The notes under the pieces were generated by a model. That model was not told the origin of the DNA, made no database searches, and was given only the letters and a program-made list of their open reading frames with translations. This document shows positions 1-64,000 of a stretch of DNA of 64,000 nt, in pieces. Where the stretch lies: positions 1-64,000 of the forward strand of contig SVER01000012.1 in the NCBI GenBank assembly GCA_015057315.1, given 5' to 3'. The DNA comes from Pseudobutyrivibrio ruminis. GTDB taxonomy: Bacteria; Bacillota; Clostridia; Lachnospirales; Lachnospiraceae. Made by a program: the position numbers and the translations under genes. Numbering within the stretch: the first letter of the stretch is position 1; every line of letters starts with the position of its first letter.

Positions 1-54
1 CTTTGCGCCCTTTGCTACAGGACACATGTTTTCTACTTCTTTTGTGTAAATCAT
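1..54 (-). CDS. 5' end of a CDS running off the window edge (N-term MIYTKEVENMCPVAKGAK), product unknown
   Basis: ATG on minus strand at 54 with AAAGGAG Shine-Dalgarno 7 nt upstream; frame open to window edge. Confidence 0.5.
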   Translation of the reverse strand, partial: MIYTKEVENMCPVAKGAK

Positions 55-117
55 TGTAGAACTCCTTTCTTCGTTCAATAACCATTAATATATTGCTACT
101 ACATTAATGACATGATA

Positions 118-140
118 AATAAGCGCACTTGCGCGTTATT
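118..140 (-). terminator. probable terminator hairpin after the TPM gene
   Basis: inverted repeat AATAAgcgc-actt-gcgcgTTATT, AT-rich flanks. Confidence 0.45.
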
Positions 141-214
141 GATTACATTTTCTCACTTTCTGTGGATTTAGTAAAGTCTAAATTTAGGATTTTGTTAAAA
201 AATTATCTAAATCT

Positions 215-1015
215 TTAGAAGCTGTGACCGCCGCTTGAATGTCCACCAGATGAATGACTACTGAAAGAACCGCTTGAATGGCTACTTGAATGGCCGCCAC
301 TATAACCTCCGCTATAAGATGAACCGCCTCCGAAAGATGAGCCAGAAGATTCAACAACCCTTACAATATGTCGTTTTGCAGTATCATAAACGGTAGCTGT
401 AGCAATAACTCCCGCTCCTGTCATAATAATCTCACGTTCTTCTGTATCCAGGCTAAGCTTTGATCTCTTTCGCATTGCTATGAAAAATGGCGTCAAGAAC
501 CCAATAATTAGCGATATTAGTGCTGTAACAATGATTCGCATAGGTCGAAGTACAAAGCCATCATTCACGATAACATCAGCCTGTTCAAAGGCATTCAACA
601 TGCAGTCGTAATATTCTCCATTCATAGCATATCTGTATACATTATCTGTAACATCCTGCTCGTCGGATTTTTTTAATAAAAATCTGGTGTCACCATAGCC
701 TGAAAGAATGATTTCTCTGTGATACATGTCTATGATGAAAGCAATTCCTGCCTGAGTATCATCATATTTATTATTATAATAAGACTCCAAAATTTCATCA
801 GTGCTTCTGCCAAAATCATTTTCCTCTGTCGTTACAGCAACATAGTTTAAACTTCCATCTAGAGATTCTAAATACTTCTGCAAATCATCACGTTCATCCT
901 CTGTAAGAAGCTTCGCGTCATCAGCAATATAAACATTGGAAGCTGCAGCTTTGGCACTATAGGATATAGCCAAAAGCATAATGAAGCAAATCAAAAAATA
1001 ATATAATTTACGCAC
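215..1015 (-). CDS. TPM-domain membrane protein (YdjH/YgcG-like) with Gly/Ser/His-rich C-terminal tail
   Basis: signal peptide, TPM-like 'YIADDAKLLTEDERDDLQKYL', TM segment, GGHSS... tail; adjacent to SPFH and zinc-ribbon genes. Confidence 0.8.
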   Translation of the reverse strand: MRKLYYFLICFIMLLAISYSAKAAASNVYIADDAKLLTEDERDDLQKYLESLDGSLNYVAVTTEENDFGRSTDEILESYYNNKYDDTQAGIAFIIDMYHREIILSGYGDTRFLLKKSDEQDVTDNVYRYAMNGEYYDCMLNAFEQADVIVNDGFVLRPMRIIVTALISLIIGFLTPFFIAMRKRSKLSLDTEEREIIMTGAGVIATATVYDTAKRHIVRVVESSGSSFGGGSSYSGGYSGGHSSSHSSGSFSSHSSGGHSSGGHSF

Positions 1016-2627
1016 GATTAAGCCCTCCTCCCGTTTTTAAAAATTGTGGAGATGGGTGTGTTGCATATCTGTTATATTCATCAACAATTGCTTTGACAGA
1101 AATAACAATCACAACAAATACAACAATAAGTGCACCGTAATAAACAAAATCATTAGGTAAATTAATTAGTCGTACAATCAAGGCCATTCCCCAGCTGATT
1201 ATGCCAAGGCTCATAACCTTTTTATCCCCTTCCTTGACGCTTATTAATGCCAAAACAACCAGCACAATACTTGCTAAATAGCAGGTAAACTTAAAAAAGT
1301 GTAGTAAAACAATCAATGCCTCAAGCATAAAATAGAGTGCTGCAGGGGCAAATATTACTAAAGCTATTCCAAAGAAACCAAGCATGGCAAAGAAATCAAA
1401 TAAGATTTTCTTTAGACTTTTAGTCTTCTTTTGCTCATGATTTTGCTCCTTCATTTCTTTTGAAAGGTTTTCCCTAGATGCAAAATAGCCCTTATCATCT
1501 AAATGATTATCGAATCGATAAATCTTATAGGCTAAATTTGCACCTATATAGGCAATAATCGAAGAAACTAACGCCGCAAAGACGCAAAGATTCTTCACAT
1601 CATAACTAAAGCTTACAATATAACTGCTTAAATACAAAAAGATAAAAATAAGTATCGAGGTTATAAAGCCAGCCCTAAAAAGTTTTCTTTTATCAATCGG
1701 CATATCCACATAGGTCTTACCAGTTTGGCCATTGATTACAGAATAGGCTACTCTATCTCCATAGCTTGTAGTCAAAAAATACATTGGCAAATAAACACCT
1801 TCAGTACCATTGCTTTTTATTTTGTTAATAAGCTCTTTATTTATTTTCTTTTCCTCCTCAGAATTCAGAGGATAACTACAAGTTTCTTTTTTTGTCTTTT
1901 GCTGAAGATAGTCAATTGCTTTTTCTGTTGATTCTCCCAAATATAATTCCATATCCACTGTAGAATTTTCAACATAAAAGCCAGCTAAGTAATTTGGATT
2001 AAATTCACGTAAGTCCTCCATTGAGAAGGGTTCCAATTGACTTGAAATAGTATCATCCAAAGATTGAGAAGCATCATAAGGAATTTGAATATGGTCTACA
2101 TCATAGGACAAATTCACATTAGCCCTATCGGTATATTCATAATCCCCAAGGGCATAAATGTGCTCTCCCCTATACTCAAAGCTGTCGTGTAACTCAAAAT
2201 CATATAGATAATATGGCATATATAATCCAACCATCTTATTTATATTCTCATCTTTGTTTAGTCCATCAGGGGTGAAGGGAATACCCTTTGTCGCTTTCTC
2301 ATACTTTTCCTTAGCAAGTTCTTTATGGATAGTAAAAGGAATAATGTATTTGGGAACACCAGTCTTAGAGAATTTTTCCTCCATAGTAGCCTGAGTTCCG
2401 CAATATGGACAAAACTCCATACCATCGTTATCAATAAGCTGTATTTCTCCAGCACAATTAGGACAGATATAGATTCTCGTATCCATACCTGCCTCTTCAA
2501 TCTTTACAGGACTTTTATAGTCTGCGGATTTATAGTAATGACCACAGGAAGTACATTTTAATTTTCCTGACTTAGGAGAAAATATCAGTTGCCCATTACA
2601 ATTAGGGCAAGGAAACATTGTTGCCAT
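1008..2627 (-). CDS. zinc-ribbon (TFIIB-type) membrane protein, YdjG-like
   Basis: two CPxC...CxxC ribbons at N-term (CPNCNG..CTSCG, CPNCAG..CPYCG), several TM segments. Confidence 0.75.
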   Translation of the reverse strand: MATMFPCPNCNGQLIFSPKSGKLKCTSCGHYYKSADYKSPVKIEEAGMDTRIYICPNCAGEIQLIDNDGMEFCPYCGTQATMEEKFSKTGVPKYIIPFTIHKELAKEKYEKATKGIPFTPDGLNKDENINKMVGLYMPYYLYDFELHDSFEYRGEHIYALGDYEYTDRANVNLSYDVDHIQIPYDASQSLDDTISSQLEPFSMEDLREFNPNYLAGFYVENSTVDMELYLGESTEKAIDYLQQKTKKETCSYPLNSEEEKKINKELINKIKSNGTEGVYLPMYFLTTSYGDRVAYSVINGQTGKTYVDMPIDKRKLFRAGFITSILIFIFLYLSSYIVSFSYDVKNLCVFAALVSSIIAYIGANLAYKIYRFDNHLDDKGYFASRENLSKEMKEQNHEQKKTKSLKKILFDFFAMLGFFGIALVIFAPAALYFMLEALIVLLHFFKFTCYLASIVLVVLALISVKEGDKKVMSLGIISWGMALIVRLINLPNDFVYYGALIVVFVVIVISVKAIVDEYNRYATHPSPQFLKTGGGLNRA

Positions 2628-2640
2628 TTAAATCTCCTAA

Positions 2641-3768
2641 CTATGGTCTTTTAGTACCACAATTTACACAAAAGTTACCAAAGTTTTCATTTCCGCAATT
2701 TGGGCAGAACCATCTATTTCCTGCAGCTGCGCCTCCATTTGCTGCGCCTGCCATCTGATTAGCACCTGTTGTAGCTGCTCCAGCATTTAATAAATCCTGA
2801 GCGTTTGCTCCACCAGCCTGCATTGCCATATTCATTCCCATAAAGCCCATCATAGCCCCATTAGGATTGCTTGCTGCATTTTTCATAGCCTCTGCCTGTG
2901 CACCGATTAATGCTGCACCTGCCATAGACTGATTTCTAAAGGCACCAGTCTTCTGAAGCTCTTTAAGAGTAGCCGCATCCTCATCAGGGATTACAGTTGT
3001 AAGAATCTGAACAGATGTAATTGCAAGACCGTACTTATTAGTCCAGTCTGAATTAAGCTCTTCTCCCATTGCTTCAGACATTTCCTTAGTGTAGCTAGGA
3101 ATTCCAGAAGGTCTAACCCCTAAATTAGTAAGTTTTCCAAGAGCTGGCTGTAAAGCTGCAATAAATGTAGCTCTAAGCTGGTTCTGAATATCTTCTATTG
3201 TATATTCATCCTTAACATTTCCAGCCAAAGAAACATATAACTGGGTAGGATCAGAAACTCTCATGCTGTAATTTCCGTTACATTTAAGAGTTGTATCCAT
3301 ATCAAGTCCAACATTATTATCAAGAATTCTAAAAGGAATTGGGCTAGGTGTACCAAACTTAAGCCCCACAATATCCTTTGTGTTTACAAAATAAACCCTC
3401 TGCTGAACAGGCTTTTCACCGCCAAAAGTAAATCTTCGGCCAAATTCCTTGAAAATATCACCGAAATCTCCAGCAAAAATAGATGCTGAGCCGTTTTCTT
3501 CCCACTCATAAGCACCTGGCTCTGCTGCCACATCTATAACCTTTCCGCTATCAACCAAAATAGCGCACTGACCTTCATTAACAATAATGGCAGAGCCCTT
3601 TGTAATTACGTCAGCATCCCCTTTTGTATTAGAGCTTCTTCCAGAAACCTTATGGTCTGCTCTTTTAACTAAAGTATCAGCAGACATGGAATCTGAGACA
3701 AAAAGTTCCTTCCACTGATTTGCAAGTTCGCCAGAAACTGAACCTTTAAATGCTTGTATTAATCCCAT
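2641..3768 (-). CDS. SPFH-domain / virion-core-type protein with C-terminal zinc ribbon, YdjI-like
   Basis: MGLIQAFKGSVSGELANQWKE..., C-term WFCPNCGNENFGNFCVNCGTKRP; start moved to ATG after GGAGG. Confidence 0.85.
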   Translation of the reverse strand: MGLIQAFKGSVSGELANQWKELFVSDSMSADTLVKRADHKVSGRSSNTKGDADVITKGSAIIVNEGQCAILVDSGKVIDVAAEPGAYEWEENGSASIFAGDFGDIFKEFGRRFTFGGEKPVQQRVYFVNTKDIVGLKFGTPSPIPFRILDNNVGLDMDTTLKCNGNYSMRVSDPTQLYVSLAGNVKDEYTIEDIQNQLRATFIAALQPALGKLTNLGVRPSGIPSYTKEMSEAMGEELNSDWTNKYGLAITSVQILTTVIPDEDAATLKELQKTGAFRNQSMAGAALIGAQAEAMKNAASNPNGAMMGFMGMNMAMQAGGANAQDLLNAGAATTGANQMAGAANGGAAAGNRWFCPNCGNENFGNFCVNCGTKRP

Positions 3769-3820
3769 TTTTTCTCCTCCCATAAATAAAGAATCTTTTA
3801 ATATTTTACCAAAAAGGACC

Positions 3821-3841
3821 CATCCTATAAAGAATGAGTCC
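3821..3841 (-). terminator. Rho-independent terminator
   Basis: minus strand GGACTCATTC-tttata-GGATGGGTCC followed by TTTTT. Confidence 0.65.
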
Positions 3842-3859
3842 TAAAAAATCTTAAATTTA

Positions 3860-4528
3860 TTAATTTTTCTTAACAATGTTATCCTGGCTCTTGAAAATGC
3901 TGTCAGCCTCTACTACTCCACGAACTGGAGAAAGAGGATATACATTAGAACGAGGACAAACTACAGTACCAGGATTAAGTACTGAGTTACAACCAACCTC
4001 TACGTTGTCTCCAAGCATAGCTCCAAATTTCTTTAATCCTGTTTCAATTTTTTCACCATCACGAGATTTTACAACAACAAGCGTCTTATCCTGCTTTACA
4101 TTGGATGTAATTGAACCAGCACCCATGTGTGACTTGTAACCTAAAACAGAATCTCCAACGTAATTGTAATGTGGAACCTGAACATTATTAAAAAGAACTA
4201 CGTTCTTAAGCTCTGTAGAGTTACCAACTACGCAGTTCTTACCTACGATAGCTGAGCCTCTAATAAAGGCACACTGTCTAACCTCTGCATCCTCATCAAT
4301 AATTAGTGGACCATGAAGATATGCTGAATCAAAAACTGTAGCAGACTTTGCTACCCAAATATCCTCGCCTCTCTTTTCATACTTTTGGGGATCAAGAGTA
4401 GGACCAAGCTTCTTAATGAAATCAGAAATCTCTGGGAGAACCTCCCATGGATATTCCTTACCCTCAAACAAATCCTTAGCAATAGTCTCGTTTAAATTAT
4501 ACATAGATTTAATTTTGCACTGTTCCAT
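3860..4528 (-). CDS. left-handed beta-helix (hexapeptide repeat) nucleotidyltransferase/acyltransferase-like protein
   Basis: hexapeptide-like repeats (VFDSAYLHGPLIIDEDAEVRQCAFIRGSAIVGKNCVVGNS); start at second ATG with AGGAG SD. Confidence 0.7.
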   Translation of the reverse strand: MEQCKIKSMYNLNETIAKDLFEGKEYPWEVLPEISDFIKKLGPTLDPQKYEKRGEDIWVAKSATVFDSAYLHGPLIIDEDAEVRQCAFIRGSAIVGKNCVVGNSTELKNVVLFNNVQVPHYNYVGDSVLGYKSHMGAGSITSNVKQDKTLVVVKSRDGEKIETGLKKFGAMLGDNVEVGCNSVLNPGTVVCPRSNVYPLSPVRGVVEADSIFKSQDNIVKKN

Positions 4529-4548
4529 TATTATACTCCTATCATGCA

Positions 4549-7500
4549 TTATTGTTGACCATTATAATTTTCAAACTCAAACTCAGTTCTAAATTCATTA
4601 TTGAGTTTAAGTCTCGCATCAAAGAATAAACCTTTTTTACTCAAAAATCCAGTAATAACATCTGTCTTTTTCTCAAGAATAAGTTTCTTAAACTGGTCTT
4701 CCGGAATATCCACACCTGCTACCTTACCTACATAAAAGCTACAGCTATCCACATTGTCCCTAATATTATTCTTACAGCGATACCCAAAATGATTCTTAAT
4801 AATTGGTTCACCGCATTTAGGGCACTTAAGACCTGGCATAACCTTTTCTTCATCCTCAAAAACAAACTTAATTCCAGATACCTTGCCATTTTCATCCTTG
4901 TTAAGCGCTAGCTTGGCATCAAATTTTGTTCCTTTCTTTGATTTAAAGCCAGATATAGTAGATGTTATACCTTCTTTTAATAATTCTTTAACCTGTGCTT
5001 CCTTAAGCTTAACACCAGCAATTTGGCCAATGTTAAAGCCACAGGAATTATCAGGATCATCCTTCTTATAATTGCTACAACCGTAACCAAATGGTGTTAC
5101 AACTATCTTGCCCCCACAAATAGGACATGAAACATCCTTAATATCCTTAGCTTCTACATTATCAAAATCAAAAGAAACTTCGCTTTTTCCTGTTTCTTCA
5201 TTCTTTTTAAGAAGCAGACAGGCATCAAATTTCTTTCCTGATTTTCCTTTAAAGCCCCTGATAGTCTTAGTATGGCCTTCTGTTAACAATTCCTTGGCAT
5301 CAGCATCTGTAAGCTTTTTGGATGCTATTTCTCCAAGAACAAAGCCACATTTATTGTCACTATCAAAATACTTTTCACAGGCAAAGCCAAAATTAGTCTT
5401 AATAATCTTACTGCCGCAGTCCGGACAAGCTACATCAGCTAAATAGTTTGGCTCTACATCATCAAAATCAAACTGGGCCTCAGTTCTACCAGTTTCTTCA
5501 TTTTTCTTAAGAATAAGCCTTGCATCAAATTTCTTTCCTGACTTTCCTTTGAATCCACGTATAGTTTCTGACTTACCATTAAGTAGCAGCTCAGTGACAA
5601 CTCCGCCTCCAATATTTTTACCAGCAATTGTCTTTCCTATATAAAACTTGCAGGAATTTTCATCTTTGGCATTAAAGTTAGCACAGCCATAACCGCTAGG
5701 ACGAATCAAAATATCGCCGCCGCAATCAGGACATTTGCAGCCTTCTAGCTTTTCAGCTTCTATTCCATCAAAGTTAAAGCTAAGAACCTTCTTGCCTTCT
5801 TCGTTTTCCTTAAGCTGAATCCTTGCACTAAATTTCTGATTGGTTTTAGATTTAAAGCCTGTAAGGACTTCTGTAATACCATTCTCCAAAAGTGATTTCA
5901 GTTCATCCTCAGATAGCCTTCTAGAGGCAATTTCTCCAACAGAAAAATAACACTGATTCTCTTCCTGGAAGCGATGCTCACATGCAAAACCATAGCCTGT
6001 TTTCGAAATCCTGCCACCGCAAACAGGACAATTCATTCCTTCTATATATTCTGTAGGTGTTTCAGAGAAGTCAAAGCTTACATTAAACTCTCCGTCTTCA
6101 TTCTTGCCAAGCTTAAGAACTGATTTAAAGGGCTTATTTGACTTACTCTTAAAGCCTTCTATTAAATCGGTCTTACCTTCTAAAATAAGCTTTTTAAATT
6201 GTTCCTCTGAAAGGTCAACTCCAGCTATAGCGCCAATACTAAATCTACATTTAATTTCGTCGTTAGTGTAGTTACTGCAGCCATAGCCAAAGGATGTAGT
6301 TGTAAGCTCACCTCCGCAGGCTGGACACTTTATACCAAGTGGCTTTCTGGTGGCAAGCCCCTTAGATTCCTTACCTGTAAACTGATTAATATTAAGAGCA
6401 ATAGTCTGTGTTAAATCCTGCTCTATCATATTCTTGGTTTCAGTACGGATGTATTCCTCTAGCTCATTACGATAATCACCAAACTCAACTGTTCCGTTAA
6501 TGATTCCCTCTAAGCCCTTTTCCCAGTTAGCAGTCTGCTCTGGCTTAAGAAGACTTGGGGCTGTAAGAAGAACTACCTCGTAAATCATCTCTCCCAGCTT
6601 TTCAGGAGTGATTACCTGAGTCTTGTTGTTCTGATTTAAGTAACCAATTCTTACAAGTTTTTCTAAGATTTCACCTCTGGTAGCAGATGTACCTATTCCA
6701 GTTGTTTTAATCTGTTCTCTAAGCTCTTCATCCTCAATAAGCTTTCCTGCATTTTCCATTGCAAGAATCAAAGAACCTGATGTATATCTTTTAGGAGGTG
6801 ATGTTTTACCCTCCTTTAATTCAAAACCATTAACATCAATAGAATCACCAATGTTACAGCTTTCTACAAACTCTACAAACTTCTCTTTTGAGAAATCATC
6901 TTCTTCGTTTTCAGAATCATCTTCTGAATCCGTTCCTTCATTATTTTTGTTCTTTGGCAAACCTGCTATTTCTAAATAGCCAGGTTTAACTAACAATTTA
7001 GCTCCTGCAAAGAAACTTTCAGATTCTATCTTAACTTCTATCTTTACATTTTTATATTCCGCTGGTGGATAGAAAATAGACAGAAACCTGCGCACTATCA
7101 AATCATAAACCCTTTGACTAAGACTGGAAAGATTCTCTATACCATTACACTGACCTGTGGGAATAATAGCATAATGGTCAGTTACCTTGCTATCATCTGT
7201 ATAGCTGGTCTTCTCAATACCTATATATTTTCTGTCTGCAAGTATTTCATGTACATATTTAGCTGTTGGGCCGTAAGATTGCAGCTTATTAAGATTCTTA
7301 TTTATCTCCTTAGCAACAGCTGTAGTAAGTACTCTTGCATCAGTACGTGGGTATGTAGTGTACTTTTTCTCGTAAAGCTCCTGAATAATATCAAGTGTCT
7401 GGGCTGGAGAAATCTTAAATCTCTTTGAACATTCAGACTGTAGCTCAGCTAAGTTAAATAATAAAGGAGCTCTTTTCTTAGAAATGCCTGAATCCTTATC

Positions 7501-8361
7501 AGTAATTGTAGCATTCTTATTTGTTAATTCTTCAATTAATTTTTCAGCACTAGCCTTTTCTTTAAAGCCGTTCCCCTTATCTCCATATAATAGAGGGGAT
7601 TCGAAATACTTAGATGACTCTACAGCCTTCCATTCCGCTGGGAAATTTACATCAGAAAACTTTCCAAGCACCTTAAAAAATGGATCCTCATTAAAGCCCC
7701 TAATTTCCCGTTCTCTTTCAACAACCATACCAAGGACACAGGTCATAACTCTACCTATAGCTATAGCTGAATAGCTGGTTGTAGCTGCAGCATCATTAAT
7801 AAGCCTTCCATATTTAACAGACAATGCTCTTGAAAAATTAATTCCCAGGCTATAATCTTCTATGGTACGCATAATACCAGATGCGCCAAGCCTAGCGTAA
7901 TCGCTCATTGGCTTAGCTTCTTTAATACCACGCAAAATCTCATCATCCGTCTGGGAATCAATCCACACACGAAGCTCTGTCATGCCTTCACGAACGCCAC
8001 CGTAGTTTCTGATATTCTCCTCAATGGTCTGTCCTTCTTTTCCCGAGTCACCTGCCCAGTAAACAGTATCAATATCCTCTCTGTGAAGCAGCCCGTTAAC
8101 TACCTTATACTGATCCTTAGCGGATTCCACAACGCCGTATTTGTAATCCTTAGGTAAGAATGGCAAATCCTCAAGATTCCAGGTTTTGTATTTAATATCA
8201 TATTCTTCAGGATAAACCATCTGCACCAAATGACCGTAGCACCAGCTGATGACATATTCATTATTCTCTATAAAGCCATTCTGATTGCCAGAAACCCTTA
8301 GCACCCTGGCAAAATCCCTTGCAACAGATGGTTTCTCTGTGATAATTAAACTCTTTCCCAA
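4549..8361 (-). CDS. topB: DNA topoisomerase III (type IA) with six tandem C-terminal zinc-finger repeats
   Basis: GKSLIITEKPSVARDFARVL toprim start, YPRTDAR active-site motif, repeated CPxCGG...GYGC modules; TTG start at 8361 preceded by AGGGAG; the 8418 start lies inside the upstream terminator. Confidence 0.9.
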   Translation of the reverse strand: MGKSLIITEKPSVARDFARVLRVSGNQNGFIENNEYVISWCYGHLVQMVYPEEYDIKYKTWNLEDLPFLPKDYKYGVVESAKDQYKVVNGLLHREDIDTVYWAGDSGKEGQTIEENIRNYGGVREGMTELRVWIDSQTDDEILRGIKEAKPMSDYARLGASGIMRTIEDYSLGINFSRALSVKYGRLINDAAATTSYSAIAIGRVMTCVLGMVVEREREIRGFNEDPFFKVLGKFSDVNFPAEWKAVESSKYFESPLLYGDKGNGFKEKASAEKLIEELTNKNATITDKDSGISKKRAPLLFNLAELQSECSKRFKISPAQTLDIIQELYEKKYTTYPRTDARVLTTAVAKEINKNLNKLQSYGPTAKYVHEILADRKYIGIEKTSYTDDSKVTDHYAIIPTGQCNGIENLSSLSQRVYDLIVRRFLSIFYPPAEYKNVKIEVKIESESFFAGAKLLVKPGYLEIAGLPKNKNNEGTDSEDDSENEEDDFSKEKFVEFVESCNIGDSIDVNGFELKEGKTSPPKRYTSGSLILAMENAGKLIEDEELREQIKTTGIGTSATRGEILEKLVRIGYLNQNNKTQVITPEKLGEMIYEVVLLTAPSLLKPEQTANWEKGLEGIINGTVEFGDYRNELEEYIRTETKNMIEQDLTQTIALNINQFTGKESKGLATRKPLGIKCPACGGELTTTSFGYGCSNYTNDEIKCRFSIGAIAGVDLSEEQFKKLILEGKTDLIEGFKSKSNKPFKSVLKLGKNEDGEFNVSFDFSETPTEYIEGMNCPVCGGRISKTGYGFACEHRFQEENQCYFSVGEIASRRLSEDELKSLLENGITEVLTGFKSKTNQKFSARIQLKENEEGKKVLSFNFDGIEAEKLEGCKCPDCGGDILIRPSGYGCANFNAKDENSCKFYIGKTIAGKNIGGGVVTELLLNGKSETIRGFKGKSGKKFDARLILKKNEETGRTEAQFDFDDVEPNYLADVACPDCGSKIIKTNFGFACEKYFDSDNKCGFVLGEIASKKLTDADAKELLTEGHTKTIRGFKGKSGKKFDACLLLKKNEETGKSEVSFDFDNVEAKDIKDVSCPICGGKIVVTPFGYGCSNYKKDDPDNSCGFNIGQIAGVKLKEAQVKELLKEGITSTISGFKSKKGTKFDAKLALNKDENGKVSGIKFVFEDEEKVMPGLKCPKCGEPIIKNHFGYRCKNNIRDNVDSCSFYVGKVAGVDIPEDQFKKLILEKKTDVITGFLSKKGLFFDARLKLNNEFRTEFEFENYNGQQ

Positions 8362-8405
8362 ATCACTAAACTCCCTAAAAATTAATTTTAAAATTAACAA
8401 AAGTC

Positions 8406-8435
8406 GAAGCCTTTGCATTGTACTGCAAAGGCTTC
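8406..8435 (-). terminator. Rho-independent terminator of the AAA ATPase gene
   Basis: perfect 12-bp inverted repeat gaagcctttgca-ttgtac-tgcaaaggcttc, followed on minus strand by gacttttgttaatttt. Confidence 0.8.
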
Positions 8436-8464
8436 AAGCATTATTAACTATTCAATTATATCAA

Positions 8465-9829
8465 TTATAGCTCTGTCATGTCTACCAGAACAATAGATTT
8501 ATTTTCCTTTGAAAGCTGGGTAAGCTTGCTGTCAAATCTGGTAGCTGAGAAAAGGAAAATTGTATTTGCTGTGATTCTTGCCTGCTTCATAGATTCTAAA
8601 AGCTTCTCGTAAGATTCATAGCCCATAGACTTTTCAGTCCAATTGCAAATACCAACAACATTCTCTCTGTTATCACTTTGACCAATTACATCAATAGTGC
8701 CTTCCTTACCAAGCCATGTTCCAATCTTTGTAAGCTTAATTGGAAGCTGACCTACCATATTAAGCAGGTGTAGATATTCTCTACATACATCTACAAAATA
8801 ATTTTGCAAATACTTATCCAGGTTTGGTGCAATAAATGTATCGTAAAATCTTTCAGGAGTAAAAGAAATCAATTCTGAAAGATGTGGATATACAAATGTA
8901 AACCAGAAATTAATGTATGGATCTACAATTCTGTATATACCCTTTTTAGTATTGTCCCATCCACCTGTTTCAAAGGATACTACCTTATCAACTACATCAA
9001 ATGCTGCAAGATTCTTAATATAAACAGAAATCTTAGCTCTTGAATAGCCTGTATCCTCAAACAAATCATTGAGCTTTTCATTACCAGCAGCTATGGAACC
9101 AAGAATAGTATCATAGCAGGATAATTCTCTAAGCTCAGAAGCAATATAGTCCTCTGCTTCTGTATATAAAAATCCTGTAGGTGAAAGAATATTTTCGCAT
9201 ACATTAGCCTTAATAGACTTCTTAGCGTTCCATCTATCTAAATAATCAGAAACACCGCCTATAATTCCATAGGTACTTACGCACTGAGCCACACTATAGC
9301 TAGGGAATGCTCTAACCACATCAAGGAATGAATGATTCTCCATTTTTATAGCTTCATCAATATAGGATTTAGAAGCGAAAGCAGGATCGTTAAGCCAATT
9401 ATTAGTCCACACAAGTGAGGAACTAACCACAACTATCATAACCTTACCAGGATAAAGCTTCTTATTCTTTAAAGAAATGAGGCTACTAAATAAATCATTA
9501 GTCTTCTTAATTGCATATTGAGCTTCATCAATAATAACAATAAGCTTTGACCCATCCTTAGATGAAAACTTCTTAAAGGATGCCTCATAACTAGTACTGC
9601 CTTCAGCTTTATTATATGTAGATGAAATCTGATCATCTAAATACTTTAACTGCTTGGCATCTGAACACTGACGACTTCGATAGTAAAAATAAGATTTACC
9701 AGTAGTAAACTCGTCTAACAACGCTTCCTTGCCACAACCAAGCCTGCCGTAAAGCACTATTAAATTGTTTTCTGCAGATTGGTAAATAGCATCCAACTTC
9801 TTCACTTCATTTGTGTGTGTCATAATCAC
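8465..9829 (-). CDS. AAA-family ATP-binding protein (archaeal-type ATPase / DUF234-like)
   Basis: Walker A-like LYGRLGCGKEALL, Walker B LIVIIDEAQYA, C-term DUF234-like region. Confidence 0.75.
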   Translation of the reverse strand: MIMTHTNEVKKLDAIYQSAENNLIVLYGRLGCGKEALLDEFTTGKSYFYYRSRQCSDAKQLKYLDDQISSTYNKAEGSTSYEASFKKFSSKDGSKLIVIIDEAQYAIKKTNDLFSSLISLKNKKLYPGKVMIVVVSSSLVWTNNWLNDPAFASKSYIDEAIKMENHSFLDVVRAFPSYSVAQCVSTYGIIGGVSDYLDRWNAKKSIKANVCENILSPTGFLYTEAEDYIASELRELSCYDTILGSIAAGNEKLNDLFEDTGYSRAKISVYIKNLAAFDVVDKVVSFETGGWDNTKKGIYRIVDPYINFWFTFVYPHLSELISFTPERFYDTFIAPNLDKYLQNYFVDVCREYLHLLNMVGQLPIKLTKIGTWLGKEGTIDVIGQSDNRENVVGICNWTEKSMGYESYEKLLESMKQARITANTIFLFSATRFDSKLTQLSKENKSIVLVDMTEL

Positions 9830-9957
9830 TATCTCCCTAGTTTGTGCATTACTTAACTAATTCGTGTAATATAATAACATATTTCACTTTAGCAGACTAC
9901 ACTAAAAAAGAATTTTATTTGAATTTAATTTATCTTATTTGTAAATTGTCAAAAAAA

Positions 9958-9981
9958 TTCCGCATCACAAAAGATGCGGAA
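9958..9981 (-). terminator. terminator of asd
   Basis: TTCCGCATC-ttttgt-GATGCGGAA followed by TTTTTTT on minus strand. Confidence 0.85.
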
Positions 9982-9996
9982 TTAAAATTTTAATTA

Positions 9997-11082
9997 TTAT
10001 TTTGCTGTAATATATCCCTGCGCCTTAAGAAGCTCAGCGCAAAGAACAGCACCACCTGCAGCACCACGAACAGTGTTGTGTGATAATCCAACAAACTTCC
10101 AGTCGTAAATGCTATCCTCTCTAATACGTCCTACAGATACGCCCATACCATTCTCGTAATCTACATCGAGGGCAACCTGAGGTCTGTTATCCTCTTCCAT
10201 GTAACGAATAAACTGCTTTGGTGCGCTAGGAAGCTGTAGCTCCTGTGGCTTGCCAGAGAAGTTATTAATTGCATCAATAAGCTGCTGCTTTGTAGGAGAC
10301 TTCTTAAACTTAACAAAAACAGCTGCTGTATGTCCGTTAAGAACTGGAACACGGATACACTGGCTTGTAATCTTTACATCATCTGCAGGTACGATTACGC
10401 CGTTTTCAATCTTACCCCAGATTCTAAGTGGCTCTTTCTCTGATTTCTCTTCCTCGCCTGAGATAAATGGGATGATATTGTGCTCCATTTCAGGCCAATC
10501 CTTAAATGTCTTACCAGCACCTGAAATAGCCTGATATGTAGTAACTACAACCTCGTAAGGCTCAAACTCTTTCCATGCTGTAAGAACTGGTGCATATGAC
10601 TGGATTGAACAGTTAGGCTTAACTGCAACGAAGCCTCTTGTTGTACCAAGTCTCTTTTTCTGGAAATCAATAATCTGCATGTGCTCTGGGTTAATTTCTG
10701 GTACTACCATAGGAACGTCAGGTGTCCATCTATGTGCAGAATTGTTTGAAACTACTGGAGTCTCTGTCTTAGCGTATGCTTCTTCAATAGCTTTAATCTC
10801 GTCCTTAGACATATCAACTGCTGAGAATACAAAATCAACTTCTTTTGCTACTTCCTCAACCTCGTTAACATTCTTTACAATGATGTCCTTAACTGCATTT
10901 GGCATTGGAGTATCCATCTTCCAACGACCACCAACTGCATCTTCATAACGCTGTCCTGCTGAACGTGGGCTGGCTGCAATAGTTGTAACCTCAAACCAAG
11001 GATGGTTCTCAAGTAGAGAAATAAATCTCTGACCAACCATACCAGTTCCACCAAGAATACCGACTCTTAATTTCTCGCTCAT
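9997..11082 (-). CDS. asd: aspartate-semialdehyde dehydrogenase
   Basis: MSEKLRVGILGGTGMVGQRFISLL, VVSNNSAHRW, PNCSIQ; ATG 11082 has GAGGAG SD. Confidence 0.92.
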   Translation of the reverse strand: MSEKLRVGILGGTGMVGQRFISLLENHPWFEVTTIAASPRSAGQRYEDAVGGRWKMDTPMPNAVKDIIVKNVNEVEEVAKEVDFVFSAVDMSKDEIKAIEEAYAKTETPVVSNNSAHRWTPDVPMVVPEINPEHMQIIDFQKKRLGTTRGFVAVKPNCSIQSYAPVLTAWKEFEPYEVVVTTYQAISGAGKTFKDWPEMEHNIIPFISGEEEKSEKEPLRIWGKIENGVIVPADDVKITSQCIRVPVLNGHTAAVFVKFKKSPTKQQLIDAINNFSGKPQELQLPSAPKQFIRYMEEDNRPQVALDVDYENGMGVSVGRIREDSIYDWKFVGLSHNTVRGAAGGAVLCAELLKAQGYITAK

Positions 11083-11141
11083 TTCAAACATCTCCTCATT
11101 TTTGTTTTTGTCACGCGGACATTTGTCCGTCATTTGAAACG

Positions 11142-11170
11142 ATTATAAACAAATCGCATAAATAATGCAA
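11142..11170 (-). promoter_or_regulatory. sigma-A-type promoter of asd
   Basis: minus strand TTGCAT-17 bp-TATAAT. Confidence 0.7.
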
Positions 11171-11195
11171 GTAGAAATTAAACAAATTTACTAAC

Positions 11196-12593
11196 CTAAT
11201 TTTCAAACAGACCAGGAACACTACTTAAGAATTCTTTACATGCGCTAATTTCCTCTTCCATAGCATTATGTCCTGGTGCTCCTACAGTAAGTCTGGTATT
11301 AACACATGTCTCCATAGAAATAGCATCATAAATATCCTCTTCAAACACTGGCGAAATAGCCTTAAGCTCAGAAAGGGACATATCATCTATGGCAATCCCC
11401 TTATCTATGCAATAAAGAACTACCTGTCCAATAATTCCATGAGCATCTCTAAATGGAACGCCGTGATTAACAAGATAATCGGCAGCATCAGTAGCATTTG
11501 TAAATCCATTTCTAGCTGATTTAGCCATATTTTCCTTGTTGAATTTAATGGTTGAAAGCATTCCATCAAAAAGTACAATTGAATCCTGAACAGTCTTCAT
11601 AGCATCAAAAGAAAGTTCCTTATCCTCTTGCATATCCTTATTATATGCAAGTGGAATACCTTTCATTGTAGTAAGAAGAGACATAAGTGCACCATATACT
11701 CTACCTGTTTTGCCTCGTACAAGCTCTGCTATATCAGGATTTTTCTTCTGTGGCATAATAGATGAGCCTGTAGAATATGCATCATCAATCTCAACATATC
11801 TGTATTCATTGCTATTCCAGATAATCACTTCCTCTGAAAAACGGGAAAGATGCATCTGAATAATAGAAAGTGCAGATAAGAATTCAATAAGATAATCTCT
11901 ATCAGAAACGCCATCCATTGAATTCAATGTAGGCCCCTCAAATTCAAGAATATCTGCTGTCATATATCTGTCTAAGGGATATGTAGTGCCTGCAAGAGCA
12001 CCAGAGCCTAGTGGACAAGACCACATAGAGGCCTTTATATTTGAAAGACGGACAATATCTCTTTTAAACATTTCAAAATACGCACCCATGTGGTGGGCAA
12101 CTGTTATAGGCTGCGCCTTCTGCAAATGGGTAAAGCCTGGCATAATTGTGTCGATATTCTCCTCCATTATGCCTACAATTGTAGTAAGTAAATGCTCAAG
12201 TGCCTTAGCTGTAGAAACGACCTGGTCTCTGGTGTAAAGCTTCATATCAAGAGCTACCTGGTCATTTCTAGAACGACCGGTATGAAGCTTTTTGCCGGCA
12301 TCACCAATTCTATCTATAAGATTTGCCTCTACAAAACTATGAACGTCCTCGTACTCAGAAGTGATTTTAAGAGTGCCGTCATTAACATCTGTCTCAATAC
12401 TATCAAGTCCTTTAAGGATTTCATCCCTTTCTGCTTCAGTGATAACACCTACGGCTGCAAGCATTCTAACATGAGCTCTGCTGCCTCTAACATCCTGCTC
12501 AAAAAGCTTCTTGTCAAAGTTAATAGAAGCGTTAAAATCATAAACCATCTGGTCTGTAGATTTGGTGAATCTACCGCCCCACAATTGTGCCAT
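11196..12593 (-). CDS. argH: argininosuccinate lyase
   Basis: MAQLWGGRFTKSTDQMVYDFNASI; signature GSSIMPQKKNPD. Confidence 0.95.
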   Translation of the reverse strand: MAQLWGGRFTKSTDQMVYDFNASINFDKKLFEQDVRGSRAHVRMLAAVGVITEAERDEILKGLDSIETDVNDGTLKITSEYEDVHSFVEANLIDRIGDAGKKLHTGRSRNDQVALDMKLYTRDQVVSTAKALEHLLTTIVGIMEENIDTIMPGFTHLQKAQPITVAHHMGAYFEMFKRDIVRLSNIKASMWSCPLGSGALAGTTYPLDRYMTADILEFEGPTLNSMDGVSDRDYLIEFLSALSIIQMHLSRFSEEVIIWNSNEYRYVEIDDAYSTGSSIMPQKKNPDIAELVRGKTGRVYGALMSLLTTMKGIPLAYNKDMQEDKELSFDAMKTVQDSIVLFDGMLSTIKFNKENMAKSARNGFTNATDAADYLVNHGVPFRDAHGIIGQVVLYCIDKGIAIDDMSLSELKAISPVFEEDIYDAISMETCVNTRLTVGAPGHNAMEEEISACKEFLSSVPGLFEN

Positions 12594-12595
12594 AA

Positions 12596-13243
12596 CTAAT
12601 CCTCCATCTTTGTTGCCTGTTTTTGTAGTTGCCTTTCATTATATGAATACACGCAGCCGCAATAGTCCTGCCTGTACATATCATATTCTCTTGAAATCTC
12701 AGTGCTTCTCTTGTAGCCTTCTCTCTTTTTAAAATCGCTATAAAGCCAATCAACTCCTAGCTCTTTTCCTATAGAAGCACCTATTTCATTAAGCACCTGA
12801 GAATCTTTCATTGGTGATATTGTAAGTGTTGTAGAAAAAAAGTCAAACCCTTTTTCTTTCGCAACTGCTGCTGTACGTCTTAATCTAAGATCATAGCATC
12901 TATGGCAGCGTTTCCCCTTTTCAGGCTCCTTTTCAAGACCTTTAGCTATTTCATAGAAGCTGCTTTTATCATAATCGCCTTCTATGAATTTAACTGGATA
13001 CTTAGTAGGAAATTCCTTAATAAAACGCTGCTGTTCCTTAACTCTGTGGTAATATTCTTCATCAGGATAAATATTAGGATTATAGTAAAATACTGTAACA
13101 TAAAAAAACTGACTTAAATATTCAATACAGTAGCTGGAGCATGGAGCACAACAGCTATGTAACAATAAAGAAGGCACTTGGCCTTCTTCAGTAAATTTAA
13201 TTATTAATTTATCTAATTCCTTTTGATAGTTAATCTTATTCAT
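12596..13243 (-). CDS. queH: epoxyqueuosine reductase QueH
   Basis: LLLHSCCAPCSSY..., KGKRCHRCYDLRLRRTA, QDYCGCVYS motifs. Confidence 0.88.
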   Translation of the reverse strand: MNKINYQKELDKLIIKFTEEGQVPSLLLHSCCAPCSSYCIEYLSQFFYVTVFYYNPNIYPDEEYYHRVKEQQRFIKEFPTKYPVKFIEGDYDKSSFYEIAKGLEKEPEKGKRCHRCYDLRLRRTAAVAKEKGFDFFSTTLTISPMKDSQVLNEIGASIGKELGVDWLYSDFKKREGYKRSTEISREYDMYRQDYCGCVYSYNERQLQKQATKMED

Positions 13244-13587
13244 TATCTATTAGCCCAAATATACAAAAATGCTGTTGCAAACACATAAATAAACACCATA
13301 AAAAGCATAAATGGTACCTGAGAAGCCATTATGCCACATACAACCTGAGCAATAAAAACAAGCCCATGAATCCAAAGTGGGATTCTGTTAAGTGTAGCTG
13401 CAAGCGCTGCCTCAAGAATAACCATCACACAGGCAATAACAGGATTAATAGAAAATGCCACTATGGAAATTACAATTGCGACAATGGCAAAAATGCCTAC
13501 AAATATAAGTGATAATAGAGGAAGATTATCCTTGGAAAAAAACTTTCCTAAATTAATTGATGCTGTATTTTTCTTCTTTGCTTCCAT
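13243..13587 (-). CDS. small polytopic membrane protein, unknown
   Basis: hydrophobic segments; stop/start overlap with queH. Confidence 0.6.
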   Translation of the reverse strand: MEAKKKNTASINLGKFFSKDNLPLLSLIFVGIFAIVAIVISIVAFSINPVIACVMVILEAALAATLNRIPLWIHGLVFIAQVVCGIMASQVPFMLFMVFIYVFATAFLYIWANR

Positions 13588-13666
13588 TATATATTTCTCC
13601 TAAAGGTTATCTTTTTTCGTACAAGTGTCATTATAATAAAAACCCTGTTTTTTCTCAACAATTTCG

Positions 13667-13695
13667 TTGATTTTTTTCTGTTAATATATTAATAT
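13667..13695 (+). promoter_or_regulatory. promoter of tRNA-Thr / potABCD
   Basis: TTGATT-17 bp-TAATAT located about 12 bp upstream of the tRNA 5' end. Confidence 0.7.
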
Positions 13696-13706
13696 TTCTA
13701 TGGTTA

Positions 13707-13779
13707 GCTCCGATAGCTCAGTTGGTAGAGCACCTCACTCGTAATGAGGGGGTCGTCAGTTCGAGTCTGATTCGGAGCT
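13707..13779 (+). tRNA. tRNA-Thr (anticodon CGT); 3' CCA not encoded
   Basis: cloverleaf: GCTCCGA/TCGGAGC acceptor, CCTCA-CTCGTAA-TGAGG anticodon arm, GTCAG-TTCGAGT-CTGAT T arm. Confidence 0.93.
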
Positions 13780-13805
13780 CTTTTTATATATAGGAGGAAA
13801 ATCTT

Positions 13806-14873
13806 TTGGAATTTATTCAATACGACCACGTTTCAAAAAGCTACGGCAAGCAGCTGGTTCTAGATGAACTAAACCTATATGTTAAGGAGAATTCCTTTGT
13901 GACCTTACTTGGTCCATCAGGCTGTGGCAAAACAACTACACTTAGATTATTAGGAGGCTTCGAAAAGCCTGATTCAGGTAAAATCTATCTTAACGGAAAC
14001 GACATCACTGCTCTACCTGCCAATCTTCGTCCAATCAATACGGTATTTCAAAAGTACGCTTTATTCCCACACATGACAATTGCAGAAAATATCGCTTTTG
14101 GATTAAAGATTCAAAAGAAGTCCAAAGAATATATTGATGACAAAATAAAATACGCCCTTAAGCTTGTTAACCTTGACGGCTTTGAAAAGCGTTCCATCGA
14201 TTCACTTTCCGGTGGACAGCAGCAGCGTATAGCCATTGCAAGAGCTATTGTTAACGAACCAAAGGTTCTTCTTTTAGATGAGCCTCTAGGTGCTCTCGAT
14301 TTAAAGCTTCGTCAGAGCATGCAGTACGAGCTTATGAAGATTAAGCAGGAGCTTGGCATTACATTTATATATGTAACCCATGATCAGGAAGAAGCTCTTA
14401 CTATGTCTGATACTATAGTTGTTATGAACCAGGGCTACATCCAGCAGATTGGAACTCCTGAGGATATATATAACGAACCTGAAAACGCCTTTGTTGCAGA
14501 TTTTATTGGTGAGAGCAATATTATAGAAGGAATCATGATTAAGGATGAACTTGTTTCATTCCTTGGTGTTCAGGTACCTTGTGTTGATAAGGGCTTTGGC
14601 ACTATGAAGCCTGTAGATGTTGTTATCCGTCCAGAGGATGTTGAGCTTGGCGAACCAGGCAAGGGCTTCATGGATGGAGTTATCACTGACTGTCTCTTTA
14701 AGGGTGTACACTACGAATTAGATGTTCAATGCGGACAGTACGAATGGCTTGTACATACAACCAAGTACTTTGAAGTTGGTCAGCATGTATCCTTGAATGT
14801 TATCCCATTCAACATTCAGATTATGAACAAGCCTGAATCTGAGGATGAGGAGGTAATGAAGGAGGATGATTAA
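13806..14873 (+). CDS. potA: spermidine/putrescine ABC transporter ATP-binding protein
   Basis: [23 protein letters not shown], PotA-type C-term; TTG start with AGGAGG. Confidence 0.92.
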
Positions 14874-15693
14874 TAGGCTTCGTACCAGCTTCCTTGCTAT
14901 GCCTTATGCCATCTGGGTATTAATTTGTACTATCCTTCCACTATTTTATATCCTTGGATATGCAATTAATACAAGTGACGGAAGCTTTACACTTTCCAAT
15001 TTAATTGCAATTACAGACCCAGTTCACTTAAAATCACTTGGTCTGTCTATTCAGATTGCACTTATTACAACCATTATATGCCTTATTTTAGCCTACCCTG
15101 TTGCCTTGATTTTGCACAACCTTAAGATTTCCAACAAAGGGTTTATTGTATTTCTATTCATCCTTCCAATGTGGATGAATTTTATGCTTAGAATACTTGC
15201 CTGGCAAAACATATTATCAAATAACGGAATCCTTAACAGTATACTTTCTGCCCTGAGGCTTCCTACCATTCATATTCTGTATACAAAGTCTGCTGTTATA
15301 CTTGGTATGGTTTATGATTTTTTACCATATATGATTTTGCCAATCTACAATTCCTTGTCAAAGATTAATGATGAGGTAATAGAAGCAGCTTCTGACTTAG
15401 GTTCAAGCTGGCTTAACACCTTTATTAAGATTACTCTTCCACTTTCTAAGGACGGTATTATTTCTGGCATTATTATGGTATTTGTGCCTGCACTTTCATC
15501 CTTTGTTGTATCTAACCTGCTTGGTGGCGGTAAGGTACTTCTTATTGGTAATGTTATTGAGCAGGAATTTACACTTGCCAGAAACTGGAACTTAGGCTCA
15601 GGCCTTTCAATTATACTTATGCTATTCGTCCTTGCTTCAATGAGCGTTATGAATAAAGTGGATGATTCTGAAAATGGAGGTATGCTTATATGA
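14866..15693 (+). CDS. potB: spermidine/putrescine ABC transporter permease
   Basis: 6-TM permease, [22 protein letters not shown] motif, operon context. Confidence 0.9.
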
Positions 15694-16475
15694 AAATTTT
15701 TAAAAAAGGCGCCTCTTATACTTACCTTGGCTTAATATTTTTGTTTTTGTATGCTCCAATCCTAGTACTTATAGTTTTATCCTTTAATAATTCTATGTCA
15801 CGTACTGTTTGGGGCGGTTTCACACTTCAATGGTACTTAAATCTGCCTAGCAACGATACTATTATGAATGCCCTTTTTACGACACTTCGTATCACCCTTA
15901 GTTCAAGCATACTTGCAACTATTCTAGGTACATCTGCTGCCATTGGTATTAACCGTATGAAAAAGCATCATGCTGCAATTATGCTTGGTGCCACCAATAT
16001 TCCGCTTTTAAATGCAGATATTGTTACAGGTATTTCTCTAATGCTTCTTTTTACCAGATTTACTTCGCTAGGAGAATTTTCTGTAGTTTTGGCTCATATA
16101 GCATTTTCAGTGCCTTATGTAATATTTAATGTATTGCCACGTCTTCAATCTATGTCAGATGCATGTATAGAGGCAGCCATGGATTTAGGGGCATCACCAG
16201 CTTATGCCTTTTACAAGGTTATCCTTCCTGAGATATTCCCTGGCGTTTTATCAGGATTTTTGATGGCATTTACTATGTCACTTGATGATTTTACCATCAC
16301 ATATTTCACCAAGGGAGCTGGTGTAAACACCCTCTCCACTATGCTTTATACCGAGCTGAGAAAGGGAATTCAGCCAGAGCTTTATGCTCTTTCTACTCTT
16401 TTGTTTTTGCTTGCATTCATTATGCTTATTGCAACAAACTTTAAGGGAATGAACAAGAAGGAGGTTGTAAGATAA
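15690..16475 (+). CDS. potC: spermidine/putrescine ABC transporter permease
   Basis: EAAMDLGASPAYAFYKVILPEI motif, operon context. Confidence 0.9.
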   Translation: MKIFKKGASYTYLGLIFLFLYAPILVLIVLSFNNSMSRTVWGGFTLQWYLNLPSNDTIMNALFTTLRITLSSSILATILGTSAAIGINRMKKHHAAIMLGATNIPLLNADIVTGISLMLLFTRFTSLGEFSVVLAHIAFSVPYVIFNVLPRLQSMSDACIEAAMDLGASPAYAFYKVILPEIFPGVLSGFLMAFTMSLDDFTITYFTKGAGVNTLSTMLYTELRKGIQPELYALSTLLFLLAFIMLIATNFKGMNKKEVVR

Positions 16476-17542
16476 TGAAAAAGAAATTATATTCATTAAT
16501 CACCATTTTTTGTCTTACTCTTACAAGCTGCTTTTCATTCACAGCCTGCGGTAATGACGCCGAAAGCGCCGACACTTTGGTAGTCTTAAATTACGGCAAA
16601 TACATTGAAGCAGATGTTCTTAAACGCTTCCAGAAAGAAACTGGTATCACTGTTAAATACGAAGAGTACGAATCCGTTGAGGATATGTATGCTAAATACA
16701 AAGCAGGCTCTATTAATTACGATGTTATCTGTACCTCAGATTACATGATTGAAACCCTTCGAAAAGAAGGTGAGCTTATTCCAATTGATTACAATTCATT
16801 ACAGAATTATAAAAATATCGACCCTGCAATTATAGAGGCCTCTGCCTCTTTTGATCCTAATCACAAGTATACTGTTCCTTACTTTTATGGTACTGTGGGA
16901 ATTCTCTATAATACTGAAAAGGTTGATGAAGAAACCGTCAGCTCCTGGAACTGTCTATGGGATCCTGAATACAAAAATCAAATCGTAATGATTAACTCTC
17001 AAAGAGATGCGTTCATGGTTCCTCTTAAAATGTTAGGGTATGATATCAACACCACAGATACAGCAAAGCTTGATGAAGCATTCGACATGCTCTGCAATGA
17101 AAAGAAATATGTATATGCATATCTTATGGATGAAACATACGAATGTATGGTTTCCGAAGACGCTGCTATGGCTGTCTGCTATTCCGGCGAAGCCGCTATG
17201 GGTATGGAATATAATGACAAGCTTGCATACGTAGTTCCTAAAGAAGGTGGAAATCTATGGGTTGATTCATGGTTTGTACCTCGCACCTGTAAACATTATG
17301 ATGCTGCCATGAAATGGATTGATTTCATGTGTGAGGAAGAGGCAGCTACCCAAAACTTTGAATATGTTTGGTACGCTACCCCCAACCTAACTGTTGCGGC
17401 AGGCATGGATGATGAAACACTTGCCGATGAAACAGTATTTCCTACCAAGGAAACACTTTCTAGGTGTGATATCTACTCTGCCTACGATGATAAAACATTA
17501 GATTACACCACCACACTTTGGAAAAAGCTTAAAGCTTACTAA
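16475..17542 (+). CDS. potD: spermidine/putrescine-binding lipoprotein
   Basis: lipobox-like FTACGN, VLNYGKYIEADVLKRFQKETGI. Confidence 0.9.
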   Translation: MKKKLYSLITIFCLTLTSCFSFTACGNDAESADTLVVLNYGKYIEADVLKRFQKETGITVKYEEYESVEDMYAKYKAGSINYDVICTSDYMIETLRKEGELIPIDYNSLQNYKNIDPAIIEASASFDPNHKYTVPYFYGTVGILYNTEKVDEETVSSWNCLWDPEYKNQIVMINSQRDAFMVPLKMLGYDINTTDTAKLDEAFDMLCNEKKYVYAYLMDETYECMVSEDAAMAVCYSGEAAMGMEYNDKLAYVVPKEGGNLWVDSWFVPRTCKHYDAAMKWIDFMCEEEAATQNFEYVWYATPNLTVAAGMDDETLADETVFPTKETLSRCDIYSAYDDKTLDYTTTLWKKLKAY

Positions 17543-18183
17543 TTAGCATAGCTTAACACATTAGTATCTTTAGAATAATAATAAAGGTTGCTAGATAATA
17601 CCTCATCCTCAGGGATATTTGTTCTGTTAACATGATCAATCATTTCTCTAAGGCTTGCAGTATCAATCTCGCAACCTTTTATTGATTTTACAACGATTAT
17701 CTCATGTATTGAGCATGGAATAATATATATGTCCGACTTAAGCTTTGCAGCAATAGCCTTCAACAAATCCTTATATAACAAAACCGCTGCTCCATAATAG
17801 CTTATACTATTACTTACAACATACAAAGGTATCTCGCTCTCCTCCTTCTTACTAATCTCAAACATACTGAAATCACCCATGTATTCCTTGATTGTAGAAA
17901 AAATTCCTCTTATTTTAACACCCATAATTCTTTGAGTATTACCACTTGCAGCAAGCATAAGCTCCGATGGGGTAGTTTCCCATAATTTAGCCTGAGCATT
18001 TGTAATAAGCACTGCTTTCTTTTCTTTACTATCCACAGTCTCAGGAATAATACGGTAGAACACAATAGCAAGATCTAAGTAATTAACATAAGGCACAGTA
18101 GATAGAAGCTCCTTATTCCTATCATGATTAATCACCTTGTAAACTATAAAGTCCTTAACATTATTAAATTGTTCATTTGCCAT
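17539..18183 (-). CDS. DUF5688-like protein
   Basis: VPYVNYLDLAIVFY, ITNAQAKLWE, IYIIPCSIHEIIVVKS motifs; start placed downstream of the recN terminator. Confidence 0.6.
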   Translation of the reverse strand: MANEQFNNVKDFIVYKVINHDRNKELLSTVPYVNYLDLAIVFYRIIPETVDSKEKKAVLITNAQAKLWETTPSELMLAASGNTQRIMGVKIRGIFSTIKEYMGDFSMFEISKKEESEIPLYVVSNSISYYGAAVLLYKDLLKAIAAKLKSDIYIIPCSIHEIIVVKSIKGCEIDTASLREMIDHVNRTNIPEDEVLSSNLYYYSKDTNVLSYAN

Positions 18184-18223
18184 AATATAAATAGGCTTAT
18201 TGGAAAAATAACGACAAAAAAGA

Positions 18224-18245
18224 ATCCGCATGTTTCCATGCGGAT
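18224..18245 (-). terminator. terminator of recN
   Basis: ATCCGCAT-ggaaac-ATGCGGAT followed by TCTTTTTT on minus strand. Confidence 0.8.
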
Positions 18246-18273
18246 ATAAATATAACAGTTGTTATAAAAATAG

Positions 18274-19953
18274 TCAAGATTGATTTTTATATTTTTTTGC
18301 TAACTCTAACATTTCTTTTGCATTTGTGAGCACTGCCTCTGTGATTGCACTACCCCCAAGCATTCTTGCAAGCTCATAGACAGTTTCATCATCATAAAGC
18401 TTCTTAATTCCAGAAATAGTATGACCGTTAGCTACGCTCTTTTCAATTAAGAAATGTGTATCAGCCATAGCTGCAATTTGAGGTAAGTGTGTAATACATA
18501 TAACCTGATGACTTTCTGCAACAGTAGAAAGCTTTTCAGAAACAGCCTGAGCCGTTCTTCCAGAAATACCTGCATCTATTTCATCAAAAATAAGTGTATC
18601 AATTCCTCCCTTTGAAGCAAGAACCGTCTTTATTGCAAGCATAATACGGCTCATTTCACCACCTGATGCAATGTCCTTAAGAGGTCTAAGTGGCTCACCA
18701 GGATTGGTACAAATTACAAATTCACCTTCATCAAAACCATCTGCAGTAAAATAGTCTAATCTTTTTAGCTCTACATCAAACTCGCTGTTAAGGAAGTTTA
18801 AATCACTCATTGCTTCCTTCATTTTTTCAGAAAGCTCTTTAGCTTTTTTCTTTCTAATATCAGAAAGCTTACCGCAAAGATTTTCAAGCTCCTTTGTAGC
18901 CTTATCTACCTTAGCCTTAAGCTCACTAAAATATTCGTCAAAAGATTCGTATTTTGCTTTCTTTTCCTGACGGGCAGCAAGCTCTTCTAAAATAATCTCA
19001 ATAGTGGCGCCATATTTGTCCTTTAGACGATTGATTTCGTTAAGTCTAAGCTCCACTTCATTAAATCTGCCTGCGTCAAAGGAAGCATCAGCCATATAGC
19101 TAGACAATTCCCTGTTAAAATCAGATATTATACTATCTGCATCATTAAGCATAGATAAAAACTCTGATGCTCTATCATCTATGGACTCAATGTATCGTAT
19201 ATCCGATATAGCAGAGCTTATAGCATCAGAAACACCGCCATCTCCTGCCATGGCTTCATGTGCTCTGCCAAAATATTCCATAGTTCTGCTAAAATTAGAA
19301 AGACGCTTATATTCATCCTCTAACTCTTCATCCTCCCCTGGCTTTAGATTAGCAGATTCAATCTCATTTATTTCATGTTCAAGAAGAACTATCTCTCGCT
19401 CCCTAGAAATATCGCTCTTTTTAGCATCCTCAAGCTCCGCTGTTAGTGCCTTGTACTGCTTATAGCATGCAGATACCTGATTCTTAAGGTCACCTATTTC
19501 ATCCTTAGCATACTCATCCAAAAGCTCCATGTGTCGCTTGGTATTAAGCAAAGACTGATGTTCCTTCTGACCATATATATCAAGAAGCAGAGCACCCACT
19601 TCTTTCATTTTGGCAGCTGGCACCTGCTCACCATTAATCTTACCAACACTTCTAGTGTCTGTAATACGACGGCTCATTATTACCTCATCATCGTATGGTT
19701 CAACATCCAGCGCTCTTAAAGCTTCCTTTGTAGCCTCATCATCAACAAGAAAAACCGCCTCAACAAAAGCCTCTGAATCAGCATCTCTAAGAAAATCCTT
19801 AGATGCCTTATCTCCAAGACTTAAATGTAGAGCTCCTAAAATAATAGATTTACCTGCTCCGGTTTCACCGGATAAGATATTGAGCCCCTTTGAAAACACT
19901 ATCTCCTCTTCATCAATAAGGGCCAAGTTTTTGACATGCAAACTTGCTAGCAT
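18274..19953 (-). CDS. recN: DNA repair protein RecN
   Basis: MLASLHVKNLALIDEEEIVFSKGLNILSGETGAGKSI; DTLIFDEIDAGISGRTAQ. Confidence 0.93.
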   Translation of the reverse strand: MLASLHVKNLALIDEEEIVFSKGLNILSGETGAGKSIILGALHLSLGDKASKDFLRDADSEAFVEAVFLVDDEATKEALRALDVEPYDDEVIMSRRITDTRSVGKINGEQVPAAKMKEVGALLLDIYGQKEHQSLLNTKRHMELLDEYAKDEIGDLKNQVSACYKQYKALTAELEDAKKSDISREREIVLLEHEINEIESANLKPGEDEELEDEYKRLSNFSRTMEYFGRAHEAMAGDGGVSDAISSAISDIRYIESIDDRASEFLSMLNDADSIISDFNRELSSYMADASFDAGRFNEVELRLNEINRLKDKYGATIEIILEELAARQEKKAKYESFDEYFSELKAKVDKATKELENLCGKLSDIRKKKAKELSEKMKEAMSDLNFLNSEFDVELKRLDYFTADGFDEGEFVICTNPGEPLRPLKDIASGGEMSRIMLAIKTVLASKGGIDTLIFDEIDAGISGRTAQAVSEKLSTVAESHQVICITHLPQIAAMADTHFLIEKSVANGHTISGIKKLYDDETVYELARMLGGSAITEAVLTNAKEMLELAKKYKNQS

Positions 19954-20002
19954 TTTATTCTCCTTTTCCGCCCGACTTACCAAAATAAAAGGATACTTGC
20001 AC

Positions 20003-20458
20003 TTACCTTTTCTCTATAACCTTCTTTAATTTTCCCATTAAAGAAACGGTATCATCTAAGCTTCTGATGGCACACATTATTGTGTCATCACCAGCAATAG
20101 AACCAACTATCTCTGGAAAATCCATGTGGTCTAGTGCTGCCGCCACAGCCATAGCCATACCAGAAACAGTTTTAACAACCAATATATTACCAGCATTATC
20201 CATAGAAATAAAACCATCTAAGAAAATGCGGATATATTTCTCATTCATATCATCATCCGTAGACCTATATGCAACATATCGAAGCTTACCTTCGCCATCT
20301 GCAATCTTTGTAAGCTTCATCTCACGGATATCTCTCGAAACAGTAGCCTGGGTTGCATTAAAGCCTGCTTCTTCAAGCCTAGCTGTAAGCTCCTCTTGGG
20401 TGCCTATTTCGTTTTTAACTATCAACTCTAAAATTTTAGCTTGTCTTTCAACCTTCAT
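20003..20458 (-). CDS. argR: arginine repressor
   Basis: ArgR HTH (TQEELTARLEEAGFNATQATVSRDIREMKL) and C-term oligomerisation/Arg domain (GSIAGDDTIM). Confidence 0.92.
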   Translation of the reverse strand: MKVERQAKILELIVKNEIGTQEELTARLEEAGFNATQATVSRDIREMKLTKIADGEGKLRYVAYRSTDDDMNEKYIRIFLDGFISMDNAGNILVVKTVSGMAMAVAAALDHMDFPEIVGSIAGDDTIMCAIRSLDDTVSLMGKLKKVIEKR

Positions 20459-21304
20459 TTAAATCTCCTGCATTCTTGCTCTAATTCTTTCAAGGAAATT
20501 AACATTCTCCAACATAACCATATTGGAGGTTGATTTAGATTTATATATTTTTAATACATTGTCTTTACCTAGTGTCTGACGATAGGTTCCATCATAAATA
20601 ATATTAGCCTTAGGCTCATCCTCTTCGTGGCGAGCACTAACTGTCACCTCTACCTCATCTGTAGAAGCAAGAATAATACTTCTTGAATTAAGGGTGTGAG
20701 GATTGATAGGTGTAAGAATAATGCAATCTGCATGAGGACTAACAATTGGGCCGTTAGCAGATAGATTATAAGCGGTAGAACCTGTAGGTGTAGCTACAAT
20801 CAGCCCGTCACAATTGTGAGAATAAAGCTGAATACCATTAACCTTAACAGTAAGATTAAGCACATATAATCCTGCCGCATCAGAAGCTACCACTATATCA
20901 TTAAGTGCTCTGTAGTGATTTTCATGATCTGTATTTAAATCACCCTCAAGCATCATTCGCTCATCTAATTTATAATTGTCGCTAAGAAGCTGATCTAGAC
21001 AGTGCTCTACATTATCAACTGTCATGTCACACAAATATCCTAAGTGCCCGCAATTAAGACCAACTATAGGAACCTTTCTATTTGTAACATTTTGGGCAAC
21101 CCTAACAACAGTGCCATCACCACCAACAGTAATAATACATTCGATATCATCAGCCACAGTAACCTGTGTTTCAGAGCTATCAGGGCAGGTATCTAAATCA
21201 AGTATGCACATACCACCATGGGCTGTAATGTAGTCTCTGATGATATTAATATATTTTTCATGTAAATCACTAAAAGATCTTGCAACAATTAAAAAGTTTT
21301 TCAT
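20459..21304 (-). CDS. nadK: NAD kinase
   Basis: ITVGGDGTVVR, ATPTGSTAYNLSANGPI. Confidence 0.93.
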   Translation of the reverse strand: MKNFLIVARSFSDLHEKYINIIRDYITAHGGMCILDLDTCPDSSETQVTVADDIECIITVGGDGTVVRVAQNVTNRKVPIVGLNCGHLGYLCDMTVDNVEHCLDQLLSDNYKLDERMMLEGDLNTDHENHYRALNDIVVASDAAGLYVLNLTVKVNGIQLYSHNCDGLIVATPTGSTAYNLSANGPIVSPHADCIILTPINPHTLNSRSIILASTDEVEVTVSARHEEDEPKANIIYDGTYRQTLGKDNVLKIYKSKSTSNMVMLENVNFLERIRARMQEI

Positions 21305-22101
21305 TATTTGTCTAAGCTGTCATGTGCCATCTTAACTGTAGCAGACACATCAATTGCTTCCCCCTGTTTTTCCTTAGTAGCAATGTGTATAAGATATTCG
21401 ATATTACCTTCTGGTCCCTTGATTGGTGAAAACTCAAGGTGTAAAACATAAAAACCTATTTCTTTAACAAAATCAATTACTGTATTAATTACTTCCTCAT
21501 GGACAGCAGGGTCTCTAACAACACCCTTCTTGCCCACCTTTTCTCTGCCTGCTTCAAATTGAGGCTTAATAAGGCAAACCATTTCAGCATCATCCTTTAA
21601 AAGTGCCTTGGCTGGGCCTAAAACCTTTGTAAGACTGATAAATGATACATCCACAGATGCAAAATCAAGCTGCTCTCCTATATCATCAACAGTGACATAA
21701 CGTATGTTAGTCTTTTCCATGCAGACAACCCTAGGGTCCTGACGAAGCTTCCAGGCAAACTGTCCATAACCTACATCTACAGAAAATACCTTAGTTGCTC
21801 CGTTTTGAAGCATACAATCGGTAAAGCCTCCGGTTGATGCTCCAATATCCATGCACACTTTATTCTCAAGGCTTATGTTAAAATGTGTCATAGCCTTTTC
21901 TAATTTAAGTCCTCCACGGCTAACATACTTAAGCTGTTGACCATGAATCTCTATTGGGGCATCCACATCGATTTTGGTGCCAGCTTTGTCCTCACGGTTT
22001 CCCTTAACGAAGACATTGCCTTCCATAATCATTGTTTTTGCCTTTTCTCTAGAAGGCGCAAGCCCTCTATCTACTAAAACTACATCAAGTCTTTCTTTCA
22101 T
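21304..22101 (-). CDS. tlyA: TlyA family rRNA (cytidine-2'-O)-methyltransferase
   Basis: S4 domain, CMDIGASTGGFTDCMLQNGA. Confidence 0.92.
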   Translation of the reverse strand: MKERLDVVLVDRGLAPSREKAKTMIMEGNVFVKGNREDKAGTKIDVDAPIEIHGQQLKYVSRGGLKLEKAMTHFNISLENKVCMDIGASTGGFTDCMLQNGATKVFSVDVGYGQFAWKLRQDPRVVCMEKTNIRYVTVDDIGEQLDFASVDVSFISLTKVLGPAKALLKDDAEMVCLIKPQFEAGREKVGKKGVVRDPAVHEEVINTVIDFVKEIGFYVLHLEFSPIKGPEGNIEYLIHIATKEKQGEAIDVSATVKMAHDSLDK

Positions 22102-22102
22102 A

Positions 22103-23965
22103 CTAATTTCCTAATGCTTTTAAAATTCTCTCTGTTATGGATTCTGAATCCATGTGAAGTTCTTTAAATAAAAGTGTTACACTACCATGACGAACAAATT
22201 CATTTGGTACAGCAATCTTTAGTACCTTGCCCTTGTAATCATTATCATACAAAAATGCCTGTACCTGCTCACCAAAGCCACCTGTAAGAACATTTTCTTC
22301 CATTGTGACAATTAAATCATACTGCTTCTTAATATTCTTTAAGTAGCTTTCATCAAGAGGCTTTGCAAATCTGGCATTGCAGATACCTGCATCTATGCCA
22401 TGAGCCTTAAGCTGTTCACAGACCTCTTCGGCTTTTTTGACCATGGAACCAAGTGCAAAGAGCATTACCTTAGAACCAGGCTTAATCTCTTCTGCCTTAC
22501 CATACTCTATAGGTGCTCTATGTTCCTTAAGCCCACAGTATGCTTCACCTCTAGGATATCTAATCGCTATTGGGCCATTATGCTCTGACACAGCATATTT
22601 CATCATGTCAGAAAGCTCCCACTTATTCTTAGGTGCCATAACAGTCATGTTAGGCATAGATGTTAAAAATGATACATCAAAAACACCCTGATGAGTGCTG
22701 CCATCTGCCCCAACAAGACCGGCTCTGTCTATGGCAAATACCACATGAAGATTCTGTAAGCAGACATCCTCTAGTATCTGGTCATAGGCACGCTGCAAAA
22801 ATGAAGAGTAAACAGCAAATACCGGAACCCTGCCCCCTAATGCCAGGCCTGCAGCAAAAGTAACTGCATGCTCTTCTGCAATACCTACATCAAAAAATCT
22901 ATCAGGGAACATATTTCTAAATCTCTTTAGGCCTGCCCCCTCTGCCATGGCAGCTGTAATTGCAACCACCTCTGGATTTCTATCTCCCATCTTGCGCATA
23001 ACAGTTGAGAAAACATCCGTATATCCCGGGTTAGGATTGCGCTTTGGAAGTCCTGTTTCTATTTCAAAAATATCTGTGCCATGGAATCTGGAAGGATGGC
23101 GCTCTGCTGGAAGATAGCCATTCCCCTTCTTAGTTATTACATGCACAAGCACTGGTCCTTTAATCTTAACAGCCATACGGAATGTCTCAAGCATAGCCTT
23201 GATATTATGACCATCAACAGGACCTAAATACATGATGCCAAGGTCTTCAAAAACCATATTAGGCACCATTAAGGATTTAATTCCATTTTTGGTACTGCGA
23301 ATTTTTCTTATAAGCTTCTCACCGTTTGGCCAAGATTCAAGTGAATTAAGCACATCATTTTTAAAGCCAACATATTTAGAGCTGGTACGAAGTCTTTCAA
23401 GATTTGTGGACATACCACCTACATTCTTGGATATGGACATTTCATTATCGTTAAGCACAATTAAGAAATTAGACTTCTTTAATCTGGATGCATTGTTAAG
23501 CGCCTCGTAGGCAAGGCCTCCTGTAAGAGCACCATCACCAATTACAGCAGCCACCTTGTAATCCTCTCCTGCCAAATCTCTAGCCATGCAATATCCTAGA
23601 GCTGCCGAAAGAGATGTTGAGCTATGACCTGTATCAAAGCTATCACAGTCACTTTCTTCTCTCTTAGGGAAACCGCTGATTCCACCATATTGACGCAAAT
23701 GTTCAAACTCAGCAGCTCTTCCTGTAAGGATTTTGTGAGTGTAAGCCTGATGACCTACATCCCAAATCAGTTTATCCTTTGGAAAATCCATAAGTAGATG
23801 AAGAGCTATTGTAAGCTCTACAGTTCCAAGATTAGAAGCCAAATGGCCACCAGTCTTAGATAAATGCTCTATTAAAAATTCACGTATTTCACCAGGAAGA
23901 GCCTTAATCTCCTCCTCAGATAAGTTCTTTATATCATTAGGTTGCTTTATCTTATCAAGAACCAT
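22103..23965 (-). CDS. dxs: 1-deoxy-D-xylulose-5-phosphate synthase
   Basis: GHQAYTHKILTGR, GDGALTGG, DRAGLVGADGSTHQG. Confidence 0.95.
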   Translation of the reverse strand: MVLDKIKQPNDIKNLSEEEIKALPGEIREFLIEHLSKTGGHLASNLGTVELTIALHLLMDFPKDKLIWDVGHQAYTHKILTGRAAEFEHLRQYGGISGFPKREESDCDSFDTGHSSTSLSAALGYCMARDLAGEDYKVAAVIGDGALTGGLAYEALNNASRLKKSNFLIVLNDNEMSISKNVGGMSTNLERLRTSSKYVGFKNDVLNSLESWPNGEKLIRKIRSTKNGIKSLMVPNMVFEDLGIMYLGPVDGHNIKAMLETFRMAVKIKGPVLVHVITKKGNGYLPAERHPSRFHGTDIFEIETGLPKRNPNPGYTDVFSTVMRKMGDRNPEVVAITAAMAEGAGLKRFRNMFPDRFFDVGIAEEHAVTFAAGLALGGRVPVFAVYSSFLQRAYDQILEDVCLQNLHVVFAIDRAGLVGADGSTHQGVFDVSFLTSMPNMTVMAPKNKWELSDMMKYAVSEHNGPIAIRYPRGEAYCGLKEHRAPIEYGKAEEIKPGSKVMLFALGSMVKKAEEVCEQLKAHGIDAGICNARFAKPLDESYLKNIKKQYDLIVTMEENVLTGGFGEQVQAFLYDNDYKGKVLKIAVPNEFVRHGSVTLLFKELHMDSESITERILKALGN

Positions 23966-23970
23966 AATAC

Positions 23971-24873
23971 TTAATTGTCTCGGTAGACAAGGTACTGAAG
24001 TAAATCCATAAGGAAATCATTTTCGTATGGAAGCTTCTTAAGATTATCTATTGCCTCATCTGTAAGACGTTTCACCTCTTCTTTAGATTTTTCTATACCT
24101 TTGAATGTAACATAAGTTGATTTTTCATTGCGTTCATCTGAGCCAATTGGCTTTCCCAGAACCGCCTCGTCTCCCTCGATATCAAGAATATCGTCCTGAA
24201 TCTGAAATGCCATTCCAATCTTAGATGCAACAGATTCAATAAGCTTTATTTCATCCTCCGATGCCCCGGCAAGCACTGCGCCTATCTCCATTGATGCTTC
24301 AATGAGTGCCCCTGTCTTAAGCTCGTAGATAAAATCAATTTTTTCTTCAGTCATGGTTTCATGCTTCTTTTCAGATTCCACATCTACAACCTGACCGCCA
24401 ATCATACCAAACACTCCAGCCTTTTTTGATAAAATCTGTAGCGCTTTTATATTTCTATCAATAGATGCACCTTCTACATTAAAGGATTTAAGGGCTGTCT
24501 CAAAAGCATAATTTAAAAGCGCATCTCCAGCAAGTACCCCCATTCCTTCGCCGTATACAGCATGTGTGGTAGGCTTACCTCGCCTTAGCATATCATTATC
24601 CATGGATGGTAAATCATCATGGACAAGGGAATATGTGTGAATCATTTCGATAGCAGCCATGAAACAATCAATTGCCTCACCCTTGCCACCAAACAGCTTG
24701 AAGGTTTCACTCATAAGTACAGGGCGTAGCCTTTTTCCTCCAGCTTTAATACTGTATTCCATAGCCTCAAAAATAGTACGCTGCATTCCTGATACTTCAG
24801 GAAGATACTTAACTACTATTTTTTCAGCTTCTGCTGCCCTGTCAGTTAGTCTCGTTTTAACATCAGTTGCCAT
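23971..24873 (-). CDS. ispA: polyprenyl (farnesyl) diphosphate synthase
   Basis: GKRLRPVL, DDLPSMDND, GMAFQIQDDILD. Confidence 0.92.
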   Translation of the reverse strand: MATDVKTRLTDRAAEAEKIVVKYLPEVSGMQRTIFEAMEYSIKAGGKRLRPVLMSETFKLFGGKGEAIDCFMAAIEMIHTYSLVHDDLPSMDNDMLRRGKPTTHAVYGEGMGVLAGDALLNYAFETALKSFNVEGASIDRNIKALQILSKKAGVFGMIGGQVVDVESEKKHETMTEEKIDFIYELKTGALIEASMEIGAVLAGASEDEIKLIESVASKIGMAFQIQDDILDIEGDEAVLGKPIGSDERNEKSTYVTFKGIEKSKEEVKRLTDEAIDNLKKLPYENDFLMDLLQYLVYRDN

Positions 24874-25098
24874 TTATTCTTCCTCTTCAAAAACTTCAAG
24901 ACCGCCATCCTTGCTTATAGCCATGACAGCTTTCTTGGTTTGTTCTATTTTATCATTTGCCTGCTTTAGCTCTTCCATACCATTTTTGTATAAAGCAAAG
25001 GATTCATCCAATGAAATATCTGAAGATTCAAGTTTAGTAATTATTTCTTCAAGTGCCTCAAAGCTTTCTTCGATAGTCTTTGTGTTGTTCTCTTCCAT
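24874..25098 (-). CDS. xseB: exodeoxyribonuclease VII small subunit
   Basis: SFEALEEIITKLESSDISLDESFALYKNGMEELKQ. Confidence 0.88.
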   Translation of the reverse strand: MEENNTKTIEESFEALEEIITKLESSDISLDESFALYKNGMEELKQANDKIEQTKKAVMAISKDGGLEVFEEEE

Positions 25099-25106
25099 TT
25101 GTTCTC

Positions 25107-26315
25107 CTACTTGGTAAACTCTATTTCAGTAACCTGACTCTTTATTGTGCCGTCTTTAATTCTAACAATCATGCTATCTCCAACAGACAAATCAGCTGCA
25201 CTATCCACTCTTTTGCCTGCTTCGTTTGTAACATAGCCAAAGCCTGTAGCAAGCTTTTTAGCAGGTGATAATCCATCCAATCTGCAAGAAACTGAGATTA
25301 ACCTGTTCTCATATCTGGATAGCTTGTTCTCCATAAGGGATTGTAGCTGTTTAAAGTAAAGTTTAAGTTGAGTTTCATTTGCTTTAAGCTTGTTCTCAGG
25401 CCTAAGGGCATTAAGACGAAGCTTATAATTTTCAACTAACTGAGCTGCATTTAAAAGCTTATAATCCAAAGCACGATTAAGCTTATCTGAATATCTATCT
25501 AATCGACCTGCGAAATCATCATAAACAAAGTTAGCAAGCTCCGCTGCCTGTGATGGTGTGGCCGCCCTTTTATCTGCCACGAAATCTGCAATGGTAAAAT
25601 CTGTCTCATGACCAACGGCAGATATGATAGGCGTATTAGCGTGAAATATTGCTTTTGCAACTATCTCTTCATTAAAAGCCCAAAGATCTTCAATTGAGCC
25701 GCCACCTCGGCCAACAATAATTACATCTAATCCCATGGAATCAAGGCAATTGATACCTGCCACGATAGTGGCTGCTGCCCCCTCGCCCTGCACCTGTGCA
25801 GGGTAAAGAATAAGCTGTACATAAGGATTCCTGGTCTTGGATACACGTATGATATCGTGAACCGCAGCACCTGTAGATGCTGTAACTATGCCGATTTTCA
25901 TAGCATGGGTAGGAATCGGCTTTTTGTACATAGCATCAAACATTCCGCTTTCTTCAAGCTCCTGCTTCAACGCCTCAAACCTTTGGTACAAATCACCAAC
26001 ACCAGCAAGCTCAATAGTGCTTGCATAAACCTGATATCTACCAGTAGCAGCATATATGCCTACATAGCCCGTGACAACTACCTGGTCACCATCTTTCATA
26101 GGAAACTTAAGGCCCTTAGCCCGCTTTCCAGCAAACATAACACAGCTAATGGCACTCTTTTCATCCTTAAGGGTAAAATAAATGTGACCTGTATGATTGT
26201 ATTTGCAATTAGAAACCTCTCCGCTAAGTGAAAGGTTTCCAAGCATAAAATCATCGGCAAACATACGCTCAATATATGTATTTACCTGTGATACACTATA
26301 TATATTTTTATTCAT
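25107..26315 (-). CDS. xseA: exodeoxyribonuclease VII large subunit
   Basis: SVSQVNTYIERMF, IIVGRGGGSIEDLWAFNEE, ISAVGHETDFTI. Confidence 0.95.
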   Translation of the reverse strand: MNKNIYSVSQVNTYIERMFADDFMLGNLSLSGEVSNCKYNHTGHIYFTLKDEKSAISCVMFAGKRAKGLKFPMKDGDQVVVTGYVGIYAATGRYQVYASTIELAGVGDLYQRFEALKQELEESGMFDAMYKKPIPTHAMKIGIVTASTGAAVHDIIRVSKTRNPYVQLILYPAQVQGEGAAATIVAGINCLDSMGLDVIIVGRGGGSIEDLWAFNEEIVAKAIFHANTPIISAVGHETDFTIADFVADKRAATPSQAAELANFVYDDFAGRLDRYSDKLNRALDYKLLNAAQLVENYKLRLNALRPENKLKANETQLKLYFKQLQSLMENKLSRYENRLISVSCRLDGLSPAKKLATGFGYVTNEAGKRVDSAADLSVGDSMIVRIKDGTIKSQVTEIEFTK

Positions 26316-26737
26316 TATACTAATTTAGCTAAAGCTCCATTTACAAAGCCTGCTGAAGAATCTGTTCCAAATTCGTCAGCAAGTGAAACTGCCTCATTAA
26401 TAGCAACACCTACAGGAAGATTCTCAAACTTAATCTCGTACAAAGCAAGTCTGATAAGTGTTAAATCTACCTTAGCCATACGTGTAGTCTTCCAGCCATC
26501 AACAGACTTATTAATCATCTCGTCGATTTCTGTAAGCTTAGAAATAATATCCTCCGCCTTGGTCTTGATGTAAGCCTCGTCCTCTTCTGTTTTGTTGTTC
26601 TTAAGAAGATCTTCCTCCTCGGCGTTATCTCTTCCATCAAGGAATGTGTTTATAACCTGATTCATCTCTTCTGAATCATAAAACTCATTCATAAATACTG
26701 CCTTGAATACTTCTTTTCTGATTTCGTGTCTATTCAT
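26315..26737 (-). CDS. nusB: transcription antitermination factor NusB
   Basis: LIRLALYEIKFENLPVGVAINEAVSLADEFG; operon position. Confidence 0.9.
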   Translation of the reverse strand: MNRHEIRKEVFKAVFMNEFYDSEEMNQVINTFLDGRDNAEEEDLLKNNKTEEDEAYIKTKAEDIISKLTEIDEMINKSVDGWKTTRMAKVDLTLIRLALYEIKFENLPVGVAINEAVSLADEFGTDSSAGFVNGALAKLV

Positions 26738-26777
26738 AAATAATACTCCTGAACTTCTATAACTTTAGACTAATATA

Positions 26778-26800
26778 GGGTGCTATCTAAAATAGCACCC
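26778..26800 (-). terminator. hairpin between asp23 and nusB
   Basis: GGGTGCTA-ttttaga-TAGCACCC on minus strand; weak T tract. Confidence 0.5.
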
Positions 26801-26843
26801 CATAATTATACATTAATATGCATAAAAAATAAATAACTGTATA

Positions 26844-27221
26844 CTAGTTTGTACCAGCAACACTAACTGTTGCGATGCGGATATCAACAGCTGTAACCTC
26901 AAGACCTGTCATAGTCTCAACAGCAGACTTAACCTTTTCCTGTACCATACCAGATACCTTTGGAATCTCGTAGCCGTATTTCATGTTGATAGCCATGTGT
27001 ACTGAAATCTTACCTGGCTCATTATCAACTACCTTAATAGCCTTAGCAAGCTTGCCTGCACCAGCCTTAGAAATGCTGTCAGATGTAAGATTACCGGCAA
27101 GTGATTCAACACCCTCAACCTCTACAGCGCCAAGGCCTGCAATAATACCAACAACTTCCTCAGAGATGTTAACACCACCATCTCCATTTACATTTATTAC
27201 AAAATTCTTATTCTCTGCCAT
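26844..27221 (-). CDS. Asp23/Gls24 family envelope stress protein
   Basis: ISEEVVGIIAGLGAVEVEGVESLAG..., VHMAINMKYGYEIPKV. Confidence 0.88.
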   Translation of the reverse strand: MAENKNFVINVNGDGGVNISEEVVGIIAGLGAVEVEGVESLAGNLTSDSISKAGAGKLAKAIKVVDNEPGKISVHMAINMKYGYEIPKVSGMVQEKVKSAVETMTGLEVTAVDIRIATVSVAGTN

Positions 27222-27329
27222 AATTGCCTCCTAAAATCCTAGAAAAACTAATATGATTATAGCAAAGTATCACATTTTGGTAAACCTGTTTTTACTCCTA
27301 ATTATTGTTTAATGAATATTTCATATACT

Positions 27330-29378
27330 TCAAACAATCATATTTGAGTTTTTGTTTTTTATATTATTGTCAATAAAATTCTCAGGTTTATCCATATTTA
27401 CTTCAATACCCATCTTTTTTAATTCTGCGTCAATATCTTTTTCATATTTTTTACTAAGTTCAGCCCTAGCATTTCCTTGATTGGCAATCTGCTTTGTACT
27501 ATTATTTAGCTCCGTCTTGTGGTTTTTGATATCTTTTGATATTTGGCTGATTCTGGATTCGCATTCAGCTGCATGGCCTCCAAAATTATATATCTCATTG
27601 CACAGCAAATAGGCAAGCTCATATCTCTTTTCACCATGGCTAAAGCTTTTGGCCCCAGGTCCCTTTGCCTTCATATAGTCACAGGCTGCTTCATAAACAT
27701 CATGCAAAGCCCTATACATATCTCTTCTGCCTATTATCTCCTCATGTGTCAGCTTACTGATATCCTGTTTATCAGGATCTAATAATTTATCCCAGCCGTT
27801 ATCTTTACATTTTTTTTCGAAATCAGTAAGTGTATCTAATAATCTTGTATATTCAGTGGAGTTTGATGTAAAACCAAACTTTTTGTTGCCCGCTAAAATA
27901 TTGTGAATTGCTTTAAGCCTTGCAAAGTGATTATCCTGAGCGATTCTAAAGTCTTTTTTATCTTGATAAAATGTGCTTACACATGCAGCTAATTCCCTTC
28001 CATAGATTCTCGCGTAAGCAGCTAAATTAGTTTTTATAAATTTGCTTTCATTTAAATCAATTACGTAACTTGTTCCTTTATCTCCAACAAATCCACCCTT
28101 TGCCATATTGGTAGTAAGCCTTGCTCCAACTCTTGCTTTTTGTTTCTTACTATATTTAGTATTTAGTTCATCTTGATTCATTTTTTCAATTTTTTTGAGG
28201 AGTTCTTTTTCATTTTTAATTCTCTCATCTAGTAAAGATACTATTTTTTCTTTTTCCTTAGGCTTTACAGCCTCAGCTTGTTTTTCAGGCTTTATGTCGT
28301 TGCCTTCAACTTTAACCTCTACCTTAGGCTCTATATCATTGATTACTACTTTTGCATCAGTCTTAGGCTTCCGTCTAGAACGGGATGAAAGAGCTGATTT
28401 TACTTTTGGTTTTGCTTGAAAATAATTTTTTTCAGCATGTTCTTTTAATCTTTCTTTCCTCTTTTCTATAGTTTGTTCCACTGTTTTTGTAAATACTGTC
28501 ATAGCTTTTATTTCTGCCTGTATCACTAATATATTTACTTTATTTGCCCATTCATTTTCTAATTTTAACTTAGCCGCTTTCAATTCTTTGTCGGCATTCA
28601 TTTCAGCATAAATCTCCTCTTTTCTTCTAGCCATTATCAAAGGTTTTTCATCCTTTGAAGCCTTCTTATATTCATCCTCTAATATAATACTATCAATCTT
28701 TTTGGTATACTTTCGCTCTTTCCCTTTAATCAATGCTTCTTTTTTATCAGATTCCTTTAATATAGCCATATTAAGTTCTTTTTCCACATCACTTGTGATC
28801 ATATCTACAATGGATGAAAAATCAGCTTCTAATATGTATAATTTTTCTTCCTTATTTAATTCATCATATTTCGTATTCGAAAATTCAAGTTGAACATAGG
28901 AATCACTATCCACAATACGCTTTAGATTTTCTATGTATTTCTTTCGATTCTTTGCATCGAAATAACTTATTTTTGTTATATCATTATGTGGGATTGCGTC
29001 GGGAACTTCACGATTTTCGTAACGCAGTATTTCATCATCTATAGCCTTTAATTCCAATGCTATTTCCATAGGGTCATTAACTTTTTTCCTTATTTGCTGG
29101 TATTGTTTCTGACTTGCATCACTTTTCTTTTTAAGTGTGTTCTCTAAGATGCTCTGGAATTTTACAATATTATTAAAGGCATTTTTCTCTTCTTCGGTAG
29201 ATAAGCTTTGCACAGTCTCATCCCAATCTTTATCATCTGTATATGAGTAGATTTGAATAAGACTAACCTGCAAATCCGCAGTTTCTATTGGCTTATCACC
29301 TCTTGCCCCAATATTTTCAGTAAGTAACTTTTCCAAAGAAATTATCTTTTTTATTTTTTCATTATCAAAGACAGGCAT
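27330..29378 (-). CDS. large charged, probably coiled-coil protein of unknown function
   Basis: 682-codon ORF, Lys/Glu-rich, Pro/Lys/Glu linker; SD-like GGGGGG upstream; no recognised domain. Confidence 0.65.
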   Translation of the reverse strand: MPVFDNEKIKKIISLEKLLTENIGARGDKPIETADLQVSLIQIYSYTDDKDWDETVQSLSTEEEKNAFNNIVKFQSILENTLKKKSDASQKQYQQIRKKVNDPMEIALELKAIDDEILRYENREVPDAIPHNDITKISYFDAKNRKKYIENLKRIVDSDSYVQLEFSNTKYDELNKEEKLYILEADFSSIVDMITSDVEKELNMAILKESDKKEALIKGKERKYTKKIDSIILEDEYKKASKDEKPLIMARRKEEIYAEMNADKELKAAKLKLENEWANKVNILVIQAEIKAMTVFTKTVEQTIEKRKERLKEHAEKNYFQAKPKVKSALSSRSRRKPKTDAKVVINDIEPKVEVKVEGNDIKPEKQAEAVKPKEKEKIVSLLDERIKNEKELLKKIEKMNQDELNTKYSKKQKARVGARLTTNMAKGGFVGDKGTSYVIDLNESKFIKTNLAAYARIYGRELAACVSTFYQDKKDFRIAQDNHFARLKAIHNILAGNKKFGFTSNSTEYTRLLDTLTDFEKKCKDNGWDKLLDPDKQDISKLTHEEIIGRRDMYRALHDVYEAACDYMKAKGPGAKSFSHGEKRYELAYLLCNEIYNFGGHAAECESRISQISKDIKNHKTELNNSTKQIANQGNARAELSKKYEKDIDAELKKMGIEVNMDKPENFIDNNIKNKNSNMIV

Positions 29379-29557
29379 ATAAAATCCCCCCCTGACTATC
29401 TTTTGTTTACATAATCAGCTTATCATTTTCCTATGAAAGAATTGTTATAAATTTAAGGTTTATATTTTATATACCTGTTTAGCTTTAAATTAGTTGCATA
29501 TTATTTTTGGAAAGCTATGCCACTTTAACACTAAAAATAATAGTTTTTACACTAAAA

Positions 29558-29585
29558 AGACTCATCCTATGATAAGATGAGTCTT
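29558..29585 (-). terminator. terminator of the DUF4160 module
   Basis: AAGACTCATC-ttatcatag-GATGAGTCTTTTT on minus strand. Confidence 0.8.
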
Positions 29586-29589
29586 GAAA

Positions 29590-29874
29590 TTAACAATAGT
29601 ATGAAATTTCATCAAAATAATCTATCCATTTACTAATTATGGTATCTGAGTTTGCCTCAATCATTTTTATTAATCTTCTAAGCATAAAATCTGGAATTTT
29701 AGAATTATTATTTGCAAGCAAAGCTTTTCCACTTTTTGTAATCCATACCTTAGTAGAATTTTCTCTCGGTTTACCTTCAGCAATATGGACATGTATAGGT
29801 TCAAGAGGTTCTCCTTCTCCAATCCAAAAGAACACAATATATGAACCGATTTTAAAAACCTGAGGCATTATCAA
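29590..29874 (-). CDS. DUF4160 domain protein
   Basis: FWIGEGEPLEPIHVHIAEGKPRENSTKVWI motif. Confidence 0.75.
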   Translation of the reverse strand: MIMPQVFKIGSYIVFFWIGEGEPLEPIHVHIAEGKPRENSTKVWITKSGKALLANNNSKIPDFMLRRLIKMIEANSDTIISKWIDYFDEISYYC

Positions 29875-30121
29875 AACCTCCCTCTTGTGAAAGTTCTATA
29901 ATAATATGGGCGTTGTTTTCAACAAACTTTTTAAGCCTTTCCATATCCTCATCAGAAAATCCAACACAATCAGACCAATGATAATCTGGGAGCCAGCAGG
30001 TTGCATGATAAAATCCCTCTTCTACTGGTTTTTCAATATATACTTTAACTTTTCCATCTGATTTCATTTCTGAGTGAGCGATGGCAGTTTCATCATCTAA
30101 AACCATATATTGATACATCAT
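29852..30121 (-). CDS. small protein translationally coupled to DUF4160, unknown
   Basis: overlaps the DUF4160 ORF by 23 nt in another frame. Confidence 0.6.
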   Translation of the reverse strand: MMYQYMVLDDETAIAHSEMKSDGKVKVYIEKPVEEGFYHATCWLPDYHWSDCVGFSDEDMERLKKFVENNAHIIIELSQEGGFDNASGF

Positions 30122-30304
30122 GATTCATCACATCCTTCCGCTTCGTATATTGTTATTATAATTTATTTGTGATTAATTATAAAGCCTCCCTTCAACAAAT
30201 AAATACCTAAAATACAATTGTAAATAACAATAGAAAATGTACTAAATTTTTCAAACAAACCAAAAAGTGAATGACACGGATTTAGATATTATTTGCACTA
30301 TTTT

Positions 30305-30796
30305 TTATCTATTATCCACCTTTTCCGGATACATATCGTGATTGATAAGCCTGTGAGTTGCTACCTCCTCCCATTTTGTGCCTGGCTTGCCATAGTTGCA
30401 GTATGGGTCGATGGAGATTCCTCCTCTTGGAGTGAACTTGCCCCAAACCTCAATATATTTAGGGTCCATAAGCTTAATTAAATCCTTCATAATTATATTT
30501 ACACAGTCCTCATGAAAATCCCCGTGGTTTCTAAAGCTGAATAAATACAGCTTTAATGATTTGCTTTCAACCATCTTTTCCCCTGGCACATAAGATATGA
30601 TTATGTTTGCAAAATCTGGCTGACCTGTAATTGGGCAAAGTGATGTAAATTCAGGGCAGTTAAATTTTACAAAATAATCATTTTCAGGATGTTTATTCAA
30701 AAATGTCTGGAGCATTTCTGGTGCGTAGTTATCTGGGTATTTATTATTCTTGTTCCCAAGTAATGTAAGAGTTCCTTCGTCTTTTCTGTTGCTCAT
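30305..30796 (-). CDS. queF: NADPH-dependent 7-cyano-7-deazaguanine reductase
   Basis: [34 protein letters not shown]. Confidence 0.93.
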
Positions 30797-30811
30797 TTCA
30801 TATCCTCCAAA

Positions 30812-31498
30812 TTAATCTTCGTATTTTATAGGGTCAACTGTTCCATTTAATTCAAAAGCCTTTTTTCTATCGATGCAGGTACCGCATCTGCCACAAGCCT
30901 TATCATGGCCTTCGTAGCAGCTCCAGGTAAGCTCGTAAGGTACATTTAGCTCAAGTCCCATCTTCACTACACCTGCTTTATTAAGCCCAATGAATGGTGC
31001 CTCTATTTGTAGCTGTTTGCCACTGCCCTCATAAATTGCAGTGTTCATGGCGTTGTTAAAATCACTGGAGCAATCCGGGTATGCATTTCCTGCCGCATCA
31101 TCTGCATGAGCGCCATAATATATCTTAGAGCAGCCCTTTGAAAGAGCTATGGCAGCTGCGCTTGAAAGAAACAAACCATTTCTAAATGGTACATAAGTAC
31201 TGACAGGCTTGCCTTCTGTCTCCTTTAACTGTTCATCATAAGCCCCCTCTGGAATCTCTCCATCTGAATGCTTAAGAAGTGTGCAATCACTAAACTGAAA
31301 CATTGTAGATAAATCAAGGGTAATATGCTCTACCTTGTAATAATCGCAAACTGCATCTGCAGCCTTTATTTCTTTATCATGTCTTTGTCCATAAAAAATA
31401 GAAAGACCTACCACATTTTCATTTCCATATTTTTTTACTGCAAGAGCCAGACATGTGGTGCTGTCCAATCCTCCGCTAATAAGTACTAATGCTTTCAT
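30812..31498 (-). CDS. queC: 7-cyano-7-deazaguanine synthase
   Basis: LVLISGGLDSTTCLALA, SCYEGHDKACGRCGTCIDRKKAF. Confidence 0.94.
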   Translation of the reverse strand: MKALVLISGGLDSTTCLALAVKKYGNENVVGLSIFYGQRHDKEIKAADAVCDYYKVEHITLDLSTMFQFSDCTLLKHSDGEIPEGAYDEQLKETEGKPVSTYVPFRNGLFLSSAAAIALSKGCSKIYYGAHADDAAGNAYPDCSSDFNNAMNTAIYEGSGKQLQIEAPFIGLNKAGVVKMGLELNVPYELTWSCYEGHDKACGRCGTCIDRKKAFELNGTVDPIKYED

Positions 31499-31507
31499 TT
31501 CTTCTCC

Positions 31508-32080
31508 TTATAATAATCTTTGTAGTAAGTATGAATCTGTTTTAAATCTGCCTCTTAAGGTTTGAGTCTGTGTCTTGGCACCTGCATTTTTTATGCCTCT
31601 TGCTGTCATGCAGGAATGACTTGCTTCAATAAATACAGCCACATCCTCCGAACCTGTAACAAGTGTAATTACTTCTGCTATATCATTTCCTATTCTTTCC
31701 TGAAGCTGCAGTCTTTTGGCTGCCATATCTGCAATTCTTGCAATCTTTGAAAGACCAATTACCTTTCCATTTGGAATATAGGCAACGCTTACCTTCATAT
31801 CATACATAAGTGCAAGATGATGCTCGCAATAGGAAAAGACCTCTATATCCTTTACGAAAACCAAATCCTGATTGTTTTCATCATAGTAATCCTCATCAAA
31901 GGTCTTATTGAACATATCTGCAATCTGCTGATTGCTGTAGTTCATTCCCTCAAAAACCTCTTCATACATTCTTGCAACTCTGTCCGGCGTCTCCTTGAGT
32001 CCTGGTCTGTCTGGATTGTCCCCAAGTGCAATCAATATATTTCTGACACTTTCTTTTATAAGCTCTTTATCTATCGCCAT
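31508..32080 (-). CDS. folE: GTP cyclohydrolase I
   Basis: [42 protein letters not shown]. Confidence 0.94.
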
Positions 32081-32095
32081 TATTTTTCCTTTCTA

Positions 32096-32764
32096 CTACA
32101 CACCTCTTTTATTTGGATCCCAAATAAATTTGTGAAGCTGAAGCTGTAATCTTATGTCATTTCTTTTGTGCGTAATCAGATAATCTACCATATCAGCCGG
32201 TTCAATCCTGCCGAATACCGGGCTAATTAGTGCTGTGCATTTATCGGATATACGATACTTATCAACTATTTCACATACCCTATCAAGCTCACTAACATCA
32301 GAGCACACAAACTTGACTGTATCCTTGGATTTAAGATATTTAAAGTTGTCTGTAAGCATCCTATCTTCCATGCCAGAGCCTTTAAGCTTGTAATCAAGTG
32401 TAAAAGCTGGTGGATTATCAATCTCTGCAAATGGATGAATATCTACACTTCCATTAGTCTCTATCTCAATAATAATATCCTTATGTGCTGCGAATGCCTC
32501 TAACAAATCAATCGCATTATCTGCTAGAAGAGGTTCGCCACCAGTAAGTGTTACTCGTTTCACACCTGTAGAAATTACATAAGATACAATCTCAGCCTCT
32601 GTCATCTCCTCTGCCTTTGCATCTTCGGTACAGGCCCACCTGGTATCACAATAGCTACATTTAAGATTGCAGCCCCTAAGCCTTACAAAAACCGCCAGCT
32701 CTCCTGCATGTTGCCCTTCGCCATTTATGCTTACAAATTTTTCCACTACATGAAATACTGACAT
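32096..32764 (-). CDS. queE: 7-carboxy-7-deazaguanine synthase (radical SAM)
   Basis: FVSINGEGQHAGELAVFVRLRGCNLKCSYCDT, LTGGEPLL. Confidence 0.93.
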   Translation of the reverse strand: MSVFHVVEKFVSINGEGQHAGELAVFVRLRGCNLKCSYCDTRWACTEDAKAEEMTEAEIVSYVISTGVKRVTLTGGEPLLADNAIDLLEAFAAHKDIIIEIETNGSVDIHPFAEIDNPPAFTLDYKLKGSGMEDRMLTDNFKYLKSKDTVKFVCSDVSELDRVCEIVDKYRISDKCTALISPVFGRIEPADMVDYLITHKRNDIRLQLQLHKFIWDPNKRGV

Positions 32765-32773
32765 TACATCCTC

Positions 32774-33196
32774 CTACCTGCTGTAGCTTGCCATGTTATT
32801 AGGAGTCTCGTAGACAGTAACCTCTGCCACATTAAATCCATATTTTTCAGTGAATCTATCATAAAAATACTTTGAAAAGTTTTCTGCTGTAGGTCTAAAA
32901 TCTACTATTCTCATAAGAAACCCCTCTTCATTAAGGGCTGCTACTGTGGCAGGCTTTAGGGTATCCTTTTCGTAAATAAAAGTATGGTCAAAGAAATCTG
33001 TCTCTTCCTTAAGAGCGGCTTTCACATCTCCAAAATCTACAACCATGCCTCTTTGTTGGCCATCAGGCTTTAATTCATCTGATTTAATTTTTAAAATCAC
33101 TCTCCATCTATGACCATGTAGATTAGAGCATTTGCCCTCATAGCCTGATAAAAAATGAGCACCATCAAAGGATGCTTCTGCAGTTAAGTAATACAT
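32774..33196 (-). CDS. queD: 6-carboxy-5,6,7,8-tetrahydropterin synthase
   Basis: FDGAHFLSGYEGKCSNLHGHRWRV; YETPNNMASY. Confidence 0.93.
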   Translation of the reverse strand: MYYLTAEASFDGAHFLSGYEGKCSNLHGHRWRVILKIKSDELKPDGQQRGMVVDFGDVKAALKEETDFFDHTFIYEKDTLKPATVAALNEEGFLMRIVDFRPTAENFSKYFYDRFTEKYGFNVAEVTVYETPNNMASYSR

Positions 33197-33231
33197 TGAA
33201 TTCCTCCTGAACAGGACGTGAATTTTCCCAA

Positions 33232-33261
33232 AGAAAAAGGCTTTAGAACATACCTACAGCC
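33232..33261 (-). terminator. terminator-like hairpin in queD leader (candidate expression platform)
   Basis: minus strand AGGCTgTAG-gtatgtt-CTAaAGCCT followed by TTTTCTTT. Confidence 0.5.
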
Positions 33262-33285
33262 TAAATTAATCATAAAGAAAAAATA

Positions 33286-33330
33286 GTCCTGGTTTTGTTT
33301 AGGGACAGGATGGTACAAACGAACTGTCCT
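33286..33330 (-). promoter_or_regulatory. preQ1-I riboswitch aptamer upstream of queD-queE-folE-queC-queF
   Basis: minus strand AGGACAG-TTCGTTTGTACCAT-CCTGTCC-CTAAACAAAACCAGG: P1 stem, UUCG-starting loop and A-rich tail TAAACAAAACCAGG, matching the H-type pseudoknot layout. Confidence 0.82.
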
Positions 33331-33379
33331 ATTTAATTTGCTTCTGTATGATAAACCCTTTTTTAGAATAATGCAACCG

Positions 33380-34099
33380 CTAATAGCCAATATTATTCAC
33401 TATTCCAACTGATACATAATTGTCAGTGATTGCTCTAAAATCTGTACCTGGTTCATTCTCTTCATTATAATGACCATTTACCATGTATCGCATACCACCG
33501 TTATCAAGCTTTTCCACCTCATCATAGGTGTCCTTATAAAACATTCCTCTTGATATCTTTCTATCATAAAGAATGCCTTTGCAATCAGCCAGTGCACATC
33601 CAGGAAAGTTCACATTGTGAACAATTCCAGGAGCTAGAGGTGTATCAATTAATTTCTTTAAAATCTGTTTTACATATTTGTCAGTTACCTCATGACAATC
33701 ACAGGCTCCCTCAGATAATGCTATGGCATGATACCCCTGAAAGGCTGCCTCAAAAGCCGCTCCGCATGTGGCGGAATACTGAATATCAGATGCCACATTA
33801 TATCCATAGTTAATCCCTGAAAGTACCAAGTCAGGCTTTGCAGGCATTACATTAAGCCCACCTACTCGTACACAATCCCCTGGCGTGCCACTGCAATAAT
33901 AGGCATGTACACCCTCTATCGGAAAATCTTCGCATGGATAAATATCTATGGTGCTATGCAATGTGATGCTATGGCTTGCTGCACTTCTTTGGCTCTCTGG
34001 TGCTACTACCCACACTTCCCCAAATTCTTTAGCTGCCCTTGCAAGACGCACTATGCCATCAGAACTAATTCCATCATCATTTGTAATTAGTATTCTCAT
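33380..34099 (-). CDS. surE: 5'/3'-nucleotidase SurE
   Basis: MRILITNDDGISSDGIVRLARA, VLSGINYGYN. Confidence 0.93.
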   Translation of the reverse strand: MRILITNDDGISSDGIVRLARAAKEFGEVWVVAPESQRSAASHSITLHSTIDIYPCEDFPIEGVHAYYCSGTPGDCVRVGGLNVMPAKPDLVLSGINYGYNVASDIQYSATCGAAFEAAFQGYHAIALSEGACDCHEVTDKYVKQILKKLIDTPLAPGIVHNVNFPGCALADCKGILYDRKISRGMFYKDTYDEVEKLDNGGMRYMVNGHYNEENEPGTDFRAITDNYVSVGIVNNIGY

Positions 34100-34112
34100 T
34101 CTATTCTCCCGT

Positions 34113-34871
34113 TTAACCTAATTTCTTTTTCTGCTGACGCCCAGTAATCTTAACCAAGATTGGATATGGCACAAGATGTAAAAAAATTGCTGCAAGCTTC
34201 ATTGCAAATGAAGGAACAATTATAAGCTTGCCCTTTTCGATTCCTCTTATAGCCTCATCAACACACTGATTAGCACTTATTCCCTTTAATGCAAAAACAA
34301 CATCAGCTCTTTCATTAAATTCAGTATCAACTGGACCTGGACAAAGTGCACTTACCCTTACCGGGCTTCCCATTTCTTTAAGCTCCATTGCAACAGCCCT
34401 TGTTAGGCTGGTAACATAAGCCTTGCTTGCATAATATGTAGCCATATATGGACCTGCTGGAAGCAGTCCAGCTGAGGATGCTACATTTAATATACGTCCA
34501 TGGCCATTAGCATGCATTTTCTGAAGAATCCCTTTGAACAAAATATGCATGGCCATATCATTAACCTTTATCATATTAACTTCTTTTTCTATATCTGTTT
34601 CCAGAAATGCCCCGGCGAGGCCAAAGCCTGCATTATTTATAAATATATCAATATCTTCATCTTTGAGTGCCTCTAACAATTCAAAGCATTGCTTCTTTTT
34701 GCTTAAATCAAAGGAGTATATCTCTACAGGAACCTCCAACTCTTCCTTAACCTGCTCCATTCTATCAGTTCTACGTCCAGTTACAATAAGTCTGTAGCCT
34801 AAGGCCGCATATCTTCTAGCAAACTCCATTCCAATACCTGATGTTGCTCCTGTAATAAGTGCTGTTTTCAT
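34113..34871 (-). CDS. short-chain dehydrogenase/reductase
   Basis: MKTALITGATSGIGMEFARR, NNAGFG, YYASKAYV. Confidence 0.85.
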   Translation of the reverse strand: MKTALITGATSGIGMEFARRYAALGYRLIVTGRRTDRMEQVKEELEVPVEIYSFDLSKKKQCFELLEALKDEDIDIFINNAGFGLAGAFLETDIEKEVNMIKVNDMAMHILFKGILQKMHANGHGRILNVASSAGLLPAGPYMATYYASKAYVTSLTRAVAMELKEMGSPVRVSALCPGPVDTEFNERADVVFALKGISANQCVDEAIRGIEKGKLIIVPSFAMKLAAIFLHLVPYPILVKITGRQQKKKLG

Positions 34872-34947
34872 AACTGCCTCTCCTTTTCTTGCCTGTTTAA
34901 CTAGTTTCATATAACTATTTTAAAGAATATGCACTTATAAATCTATA

Positions 34948-35206
34948 GGTTCTTGTTTTTCATCAGAAAAACAAGAACCGGACATAGACCAATATTTTCT
35001 GAAAGAAAATATTGCTTGGCAACGCCAAGTTCTTGTGGGCTTTTTCCTTAAGTAGCCCACAAGAAGTCATAGATTCTTGAAAAACATCAGTTTTTCAGGA
35101 ATCGTAAATACCATCAAAATAGATTTATCTATTTTGATGTCCTGCAAAGCAGGATTCTTGCTGATAATTTCATTGTTCTATCAGCAAGAAGTCATCTTTT
35201 TATGAC
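34948..35206. repeat. array of about nine contiguous hairpins (palindrome array)
   Basis: stems at 34948-34979, 34990-35014, 35015-35029, 35030-35065, 35072-35103, 35112-35139, 35140-35154, 35155-35190, 35191-35206. Confidence 0.9.
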
Positions 35207-35237
35207 CTCTGCATTTATTTTCTACTAGAACTATATT

Positions 35238-35564
35238 TTTAAGTGAAATTACCACTCATCTCCAATCCACTTAAATAATATAAGTGTAATTTATTCTTTT
35301 TAAAAATCCACTTATCACATATTTTTAAAATGTAAGTGTTTTTCGCTGTTTCCCTTATAAAGCTTACTATTTTCCTTTATTATTAGGTGTTTTAATATAT
35401 CATTATTATTCCACTTAACTTTTTTGTAAGTGAATTTTAGTGTACAGCTAATAACACTTAAAAGTCACCTTAAAAAGTGCGTTTTCTATGATGTTCATCA
35501 AAATCCACTTAACTTTTTTTCGAAGGGCATAAGCGCTTTTTTATTTTTCAGAAATACACTTAAC
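35238..35564. repeat. cluster of TTAAGTG(GAT)/(ATC)CACTTAA motifs in both orientations
   Basis: CACTTA at 35269, 35309, 35412, 35455, 35507, 35557 and TAAGTG/AAGTG at 35240, 35281, 35333, 35427, 35475. Confidence 0.7.
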
Positions 35565-35588
35565 ATTTTCCAATCTCCTTTTTAAATT

Positions 35589-36203
35589 TTAAGACTGCAT
35601 ATTAAAAACAGGCATGGCATCTATCACTTCCTGCAATGGAGTCCATGACATAACATCAAAATCGTCGTCTTCATCAATTCCATTACCTAAAGTACCTTTG
35701 TCATCCTCATCCTTTGCCCTCTTTTTTGTCTTTATTTTATCCTCAGTCACATCCTCCTTTTTATCAGGAAGATTTTTATAGCCATCTGACTTTTTGAATT
35801 CCTTTATTACTTCATCCATTGCTGCCACAATCGCAGCCTTATATGGATCCTTGTCAGAGATTCCATTCAGGGCATGAAAGATTATATCGTTTACTTCCTC
35901 TTTAGAATCCGCCTTTTCAAGCTGATGTTCTAAAGCCTCTGCCATTCTTCTAATTCTTAAATATTGCTGATATAACTCGGGATTATGTTCCTTAAGATAT
36001 GTTTCTTCCTTAGATGTTAGCCGCTTTCCACTTTTGATCTTTGCCTGGATTTTCTCCATCATTTTAGAATCATCTTCTTTGTTAGCCATGGTAGATTGTT
36101 CTTTAAGTCTTCTCACCACATCAGTAAGCTGATTTGATACATACTGACCTGATTTGCTCTCATTATTTAATTTCATTGTTCCTAAATCAAAAGATATCTG
36201 CAT
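35589..36203 (-). CDS. hypothetical charged helical protein
   Basis: 205-codon ORF, Lys/Glu/Asp-rich, SD upstream. Confidence 0.6.
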   Translation of the reverse strand: MQISFDLGTMKLNNESKSGQYVSNQLTDVVRRLKEQSTMANKEDDSKMMEKIQAKIKSGKRLTSKEETYLKEHNPELYQQYLRIRRMAEALEHQLEKADSKEEVNDIIFHALNGISDKDPYKAAIVAAMDEVIKEFKKSDGYKNLPDKKEDVTEDKIKTKKRAKDEDDKGTLGNGIDEDDDFDVMSWTPLQEVIDAMPVFNMQS

Positions 36204-36221
36204 AGCCTTCTCCTAATAAAA

Positions 36222-36251
36222 AAGGTTCATGGCATATCATCCATGAACCTT
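36222..36251 (-). terminator. terminator of the FliD-like gene
   Basis: AAGGTTCATGG-atgatatg-CCATGAACCTTTTTT on minus strand. Confidence 0.85.
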
Positions 36252-36278
36252 AAACTTCCTTACATATTCAAATAGCTC

Positions 36279-36914
36279 TTACAACATTACCCCTTTGGCA
36301 TTGTAATTGCCGGAACCCATAGCAAGTGCTTTATTTATAATTGTATCGATTGAATCCACTGCACTAGCAATGTTTTTATAATAGCTGGATGTGCTGCCAA
36401 GCAAAGCCTTTACATCCTCAGGCTTTGCAGCTGCTAGCTTTTCCTGGTCTACCACAAGCTTATTGTCAGAGCCTAGGCTAATTCCAATATTTTCAAACTC
36501 ATCCTTTTTAGCTTTAAAGGCTTCTTCAAACTCAGTCTTAAAGCTGTTATTTAATGCGCCGCCGCATTTAGTTAAGTTTGTTATGGCGCTGTTGTAGGCA
36601 GTTACAAAGTTGCTAACGCCTTTCAAAAGTCCAGCGTTATCATATTCTTTCCCTGCTTCAGCTTCATACAAGGATTTGTCATCAAGCTTTTCTAAAGCAT
36701 CTAAAAGATTATTTGCAGCCTTGTCTACATTTTTGTATTTGCTGTTGGAACCATCAGCTGAAAGCCCCATAGATTCCATCTTCCGCTGGAATTTCAAATC
36801 ATTGTTAGAAATGATTTGGTCAATAAGGGCATTACCACTCTTTTTACTGTTTAGCATCGAAAGCAAGCCTTGATTACTCTGATAATATTCCATTGAATTA
36901 TGTATCGTACTCAT
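36279..36914 (-). CDS. short FliD-like (flagellar cap/hook-associated) protein
   Basis: GLLKGVSNFVTAYNSAITNL ... ENIGISLGSDNKLVVDQEKLAAAKPEDVKALLGSTSSYYKNIASAVDSI resembles FliD C-terminal domain. Confidence 0.6.
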   Translation of the reverse strand: MSTIHNSMEYYQSNQGLLSMLNSKKSGNALIDQIISNNDLKFQRKMESMGLSADGSNSKYKNVDKAANNLLDALEKLDDKSLYEAEAGKEYDNAGLLKGVSNFVTAYNSAITNLTKCGGALNNSFKTEFEEAFKAKKDEFENIGISLGSDNKLVVDQEKLAAAKPEDVKALLGSTSSYYKNIASAVDSIDTIINKALAMGSGNYNAKGVML

Positions 36915-36946
36915 CAAAACCCTCCTTACATCATTTGCTAAATCAT

Positions 36947-36974
36947 ATATCGGAGAAGTAATGCCACAAATTAA
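36947..36974 (-). promoter_or_regulatory. candidate sigma-28 (FliA/SigD) promoter
   Basis: minus strand TTAA-N16-TCCGATAT upstream of the FliD-like gene. Confidence 0.6.
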
Positions 36975-36992
36975 TAGTAAAGTTTACAATAT

Positions 36993-39482
36993 TTATTCTG
37001 CCTTAGTAACCTCATCAAATTCCACTATAGCTTTAAACAAATCTCCATCAATCTCAAGCTTCATAGCTCCTCCCATAGATTCAGTAAGGCTCTTTGCTAT
37101 AGAAAGGCCCAGGCCATTACCATCTGTGTATCTGGATTTGTCTCCTCTAACAAATCTTTCCATAAGCTCATCTGCAGATATATTCAGCTCGTTTTTAGAT
37201 GTATTTCTGAATACAAATCTAACCTTGCCATCTTCTCTTTTCAAGTCAATATAGGCTCTAGTATTGGCTTGGGCGTATTTAACTATATTGGACATAAGAT
37301 TATCGAAGACTCTCCAAAGGTAACGATTGTCTGCCATCAAATAAATGTCCTCTGATGGAAAATCTGTTACAACAGTAACATTGCCAGCTTCAAGTCTCTC
37401 AGCGAACTCACCAATTGACTGATTTAATAGTACCCCCGCATTAATGCGCTCAATTGTAAATTTGATATTTCCAGTAGATGCCTTAGATGCCTCTATCAAA
37501 TCCTCAATAAGCTTTTTAAGGCGGGCCGACTGGCGGCTTAGCACCTCTAGATATTCCATAGCCTTTTTATTATCAAGCTTCTCTTTGCTAAGCAAATCCA
37601 CATAATTAATTATGGATGTAAGAGGTGTTTTGATATCGTGAGAAACATTTGTGATAAGCTCTGTCTTCATTCTCTCACTTTTGGTGCGCTCATCTAGGGC
37701 TACGTTGATTCCTTCCTGAATCTGATTCATTGCCAAAGCGTGCTCTGCCATAAATAGTGGCATTCCATTCAGCTCTACCTTGGCAGATAAATCACCAGCT
37801 GCAAGAGATGTGGCTGTTTCTTTGATTCTTGCATAGCTAACTAAAAGCTTGTGCAACACTACTGCAAATGCAAGCTTTTCTATGGCCCAAAACATTCCTA
37901 CACCTGCTGGATCATTTGAAGTCATAATTACGAAATACTCAATTATCGTAATTACGATAAAGATAGCCCATATTCTTCTGGTCCATTTGATATTCTTTCT
38001 AATTTTTATTGACTCCTGGCGTACCACCTCAAGCTTACTTTTGAACCAGATTATAAACCTATATGTATAGGTATGCTTGAAGAATCGATGTAGCTTTACA
38101 TTTACAGCTAAGTTTGCAGACCACATAAGCCCTATTGTCATCATAACAGCCGCAAATATTCCAAACACCGCAATTGTCATTCCTATAGAAAGATTGCACT
38201 CTCTCATATAAGAAGAACAGCTATATATAATTGCAAATATGATATATTCAAAGATTAAAAATAGCCAAAACGCTGCATCGGTCCACATCCATCCAATCCA
38301 GCCTGCCTGGATTTCAGAAGAATTCTTTCTGTGACCTGCGGCACACATAAACAATACATAGCAAATAATCGAAAGCACAAATGCTAAACCTGCCACTATC
38401 GGAAATACGAATTTCATATCCTCAGCAAAGCCTATAAACCATTTGGCCTGACCATAAAAATCAACATTACCATTGTATGGTGTCTTAGGGAAGCATACAA
38501 AAGTATACGCCTCAGTATCAGAGCTAGATTCATATACTCCAAATTCCGATACACTATCAAATGAAGCGTTTGCATCTACAAGCTCAGATAGGGAGTCATG
38601 CATCGGTGAGAAATCTGCCACATATTTGCCAGATATCATAGCGCTCTCGCCCTCATCTGTATATATCTCAAAAACATACCTAGAATTAACATCCTCTAAA
38701 GTACCAAATGCCATATCATCTATATAAAGATAATCCTGATCGCCCCCACTTGTATCTGGAGTTACCTGTTCATCCTCTATTACATAGGTTGTCTCATCTT
38801 CTTCATTTGAAGAGTCAGTAACTACCTCAAGCACATTATTTTCCCATATTTTCTTATAAACAATATTAGCTGCTGAATTTAAATCCTCATTACCTGATTC
38901 CTCATCTAGCCCATCTACTCCACAATAGTAATATTCATCATTTACCCCATAAAATTTACCATTGCTATAAACATACGCCTTCTGACCAATAGAATCATAG
39001 CCGATACCAGCGATCTGATATGTATTATAAACTTCATTATAGCTATCAACTATCTGATTGCCTGACCATAAATCAAAAAATTTATCACTTAAAATAAACT
39101 CTGTGTCAGAGCCAATGTGAAAAGTTCTTACATAGGCATTATCCGGCACTACGTTCTTACCAAAATTCTTATATTCATAAATGGACTCATCATCTAAATT
39201 CGTATTTTCGTTATAAGCGCCCTTTATGATTCCATAATAGCAGTTCATATCCTTTAGCTTATCTTTGTTAAAGTCATCTTTGTAATCAGATAATGCTAAA
39301 GCGGCATATCCATTTCCTGCCATTCTGTTTACGCTATCATAAAATTCATCCTTCCTGCTTGAATACAAGCCCAAGCTTTGAAAGAATGCACAAACCAGTA
39401 GTGATATCACACTGATAAATGCAAATATAGAACATCCTATACCAAGTAAAATCTTACTGAGATTATTGTAAAATATTTTCAT
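36993..39482 (-). CDS. sensor histidine kinase with large extracellular N-terminal region
   Basis: ELITNVSHDIKTPLTSIINYVDLL, HATPase GNGLGLSIAKSL; start at ATG after AGGAGG. Confidence 0.9.
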   Translation of the reverse strand: MKIFYNNLSKILLGIGCSIFAFISVISLLVCAFFQSLGLYSSRKDEFYDSVNRMAGNGYAALALSDYKDDFNKDKLKDMNCYYGIIKGAYNENTNLDDESIYEYKNFGKNVVPDNAYVRTFHIGSDTEFILSDKFFDLWSGNQIVDSYNEVYNTYQIAGIGYDSIGQKAYVYSNGKFYGVNDEYYYCGVDGLDEESGNEDLNSAANIVYKKIWENNVLEVVTDSSNEEDETTYVIEDEQVTPDTSGGDQDYLYIDDMAFGTLEDVNSRYVFEIYTDEGESAMISGKYVADFSPMHDSLSELVDANASFDSVSEFGVYESSSDTEAYTFVCFPKTPYNGNVDFYGQAKWFIGFAEDMKFVFPIVAGLAFVLSIICYVLFMCAAGHRKNSSEIQAGWIGWMWTDAAFWLFLIFEYIIFAIIYSCSSYMRECNLSIGMTIAVFGIFAAVMMTIGLMWSANLAVNVKLHRFFKHTYTYRFIIWFKSKLEVVRQESIKIRKNIKWTRRIWAIFIVITIIEYFVIMTSNDPAGVGMFWAIEKLAFAVVLHKLLVSYARIKETATSLAAGDLSAKVELNGMPLFMAEHALAMNQIQEGINVALDERTKSERMKTELITNVSHDIKTPLTSIINYVDLLSKEKLDNKKAMEYLEVLSRQSARLKKLIEDLIEASKASTGNIKFTIERINAGVLLNQSIGEFAERLEAGNVTVVTDFPSEDIYLMADNRYLWRVFDNLMSNIVKYAQANTRAYIDLKREDGKVRFVFRNTSKNELNISADELMERFVRGDKSRYTDGNGLGLSIAKSLTESMGGAMKLEIDGDLFKAIVEFDEVTKAE

Positions 39483-39499
39483 ATTATCCTCCTGATGAA

Positions 39500-40201
39500 T
39501 CAATCATCAATCTTGTACCCGTGCCCCCAGACAGCCTTTAGGTATCTTGGGTTGGCACTGTCATACTCTAATTTTTCTCTGAGATGTCTGATGTGGACTG
39601 CTACAGTGCTTTCCGCACCTATAACTGTCTCATTCCAAACCTTCTCGTAAATGTCGCGTGGTGAGAGAACTTCACCCTTATGTGTCATAAGAAGCTTTAA
39701 AATATCAAACTCAAGTGGTGTAAGATTAACAAGCTCTCCGTCAAGAGTTACTTCCTTGGATTTATCATTAAGCTCGATGCCACCGATAGCAAGCACACTG
39801 CCATCTTCTTCCACCTTACCTGTAGATGCTCCAAGAAGTGTATATCTTCTAATCTGAGATTTAACCCTTGCCATGAGCTCCACTGGATTAAAAGGCTTTG
39901 TCACATAATCATCAGCACCGATTGTAAGCCCCATTACCTTATCCGCATCCTCACTTTTTGCTGTAAGCATAATGATTGGCACATTGGAAAATGTCCTGAT
40001 TTCTGCCATTGCAGCGATACCATCCATTACCGGCATCATTACATCCATAAGGATAAGCTTGATATCAGCCTGTTCCTTCATGACATCTACAGCCTCTTTT
40101 CCATTACCTGCGCTAACAACCTGAAAGCCTTCGCTTTCCAAATAGATTTTTAGAGCTGATACAATATCTGGCTCATCATCACATATAAGAATTCTGTTCA
40201 T
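39500..40201 (-). CDS. OmpR-family response regulator
   Basis: receiver ILICDDEPDIVSAL/LILMDVMMPVMDG, winged-helix C-term. Confidence 0.93.
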   Translation of the reverse strand: MNRILICDDEPDIVSALKIYLESEGFQVVSAGNGKEAVDVMKEQADIKLILMDVMMPVMDGIAAMAEIRTFSNVPIIMLTAKSEDADKVMGLTIGADDYVTKPFNPVELMARVKSQIRRYTLLGASTGKVEEDGSVLAIGGIELNDKSKEVTLDGELVNLTPLEFDILKLLMTHKGEVLSPRDIYEKVWNETVIGAESTVAVHIRHLREKLEYDSANPRYLKAVWGHGYKIDD

Positions 40202-40317
40202 AGTTTCTCCCTGTATACGTATTGGCTTTTAAATAAGCCTTATGATTAATCACAAACTTATTCTATTGTATATTATTTTAAGTTCCAATAGGGTAAATTA
40301 TTAAGATTTGTTTAAGA

Positions 40318-40347
40318 AAAAAGGGACTGCAAATTGCAATCCCTCCC
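40318..40347 (-). terminator. terminator after signal peptidase gene
   Basis: GGGATTGCAA-ttTGCAGTCCCTTTTTTC on minus strand. Confidence 0.65.
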
Positions 40348-40366
40348 AGAGTAGATGAAATCATAT

Positions 40367-41092
40367 TTATCCAAAAATAAGATGAAGCGGCACAGTAAAT
40401 AAGCATTTACTTTTTATCTCTTTGTAGCTTACATAAGGGTTCTTCCAAAATCTAGAATCAATAGAACCTTCTCTATTGTCACCTAGAACAAAAACACATT
40501 TTTCCGGAACCTCAAAAGTTCTATTACAATTAGTTTCTACATCTTCATCCAAATAGGCGCTCTCATCATATATTTCACCATTGATGTATACATAACCATC
40601 ATGAAATTCAATCTTATCGCCTTCGATTCCAACAACTCTTTTTCCATAATGTTTATCATCTCTATCAAAGCTTATGATATCACCTCTTTGTGGTTTTTTT
40701 ATTAGATAAGCCAATTTACTTTCCACTGAAAAATCATGTACCATAATTGTCGGTTCCATACTTGGGGTTGCAGAAACCCCAAATGAAAATATAACAACAA
40801 AAAATAAAAACCAAATGATGAAAAAACGCAAAATCTTAAGCACAAAGACTGTATTTAGTTTGTAAAAACATATGATATCTTCAAGGAGATTATTAGGACT
40901 ATAAGATTCAAGTTCTTCATCCTCAATATCATCCTCTAGAAATGCCTCTGTCAAGTGCTTTGCATGCATCTTACAAAAAATAAAGCATGTAATAACAATT
41001 ATAATAATAAGTATAACTGCACCAATTTTAAACTTATCAAGAAGTGTTACACCACAAATATACGAAAAATGAATTCTAATTTTTTCAATCAT
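40367..41092 (-). CDS. signal peptidase I (Ser/Lys type)
   Basis: ATPSMEPTIMVHD, YGKRVVGIEGDKIEF, VLGDNREGSIDSRFW. Confidence 0.88.
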   Translation of the reverse strand: MIEKIRIHFSYICGVTLLDKFKIGAVILIIIIVITCFIFCKMHAKHLTEAFLEDDIEDEELESYSPNNLLEDIICFYKLNTVFVLKILRFFIIWFLFFVVIFSFGVSATPSMEPTIMVHDFSVESKLAYLIKKPQRGDIISFDRDDKHYGKRVVGIEGDKIEFHDGYVYINGEIYDESAYLDEDVETNCNRTFEVPEKCVFVLGDNREGSIDSRFWKNPYVSYKEIKSKCLFTVPLHLIFG

Positions 41093-41096
41093 CGCG

Positions 41097-41768
41097 TTAT
41101 TCTACCTTTATCAGGAAATTTGCATTTGGAATATCTGCACCTTTAACTCGTTCACCAAACTGTAACAAATACTCACCACACCCATTAGGGATTTCATAAT
41201 AGGCATATCTTTTTCCATAAACAACATAATTATAATCAAATTGTATTTCCTCAGTGCCATCAAGATCGTAAGTTCTCGTAGTATAAGACTTATCATCTAC
41301 CATTATTCTATTTCCATCTAAGCCGCATACTCGAAGGTTTAAGTAGAGGTCAACTGACGATTTTGTTGTACTATATTCAACTACCACAAATGATGTCCCA
41401 GGGGTCAAAGAAGTCTTTCTACCTTTATATTGTTTAATAAATTTTTCAGCATCTTCTCCATTATATATAGCATCTATATGAACTAGGTTTAGAATTTGTT
41501 CATGATAATCACCAAAACACCCCGCATATCCCCAATCATTTAAGCTTAAGGGTTCTTCTACAGTAGACTGCTTTGGTTCTATTACATTTTCACCTAGCGT
41601 CCACAAAATATCATTATTTGATATATCACTATTTGGCATATCCACGATATTATATTTTGTTTTCTCATGATTTAAGTCATTTTTATTTTCATCATCATTA
41701 CTGCAACCTGTTAAGAAAAAAACACTTATAATCATGATAACTATTAATAATGAATAGTTTTTCTTCAC
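41097..41768 (-). CDS. lipoprotein of unknown function
   Basis: lipobox FFLTGCSN. Confidence 0.65.
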   Translation of the reverse strand: MKKNYSLLIVIMIISVFFLTGCSNDDENKNDLNHEKTKYNIVDMPNSDISNNDILWTLGENVIEPKQSTVEEPLSLNDWGYAGCFGDYHEQILNLVHIDAIYNGEDAEKFIKQYKGRKTSLTPGTSFVVVEYSTTKSSVDLYLNLRVCGLDGNRIMVDDKSYTTRTYDLDGTEEIQFDYNYVVYGKRYAYYEIPNGCGEYLLQFGERVKGADIPNANFLIKVE

Positions 41769-41795
41769 CGTAGCTTACCTTTCACATATCAATTT

Positions 41796-42398
41796 TTACT
41801 TCTTCCTTTTATTATTTATTCCAGCAAATATCAATAACATAGCTGACGCAGCAAGCAATATAATTATAAATAAAATTATGACAAATGGAGCCTTATTGTC
41901 ATTATAATCTTTTGATGTGCTTTCCTTTATTTCTGAAGTCATTTTTGCATCTTGCTTATCTATTTTGCTTTCTACTTCTTCATCCGCACTTTGAATGTTA
42001 TCGTTTTCATTGTCAATAACTTCAAGCTCATTTGATTCGCCCAAATTCTCTTCCATTTCACCAGTGGAATCAGAAGTTATTTCATTAACATCATTTGAAA
42101 TATTAGTATTTTTCTGTTCTAGATTTGCCTCTGATGAATTTTGATTATCAACATTTGAAACTGAATTTTCGGTTGCAGACGGCTTATTAGTAGCTTTTTC
42201 AAAATCAACCCCATATTTATCACATATAGTTTTAATTTCTTCCTCTGTGGTTGCAGTACCTATCTCTGCTTGAAATTGATTCATCTCATCTATCGTCATT
42301 TTCTTACCACCAAAAGTGACCATTTCAGATGCATATATAGTTAAAGGCACAATAGCTACAAATAGCAATGTGAATAAAAAAAATAATAATTTCTTCAT
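41796..42398 (-). CDS. secreted protein with C-terminal TM anchor, unknown
   Basis: signal peptide, low-complexity Asn/Glu/Ser stalk, C-term TM plus NNKRKK. Confidence 0.65.
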   Translation of the reverse strand: MKKLLFFLFTLLFVAIVPLTIYASEMVTFGGKKMTIDEMNQFQAEIGTATTEEEIKTICDKYGVDFEKATNKPSATENSVSNVDNQNSSEANLEQKNTNISNDVNEITSDSTGEMEENLGESNELEVIDNENDNIQSADEEVESKIDKQDAKMTSEIKESTSKDYNDNKAPFVIILFIIILLAASAMLLIFAGINNKRKK

Positions 42399-42432
42399 TA
42401 ACCCACCCCTTCTCTTTCAATCGCTAAAAATC

Positions 42433-42465
42433 AAAAAGACTCCTTAACCATATAGGAAACGAAGT
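42433..42465 (-). terminator. terminator of the PD-(D/E)XK gene
   Basis: AAAGACTtCgtttcctatatggttaaGgAGTCTTTTT on minus strand. Confidence 0.6.
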
Positions 42466-42514
42466 CTTTGATTAGTAAACGCAACAATACTATTCTATAA
42501 CACCAATTAATATA

Positions 42515-43417
42515 TCAATGAGCCTGCAACATTTCGGATTCAAGTTGTTTTATAAAATCAACAGTCAAACCACAATCCTCAGCAATCTCTTCGTAGGTGT
42601 TCTTATGTCTAAGTAACATTTTCTTTGCTATATCTACGCTCTTTTCTTCTCGAATTCTTTCAGATTCCAACTGTAAAACTTTTCCACCCATAATGTCTGC
42701 AACTCCTTTCTTTACTTTTTCATTATCAGAAAAAACATGATTTGCTATTCTTATAATTAAATTACTTAAATCAGTATATAAAACTGACTTATCTTCTTCC
42801 AATAACTCTTCTTGCATTAATTTCGCTATATTTCTATATTCGTCTAACAATGCATTTAGTTTATCTGCATCTTCCTCTATAGCCTTTTTTTGTGATTCAT
42901 AATTCATAATGTAATAAGGCAACAGCAAAAGTAAATGTTTTTCAAAAATATCAGAGGAAGTATAGTTTGCTAATTTTATTGTTTTACATTCATACACAAA
43001 GCTTTTTTCTCCTGGAAGATTTACCTTTACTTCCAATACATCTGGAGTATTTTTAGTATTTCTCAAATACAATACACATGACTCAGGAAAATTAATTTCA
43101 AATGTTCTCCCGTCTTTAATAGGAGTATCAAGTGCTATTGCAAAATCATACTCTATCATTCTAAGAGCCATGGTATCATCATCAACGCTTTGACACTCAA
43201 TATGATAAGTCTTGCTTCCTATTACAAAAATAGAATCTGTTACAATTTTCCCCTCTTCTTCCATATGTTCATTTCGTAATTGCATAAATTCCACATCATT
43301 TTGATATTTGGTTTTAAAAACTTCATTAATCAATGCAATTACAAGCTGTGGCATTTTCTCAACTATTGTGCGAAATACATCATCAAAATCCGTATTATGC
43401 TTCTTAATTGACATCAA
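42515..43417 (-). CDS. Rpn-like / PD-(D/E)XK nuclease family protein
   Basis: DFDDVFRTIVEKMPQL..., TDSIFVIGSKTYHIECQSVDDDTMALRMIEYD. Confidence 0.7.
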   Translation of the reverse strand: MMSIKKHNTDFDDVFRTIVEKMPQLVIALINEVFKTKYQNDVEFMQLRNEHMEEEGKIVTDSIFVIGSKTYHIECQSVDDDTMALRMIEYDFAIALDTPIKDGRTFEINFPESCVLYLRNTKNTPDVLEVKVNLPGEKSFVYECKTIKLANYTSSDIFEKHLLLLLPYYIMNYESQKKAIEEDADKLNALLDEYRNIAKLMQEELLEEDKSVLYTDLSNLIIRIANHVFSDNEKVKKGVADIMGGKVLQLESERIREEKSVDIAKKMLLRHKNTYEEIAEDCGLTVDFIKQLESEMLQAH

Positions 43418-43629
43418 GACCTCCTTATTATTTTGAATTATTACATAATCAGAAGGAAGCCCTTTAAGAACATGCCTCCGATCATTACCATTGGCATGCT
43501 AGCCATTCATAGTGATTACACAGAAAAAACAAAACGTATGTATATAAAGCTTGACTCATTTAAAACATACTTCTTTTACTCTACATTAATTGTACCATGC
43601 TTTTGATCTTTATAAAAGGATTGCTGACA

Positions 43630-44595
43630 TTATTCCTTTTTACTTTTAATAAAATAAATTCCACTAACTATAAAGATAGCAACAACTCCACCAAGTATGC
43701 ACCACATATAAACAGGTATAAGTGCATCGATTTCTTCGCTTTTTAATACCTTGCCACAAACTGTACACGATACAATTTTTTCACCCTTACTAAATAAAGT
43801 AGCCTTTTTCGAAGTAATTTCTTCTCCTGCCATATGACCAGTCGCTTTAAGAGCATCTTTTTTCTTTAATTCAGATAGTGAATTTGTGTACTGAACATAT
43901 CCGTCCTTCTCACATGTAGGCTCTACTCTTTTTGTCTCGGCCCAAGCTGCATCATATTCTTCTTTTGTAACGATATTATCTTTATTTTTATAAAGTAAAT
44001 AACCGTCTACTACAGAACCGTCCTCTTTTGTATAACTAAATCGATAGAATCCATTGGATGAATTTCCTGTAACTTCTACTTCAGTTCCTCTAGCGATATT
44101 GCCAATTTCTTCTCTGCTAGATTGATATGTAGAGTATACAGCTTTTTTTGTAGTAACTACATAATTACCCTTAAATGATTCATCTAATGTTATTGTCGCC
44201 TTCGTTTTCTTTGTTTTTGGTTCAGTGTTATTATCTGAATTAGCGCTGACAACAGATGAATTTGACTTCTCTGCGTTATATCCTGGCTTTCCTGCTGCTT
44301 TCCACAACTGAGCAACTTCTTCTTTAGATTTATTTGCATTTCCACTATTTAACGCCCATATTGCTTCAGCCTTAGCTATATCACTTGTCTCGTAAGGGCA
44401 GTCTATAATTGATTTCCAATAATCTTCCCATGTTTGATCACTAAACTTTTCACGAGTCATGGTCCATGTGCCATCTACTGCATTATAGTGATTATTTACA
44501 AGTTTTTTTGTAAACGGACCTAGTAATGCACACACAGTTATAACTGCTATTAACGACATTACAGATTCTTTTATCTTAATTTTTTTCTTACCCAT
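43630..44595 (-). CDS. membrane-anchored SH3-like surface protein (paralog A)
   Basis: SH3-like GTEVEVTGNSSNGFYRFSYTKEDGSVVDGYLLYKN, CTVCGK module, C-term TM. Confidence 0.65.
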   Translation of the reverse strand: MGKKKIKIKESVMSLIAVITVCALLGPFTKKLVNNHYNAVDGTWTMTREKFSDQTWEDYWKSIIDCPYETSDIAKAEAIWALNSGNANKSKEEVAQLWKAAGKPGYNAEKSNSSVVSANSDNNTEPKTKKTKATITLDESFKGNYVVTTKKAVYSTYQSSREEIGNIARGTEVEVTGNSSNGFYRFSYTKEDGSVVDGYLLYKNKDNIVTKEEYDAAWAETKRVEPTCEKDGYVQYTNSLSELKKKDALKATGHMAGEEITSKKATLFSKGEKIVSCTVCGKVLKSEEIDALIPVYMWCILGGVVAIFIVSGIYFIKSKKE

Positions 44596-44767
44596 ATATC
44601 CATAATTCCTTTCATTTAGAACTTATTAATTATCTTTCCTAATTAAAGGATACCACGGATTTAGTATACGTCAAACCAATGAAAACCCTGTGAAAATAAA
44701 GGCCATAACTATGATATTTCAGCCATTATTAAATTTTACAAATTCAAAAGAATATTATCTAACAAAA

Positions 44768-44793
44768 AAATGGTAGCCCTTTAGACTACCATT
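44768..44793 (-). terminator. Rho-independent terminator
   Basis: AATGGTAG-tctaaaggg-CTACCATTTTTTT on minus strand. Confidence 0.85.
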
Positions 44794-44946
44794 TTCATTT
44801 TTGATATTAATACTAATTCATCTTCTGCTTTGAATCCATCGTAGTTAGAAAAATCAAAATAACCTTTTTCCATTAACTGCTTCTGAATTACATTTTCTGC
44901 ATCTATAGCAGCTATATTATCATTGTTTGTTTTTGCTTCTAATAAA
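44781..44946 (-). pseudogene. coding remnant in shifted frame downstream of paralog B
   Basis: open frame FLLEAKTNNDNIAAIDAENVIQKQLMEKGYFDFSNYDGFKAEDELVLISKMKMVV*, not in the ORF track. Confidence 0.4.
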
Positions 44947-45591
44947 AACTATTCCACTTATAATAAAGATTATAACTACAACCAAAAGCATCACCCACAT
45001 CAATGGTGGAACAAGCGGACTTATATATTCAACTTCAAGTACTTGCTCACATTTTTCACATGAAACTGTCTGTATTCCCACGCTAAAAATTGTAGGCTCT
45101 TTAGTTACTATCATTTCACCTGGCACATGCCCTGTTGCAGCTAGAATTTCCTTTTTATTAAGTTCTGAAAGATAATTAAAATATTGTATATAGCCATCTT
45201 TTGTACAATGTGGTTCAACTATCCCAGTTTTCTCCCAAGCTTCATCATATTCTTCTTTTGGAACAATATTATCTTTATTCTTATAGAGCAAGTAACCATC
45301 TACTATAGAACCATCTCCTTTTGTATAATCGAAACGGTAAAATCCATTAGATGAATTACCAGTAACAGACACCTCTGTTCCTCTGGGAATACTGTCAATT
45401 TCTTTCCTATCATATTCATATGTTGAGTAAACAACTTTTTCGGTAATAACTACGTAATTACCTGTAAATGATTCATCTAAAGTAATTGATGGTTTTGCGC
45501 TACTTGTGTTAAGCTTCGAATTATAATTATTTGAATATCCCATAATGTATTGTCGTTTTTCTTGTAAAGGGATTGCACTTATGCACAGCAA
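44920..45591 (-). CDS. membrane-anchored SH3-like surface protein (paralog B)
   Basis: collinear with 43630..44595 over about 190 aa (TLDESFxGNYVV, GTEVxVTGNSSNGFYRF, DGYLLYKNKDNIV). Confidence 0.65.
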   Translation of the reverse strand: MLCISAIPLQEKRQYIMGYSNNYNSKLNTSSAKPSITLDESFTGNYVVITEKVVYSTYEYDRKEIDSIPRGTEVSVTGNSSNGFYRFDYTKGDGSIVDGYLLYKNKDNIVPKEEYDEAWEKTGIVEPHCTKDGYIQYFNYLSELNKKEILAATGHVPGEMIVTKEPTIFSVGIQTVSCEKCEQVLEVEYISPLVPPLMWVMLLVVVIIFIISGIVFIRSKNKQ

Positions 45592-45609
45592 TCCCTATCA
45601 CATCATTAT

Positions 45610-46473
45610 TTAGAATAAAGAGCCATTAAGAATTCTTCCGAGCTCTGAGTTTTGGTCAAGGATAATCACATTGTCATCCCCTACCAATGAATCCAAAGAA
45701 TCAAGACTTCTAACGAAGTTGTAAAAGCTTGCTTTGGCAGGGTCGTTGTAGGCTTCTGAAAGTATACGCATGTATTCAGATTCTCCTTCACCCTCTAGCA
45801 CATCTGCCTGCTTTTTAGCCTCAGCAACAGTAACAGTCACCTGCTTATCAGTCTCGTTCTTAATCTTCTGAGCATCTGCATCACCCTGGGCTTTGTAGCC
45901 TGCAGCGATATTATTTCTCTCTGAAATCATACGCTCATAAACAGCGTTCTTATTATCCTCAGGAAGATCTAGAGCCTTAATTTCAGCCTTTCCGATTGTA
46001 ATGCCATACTGTGATATATCTGAATTTGATTCCTCTGTAATCTTTTTAGTAAGGGCACTTCCTCTTGAGGCGATAATCTCATCCTGAGTCATTGATGATA
46101 TAGTCTTTTTGGTTGCATTATATACAGCCGCCTCGATACGCTCATCAGCCCTGCCCTGAACAGCATTAAGTGTCTGGTAATACTTAACCGGATCTGAAAC
46201 ATACCATGTAACATAGTTATCTGCAATCATAGATTTCTTATCGGAAGTAATAACATCCGATGTAGGTATATCGTAAAGGATGTTTGCAGTATAAATTGAT
46301 TTGGTAGACTGTATGAAAGGTACCTTAAAATGAAGCCCTGGCTTATCCTCCACATACTGAACCTTTCCAAATTGGGAAATTAGAATAGCTTCATCCTCGC
46401 TAACGCTATAGGTTGATGAGCCAAGTATAATAAGTGCTGCAATAACAAGCACTACAGGTATAATCTTTTTCAT
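45610..46473 (-). CDS. hflC: HflC-like SPFH protease modulator
   Basis: SEDEAILISQFGKVQYVEDKPGLHFKVPF; adjacent to hflK. Confidence 0.88.
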   Translation of the reverse strand: MKKIIPVVLVIAALIILGSSTYSVSEDEAILISQFGKVQYVEDKPGLHFKVPFIQSTKSIYTANILYDIPTSDVITSDKKSMIADNYVTWYVSDPVKYYQTLNAVQGRADERIEAAVYNATKKTISSMTQDEIIASRGSALTKKITEESNSDISQYGITIGKAEIKALDLPEDNKNAVYERMISERNNIAAGYKAQGDADAQKIKNETDKQVTVTVAEAKKQADVLEGEGESEYMRILSEAYNDPAKASFYNFVRSLDSLDSLVGDDNVIILDQNSELGRILNGSLF

Positions 46474-47442
46474 TTATTCTCCCTCCGTCTCATCAGAAAT
46501 AGCTGCATTCTTAGCAGATGTCCCGTCGTTAAGAATAATCTTTGACTGACCATCAGTAATTATTACGCGAGTGTTAGGTAAAATTTCTTCTACCTTTTCA
46601 AAGAACATTCGCTTCTTAGTAATCTCAGGATACATTGAATACTGCTCATACATCTTGTTAAACTTTGAAGCCTCACCTGTTGCTTCTGCGATTCTTGCAT
46701 CCTTAGCTGCTGTTGCATTTTGAACAATCTTATCAGCCTTTGCCTCTGCCTTTGGAATCTGCTCGTTCTTGTACTGCAGGGCATTGTTCTTAGCAGTATC
46801 AGCACCCTGCTTAGCAGTTTCTACCGCCTTAAATGCAGCAATAATATCTTCAGTAGGAGGTTCAGAATCCTGGATAGTAATATTCTGAACAGAAAGTCCT
46901 ATCTTAGTATCTTCTAGCGACTTAAGCATGGCTTCCTTAACTTCCTGCTCTATAAGCCCCTTGGCTGTAGTCATAGCCTCATCAACAGTGTAGTTAGATA
47001 CCACTGTTCTGATATTTGCAAGAGCTATATTTTCTAAGATTTCTTCAGGAGTCTGAGAATTATACAGATAGGCCACTGGATCAGAAACCTTATACTCCAT
47101 ATAAAAATCAATATTAAGCAGGTTGAAATCAGACGTAATCATAATGCCATCTTCTTCTGATGCAATATTCTGTCCATCCTTAACATAATATCCAATTCCT
47201 GTGCCATGTGTTGTTATATCCACAGTTTGAAGTGATTGCCATGGAGCCTTAAAATGCATTCCTGCCGTATCTACCCTAACAACCTTTCCAAACTGGGTAA
47301 CTACACCATTCTTTTGCTCCGAAATAAAATAAATTGAGCGAAATGCTATAATAGCAACAGCAATGACAAGCACAATTATTTTCCAATAACCCGACATATC
47401 CTTAATGCCGTCACTCACATTATCTTTAAATTTGTTTTTCAT
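46474..47442 (-). CDS. hflK: HflK-like SPFH protease modulator
   Basis: SEQKNGVVTQFGKVVRVDTAGMHFKAPWQSL. Confidence 0.88.
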   Translation of the reverse strand: MKNKFKDNVSDGIKDMSGYWKIIVLVIAVAIIAFRSIYFISEQKNGVVTQFGKVVRVDTAGMHFKAPWQSLQTVDITTHGTGIGYYVKDGQNIASEEDGIMITSDFNLLNIDFYMEYKVSDPVAYLYNSQTPEEILENIALANIRTVVSNYTVDEAMTTAKGLIEQEVKEAMLKSLEDTKIGLSVQNITIQDSEPPTEDIIAAFKAVETAKQGADTAKNNALQYKNEQIPKAEAKADKIVQNATAAKDARIAEATGEASKFNKMYEQYSMYPEITKKRMFFEKVEEILPNTRVIITDGQSKIILNDGTSAKNAAISDETEGE

Positions 47443-47589
47443 ACATACATCCTTTCCCTTAAAATAATAAAACTATTATAGCAAAACAGAATGCATAGTT
47501 CTACTAAATAAAAACACAAAGCTGCCTATGTGTTACAAAACACTTAGGCAGCTTATAATTGATTTAATTGGCACTTTGATTATTTGTTA

Positions 47590-48780
47590 CTATAATGCTA
47601 AATCCACATGGGCTACGGTTCCGGCATCTCCTGTGCTTTCCTTCAGATAGATTCCTGTCTTTCTAAGGACAGCATCAGTATTTCCCATACCATCCTTAAA
47701 GCTAAATTCCGTATCCAGATTTCCAAGATAAATGGCGCCCACATCTGCTTCCTTAAGATTTAGCAGCTTATCGTTACCCTCCTCATCCTTGGTCCATACC
47801 TTTAGCTTATTAAAGATTACATCATTTTCGTCTATCCACCCGTTTTTGTCATCATCATACTCTGACAAATCCTTAAACCCATCTCCAGATTTCGTTCCAA
47901 ACAACTCAGAGCCGTCATTTATTTTGCCATCCTCGTTTTTATCCAGCGCCAAAAATCCACTTCCTTTTCCAGCAAAGCTTATTTCATCCTCATCACCATC
48001 AGAGTCTATGTCAAATTTGAATTTCTGGTCAGATATAGAGGTGGCATTCGTATCCATATTAATAACAAGAGGGTCTGTAAGAATCCTTGTGTAAGTCTCA
48101 TCCTTTAAGGTATCAATCCTTTGAACAAGGCTTCTTCCTAAGGTAAGCTCTACATCAAAGCTTAGGCTTCTTCCATCAGATGTCTGCACCTGACCTGTAC
48201 TTTTAAAGCTGGTGTTCTCATATTCCATGTGAGTTCCTGATGTGGCTGTAATCCTCTGCCACACCTGGGTACGGGACACTGATTCCATAGAAGAAAGATT
48301 TAGAGTCTTTTGTTGTGTTCCATTTAAGCTAAACTTCACCTCATCAGCTCCACAGCCTCCAAAGATTTTCTTTTGCCAATCATTAAAGCATTGCAGCCGT
48401 TCTCTTAACCTTTTGTCAGTAGGACTGGTCCTTCCATTTAACAAATCAAGAATCTTTTTCACAAGACTGATTTGCAAATCTTCCATGTCCCACTGGCTCA
48501 TACCAGCATTTGCTTCTCTAACCTGCTTGTCATGCTCTGCCATCTGGCTTAACATATTCTGCAGATTCTTTTGCTGCCGTTCCTTGGCAGCCTCTTTTTC
48601 ATTTTTTTGTAATTGTTCCAGTGATTCCTTGTAGGATTTTTCCCCTTCTTCAGACAGCTTAAGTATTGCACCAAGCGTATCCACATTCGCTCTCCGTTCA
48701 ATTGTAAGCTGTTCTACCTGGGTGTTTGAATAAGAATTGTGACTAGATGCCATGTTTACATGGCTGTTTTCAATCTTCAT
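47590..48780 (-). CDS. hypothetical protein with EF-hand-like/VCBS-type calcium-binding-like repeats
   Basis: DIDSDGDEDEI, DKNEDGKINDGSELFG, YDDDKNGWIDENDVIF; ATG 48780 with AAAGGAG SD. Confidence 0.7.
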   Translation of the reverse strand: MKIENSHVNMASSHNSYSNTQVEQLTIERRANVDTLGAILKLSEEGEKSYKESLEQLQKNEKEAAKERQQKNLQNMLSQMAEHDKQVREANAGMSQWDMEDLQISLVKKILDLLNGRTSPTDKRLRERLQCFNDWQKKIFGGCGADEVKFSLNGTQQKTLNLSSMESVSRTQVWQRITATSGTHMEYENTSFKSTGQVQTSDGRSLSFDVELTLGRSLVQRIDTLKDETYTRILTDPLVINMDTNATSISDQKFKFDIDSDGDEDEISFAGKGSGFLALDKNEDGKINDGSELFGTKSGDGFKDLSEYDDDKNGWIDENDVIFNKLKVWTKDEEGNDKLLNLKEADVGAIYLGNLDTEFSFKDGMGNTDAVLRKTGIYLKESTGDAGTVAHVDLAL

Positions 48781-48811
48781 AGCGGACTCCTTTCCACAAA
48801 TAAAGAATATA

Positions 48812-48881
48812 AAAAGTGCCAAACGCTTGAAGACCTCGCACGTCCCTATGCCTGGTCTTCAATATTTGTATCGGCACTTTT
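48812..48881 (-). terminator. nested hairpin: terminator-like outer stem plus inner leader stem-loop
   Basis: outer AAAAGTGCC/GGCACTTTT(T), inner TTGAAGACC/GGTCTTCAA, loop GCA-TAGGGACG-TGC (minus strand). Confidence 0.8.
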
Positions 48882-48895
48882 GATATCATTATTTA
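48868..48895 (-). promoter_or_regulatory. candidate sigma-28 (FliA/SigD) promoter
   Basis: minus strand TAAA-N16-GCCGATAC. Confidence 0.65.
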
Positions 48896-48920
48896 TAGCT
48901 TTTAAAAATCAGCCATAATT

Positions 48921-49208
48921 TTATTTAGCTAATGAAGCTACTACTCTTTTAATCCAATCAAGCTCCCATTTGATTCTGACATTAAGAATCTCAAGTTGCT
49001 GATTAAATAAGTTATCAATTGTCTCTTCTTTTGAAGTCATAAGTTTCATAGCTTCACAGTTTTCATACATTTCATTGTACTGAGAAACCTTGTTATTAAA
49101 TTCATTTTTCAGCATAGAAGGTACCCCCTCCTGCTGATAAGCAGACTGCGCTTTTTCATGAACCAATGACATCTTATTATATAATTCTTCTAATTTAGAC
49201 TTATCCAT
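48921..49208 (-). CDS. small helical protein, unknown
   Basis: 95-codon ORF in operon with NUDIX gene. Confidence 0.55.
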   Translation of the reverse strand: MDKSKLEELYNKMSLVHEKAQSAYQQEGVPSMLKNEFNNKVSQYNEMYENCEAMKLMTSKEETIDNLFNQQLEILNVRIKWELDWIKRVVASLAK

Positions 49209-49213
49209 AGTGT

Positions 49214-49672
49214 TTATCCTTCAATTATAGTATCTAGCAGATTATCCTCTTTGTCGTATATTAGCTTAAGGAAAAAATAATCCTCTCGTTCATTTAACAG
49301 CTTCAAGAAGGTTCTGTCCCCCTCCCAAAGATTTAGCTGCGGAACCTTATCAATATCAACCCAAGTTAATTCACCTTCGCTACATTCCTTTGTAAGTTCG
49401 CCTGAAAAATCATCACTTGTAAAAAGGATTGCATGCTCTGTTTCATTACCCATAACAAAGGTAATATAGCCTCTTGGACTTACCGTATTAAGGATTAATC
49501 CTGTTTCCTCAAACACTTCACGCTTTATACAATCTACAGAAGATTCACCCTCTTCCACATGTCCACCAACACCAATGTATTTTCCGGCATTAATGTCTTT
49601 TTCCTTCTTGGTGCGATGAAGCATGAGATATTTATTATCTTTAATTAAATAACAAAGTGTTGTAAGCGTCAT
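49214..49672 (-). CDS. NUDIX hydrolase (MutT-like)
   Basis: Nudix box GGHVEEGESSVDCIKREVFEETGL. Confidence 0.9.
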   Translation of the reverse strand: MTLTTLCYLIKDNKYLMLHRTKKEKDINAGKYIGVGGHVEEGESSVDCIKREVFEETGLILNTVSPRGYITFVMGNETEHAILFTSDDFSGELTKECSEGELTWVDIDKVPQLNLWEGDRTFLKLLNEREDYFFLKLIYDKEDNLLDTIIEG

Positions 49673-49681
49673 AATATTATC

Positions 49682-50755
49682 CTATTTTAAATAATTTAAA
49701 AGTTCCTTACAGCGTTCCATTGTCATTGTTGCATAGATATCATTGTAGTCAACAGTTGCCTGACTACCACCTAAATGCTCTGCGGTAGCTCTTTCAGCAC
49801 TAGCATCTCTATCCTTAAGCCACTGCCTTTGCTCCTCAAGAGCTTTGTTAAATGTAGCTTCATCTGTGTTGTACTTGATTATGCGCCAAATATAATTAAG
49901 GCACTCATCTGAAACTCTAATCTGATTTGATGTAGCATCAACCATATCTGCAGTAGTAGCAGCCTCTGAAAGTAGGCCTGCATAATAATCATAGCTCTCT
50001 TTATATGTATTATAAGTACTCTCAGCATCTTCCTTAGGAGTCATTCTAGTATAGCTTGTAATACCCTGATTTTCATTAACATTTACAAGCGCAAGATTTT
50101 CTAATGTATCCTGCTGATCTTGGTAAGGAATAAACAGCCAAGTCCTAACTTCCTCATCAATTTCTGAAACAGGCTTACCTGGCATATATATTTCTACCAC
50201 ATCAGCATTATTAAGTGCATAAGGAGTTAATGGAATATACTTAACACCATCCGCGATATATTCCTGATCGTCATTTAGAATCTTAATATCCTTCAAGTGC
50301 ATTTTATATGTATAATCATCTACCTTTTGAATGTTTTCAAAATGACCTTCATATTCGCAGTAATAACGTATTCCATCAGGATAGACTTCACCGGTATCAC
50401 CCATGTCTGAATCATGGTAATTGCCATGGAAACTACCATCCTTTTCTATATCAAAATCATCTGACCATCCACCTGCACCACTGGTAAATGAATAGCTATA
50501 TTTTGCTAAATCATCAAATGTAATTGTAGAATCATTCGCTTTAGTTGTTTCTGTAGTGTCATTCTCTGCCTTATTTGTGTCTGTTGTTTTGCCAACATCT
50601 TTTATATTATTTGTACTTGCCTCATCTACCGTAGCATCTGCCCCGCTTCTGTTTACCAAGAAATAAACACCACAGCCAGCCACAAGCACTAATGCAATCG
50701 CAATCAAAACAATACTTATTCTTCTTTGAGTCCTTTTCTTATGTCTTTTGTTCAT
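49682..50755 (-). CDS. membrane-anchored extracytoplasmic protein, DUF1311/LprI-like C-term
   Basis: N-term TM, C-term NKALEEQRQWLKDRDASAERA... Confidence 0.55.
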   Translation of the reverse strand: MNKRHKKRTQRRISIVLIAIALVLVAGCGVYFLVNRSGADATVDEASTNNIKDVGKTTDTNKAENDTTETTKANDSTITFDDLAKYSYSFTSGAGGWSDDFDIEKDGSFHGNYHDSDMGDTGEVYPDGIRYYCEYEGHFENIQKVDDYTYKMHLKDIKILNDDQEYIADGVKYIPLTPYALNNADVVEIYMPGKPVSEIDEEVRTWLFIPYQDQQDTLENLALVNVNENQGITSYTRMTPKEDAESTYNTYKESYDYYAGLLSEAATTADMVDATSNQIRVSDECLNYIWRIIKYNTDEATFNKALEEQRQWLKDRDASAERATAEHLGGSQATVDYNDIYATMTMERCKELLNYLK

Positions 50756-50821
50756 TGTTATTCTCCTTCTGGTGTCATCAACACCGATTATTTATTTTAA
50801 TACAATAGTAATCCTTTTACC

Positions 50822-50850
50822 ATGACTTCTTGTGGGCTACTTAAGGAAAA
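50822..50850. repeat. second copy of the hairpin-array unit (inverted relative to 35030-35070)
   Basis: atgacttcttgtgggctacttaaggaaaa: 29 nt exact match to the reverse complement of the 35030-35070 unit. Confidence 0.85.
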
Positions 50851-50903
50851 GCCAACAACGACTACTATCTATGCCATTTTTCCTCAACAGATAGTAAATT
50901 GTC

Positions 50904-53237
50904 TTACTCCGCCTCTATATATCCATCCACACCACCTACCCTCGCTCTCACGCGGCCAGAATTCATGGTGTAATAGACTTTGTCCGCCGCGGATGAAAGG
51001 CGTTCTACGGCCTCGGCGGATGGATGACCGTAGCGATTTTTCTTGGCGCAGCTGATTACAGCCACATCAGGGGATAGAACAGATAAAAACTCAGAGTCAG
51101 AGCTGTATTTGCTGCCGTGATGGCTAACCTTTAGTAAATCTACATGTCCAACTAAGCCACCAGCTGCAATGGCCTGTTCCTGTTCAGCTCCAATATCGCC
51201 ACCAAAAAATCCACTGTAATCAACCACACCATCCCAATCCCCATCATAGGACATGAGCAAGGACAATGACAAAGCGTTTATATCATCTGAATTTGCACCT
51301 TCCGATGGGTACACGCATTTAAACGAAAGATGCTTAGTTCCACATACATCCCCCTGCTTCATATAAAGCACATTAGTATTATTAGCATCTGCCAGGGCAA
51401 GCAATTCCAGCAAAGTTTCTCCCTTAGGTATCTCAGCAGATAGCACAATATTATCAATCCTATAGCCAGACTCTAAAAGCTCCAGCACACCAGAAACATG
51501 ATCTAAATCCATGTGGGATAAAAACCAATAATCAATATGCCCTGCTCCCTTGTATTTCAAAAATGGCAACAGGGTATACTTTCCAACAGCATCCGAGCTG
51601 GTGCTACCACCATCTATAAAAAATCTAGCTCCATCACCAGAGCTTATATAGATTCCATCCCCCTGTCCTACATCTATAATATCCACCTCAAAGCCTTGCT
51701 TTTCTGGTATGAGCCAAACAACAACACAAAGCAAAGAAAGAACAATGGTCTTAATAAGCATAGCTTTATATCCCTTTAGTATTTCCCTTGGATTATCCTG
51801 TGGCTTTTTGCCAAGCAATGTGTATTTTATAAATTTAACTACCTTGGAAAAATTCACTACTACCAAAAGCACCAAATAATAAACAGCAATCTGTAATAAT
51901 CCATGCTTTCCTATGATTACTTTTGAAAATGGAAGATCTAAAGTATGTGCAGCTATTACTTCATATAGGTAGATTATATAATGAGGCAAATATAATATGA
52001 TTTGTGCTGCCTCTATACTAATAAGCCCTGCGAAACCTCCAAACAAACCAAATGCCAAAAGAAATGGCATAAGCGGTAATACCAGTCCATTTAAAACAAT
52101 AGAATATAAAGGTGTTTCGTAATAAAAATAAGTCACAATAGGCAGCATAGCCACTGTGATACCAAATGAAAATATTATGCTAGAGGCAATCCACTCTCTA
52201 AACCTATCGAAAATAGGTGGCTTTTCATCATAGTTAAATCCATTATCGGAAATACGAAGTCTTTGCTTCCATTTACATATATTCTTATAGCTTTCACTTA
52301 TAGGCAGTGCAATAAAAAGAATCCCTATTATTGCCCCAAAGGAAAAAATAAAACTTGTATTTTTAATATAAAAAGGATTTTCAATTAATAGTAAATCCGC
52401 CATAACAGCAAGGGCTGTTCTTGAATCATAGGCTTCACCTAAAATATCAGCTAGGATATAAATCAAAAACATGCCTATTGCCCTAACAGAAGAAACACTT
52501 TCCCCAGTAAGCATGCCATACAATATTGCTATAAACCCAGCTAAGCAACCACTACCAAGAAAGCCTAAACCACGATTTCTTACAAATCTATAGAGTGCCA
52601 TACACACCACAGATACGTGCAATCCTGAGACTGCCAAAATATGTGCAATGCCAACCATCTGAAACAATTCTCTCAGTTGTATATCAAGCTCACTTTTATT
52701 ACCAATGCATACGCTGCCTAAAAATCCTGCCTCTTCACCACTAAGGCATTGATTGTATACACCTTGAATGTTCTTACTTAACCTATAGAGAATATCAAAT
52801 CCAGTGATTAATCCAGTATCAACTGCCTTTACAGCTACATTATCAAGCCTGAAATAATAGCCTAAAGAATTATAGTAGTCTCTTTCATCGAACCCACCTT
52901 CATTGGTAGCTCTTTTAAATAGACTTATATTTCCTTCAATATTTAATTTACTTTTGTTTGGAATTTTATCGGAATCTAATTTGAATATAAAAGAAGTATT
53001 TGTTAATGTGCCATTTTCACAGTTCACAGTAGCATCATTAACATAATAAATAGTTGAATCTTTTTTGATTTCCTTACGAACTATATTGCCTGTTGCCGTA
53101 ACACTAGCGCCTTCATAAAAATGCTCAGAAAATGCGTTAGTCTTAGTGTATGCCCCTATTAAATCCAAGGGGCCATACACACTAAAAGCAACAATAAAAA
53201 TATATATCAAGGAAATCATGCATAGCTTTCGCCGCAA
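50904..53237 (-). CDS. comEC: ComEC/Rec2 competence protein
   Basis: ILAVSGLHVSVV, C-term metallo-beta-lactamase DVGQGDGIYISSGDGARFFIDGG, FLSHMDLDHVSG. Confidence 0.92.
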   Translation of the reverse strand: MRRKLCMISLIYIFIVAFSVYGPLDLIGAYTKTNAFSEHFYEGASVTATGNIVRKEIKKDSTIYYVNDATVNCENGTLTNTSFIFKLDSDKIPNKSKLNIEGNISLFKRATNEGGFDERDYYNSLGYYFRLDNVAVKAVDTGLITGFDILYRLSKNIQGVYNQCLSGEEAGFLGSVCIGNKSELDIQLRELFQMVGIAHILAVSGLHVSVVCMALYRFVRNRGLGFLGSGCLAGFIAILYGMLTGESVSSVRAIGMFLIYILADILGEAYDSRTALAVMADLLLIENPFYIKNTSFIFSFGAIIGILFIALPISESYKNICKWKQRLRISDNGFNYDEKPPIFDRFREWIASSIIFSFGITVAMLPIVTYFYYETPLYSIVLNGLVLPLMPFLLAFGLFGGFAGLISIEAAQIILYLPHYIIYLYEVIAAHTLDLPFSKVIIGKHGLLQIAVYYLVLLVVVNFSKVVKFIKYTLLGKKPQDNPREILKGYKAMLIKTIVLSLLCVVVWLIPEKQGFEVDIIDVGQGDGIYISSGDGARFFIDGGSTSSDAVGKYTLLPFLKYKGAGHIDYWFLSHMDLDHVSGVLELLESGYRIDNIVLSAEIPKGETLLELLALADANNTNVLYMKQGDVCGTKHLSFKCVYPSEGANSDDINALSLSLLMSYDGDWDGVVDYSGFFGGDIGAEQEQAIAAGGLVGHVDLLKVSHHGSKYSSDSEFLSVLSPDVAVISCAKKNRYGHPSAEAVERLSSAADKVYYTMNSGRVRARVGGVDGYIEAE

Positions 53238-53262
53238 GTTATTTCCTCCATTTCTAGCCTAA

Positions 53263-54270
53263 CTATTCAGCTGGCACCTTTTCATCTTCTGTGTAGCCCT
53301 CTGAATAATCTTCATCTAAATATTCCTGCTCATCTTCAAAATTAAGATTTTGTTCATTAATAATATCTTCGTTTCTAGATATTGCCTTAGACATATCTAT
53401 ATCCACGTTTGATATATGTGGAGTCTCACCATTAACAAGTATCTGAACCTGCTTAACATTGTCTAGCTCTGTAAGAGAATTGACAATGGAATAAACAGTA
53501 ACATTCTCTGTTACACCAGATACAACTGTTTCAATGGCTCCATCAAAATTGACGATACACACACCATTTTCTGATACTGTAATAGAATTCAGCTTAGTTC
53601 CAGTAGGTATAGCAGAAAGCAAGCCATCGGTATCTGGTCCCTTTAAAAGCTGGTCTATAACAAGCTTTTCTAAGGATACGTTTCTACTATAGTATACATC
53701 CCTTGTTTCAGGCACTGTAGATACACCATCAGCGCTTGCAAAATACAATTTCAAATCTGTATGCAAAAGTGAATCTGTTTCCTGTCCAAAATCCTCTATA
53801 AAGGTATCAGCAGACATTGCACCAATTGCCTCCCCTGTAGAATCTGTGAGTGGAGAATCATTCACAAAAATAGAAACAGAATTTACACCCTTTATTTGAA
53901 CCAAGGTCTTAACAATAGCAGCCCTAACTAATATTTCAGTGTAGGTATCTAATGATTCATAATCTCCCACTAAATAAAGGTCAAGGCTTTTATTATTAAG
54001 CTCCCAATTCTTTACATCAACGCCAGAAGGTATTGTATTGATAGCATCTATATCATCAACATCAGAAGCAAGCTGTTTAAGGGCCTCCGAAATAGCACCG
54101 TCAGTATCTGTACTCTCAAAGTTGTACTTAAAAGGTATAATACCAGCCTTGTCAGCCCTAACGTAATATATCTTTCCGTTAGATATAGCAGTAGTCTTTT
54201 CACAAGCCATGGTACACAAAGACATTACAACTATCATCAAAATAGAAAGCACACGTTTTAGATTTTTCAT
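53263..54270 (-). CDS. GerMN-domain lipoprotein
   Basis: lipobox MSLCTMACEK; duplicated GerMN-type pattern (LLKGPDTDGLLSAIPTGTKLNSITVSENGVCIVNFDGAI). Confidence 0.78.
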   Translation of the reverse strand: MKNLKRVLSILMIVVMSLCTMACEKTTAISNGKIYYVRADKAGIIPFKYNFESTDTDGAISEALKQLASDVDDIDAINTIPSGVDVKNWELNNKSLDLYLVGDYESLDTYTEILVRAAIVKTLVQIKGVNSVSIFVNDSPLTDSTGEAIGAMSADTFIEDFGQETDSLLHTDLKLYFASADGVSTVPETRDVYYSRNVSLEKLVIDQLLKGPDTDGLLSAIPTGTKLNSITVSENGVCIVNFDGAIETVVSGVTENVTVYSIVNSLTELDNVKQVQILVNGETPHISNVDIDMSKAISRNEDIINEQNLNFEDEQEYLDEDYSEGYTEDEKVPAE

Positions 54271-55707
54271 TTAGTGCACCTCCTTTTTAATATAGTTAAG
54301 TGGAACTCTTACATCAAATGTTGAGCCCTCACCAAGGGTTGAGCGAACCTTAATCTCACCATTATGCATAGCAATAGAGCTCTTGGTAATAGCAAGTCCA
54401 AGACCTGTTCCACCGATTTCCCTGGAATGAGATTTATCAGCACGATAGAATCTCTCAAAAATATGGTCAACTGAATCCTCAGGTATACCAAGACCATTAT
54501 CCTCTACCTTGATATAGAAGAACTGATGATCTGAGTTAAGAGAAATATGTACCCAGCCACCTTCATTGTTATATTTAATGGCATTTTCTACAAGGTTTGT
54601 AATAACAAGTGTAAACTTAACCTCATCAACCTCTGCAACAACAGGCCTAAAGGATTCATATACAACCTCCACATCAGCCTTTTCAGCAATAGGTTTAAGT
54701 CGCTTAAGTATATGATCTATAAGCTCATTGATATTTACAGGAGTAACATTAAGCATGGCTCCACTTTTATCCATTCTTACAAGGCTAAGTAAATCGTTGA
54801 TGATTTTTGTTTCACGGTCAATCTCATCTCCGATATCCATCATGAATTCCTTGTACATCTCTATAGGAACATCCTCTGAACCGTTAAGAGAATCAGCAAG
54901 TACCTTCATAGATGTAAGAGGTGTTTTAAGCTCATGAGACACGTTAGAAACAAACTCCTGTCTAGACTCATCTATAGAGTGGAGCTTACCAATAACCTCG
55001 TTGAATTTATCTGTAATATTCTCAACTTCAGCAAATGATTTTCCCTCAGGAAGAAGGGTATCAGATTCTCTGATAATTGAATCCAGGGAATTAGACATTT
55101 TCTTAAATGGTCTGGAAAAATATATATGTGCAAAAATCGCAAGTATAATGGTCAAAGCAAGTATTACAACTCCACCTATTAAAATATAAGAATAAAATGT
55201 ATCCTCGTTTTGAACCATATAGTCCATGGACTTGTTCATAACAAGTGCCCCAACAATATCGCCATCAGAATTAACAAGTGGCACCGAAACAATAAGATAA
55301 TTAGTCTCCTTATCATAATGGTACAAGGATTCTCCCTGCATTGAATAAATAATATTTTCCCAAATTACAGTTTTTCCAATATCTGCCATAAATGAATCCC
55401 TAACAATCTTTAGAGCAGAATTGATAATTAAGATACGCCCATTATAGCTGTCAGCGACAGACTTAAGCTTTGTATCTAATACCTCGTTATCCTCTCCTTG
55501 AGCATAACCGCTTGTAACTATTTGATTATTGTAGGAAATTGCTTCCGCCATAAGATTGGTGGCATCTGTGTGAATAGAAACTGATTCGTATGCACGCAAA
55601 GAAATAGGCACACATACCATAAAAGGTAAGATGCCTATGACGATTATGATAAATGCTACTTTAAAACCAATACTGCGAAAAAAATCCAAGCTAAATTTAT
55701 TTTTCAT
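54271..55707 (-). CDS. sensor histidine kinase (HAMP, HisKA, HATPase_c)
   Basis: EFVSNVSHELKTPLTSMKVLADSL, FERFYRADKSHSREIGGTGLGLAI. Confidence 0.92.
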   Translation of the reverse strand: MKNKFSLDFFRSIGFKVAFIIIVIGILPFMVCVPISLRAYESVSIHTDATNLMAEAISYNNQIVTSGYAQGEDNEVLDTKLKSVADSYNGRILIINSALKIVRDSFMADIGKTVIWENIIYSMQGESLYHYDKETNYLIVSVPLVNSDGDIVGALVMNKSMDYMVQNEDTFYSYILIGGVVILALTIILAIFAHIYFSRPFKKMSNSLDSIIRESDTLLPEGKSFAEVENITDKFNEVIGKLHSIDESRQEFVSNVSHELKTPLTSMKVLADSLNGSEDVPIEMYKEFMMDIGDEIDRETKIINDLLSLVRMDKSGAMLNVTPVNINELIDHILKRLKPIAEKADVEVVYESFRPVVAEVDEVKFTLVITNLVENAIKYNNEGGWVHISLNSDHQFFYIKVEDNGLGIPEDSVDHIFERFYRADKSHSREIGGTGLGLAITKSSIAMHNGEIKVRSTLGEGSTFDVRVPLNYIKKEVH

Positions 55708-55718
55708 TTTAACTCACT

Positions 55719-56414
55719 TTACATATAATAATAACCTACACCCCATTTTGTACGGACGTACTTAGGCTCCTTTGGGTTAGGCTCGATTTTTTCTCTGAGA
55801 CGTCTAACATGTACATCTACTGTTCTTTCATCTCCTGGATAATCCTCACCCCAAATCTTATGCAACAAATCCTCTCTAGAGAAAACCTTCTTTGGATTTG
55901 TAACAAGCAATACAAGCATATCAAACTCTTTAGATGTAAGATTGTATTCTTCTCCTAATATGGTAAGTCTACGATTGCTCTTATCAAGAACTAAATCACC
56001 ATCCTCTATAACATTCTCTTCCCTGTGCTCAGTTCTAACTGACTGTCCAAGAGATGCTCTACGCATGATTGCTTTTATTCTAGCCTTAACTTCAAGGATA
56101 TTAAATGGCTTAGTAATGTAATCGTCTGCGCCATATTCCAATCCAAGGATTTTATCCATATCATCACCCTTTGCTGTAAGCATAACGATAGGCACAGTGG
56201 AAAACTCTCTGATATTCTGACAAACCTCAAAACCATCAAGCTTTGGAAGCATTACATCAAGAAGAATCATATCGTAATGATTTGATGTAGCAAGGTCAAG
56301 AGCCTCCTGTCCATCATAAGCACAGTCTACCTCCATGCCATCCTGTTCTAAGGAAAATCTAATTCCCTTAACTATGAGTTTTTCGTCGTCTACAACTAAT
56401 ACTTTTTTTGCCAT
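55719..56414 (-). CDS. OmpR-family response regulator
   Basis: VLVVDDEKLIVKGIRF, MILLDVMLPKLDGFEVC, GDERTVDVHVRRLREKIE. Confidence 0.93.
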   Translation of the reverse strand: MAKKVLVVDDEKLIVKGIRFSLEQDGMEVDCAYDGQEALDLATSNHYDMILLDVMLPKLDGFEVCQNIREFSTVPIVMLTAKGDDMDKILGLEYGADDYITKPFNILEVKARIKAIMRRASLGQSVRTEHREENVIEDGDLVLDKSNRRLTILGEEYNLTSKEFDMLVLLVTNPKKVFSREDLLHKIWGEDYPGDERTVDVHVRRLREKIEPNPKEPKYVRTKWGVGYYYM

Positions 56415-56434
56415 TTCTGCCCTCTAAACCATTC

Positions 56435-57007
56435 TTAAATTTTGATAAGTGAATTTATTTGATTGAAAATGCCATCGCCTATTCCAGACACCTTTTTGAT
56501 ATCATCAATTGAAGAAAAGCTTCCATTGGCTTCGCGATATGCCACAATCTGATTTGCCTTTGATTGCCCAATACCCGGTAAGCTCATAAGCTCTGTAGCG
56601 GTGGCTTTATTTATGTTGATAAGTCCATCATCGGCTTCCTTAGCTTCTTCCTTGGCTTCAAGTTCTTTAATTTCATCTGTTGTAAAGATATATAGCTTTT
56701 GACCATCCTCTAAGAGCGCCGCCTGATTTATATCATTATCGTCTGCTGATTCAAGTAGACCACCTGCAGCTTCTATTGCTGCATAGACTCTAGAGCCTTC
56801 TGGAAGTTCATAAACATCAGGCTTTTTAACAGCCCCTGCCACCTGAACATAGATTGTAGTTGGCAGAACATCCTCCACCACCTGTTCCTTAGCAGTGCTT
56901 TCGTTATCTACTTCTTCCACTAGCTCTGTTGATTGAAAGTATGATGCTTTACTGCAGCCTGAAAATAAAAAGAGGCTACAAAAAGCAAGATAAAATAATT
57001 TTTTCAT
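56435..57007 (-). CDS. comEA: ComEA-like helix-hairpin-helix DNA-binding lipoprotein
   Basis: SLBB-like YVQVAGAVKKPDVYELPEGSRVYAAIEAAGG; ININKATATELMSLPGIGQSKANQIVAYRE. Confidence 0.9.
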   Translation of the reverse strand: MKKLFYLAFCSLFLFSGCSKASYFQSTELVEEVDNESTAKEQVVEDVLPTTIYVQVAGAVKKPDVYELPEGSRVYAAIEAAGGLLESADDNDINQAALLEDGQKLYIFTTDEIKELEAKEEAKEADDGLININKATATELMSLPGIGQSKANQIVAYREANGSFSSIDDIKKVSGIGDGIFNQINSLIKI

Positions 57008-57086
57008 TAAATCTCCTTTTCACATTAAGGAGATTACAATATCGTCCTGCTTATTGTAGCGAATTTTTTTATATATTACAAGAGTT

Positions 57087-58286
57087 TTACAGAAATGTGT
57101 CAAAGGTTTTTTCGATTTTTTCTTTAAACTCATCAATATCCTGCTCTGTAATAACAAGTGGTGGTAAAAGTCTAAGAACATCTGAACCTGCAGACAGCAC
57201 AACAAGGTGTTCATCTAAAAGTGCCCTGGTTACAACCTCCTTTACAGGAATAGTAAGCACAAGACCTTGCATAAGCCCCATTCCTCTTCGCCCTGTAACA
57301 AAATCGTATTTTGCCACCAATGTGTCAAGCACCTGCTCAAAATAAGCTGTAATCTCATTAACATGATCAAGGAGCTTATAATCCTCAAACATATCCAGTA
57401 CCTGTGAAACTGCAGCTGTACAAAGTGGATTACCACCATAAGTAGTTCCATGGTCTCCTGGTACTAAGGAATTGTCTGCCACATCCTGTGTCACTGCAAA
57501 TGCTCCTATTGGAACGCCATTTCCCAAGGCCTTAGCAGTTGTTAGGATATCAGGCTTGATTCCATACTGTTGATATGCATACATACTTCCAGTACGCCCC
57601 ATTCCACATTGAACCTCATCAAGAATAAGAAGTATTCCTTCTTCATCACACAGATTTCTAACCTTTGTAATGAATTCCTTATCAGCAGGATACAGACCAC
57701 CCTCCCCCTGAACAGTCTCCATAATAATAGCGCAAGTCTTATCAGTAAGATTAGCAAGAACGCTACCAAAATCATTGAAGGTAGCAAATTTTACGCCTGA
57801 CATAAGTGGATAGAAAGGCTCTCTATAATGGTCAGTGCCTGTAACAGAAAGGGAGCCTACTGTTCTACCATGGAAAGAGTTTTCCATAGCTATTATTTCA
57901 TATTCATCTGAACCCTTTTTATTGTATGCATATTTCTTAGCGGTCTTAAGTGCTCCCTCGATAGCCTCTGCACCAGAATTTGTAAAGAAAACCTTATCCA
58001 TACCTGATGCTTTACAAAGCTTTTCGGCAGCCTCAATCATAGGCTGATGATAATATAGATTTGATGTGTGAGTGATTCGCTTTACCTGGGCAATAAGAGC
58101 ATTTTCATAATCTTCATTTCCATATCCAAATGCCATTACACCTATTCCAGAAGCAAAATCAAGATATTTTTCGTCTACTTCATCATATAGATGCACCCCT
58201 TTACCATAATCAAATACTACAGGAAATCTATTGTACACATGAAAAAGATTTTCCTCAGCCTTTTCAATCATCTGTTTTTTATTCAT
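57087..58286 (-). CDS. argD: acetylornithine aminotransferase
   Basis: [40 protein letters not shown]. Confidence 0.92.
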
Positions 58287-59220
58287 TGTAATACCTCGTA
58301 TCCTTATCTCCTATAATTGCTGTTCCAATTCCTTTGTTTGTAAAGATTTCAAGAAGTAAACAATGTGCAATTCTGCCATCCAAAATATGCACTCTAGATA
58401 CCCCTTCCTCAATCGCTTCGATACAATTATTAAGCTTTGGAAGCATGCCTCCGCCAATAAATCCGTCTCCAATAAGCTTCTTTGCCTCTTCTACAGATAG
58501 CTCAGAAATAAGTGTGTCTGGATCATCCTTATCCTTATAAACACCTTCTATATCAGTTAAAAACGCAAGCTTTTCAGCGCTAACAGCCTTTGCAATGGCA
58601 CATGCAGCATCATCAGCATTGATGTTATAGGTTACAAAGTTTTCATCCATTCCTATAGGACAAACAATTGGTAAGAAGTCTTTTTCCAATAAATCCATAA
58701 GAATCTTTGGATTAACCTCTGTGATTTCTCCAACAAATCCAATATCCTTGCCGTCAGAAAGCTTTTTCTCCACCTTTAAAAGTCCGCCATCTTTGCCGGA
58801 AATTCCTATGGCGTTAACTCCAAGGGATTGAACATTCTGTACTAAGGATTTGTTCACCTTATTAAGAACCATCTCAGCTATTTCCATTGTAGGCTCATCT
58901 GTTTTTCTTAGTCCATTAACAAACTCAGGGGTCATACCTGTTTTTTCAACCCACTTGGAAATTTCCTTACCGCCGCCATGCACAATGATTGGCTTAAATC
59001 CAACCAGCTTTAAAAGTGTCACATCCTGTATAACCTGCTTTTTAAGCTCTTCGTCAATCATGGCACTTCCGCCGTATTTAACAACAATAATCTTACGATT
59101 GAATCTTTGAATATATGGCAATGCTTCGATTAAAACCTCTGCCTTATCCATTGCCTTGTCCATTACCTTCTGCATACTTACGTCCATAACATCCTCCATA
59201 TTAGCTGCGATAGTCTGCAT
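58279..59220 (-). CDS. argB: acetylglutamate kinase
   Basis: [21 protein letters not shown]; exact start uncertain. Confidence 0.93.
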
Positions 59221-60424
59221 TAATCTTTACATAATCATAGGTCAGGTCACATCCCCATGCTGTGGCACAAGCGCTACCTTCATGCATATCAACATATACA
59301 GTGACTGCATCAGCCTTCATTATCTTAAGTGCCTCATCCTCGTCAAATACAATTGGTGTTCCCTTATCAAAAACCTTAAGTGTGCCATTTACACTTTTAA
59401 AATAAAGCTCCACATCATTTTGATCAAAATCAGCTCCTGAATAACCCATAGCACATAGGAATCTGCCGAAATTAGCATCGCATCCAAATATTGCAGCCTT
59501 TGATAGATTAGAGCCTACAATGGCACGGGACAATGTCTTGGCATCTGCTTTTGATTTAGCGTTAACTACTGTAGCTTCAAAAAGCTTACTGGCTCCCTCA
59601 CCATCTGCTGCCATCTTCTTTGCAAGAGCTTCACATACGTAAGCTAATGCTTCCTTAAATGTATTATAATCTTCTCCCTTTTCAGTAATCTTAGGATTTT
59701 CAGCAAGGCCATTTGCCATACATATAAGAGTATCATTTGTAGATGTATCACCATCTACAGTAATCATATTGAAGGAGTCTGCAACCACATCACTGACCGC
59801 CTCCTGTAAAAGGGATTTTTCGATTGCCAAATCTGTTCCAAGAAAAGCAAGCATTGTGCACATATTAGGATGAATCATACCTGAACCCTTGCTCATGCCG
59901 CCAAGGGTAACAGGTTTGCCACCAATCTGAAACTCTACTGCAAGCTCTTTATTTACAGTATCAGTTGTCATTATAGCCTTTGATGCTTCAGTTCCAGCTG
60001 CTATGCTTTCATCTAATTTAGAAGACATCATATCTACGCCAGCTACTAACTTATCCACTGGAAGCTGCGTACCAATAACACCTGTAGATGCAACAGCTAC
60101 TCCCTTATATGGGACATTGAGCTTAGCCTCTACAGCCTTAGCAGTGGCTTCACAGGCATCAAAGCCTTCCTTACCTGTGCAGGCATTGGCAATACCTGAA
60201 TTAATAACAACTGCCTGCAGGGGCTCTTTGGATTTTACAATCTCCATATCCCACTGAACGCAAGCCGCCTTTACCACATTAGATGTAAATGTTCCTGCAC
60301 TAACACATGGTGCCGTAGAATATACAAGAGCCATATCGGTTCTACCTTGATACTTTATCCCAGCTGCAGCACTAGCTGCCATAAACCCCTTTGCTGCAGT
60401 AATTCCTCCATTAATTTCCTTCAT
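59201..60424 (-). CDS. argJ: bifunctional ornithine acetyltransferase/N-acetylglutamate synthase
   Basis: [29 protein letters not shown], cleavage-site-like [16 protein letters not shown]. Confidence 0.94.
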
Positions 60425-60434
60425 AATTCTGCTC

Positions 60435-60935
60435 CTATTTATTGAATGCTATTATATTTTCATCATTTAAAACAAAATCATACACATTTAAATCTGTACG
60501 TGCCTTCCACTGCTCTGACTTCCAGAAGCTGTTTCCAAGCTCATTTTCTGTAAAGGCTACAAGCTGTATCTTTGTAATCCCCTCAGCCTTAAGCCTAACC
60601 ATAGCTTCCAGGGCCATAGCTCTTCCGATACCCTTTTTCCTGTAATCTTCATGAACACACACATGATAAAAGCATGCATGTCTGCCATCATGTCCTACTA
60701 ATATGCTTCCAACGATTTTGCCGTCTGCAACTGCAACAACAGAAAGCCCTGGATTTCTGTCTAAGAAACGTTTTACACCTTCCTTAGAATCATCAATGCT
60801 TCGCATTGCAAATCCATGAATGGTAGTCCATAAATCATAGACCTCATCATAATCACTGATATCCATAGTTCTGATTGTAAAATTCATATGGACTCCTAAA
60901 TCTAAAGTTACGTTAAAAGAATCTTTTGTAATCAT
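60435..60935 (-). CDS. GNAT family N-acetyltransferase
   Basis: HVCVHEDYRKKGIGRAM; two in-frame ATGs, each with an SD. Confidence 0.85.
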   Translation of the reverse strand: MITKDSFNVTLDLGVHMNFTIRTMDISDYDEVYDLWTTIHGFAMRSIDDSKEGVKRFLDRNPGLSVVAVADGKIVGSILVGHDGRHACFYHVCVHEDYRKKGIGRAMALEAMVRLKAEGITKIQLVAFTENELGNSFWKSEQWKARTDLNVYDFVLNDENIIAFNK

Positions 60936-60959
60936 ATTAGGTCCCTCCTAATTGCCGTT

Positions 60960-62021
60960 TTAAGGAAACATTGGTGCAAAATCAAGTCCCGTTTTTTCAT
61001 CAAGTCCAAACAAAATATTCATATTCTGGACAGCCTGTCCTGCCGCCCCTTTTACTAAATTATCAAGGGCACCCATCATAACAATTCGTCCAGTACGCTC
61101 ATCAATCTTGCAGCTCACATCTACGAAATTGCTGCCCTCAACCCATTTTGTCTCAGGGCACTCACCATATTCCAAAACTCTAACGAAGAACTCATCATCA
61201 TACATATCATGATATGCCTTCATTACCTCTTCCTTAGTTGGAAGCTTGCCATCCTTCTTATTAAGTGTGGCATACTCTGTAACAAGAATACCTCTGTTCA
61301 TAGGAACCAAATGAGGTGTGAAATTAATCATAATCTCTTTACCACAGGCGTATCCTAACTGCTCCTCAATCTCTGGTGTATGTCTGTGGCTGGTAACTCC
61401 GTACGCCTTGATGCTTTCGTTGACCTCGCAATAAAGATTAGGAAGCTTAGCCCCTCTGCCTGCACCACTTGTGCCAGACTTAGCATCAATAATAAGAGTT
61501 GATGGGTCAATAAGGCCAGCCTTAACAAGTGGATAAGCTGTAAGAATTGAACATGTGGTGTAGCAGCCAGGATTAGCAATAAGTCTCACCCCTGCTTCCT
61601 TATCCCTATTGATTTCGCAAAGTCCATATACAGCCTCTTCTATAAACTGAGGACTTGCATGCTTAATGCCATACCATTTTTCATATACAGATACATCCTT
61701 GATACGATAATCTGCAGACAAGTCGATCACCTTACAATTATTAAGTATCTCCTCTGTAAGAACCCCTGCCAAAAATCCCTGTGGTGTAGCAGTAAAAATA
61801 ACATCTACCTGCTTCGAAAGCTCTAGGATATTATCATCCAAGCACTTATCTTCCACCAAAGTGAACATGTTCTTATATATAGAAGCAAATCTTTCATCCA
61901 CATAAGATTTTGAACCGTACCATACGATGGTAGCTTCTGGATGACCATACAAAATTCTTACAATCTCTGCTCCTGCATAACCAGTAGCTCCAATAATTCC
62001 TACTTTTATCATACCCATCAA
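60960..62021 (-). CDS. argC: N-acetyl-gamma-glutamyl-phosphate reductase
   Basis: MIKVGIIGATGYAGAEIVRIL, IANPGCYTTCSILTAYPL. Confidence 0.94.
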   Translation of the reverse strand: MMGMIKVGIIGATGYAGAEIVRILYGHPEATIVWYGSKSYVDERFASIYKNMFTLVEDKCLDDNILELSKQVDVIFTATPQGFLAGVLTEEILNNCKVIDLSADYRIKDVSVYEKWYGIKHASPQFIEEAVYGLCEINRDKEAGVRLIANPGCYTTCSILTAYPLVKAGLIDPSTLIIDAKSGTSGAGRGAKLPNLYCEVNESIKAYGVTSHRHTPEIEEQLGYACGKEIMINFTPHLVPMNRGILVTEYATLNKKDGKLPTKEEVMKAYHDMYDDEFFVRVLEYGECPETKWVEGSNFVDVSCKIDERTGRIVMMGALDNLVKGAAGQAVQNMNILFGLDEKTGLDFAPMFP

Positions 62022-62046
62022 GTCCTCCTAATAAACATCTGAGTAA

Positions 62047-62075
62047 ATTGTAGTACAATACTTTTATGAAGTAAA
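62047..62075 (-). promoter_or_regulatory. argC promoter
   Basis: minus strand TTTACT-17 bp-TACAAT. Confidence 0.6.
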
Positions 62076-62105
62076 GTGCTACAGTAAATTTTTATCGATT
62101 AAATA

Positions 62106-62119
62106 TGCATAAATATACA
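62106..62119. promoter_or_regulatory. candidate ARG box (ArgR site)
   Basis: TGCATAAATATACA, near-palindrome. Confidence 0.55.
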
Positions 62120-62178
62120 CCGTAATTCCTACATTTTCGACATCAATTTTCACAAATCTCATTTTTATACGTTATTTA

Positions 62179-62192
62179 TGCATATATTTACA
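62179..62192. promoter_or_regulatory. candidate ARG box (ArgR site)
   Basis: TGCATATATTTACA, near-palindrome, direct match to the site at 62106. Confidence 0.55.
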
Positions 62193-62291
62193 CTTGTATT
62201 TTTGACTTTAATGTAGTAAAGTATGAATCAACAAAGCCAAATGGCTTACAGGGAGATTTTTAATACACTATAGATTAAGGAGAATTTAAAC

Positions 62292-63509
62292 ATGGCACAA
62301 GAAAAAGTAATACTCGCTTATTCAGGCGGACTTGACACAACAGCTATCATTCCTTGGTTAAAGGAAAACTACAATTATGAAGTAATCTGTTGCTGTATTG
62401 ATTGTGGACAGGGGGATGAATTAGACGGACTTGAAGAAAGAGCTAAGCTCTCTGGTGCATCTAAGCTTTATATTGAAGATATCGTTGATGATTTCTGCGA
62501 TAACTACATTGTTCCTTGCGTACAGGCAGGTGCCGTATACGAGAACAAATATCTTCTTGGTACTGCTATGGCTCGTCCAGGTATTGCAGCCAAGCTTGTA
62601 GAGATAGCTAGAAAAGAAGGTGCTACAGCAATCTGCCACGGTGCTACAGGTAAGGGTAACGATCAGATTCGTTTCGAGCTTGGTATCAAGGCTCTTGCAC
62701 CAGACATCAAAATCATTGCTGCATGGCGTAGCGACAAGTGGAACCTTCAGTCTCGTCAGGAAGAAATCGACTACTGCAAGGCTCATGGAATTGATTTACC
62801 ATTCTCAGCAGACCAGTCTTACAGCCGTGATAGAAACCTTTGGCATATTAGCCATGAAGGTCTTGAGCTTGAAGATCCTGCTACAGAGCCAAATTATGAT
62901 CACCTTCTTGTACTTACTACTCCACCAGAGAAGGCTCCTGAGACACCTGAATATGTAACACTTACATTTGAAAAGGGTGTTCCAACATCTGTTAATGGAA
63001 AGAAAATGAAAGTAAGCGATATTATCAAAGAACTTAACGTAATCGGTGGCCGCAACGGAATCGGCATCATCGATATTGTAGAAAACCGTGTTGTTGGTAT
63101 GAAGTCACGTGGCGTATACGAGACACCAGGTGGAACAATTCTTATGGAAGCACACGAACAGCTTGAAGAGCTTATCCTCGACCGCGCGACATTAGAGGTA
63201 AAGAAAGAAATGGGTTCAAAGCTTGCACAGGTTTGCTACGAAGGTAAATGGTTCACACCACTTTGCGATGCTATCCAGGCATTTGTGAAATCTACTCAGG
63301 AATACGTTACTGGCGAAGTTAAGATTAAGCTATACAAGGGCAACATCATCAAAGCAGGCACTACTTCACCATACTCACTCTACTCAGAGTCACTTGCATC
63401 CTTCACAACTGGTGACCTTTACGACCACCACGATGCAGAAGGCTTCATCACACTCTGGGGCCTCCCACTAAAGGTACGTGCACTTAAGCTTGCAGAAACA
63501 CAGAAATAA
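62292..63509 (+). CDS. argG: argininosuccinate synthase
   Basis: VILAYSGGLDTTAIIPWLKENYNYEVICCCIDCGQG. Confidence 0.95.
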   Translation: MAQEKVILAYSGGLDTTAIIPWLKENYNYEVICCCIDCGQGDELDGLEERAKLSGASKLYIEDIVDDFCDNYIVPCVQAGAVYENKYLLGTAMARPGIAAKLVEIARKEGATAICHGATGKGNDQIRFELGIKALAPDIKIIAAWRSDKWNLQSRQEEIDYCKAHGIDLPFSADQSYSRDRNLWHISHEGLELEDPATEPNYDHLLVLTTPPEKAPETPEYVTLTFEKGVPTSVNGKKMKVSDIIKELNVIGGRNGIGIIDIVENRVVGMKSRGVYETPGGTILMEAHEQLEELILDRATLEVKKEMGSKLAQVCYEGKWFTPLCDAIQAFVKSTQEYVTGEVKIKLYKGNIIKAGTTSPYSLYSESLASFTTGDLYDHHDAEGFITLWGLPLKVRALKLAETQK

Positions 63510-63523
63510 ATATGATAAACTAA

Positions 63524-63550
63524 AAAGGCTTCCCTCTGGGGGAAGCCTTT
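63524..63550. terminator. shared convergent terminator of argG and the thiamine pyrophosphokinase gene
   Basis: aaaggcttccc-tctgg-gggaagccttt. Confidence 0.8.
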
Positions 63551-64000
63551 AATCACGTGTTTCGCAAACTATTAGGTAGCCCTCGGCCACGTGGATAGAT
63601 GCAAAGTCCTCTACTATTTCGTTGCTGACTGTTAGGGTGTTGAAGCCCTCAAGGGTAGCACGATGTAGCGGATATTTAAAGCCTTTCATAGTAACACCTG
63701 AGGCAATACCACCATAAGGAAATACTGAAACGTATTTTCCAAATTGACCAAATTTACCATCTTTTTCCAATTCAAGAGTCCAGCCTGGGGCTAACATCTG
63801 AATGTAGTTACGGTCATCTACAAGAATAACCTCCCTATCATGCTTAAGGCCAAGTCCTAATAGATTAATATTACCAAGAGTGTGGTCTATACGGGCACCT
63901 GTGCCACCTAGTATATAGATTTCATCTATATCTTTAGTACGTTTAAAAGCTATAAGTAGTGCAGCTTCTGTGTCTGTATCATCCTTTATGGGATTAAGCT
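63549..64000 (-). CDS. thiamine pyrophosphokinase (partial, continues beyond window)
   Basis: manual translation from the edge: LNPIKDDTDTEAALLIAFKRTKDIDEIYILGGTGARIDHTLGNINLLGLGLKHDREVILVDDRNYIQ..., continuing into the listed 63549..63797 ORF. Confidence 0.85.
   Translation of the reverse strand, partial: LNPIKDDTDTEAALLIAFKRTKDIDEIYILGGTGARIDHTLGNINLLGLGLKHDREVILVDDRNYIQMLAPGWTLELEKDGKFGQFGKYVSVFPYGGIASGVTMKGFKYPLHRATLEGFNTLTVSNEIVEDFASIHVAEGYLIVCETRD

Follow-up and report, generated by a model that had tools for sequence, protein, structure and literature searches.

The hairpin array at positions 34948-35206 of the window, the stretch of 64,000 nucleotides of Pseudobutyrivibrio ruminis DNA analysed here, is made up of two tandem copies (A and B) of one dispersed element of about 122 bp. 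The two copies probably represent successive insertions of a non-autonomous mobile element that uses an AT-centred target, and whose fold on the + strand was selected while the element spread. The segment consists almost entirely of hairpins and reads as the initial annotation had described. Its + strand was predicted to fold at -114.6 kcal/mol, versus a mean of -51.4 kcal/mol for dinucleotide shuffles of the segment (z = -13), and the - strand gave z = -14 against shuffles of the same kind. Both copies were characterized by the same succession of structures, from left to right: a hairpin H1 (14 bp, loop ATCA), a spacer, H2 (11-12 bp), H3 (6 bp, loop AAC or AAA) and H4 (12 bp, with a 12-nt loop). 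This plan was common to A and B, and the letters of almost every stem were mostly unlike. The suggestion that the array is modular, and not a single repeat in decay, was borne out: it holds two copies of a four-hairpin module. The recurring hairpin edges that had been pointed out are the element's own ends, AT-AGRTTYTTG on the left and CAAGAAGTC-AT on the right. The motif formed by H4 and the adjoining edge occurred exactly twice in the window, with none expected from shuffles.

Copy A (AGGTTCTTG...CAAGAAGTC, 122 bp) occupies positions 34947-35068 on the + strand, matched the R1 covariance model with 136.9 bits and had dispersed copies in its own genome. It is preceded by a target AT at 34945-34946, an edge typical of distinct copies. 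Folding and covariation delimited H1 (34948-34979, 14 bp, loop ATCA), H2 (34990-35014, 11 bp, loop GAA) and H3 (35015-35029, 6 bp, loop AAC), all on the + strand, as is H4 (35030-35065, 12 bp, 12-nt loop), which was delimited by folding and the H4-plus-edge motif. A single AT at 35069-35070 is common to both copies, as in neighbouring pairs elsewhere. Copy B (AGATTCTTG...CAAGAAGTC, 123 bp), at 35071-35193 on the + strand, matched R1 with 124 bits, and a further copy of it was found at G000:C30:93822-93953. Its hairpins, also on the + strand, were placed by folding: H1 (35072-35103, loop ATCA), H2 (35112-35139, 12 bp, loop TTTA), H3 (35140-35154, 6 bp, loop AAA) and H4 (35155-35190, 12 bp, 12-nt loop), the last also carrying the H4-plus-edge motif. 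The AT at 35194-35195 was assigned to the right edge of copy B from the sequence and the edge statistics of distinct copies.

An apparent ninth hairpin, GTCAT-CTTTTT-ATGAC (35191-35206, + strand), lies outside the element and joins its GTCAT end with the host flank. In genome G006 (L047), copy A is alone at the same place and the corresponding flank reads GTCAACTTTTTATGAC, without full pairing; from this sequence comparison, the pairing arises by chance where the element end meets host DNA. The array of about nine hairpins initially reported is real: eight are part of the element, four in each copy, and the ninth is this host join. A pseudoknot between the spacer and the H4 loop, judged by eye, was dropped, as it is broken by a variant spacer in L145.

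To describe the distribution of the family, we searched genomes at several taxonomic scales. The array segment matched 24 places in its own genome, and the element was present in 25 of the 29 Pseudobutyrivibrio genomes. Strains with copies include P. xylanivorans DSM 14809 and P. ruminis DSM 9787, and G001, G017 and G021 are among the genomes that gave no match. No convincing match was obtained in 32 genomes of other genera, with one marginal hit (E = 3.6e-4). An IUPAC pattern of H4 and its edge, run over 85,462 species genomes, retrieved 83 stretches, all with Pseudobutyrivibrio titles except one contig labelled 'uncultured Lachnospiraceae'. Similarly, the R1 model identified copies in both Pseudobutyrivibrio members sampled and none in the other genomes of the family that were sampled (395 genomes, 333 genera); in each genome, scoring covered the eight top-ranking candidates. 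Phage, plasmid and IMG/VR collections gave no matches to the element, the best Rfam score was 21.8 bits (gathering cut-off, 41), with no credible family, and our literature search found no earlier description. In these searches, the element was convincingly found in no genus other than Pseudobutyrivibrio, which inhabits rumen and gut. Many copies were identical or nearly identical at unrelated, non-orthologous loci, which implies recent spread. The absence of homologous hairpin arrays elsewhere had been proposed as an argument against a functional element; instead, a dispersed family was found across the genus.

Distinct copies were flanked by AT at the left edge in 98 out of 118 cases and at the right edge in 106 out of 118. 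In three comparisons with orthologous empty sites (L091 versus L100, L033 and L157; L146 versus L158; and L036 versus L127), the joined flanks were uninterrupted and carried one AT, or in its place a dinucleotide differing by one base. The presence of AT on both sides of the element, against only one AT where the site is empty, would result from a 2-bp AT duplication and equally from an insertion that splits A from T and duplicates nothing. TA as the duplicated dinucleotide was ruled out, since tail-to-tail junctions read GTC-AT-GAC and right edges read AT, not always ATA. The target is a weak, A+T-rich palindrome centred on AT, AAnnY-AT-RnnTT, and base frequencies to the left of the element mirrored the complement of those to the right up to about 10 bp. 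The joined element ends, CAAGAAGTC-AT-AGRTTYTTG, fit the same pattern, and neighbouring copies had one AT in common in head-tail, head-head and tail-tail pairs. The terminal inverted repeats were short and imperfect (ATAGRTTYTTG versus ATGACTTCTTG), and the two ends were interchangeable in the single-hairpin units described below. Overall, the AT-centred symmetric target and the shared AT junctions indicate a two-fold-symmetric enzyme at the element edges.

Compensatory covariation, whose absence had also been named as an argument against function, was strong. Among the 98 distinct copies in which all four hairpins could be parsed, double compensatory changes were observed in 32 of the 44 base pairs. 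In a set of 22 diverse copies (H1, H3 and H4), 22 of the 31 tested pairs exhibited double changes and 99.7% of cells were paired. None of 500 shuffles reached the observed values, and slid controls collapsed. Imperfect pairs were then counted on the + strand in the copies that passed a structure filter (137 out of 149), the score of which slightly favours G·T over A·C. Among the imperfect pair types present in at least three copies, 11 were G·T and none A·C; rarer types were balanced (16 and 17, respectively). When the changes were mapped onto a tree of the copies, 11 to G·T and none to A·C fell on internal branches (p = 0.0005), versus 39 and 19, respectively, at the tips. The inherited wobbles being all G·T, the + strand fold was probably selected while the element spread, and selection on the fold would be relaxed once copies are resident and decaying. 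Because G·T is better tolerated than A·C in RNA and in single-stranded DNA alike, the selected molecule could be either one. The earlier proposal of a structured ncRNA was upheld in part, by the strong covariation and the strand-specific wobble; however, single-stranded DNA gives an equal signal, and copies occur in both orientations relative to host genes.

The most likely course of events is that an enzyme encoded elsewhere recognises the short ends together with the hairpin structure and moves the element in trans. The element would integrate at the weakly palindromic, A+T-rich site AAnnY-AT-RnnTT and leave AT on each side; insertion of copy B at the AT edge of an existing copy A, or the reverse, would then give the eight-hairpin array. 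The two-fold symmetry of the target suggests a dimeric enzyme working on double-stranded DNA, which may be a DDE transposase or a serine recombinase. IS630/Tc1-mariner elements make a 2-bp duplication in a palindromic A+T-rich target. The element resembles the MITEs derived from that family in its palindromic A+T-rich target and in the 2-bp AT at its edges, but its centre is AT, not TA, and the IS630-type DDE_3 domain (PF13358) had no match in the 29 genus genomes. Serine recombinases were few in the genus set and had no element ends nearby. An exact-pattern search of ten genomes retrieved no long element bounded by the consensus ends, and the genes beside copies included no recurring gene family and no adjacent recombinase. 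These results, covering ten genomes for the ends and the genus set for gene families, count against this reading, as they yielded neither an autonomous partner nor an adjacent mobiliser. Two candidates were rejected. In G003, what looked like an autonomous element of 1.16 kb was due to a chance match of an end adjoining an ordinary copy, and in G014, left ends paired over 0.95 kb corresponded to a single-hairpin unit and a chance match.

The element is small, non-coding and dispersed, with moved copies and empty sites, and fits the general description of a MITE, apart from its short, imperfect terminal inverted repeats and the lack of a parent element in the ten genomes searched. Compared with bacterial MITEs such as those of the RUP, NEMIS and ERIC class, with features as given in PMC10969869, it is likewise small and non-coding, with an A+T-rich target, inverted ends, a putative short duplication and strong folding. 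It differs by ends that are only imperfectly inverted (TTCTTG/CAAGAA core), by its internal four-hairpin plan with pervasive stem replacement, and by the lack of a parental insertion sequence in the exact-pattern search of ten genomes. A more speculative possibility, which we put forward tentatively, is that the substrate is recognised mainly by its four ordered, folded hairpins, as RNA or single-stranded DNA, and not by sequence, and is integrated into the symmetric double-stranded AT target by a transposition system of undescribed type.

It is unlikely that the element is REPIN-like and moves as single-stranded DNA by a Y1/HUH transposase (IS200/IS605 or RAYT), inserting 3' of a YAT motif with TCAT as its right end. 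The YAT left edge and the TCAT right edge do fit a target-mimicking right end, the hairpins at both ends, the strand-specific wobble and a structure more conserved than the sequence would be expected, and REPINs too show compensatory stem changes (PMC3116915). However, the Y1_Tnp domain (PF01797; Y1/RAYT) was absent from the own genome and present in only 10 of the 29 genus genomes, the ends of an IS200-like element in G003, considered as a possible mover, were unrelated, and a target with two-fold symmetry around AT is unexpected for a strand-specific HUH enzyme. With REPs and REPINs mobilised by RAYTs, the element shares its short, dispersed, intergenic palindromes, found singly and in clusters near gene 3' ends. 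Its hairpins are likewise kept by compensatory change and include G·T stem pairs, which REP stems often contain (PMC3733652). In contrast to these families, it comprises four distinct hairpins over about 122 bp, versus a REP palindrome of 20-40 bp; its ends (AT-AGR... and ...AAGTC-AT) have no unpaired GTAG or CGTC tag; AT is shared, or may be duplicated, at its edges, within a symmetric target; its own genome has no RAYT or Y1 gene; and no gene family recurs beside copies. The initial description as REP/BIME-like was therefore right as to kind (dispersed, intergenic, mobile and palindromic) and wrong as to family, the GTAG/CGTC tag and the RAYT gene being missing. CGTC-tagged REPs, including Rickettsia RPE-4 and RPE-6, are also palindromes with a short tag ending in GTC and no known dedicated transposase, but they have single stems of 8-9 bp in units of 20-40 bp, are reported from other phyla and carry CGTC where the element has AAGTC (PMC3733652). 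In behaviour, REPINs and MITEs are nearest, and we regard the element as most plausibly MITE/REPIN-like, non-autonomous and mobilised in trans; it is set apart by its four-hairpin plan with wholesale stem replacement, its strand-specific wobble, its AT-centred symmetric target and the lack of a Y1/RAYT partner.

We also consider it improbable that the element is a structured RNA useful to the host, for example an mRNA stabiliser, insulator or terminator, repeated by happenstance. The covariation and the G·U-type wobble on one strand would agree with such an RNA, as would the position of copies, which sit in ordinary intergenic DNA, closer to a gene 3' end than to the next start (median distance of about 52-61 bp to a stop codon, against about 150 bp to the start that follows). 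The orientation relative to host genes was mixed, however, with 32 co-directed and 48 opposed copies, which argues against a simple sense-strand role in mRNA, so that a 3'-UTR RNA function is disfavoured. In the window, the array is flanked by two ORFs on the - strand, a putative SDR-type dehydrogenase (34113-34910; assigned by eye from sequence) and an ORF of 204 aa (35589-36203), and the element contained one terminator-like and one weak promoter-like match only, both on the - strand. Moreover, the copies are young and identical, the sites that they occupy are not orthologous and have empty counterparts, and no Rfam family corresponds to them.

It is very improbable that template-switch (quasipalindrome) correction keeps the palindromes perfect while the fold itself is not selected. 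This process needs no function and would account for stems that are nearly perfect in many different sequences, and the rare wobble events, about equal for G·T and A·C, are as it predicts. Mutation or template-switch correction alone should nevertheless treat G·T and A·C alike, and is disfavoured by the asymmetry of the inherited events. The recombinase landing array initially suggested, that is, a protein-binding or recombinase-site array assembled in place (a landing pad, integron-like), is extremely unlikely, since copies mostly stand alone as insertions in ordinary intergenic DNA and no recombinase gene adjoins them, even if edges recur, junctions share AT, the joined ends form an inverted-repeat site resembling the target and a two-fold-symmetric enzyme is indicated at the edges.

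The 98 distinct copies provide a well-sampled natural record of a small mobile DNA in which nearly every stem has been swapped and the four hairpins have been kept, with a strand-specific signature suggesting that a folded single strand was selected during spread. They make the movement of structure-recognised elements without a RAYT enzyme testable, and the repeat family can be used for annotating and typing Pseudobutyrivibrio genomes.

In addition to full copies, we observed shorter units (38-46 bp, 26 distinct ones) with one hairpin only, which derives from H1 or H4. They are flanked by AT, with either end type on either side (L-R, R-R or L-L edges); loci with such units include L065, L099, L109, L286, L287, L290 and L292. 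One site held a full unit in one genome and a solo H1 in the other (L041 versus L152), so at least that solo unit is an internal deletion; the others may be deletions too, or some may move on their own. In two different loci on Pseudobutyrivibrio MAG contigs (L104 and L131), copy A exhibited a small extra palindromic insert, GAAGAGATAACTCTTTAGAGTTATCTGCC..., in the H3 loop. One intergenic site held copy B and an interrupted copy A in one genome (G000:C30, L010) and a single inverted copy A in another (G006:C173, L031), which indicates that the site was repeatedly hit or rearranged.

Other repeats were observed close to copies. Beside the array, positions 35240-35590 of the window contain a second, unrelated, dispersed A+T-rich repeat. 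Its stretches are about 250-350 bp long and carry TAAGTG / CACTTA boxes that switch orientation about every 30 bp; nine further matches were found in the own genome (66-78% identity). Another repeat, with GAGTATGACTTT / AAAGTCATACTC boxes, was observed in the set L010 (G000:C30:93300-94400), L015, L016, L017 and L089; it breaks copy A within hairpin H2 and, at several other loci, is joined to the right half of that copy, which looks like duplication of an already fused unit. A comparable array of boxes with another word, TAGATAGTAA / TTACTATCTA, was observed at L030, in the flank of the copy at G020:C5:110313; in Pseudobutyrivibrio, box arrays whose words differ from locus to locus may form a class.
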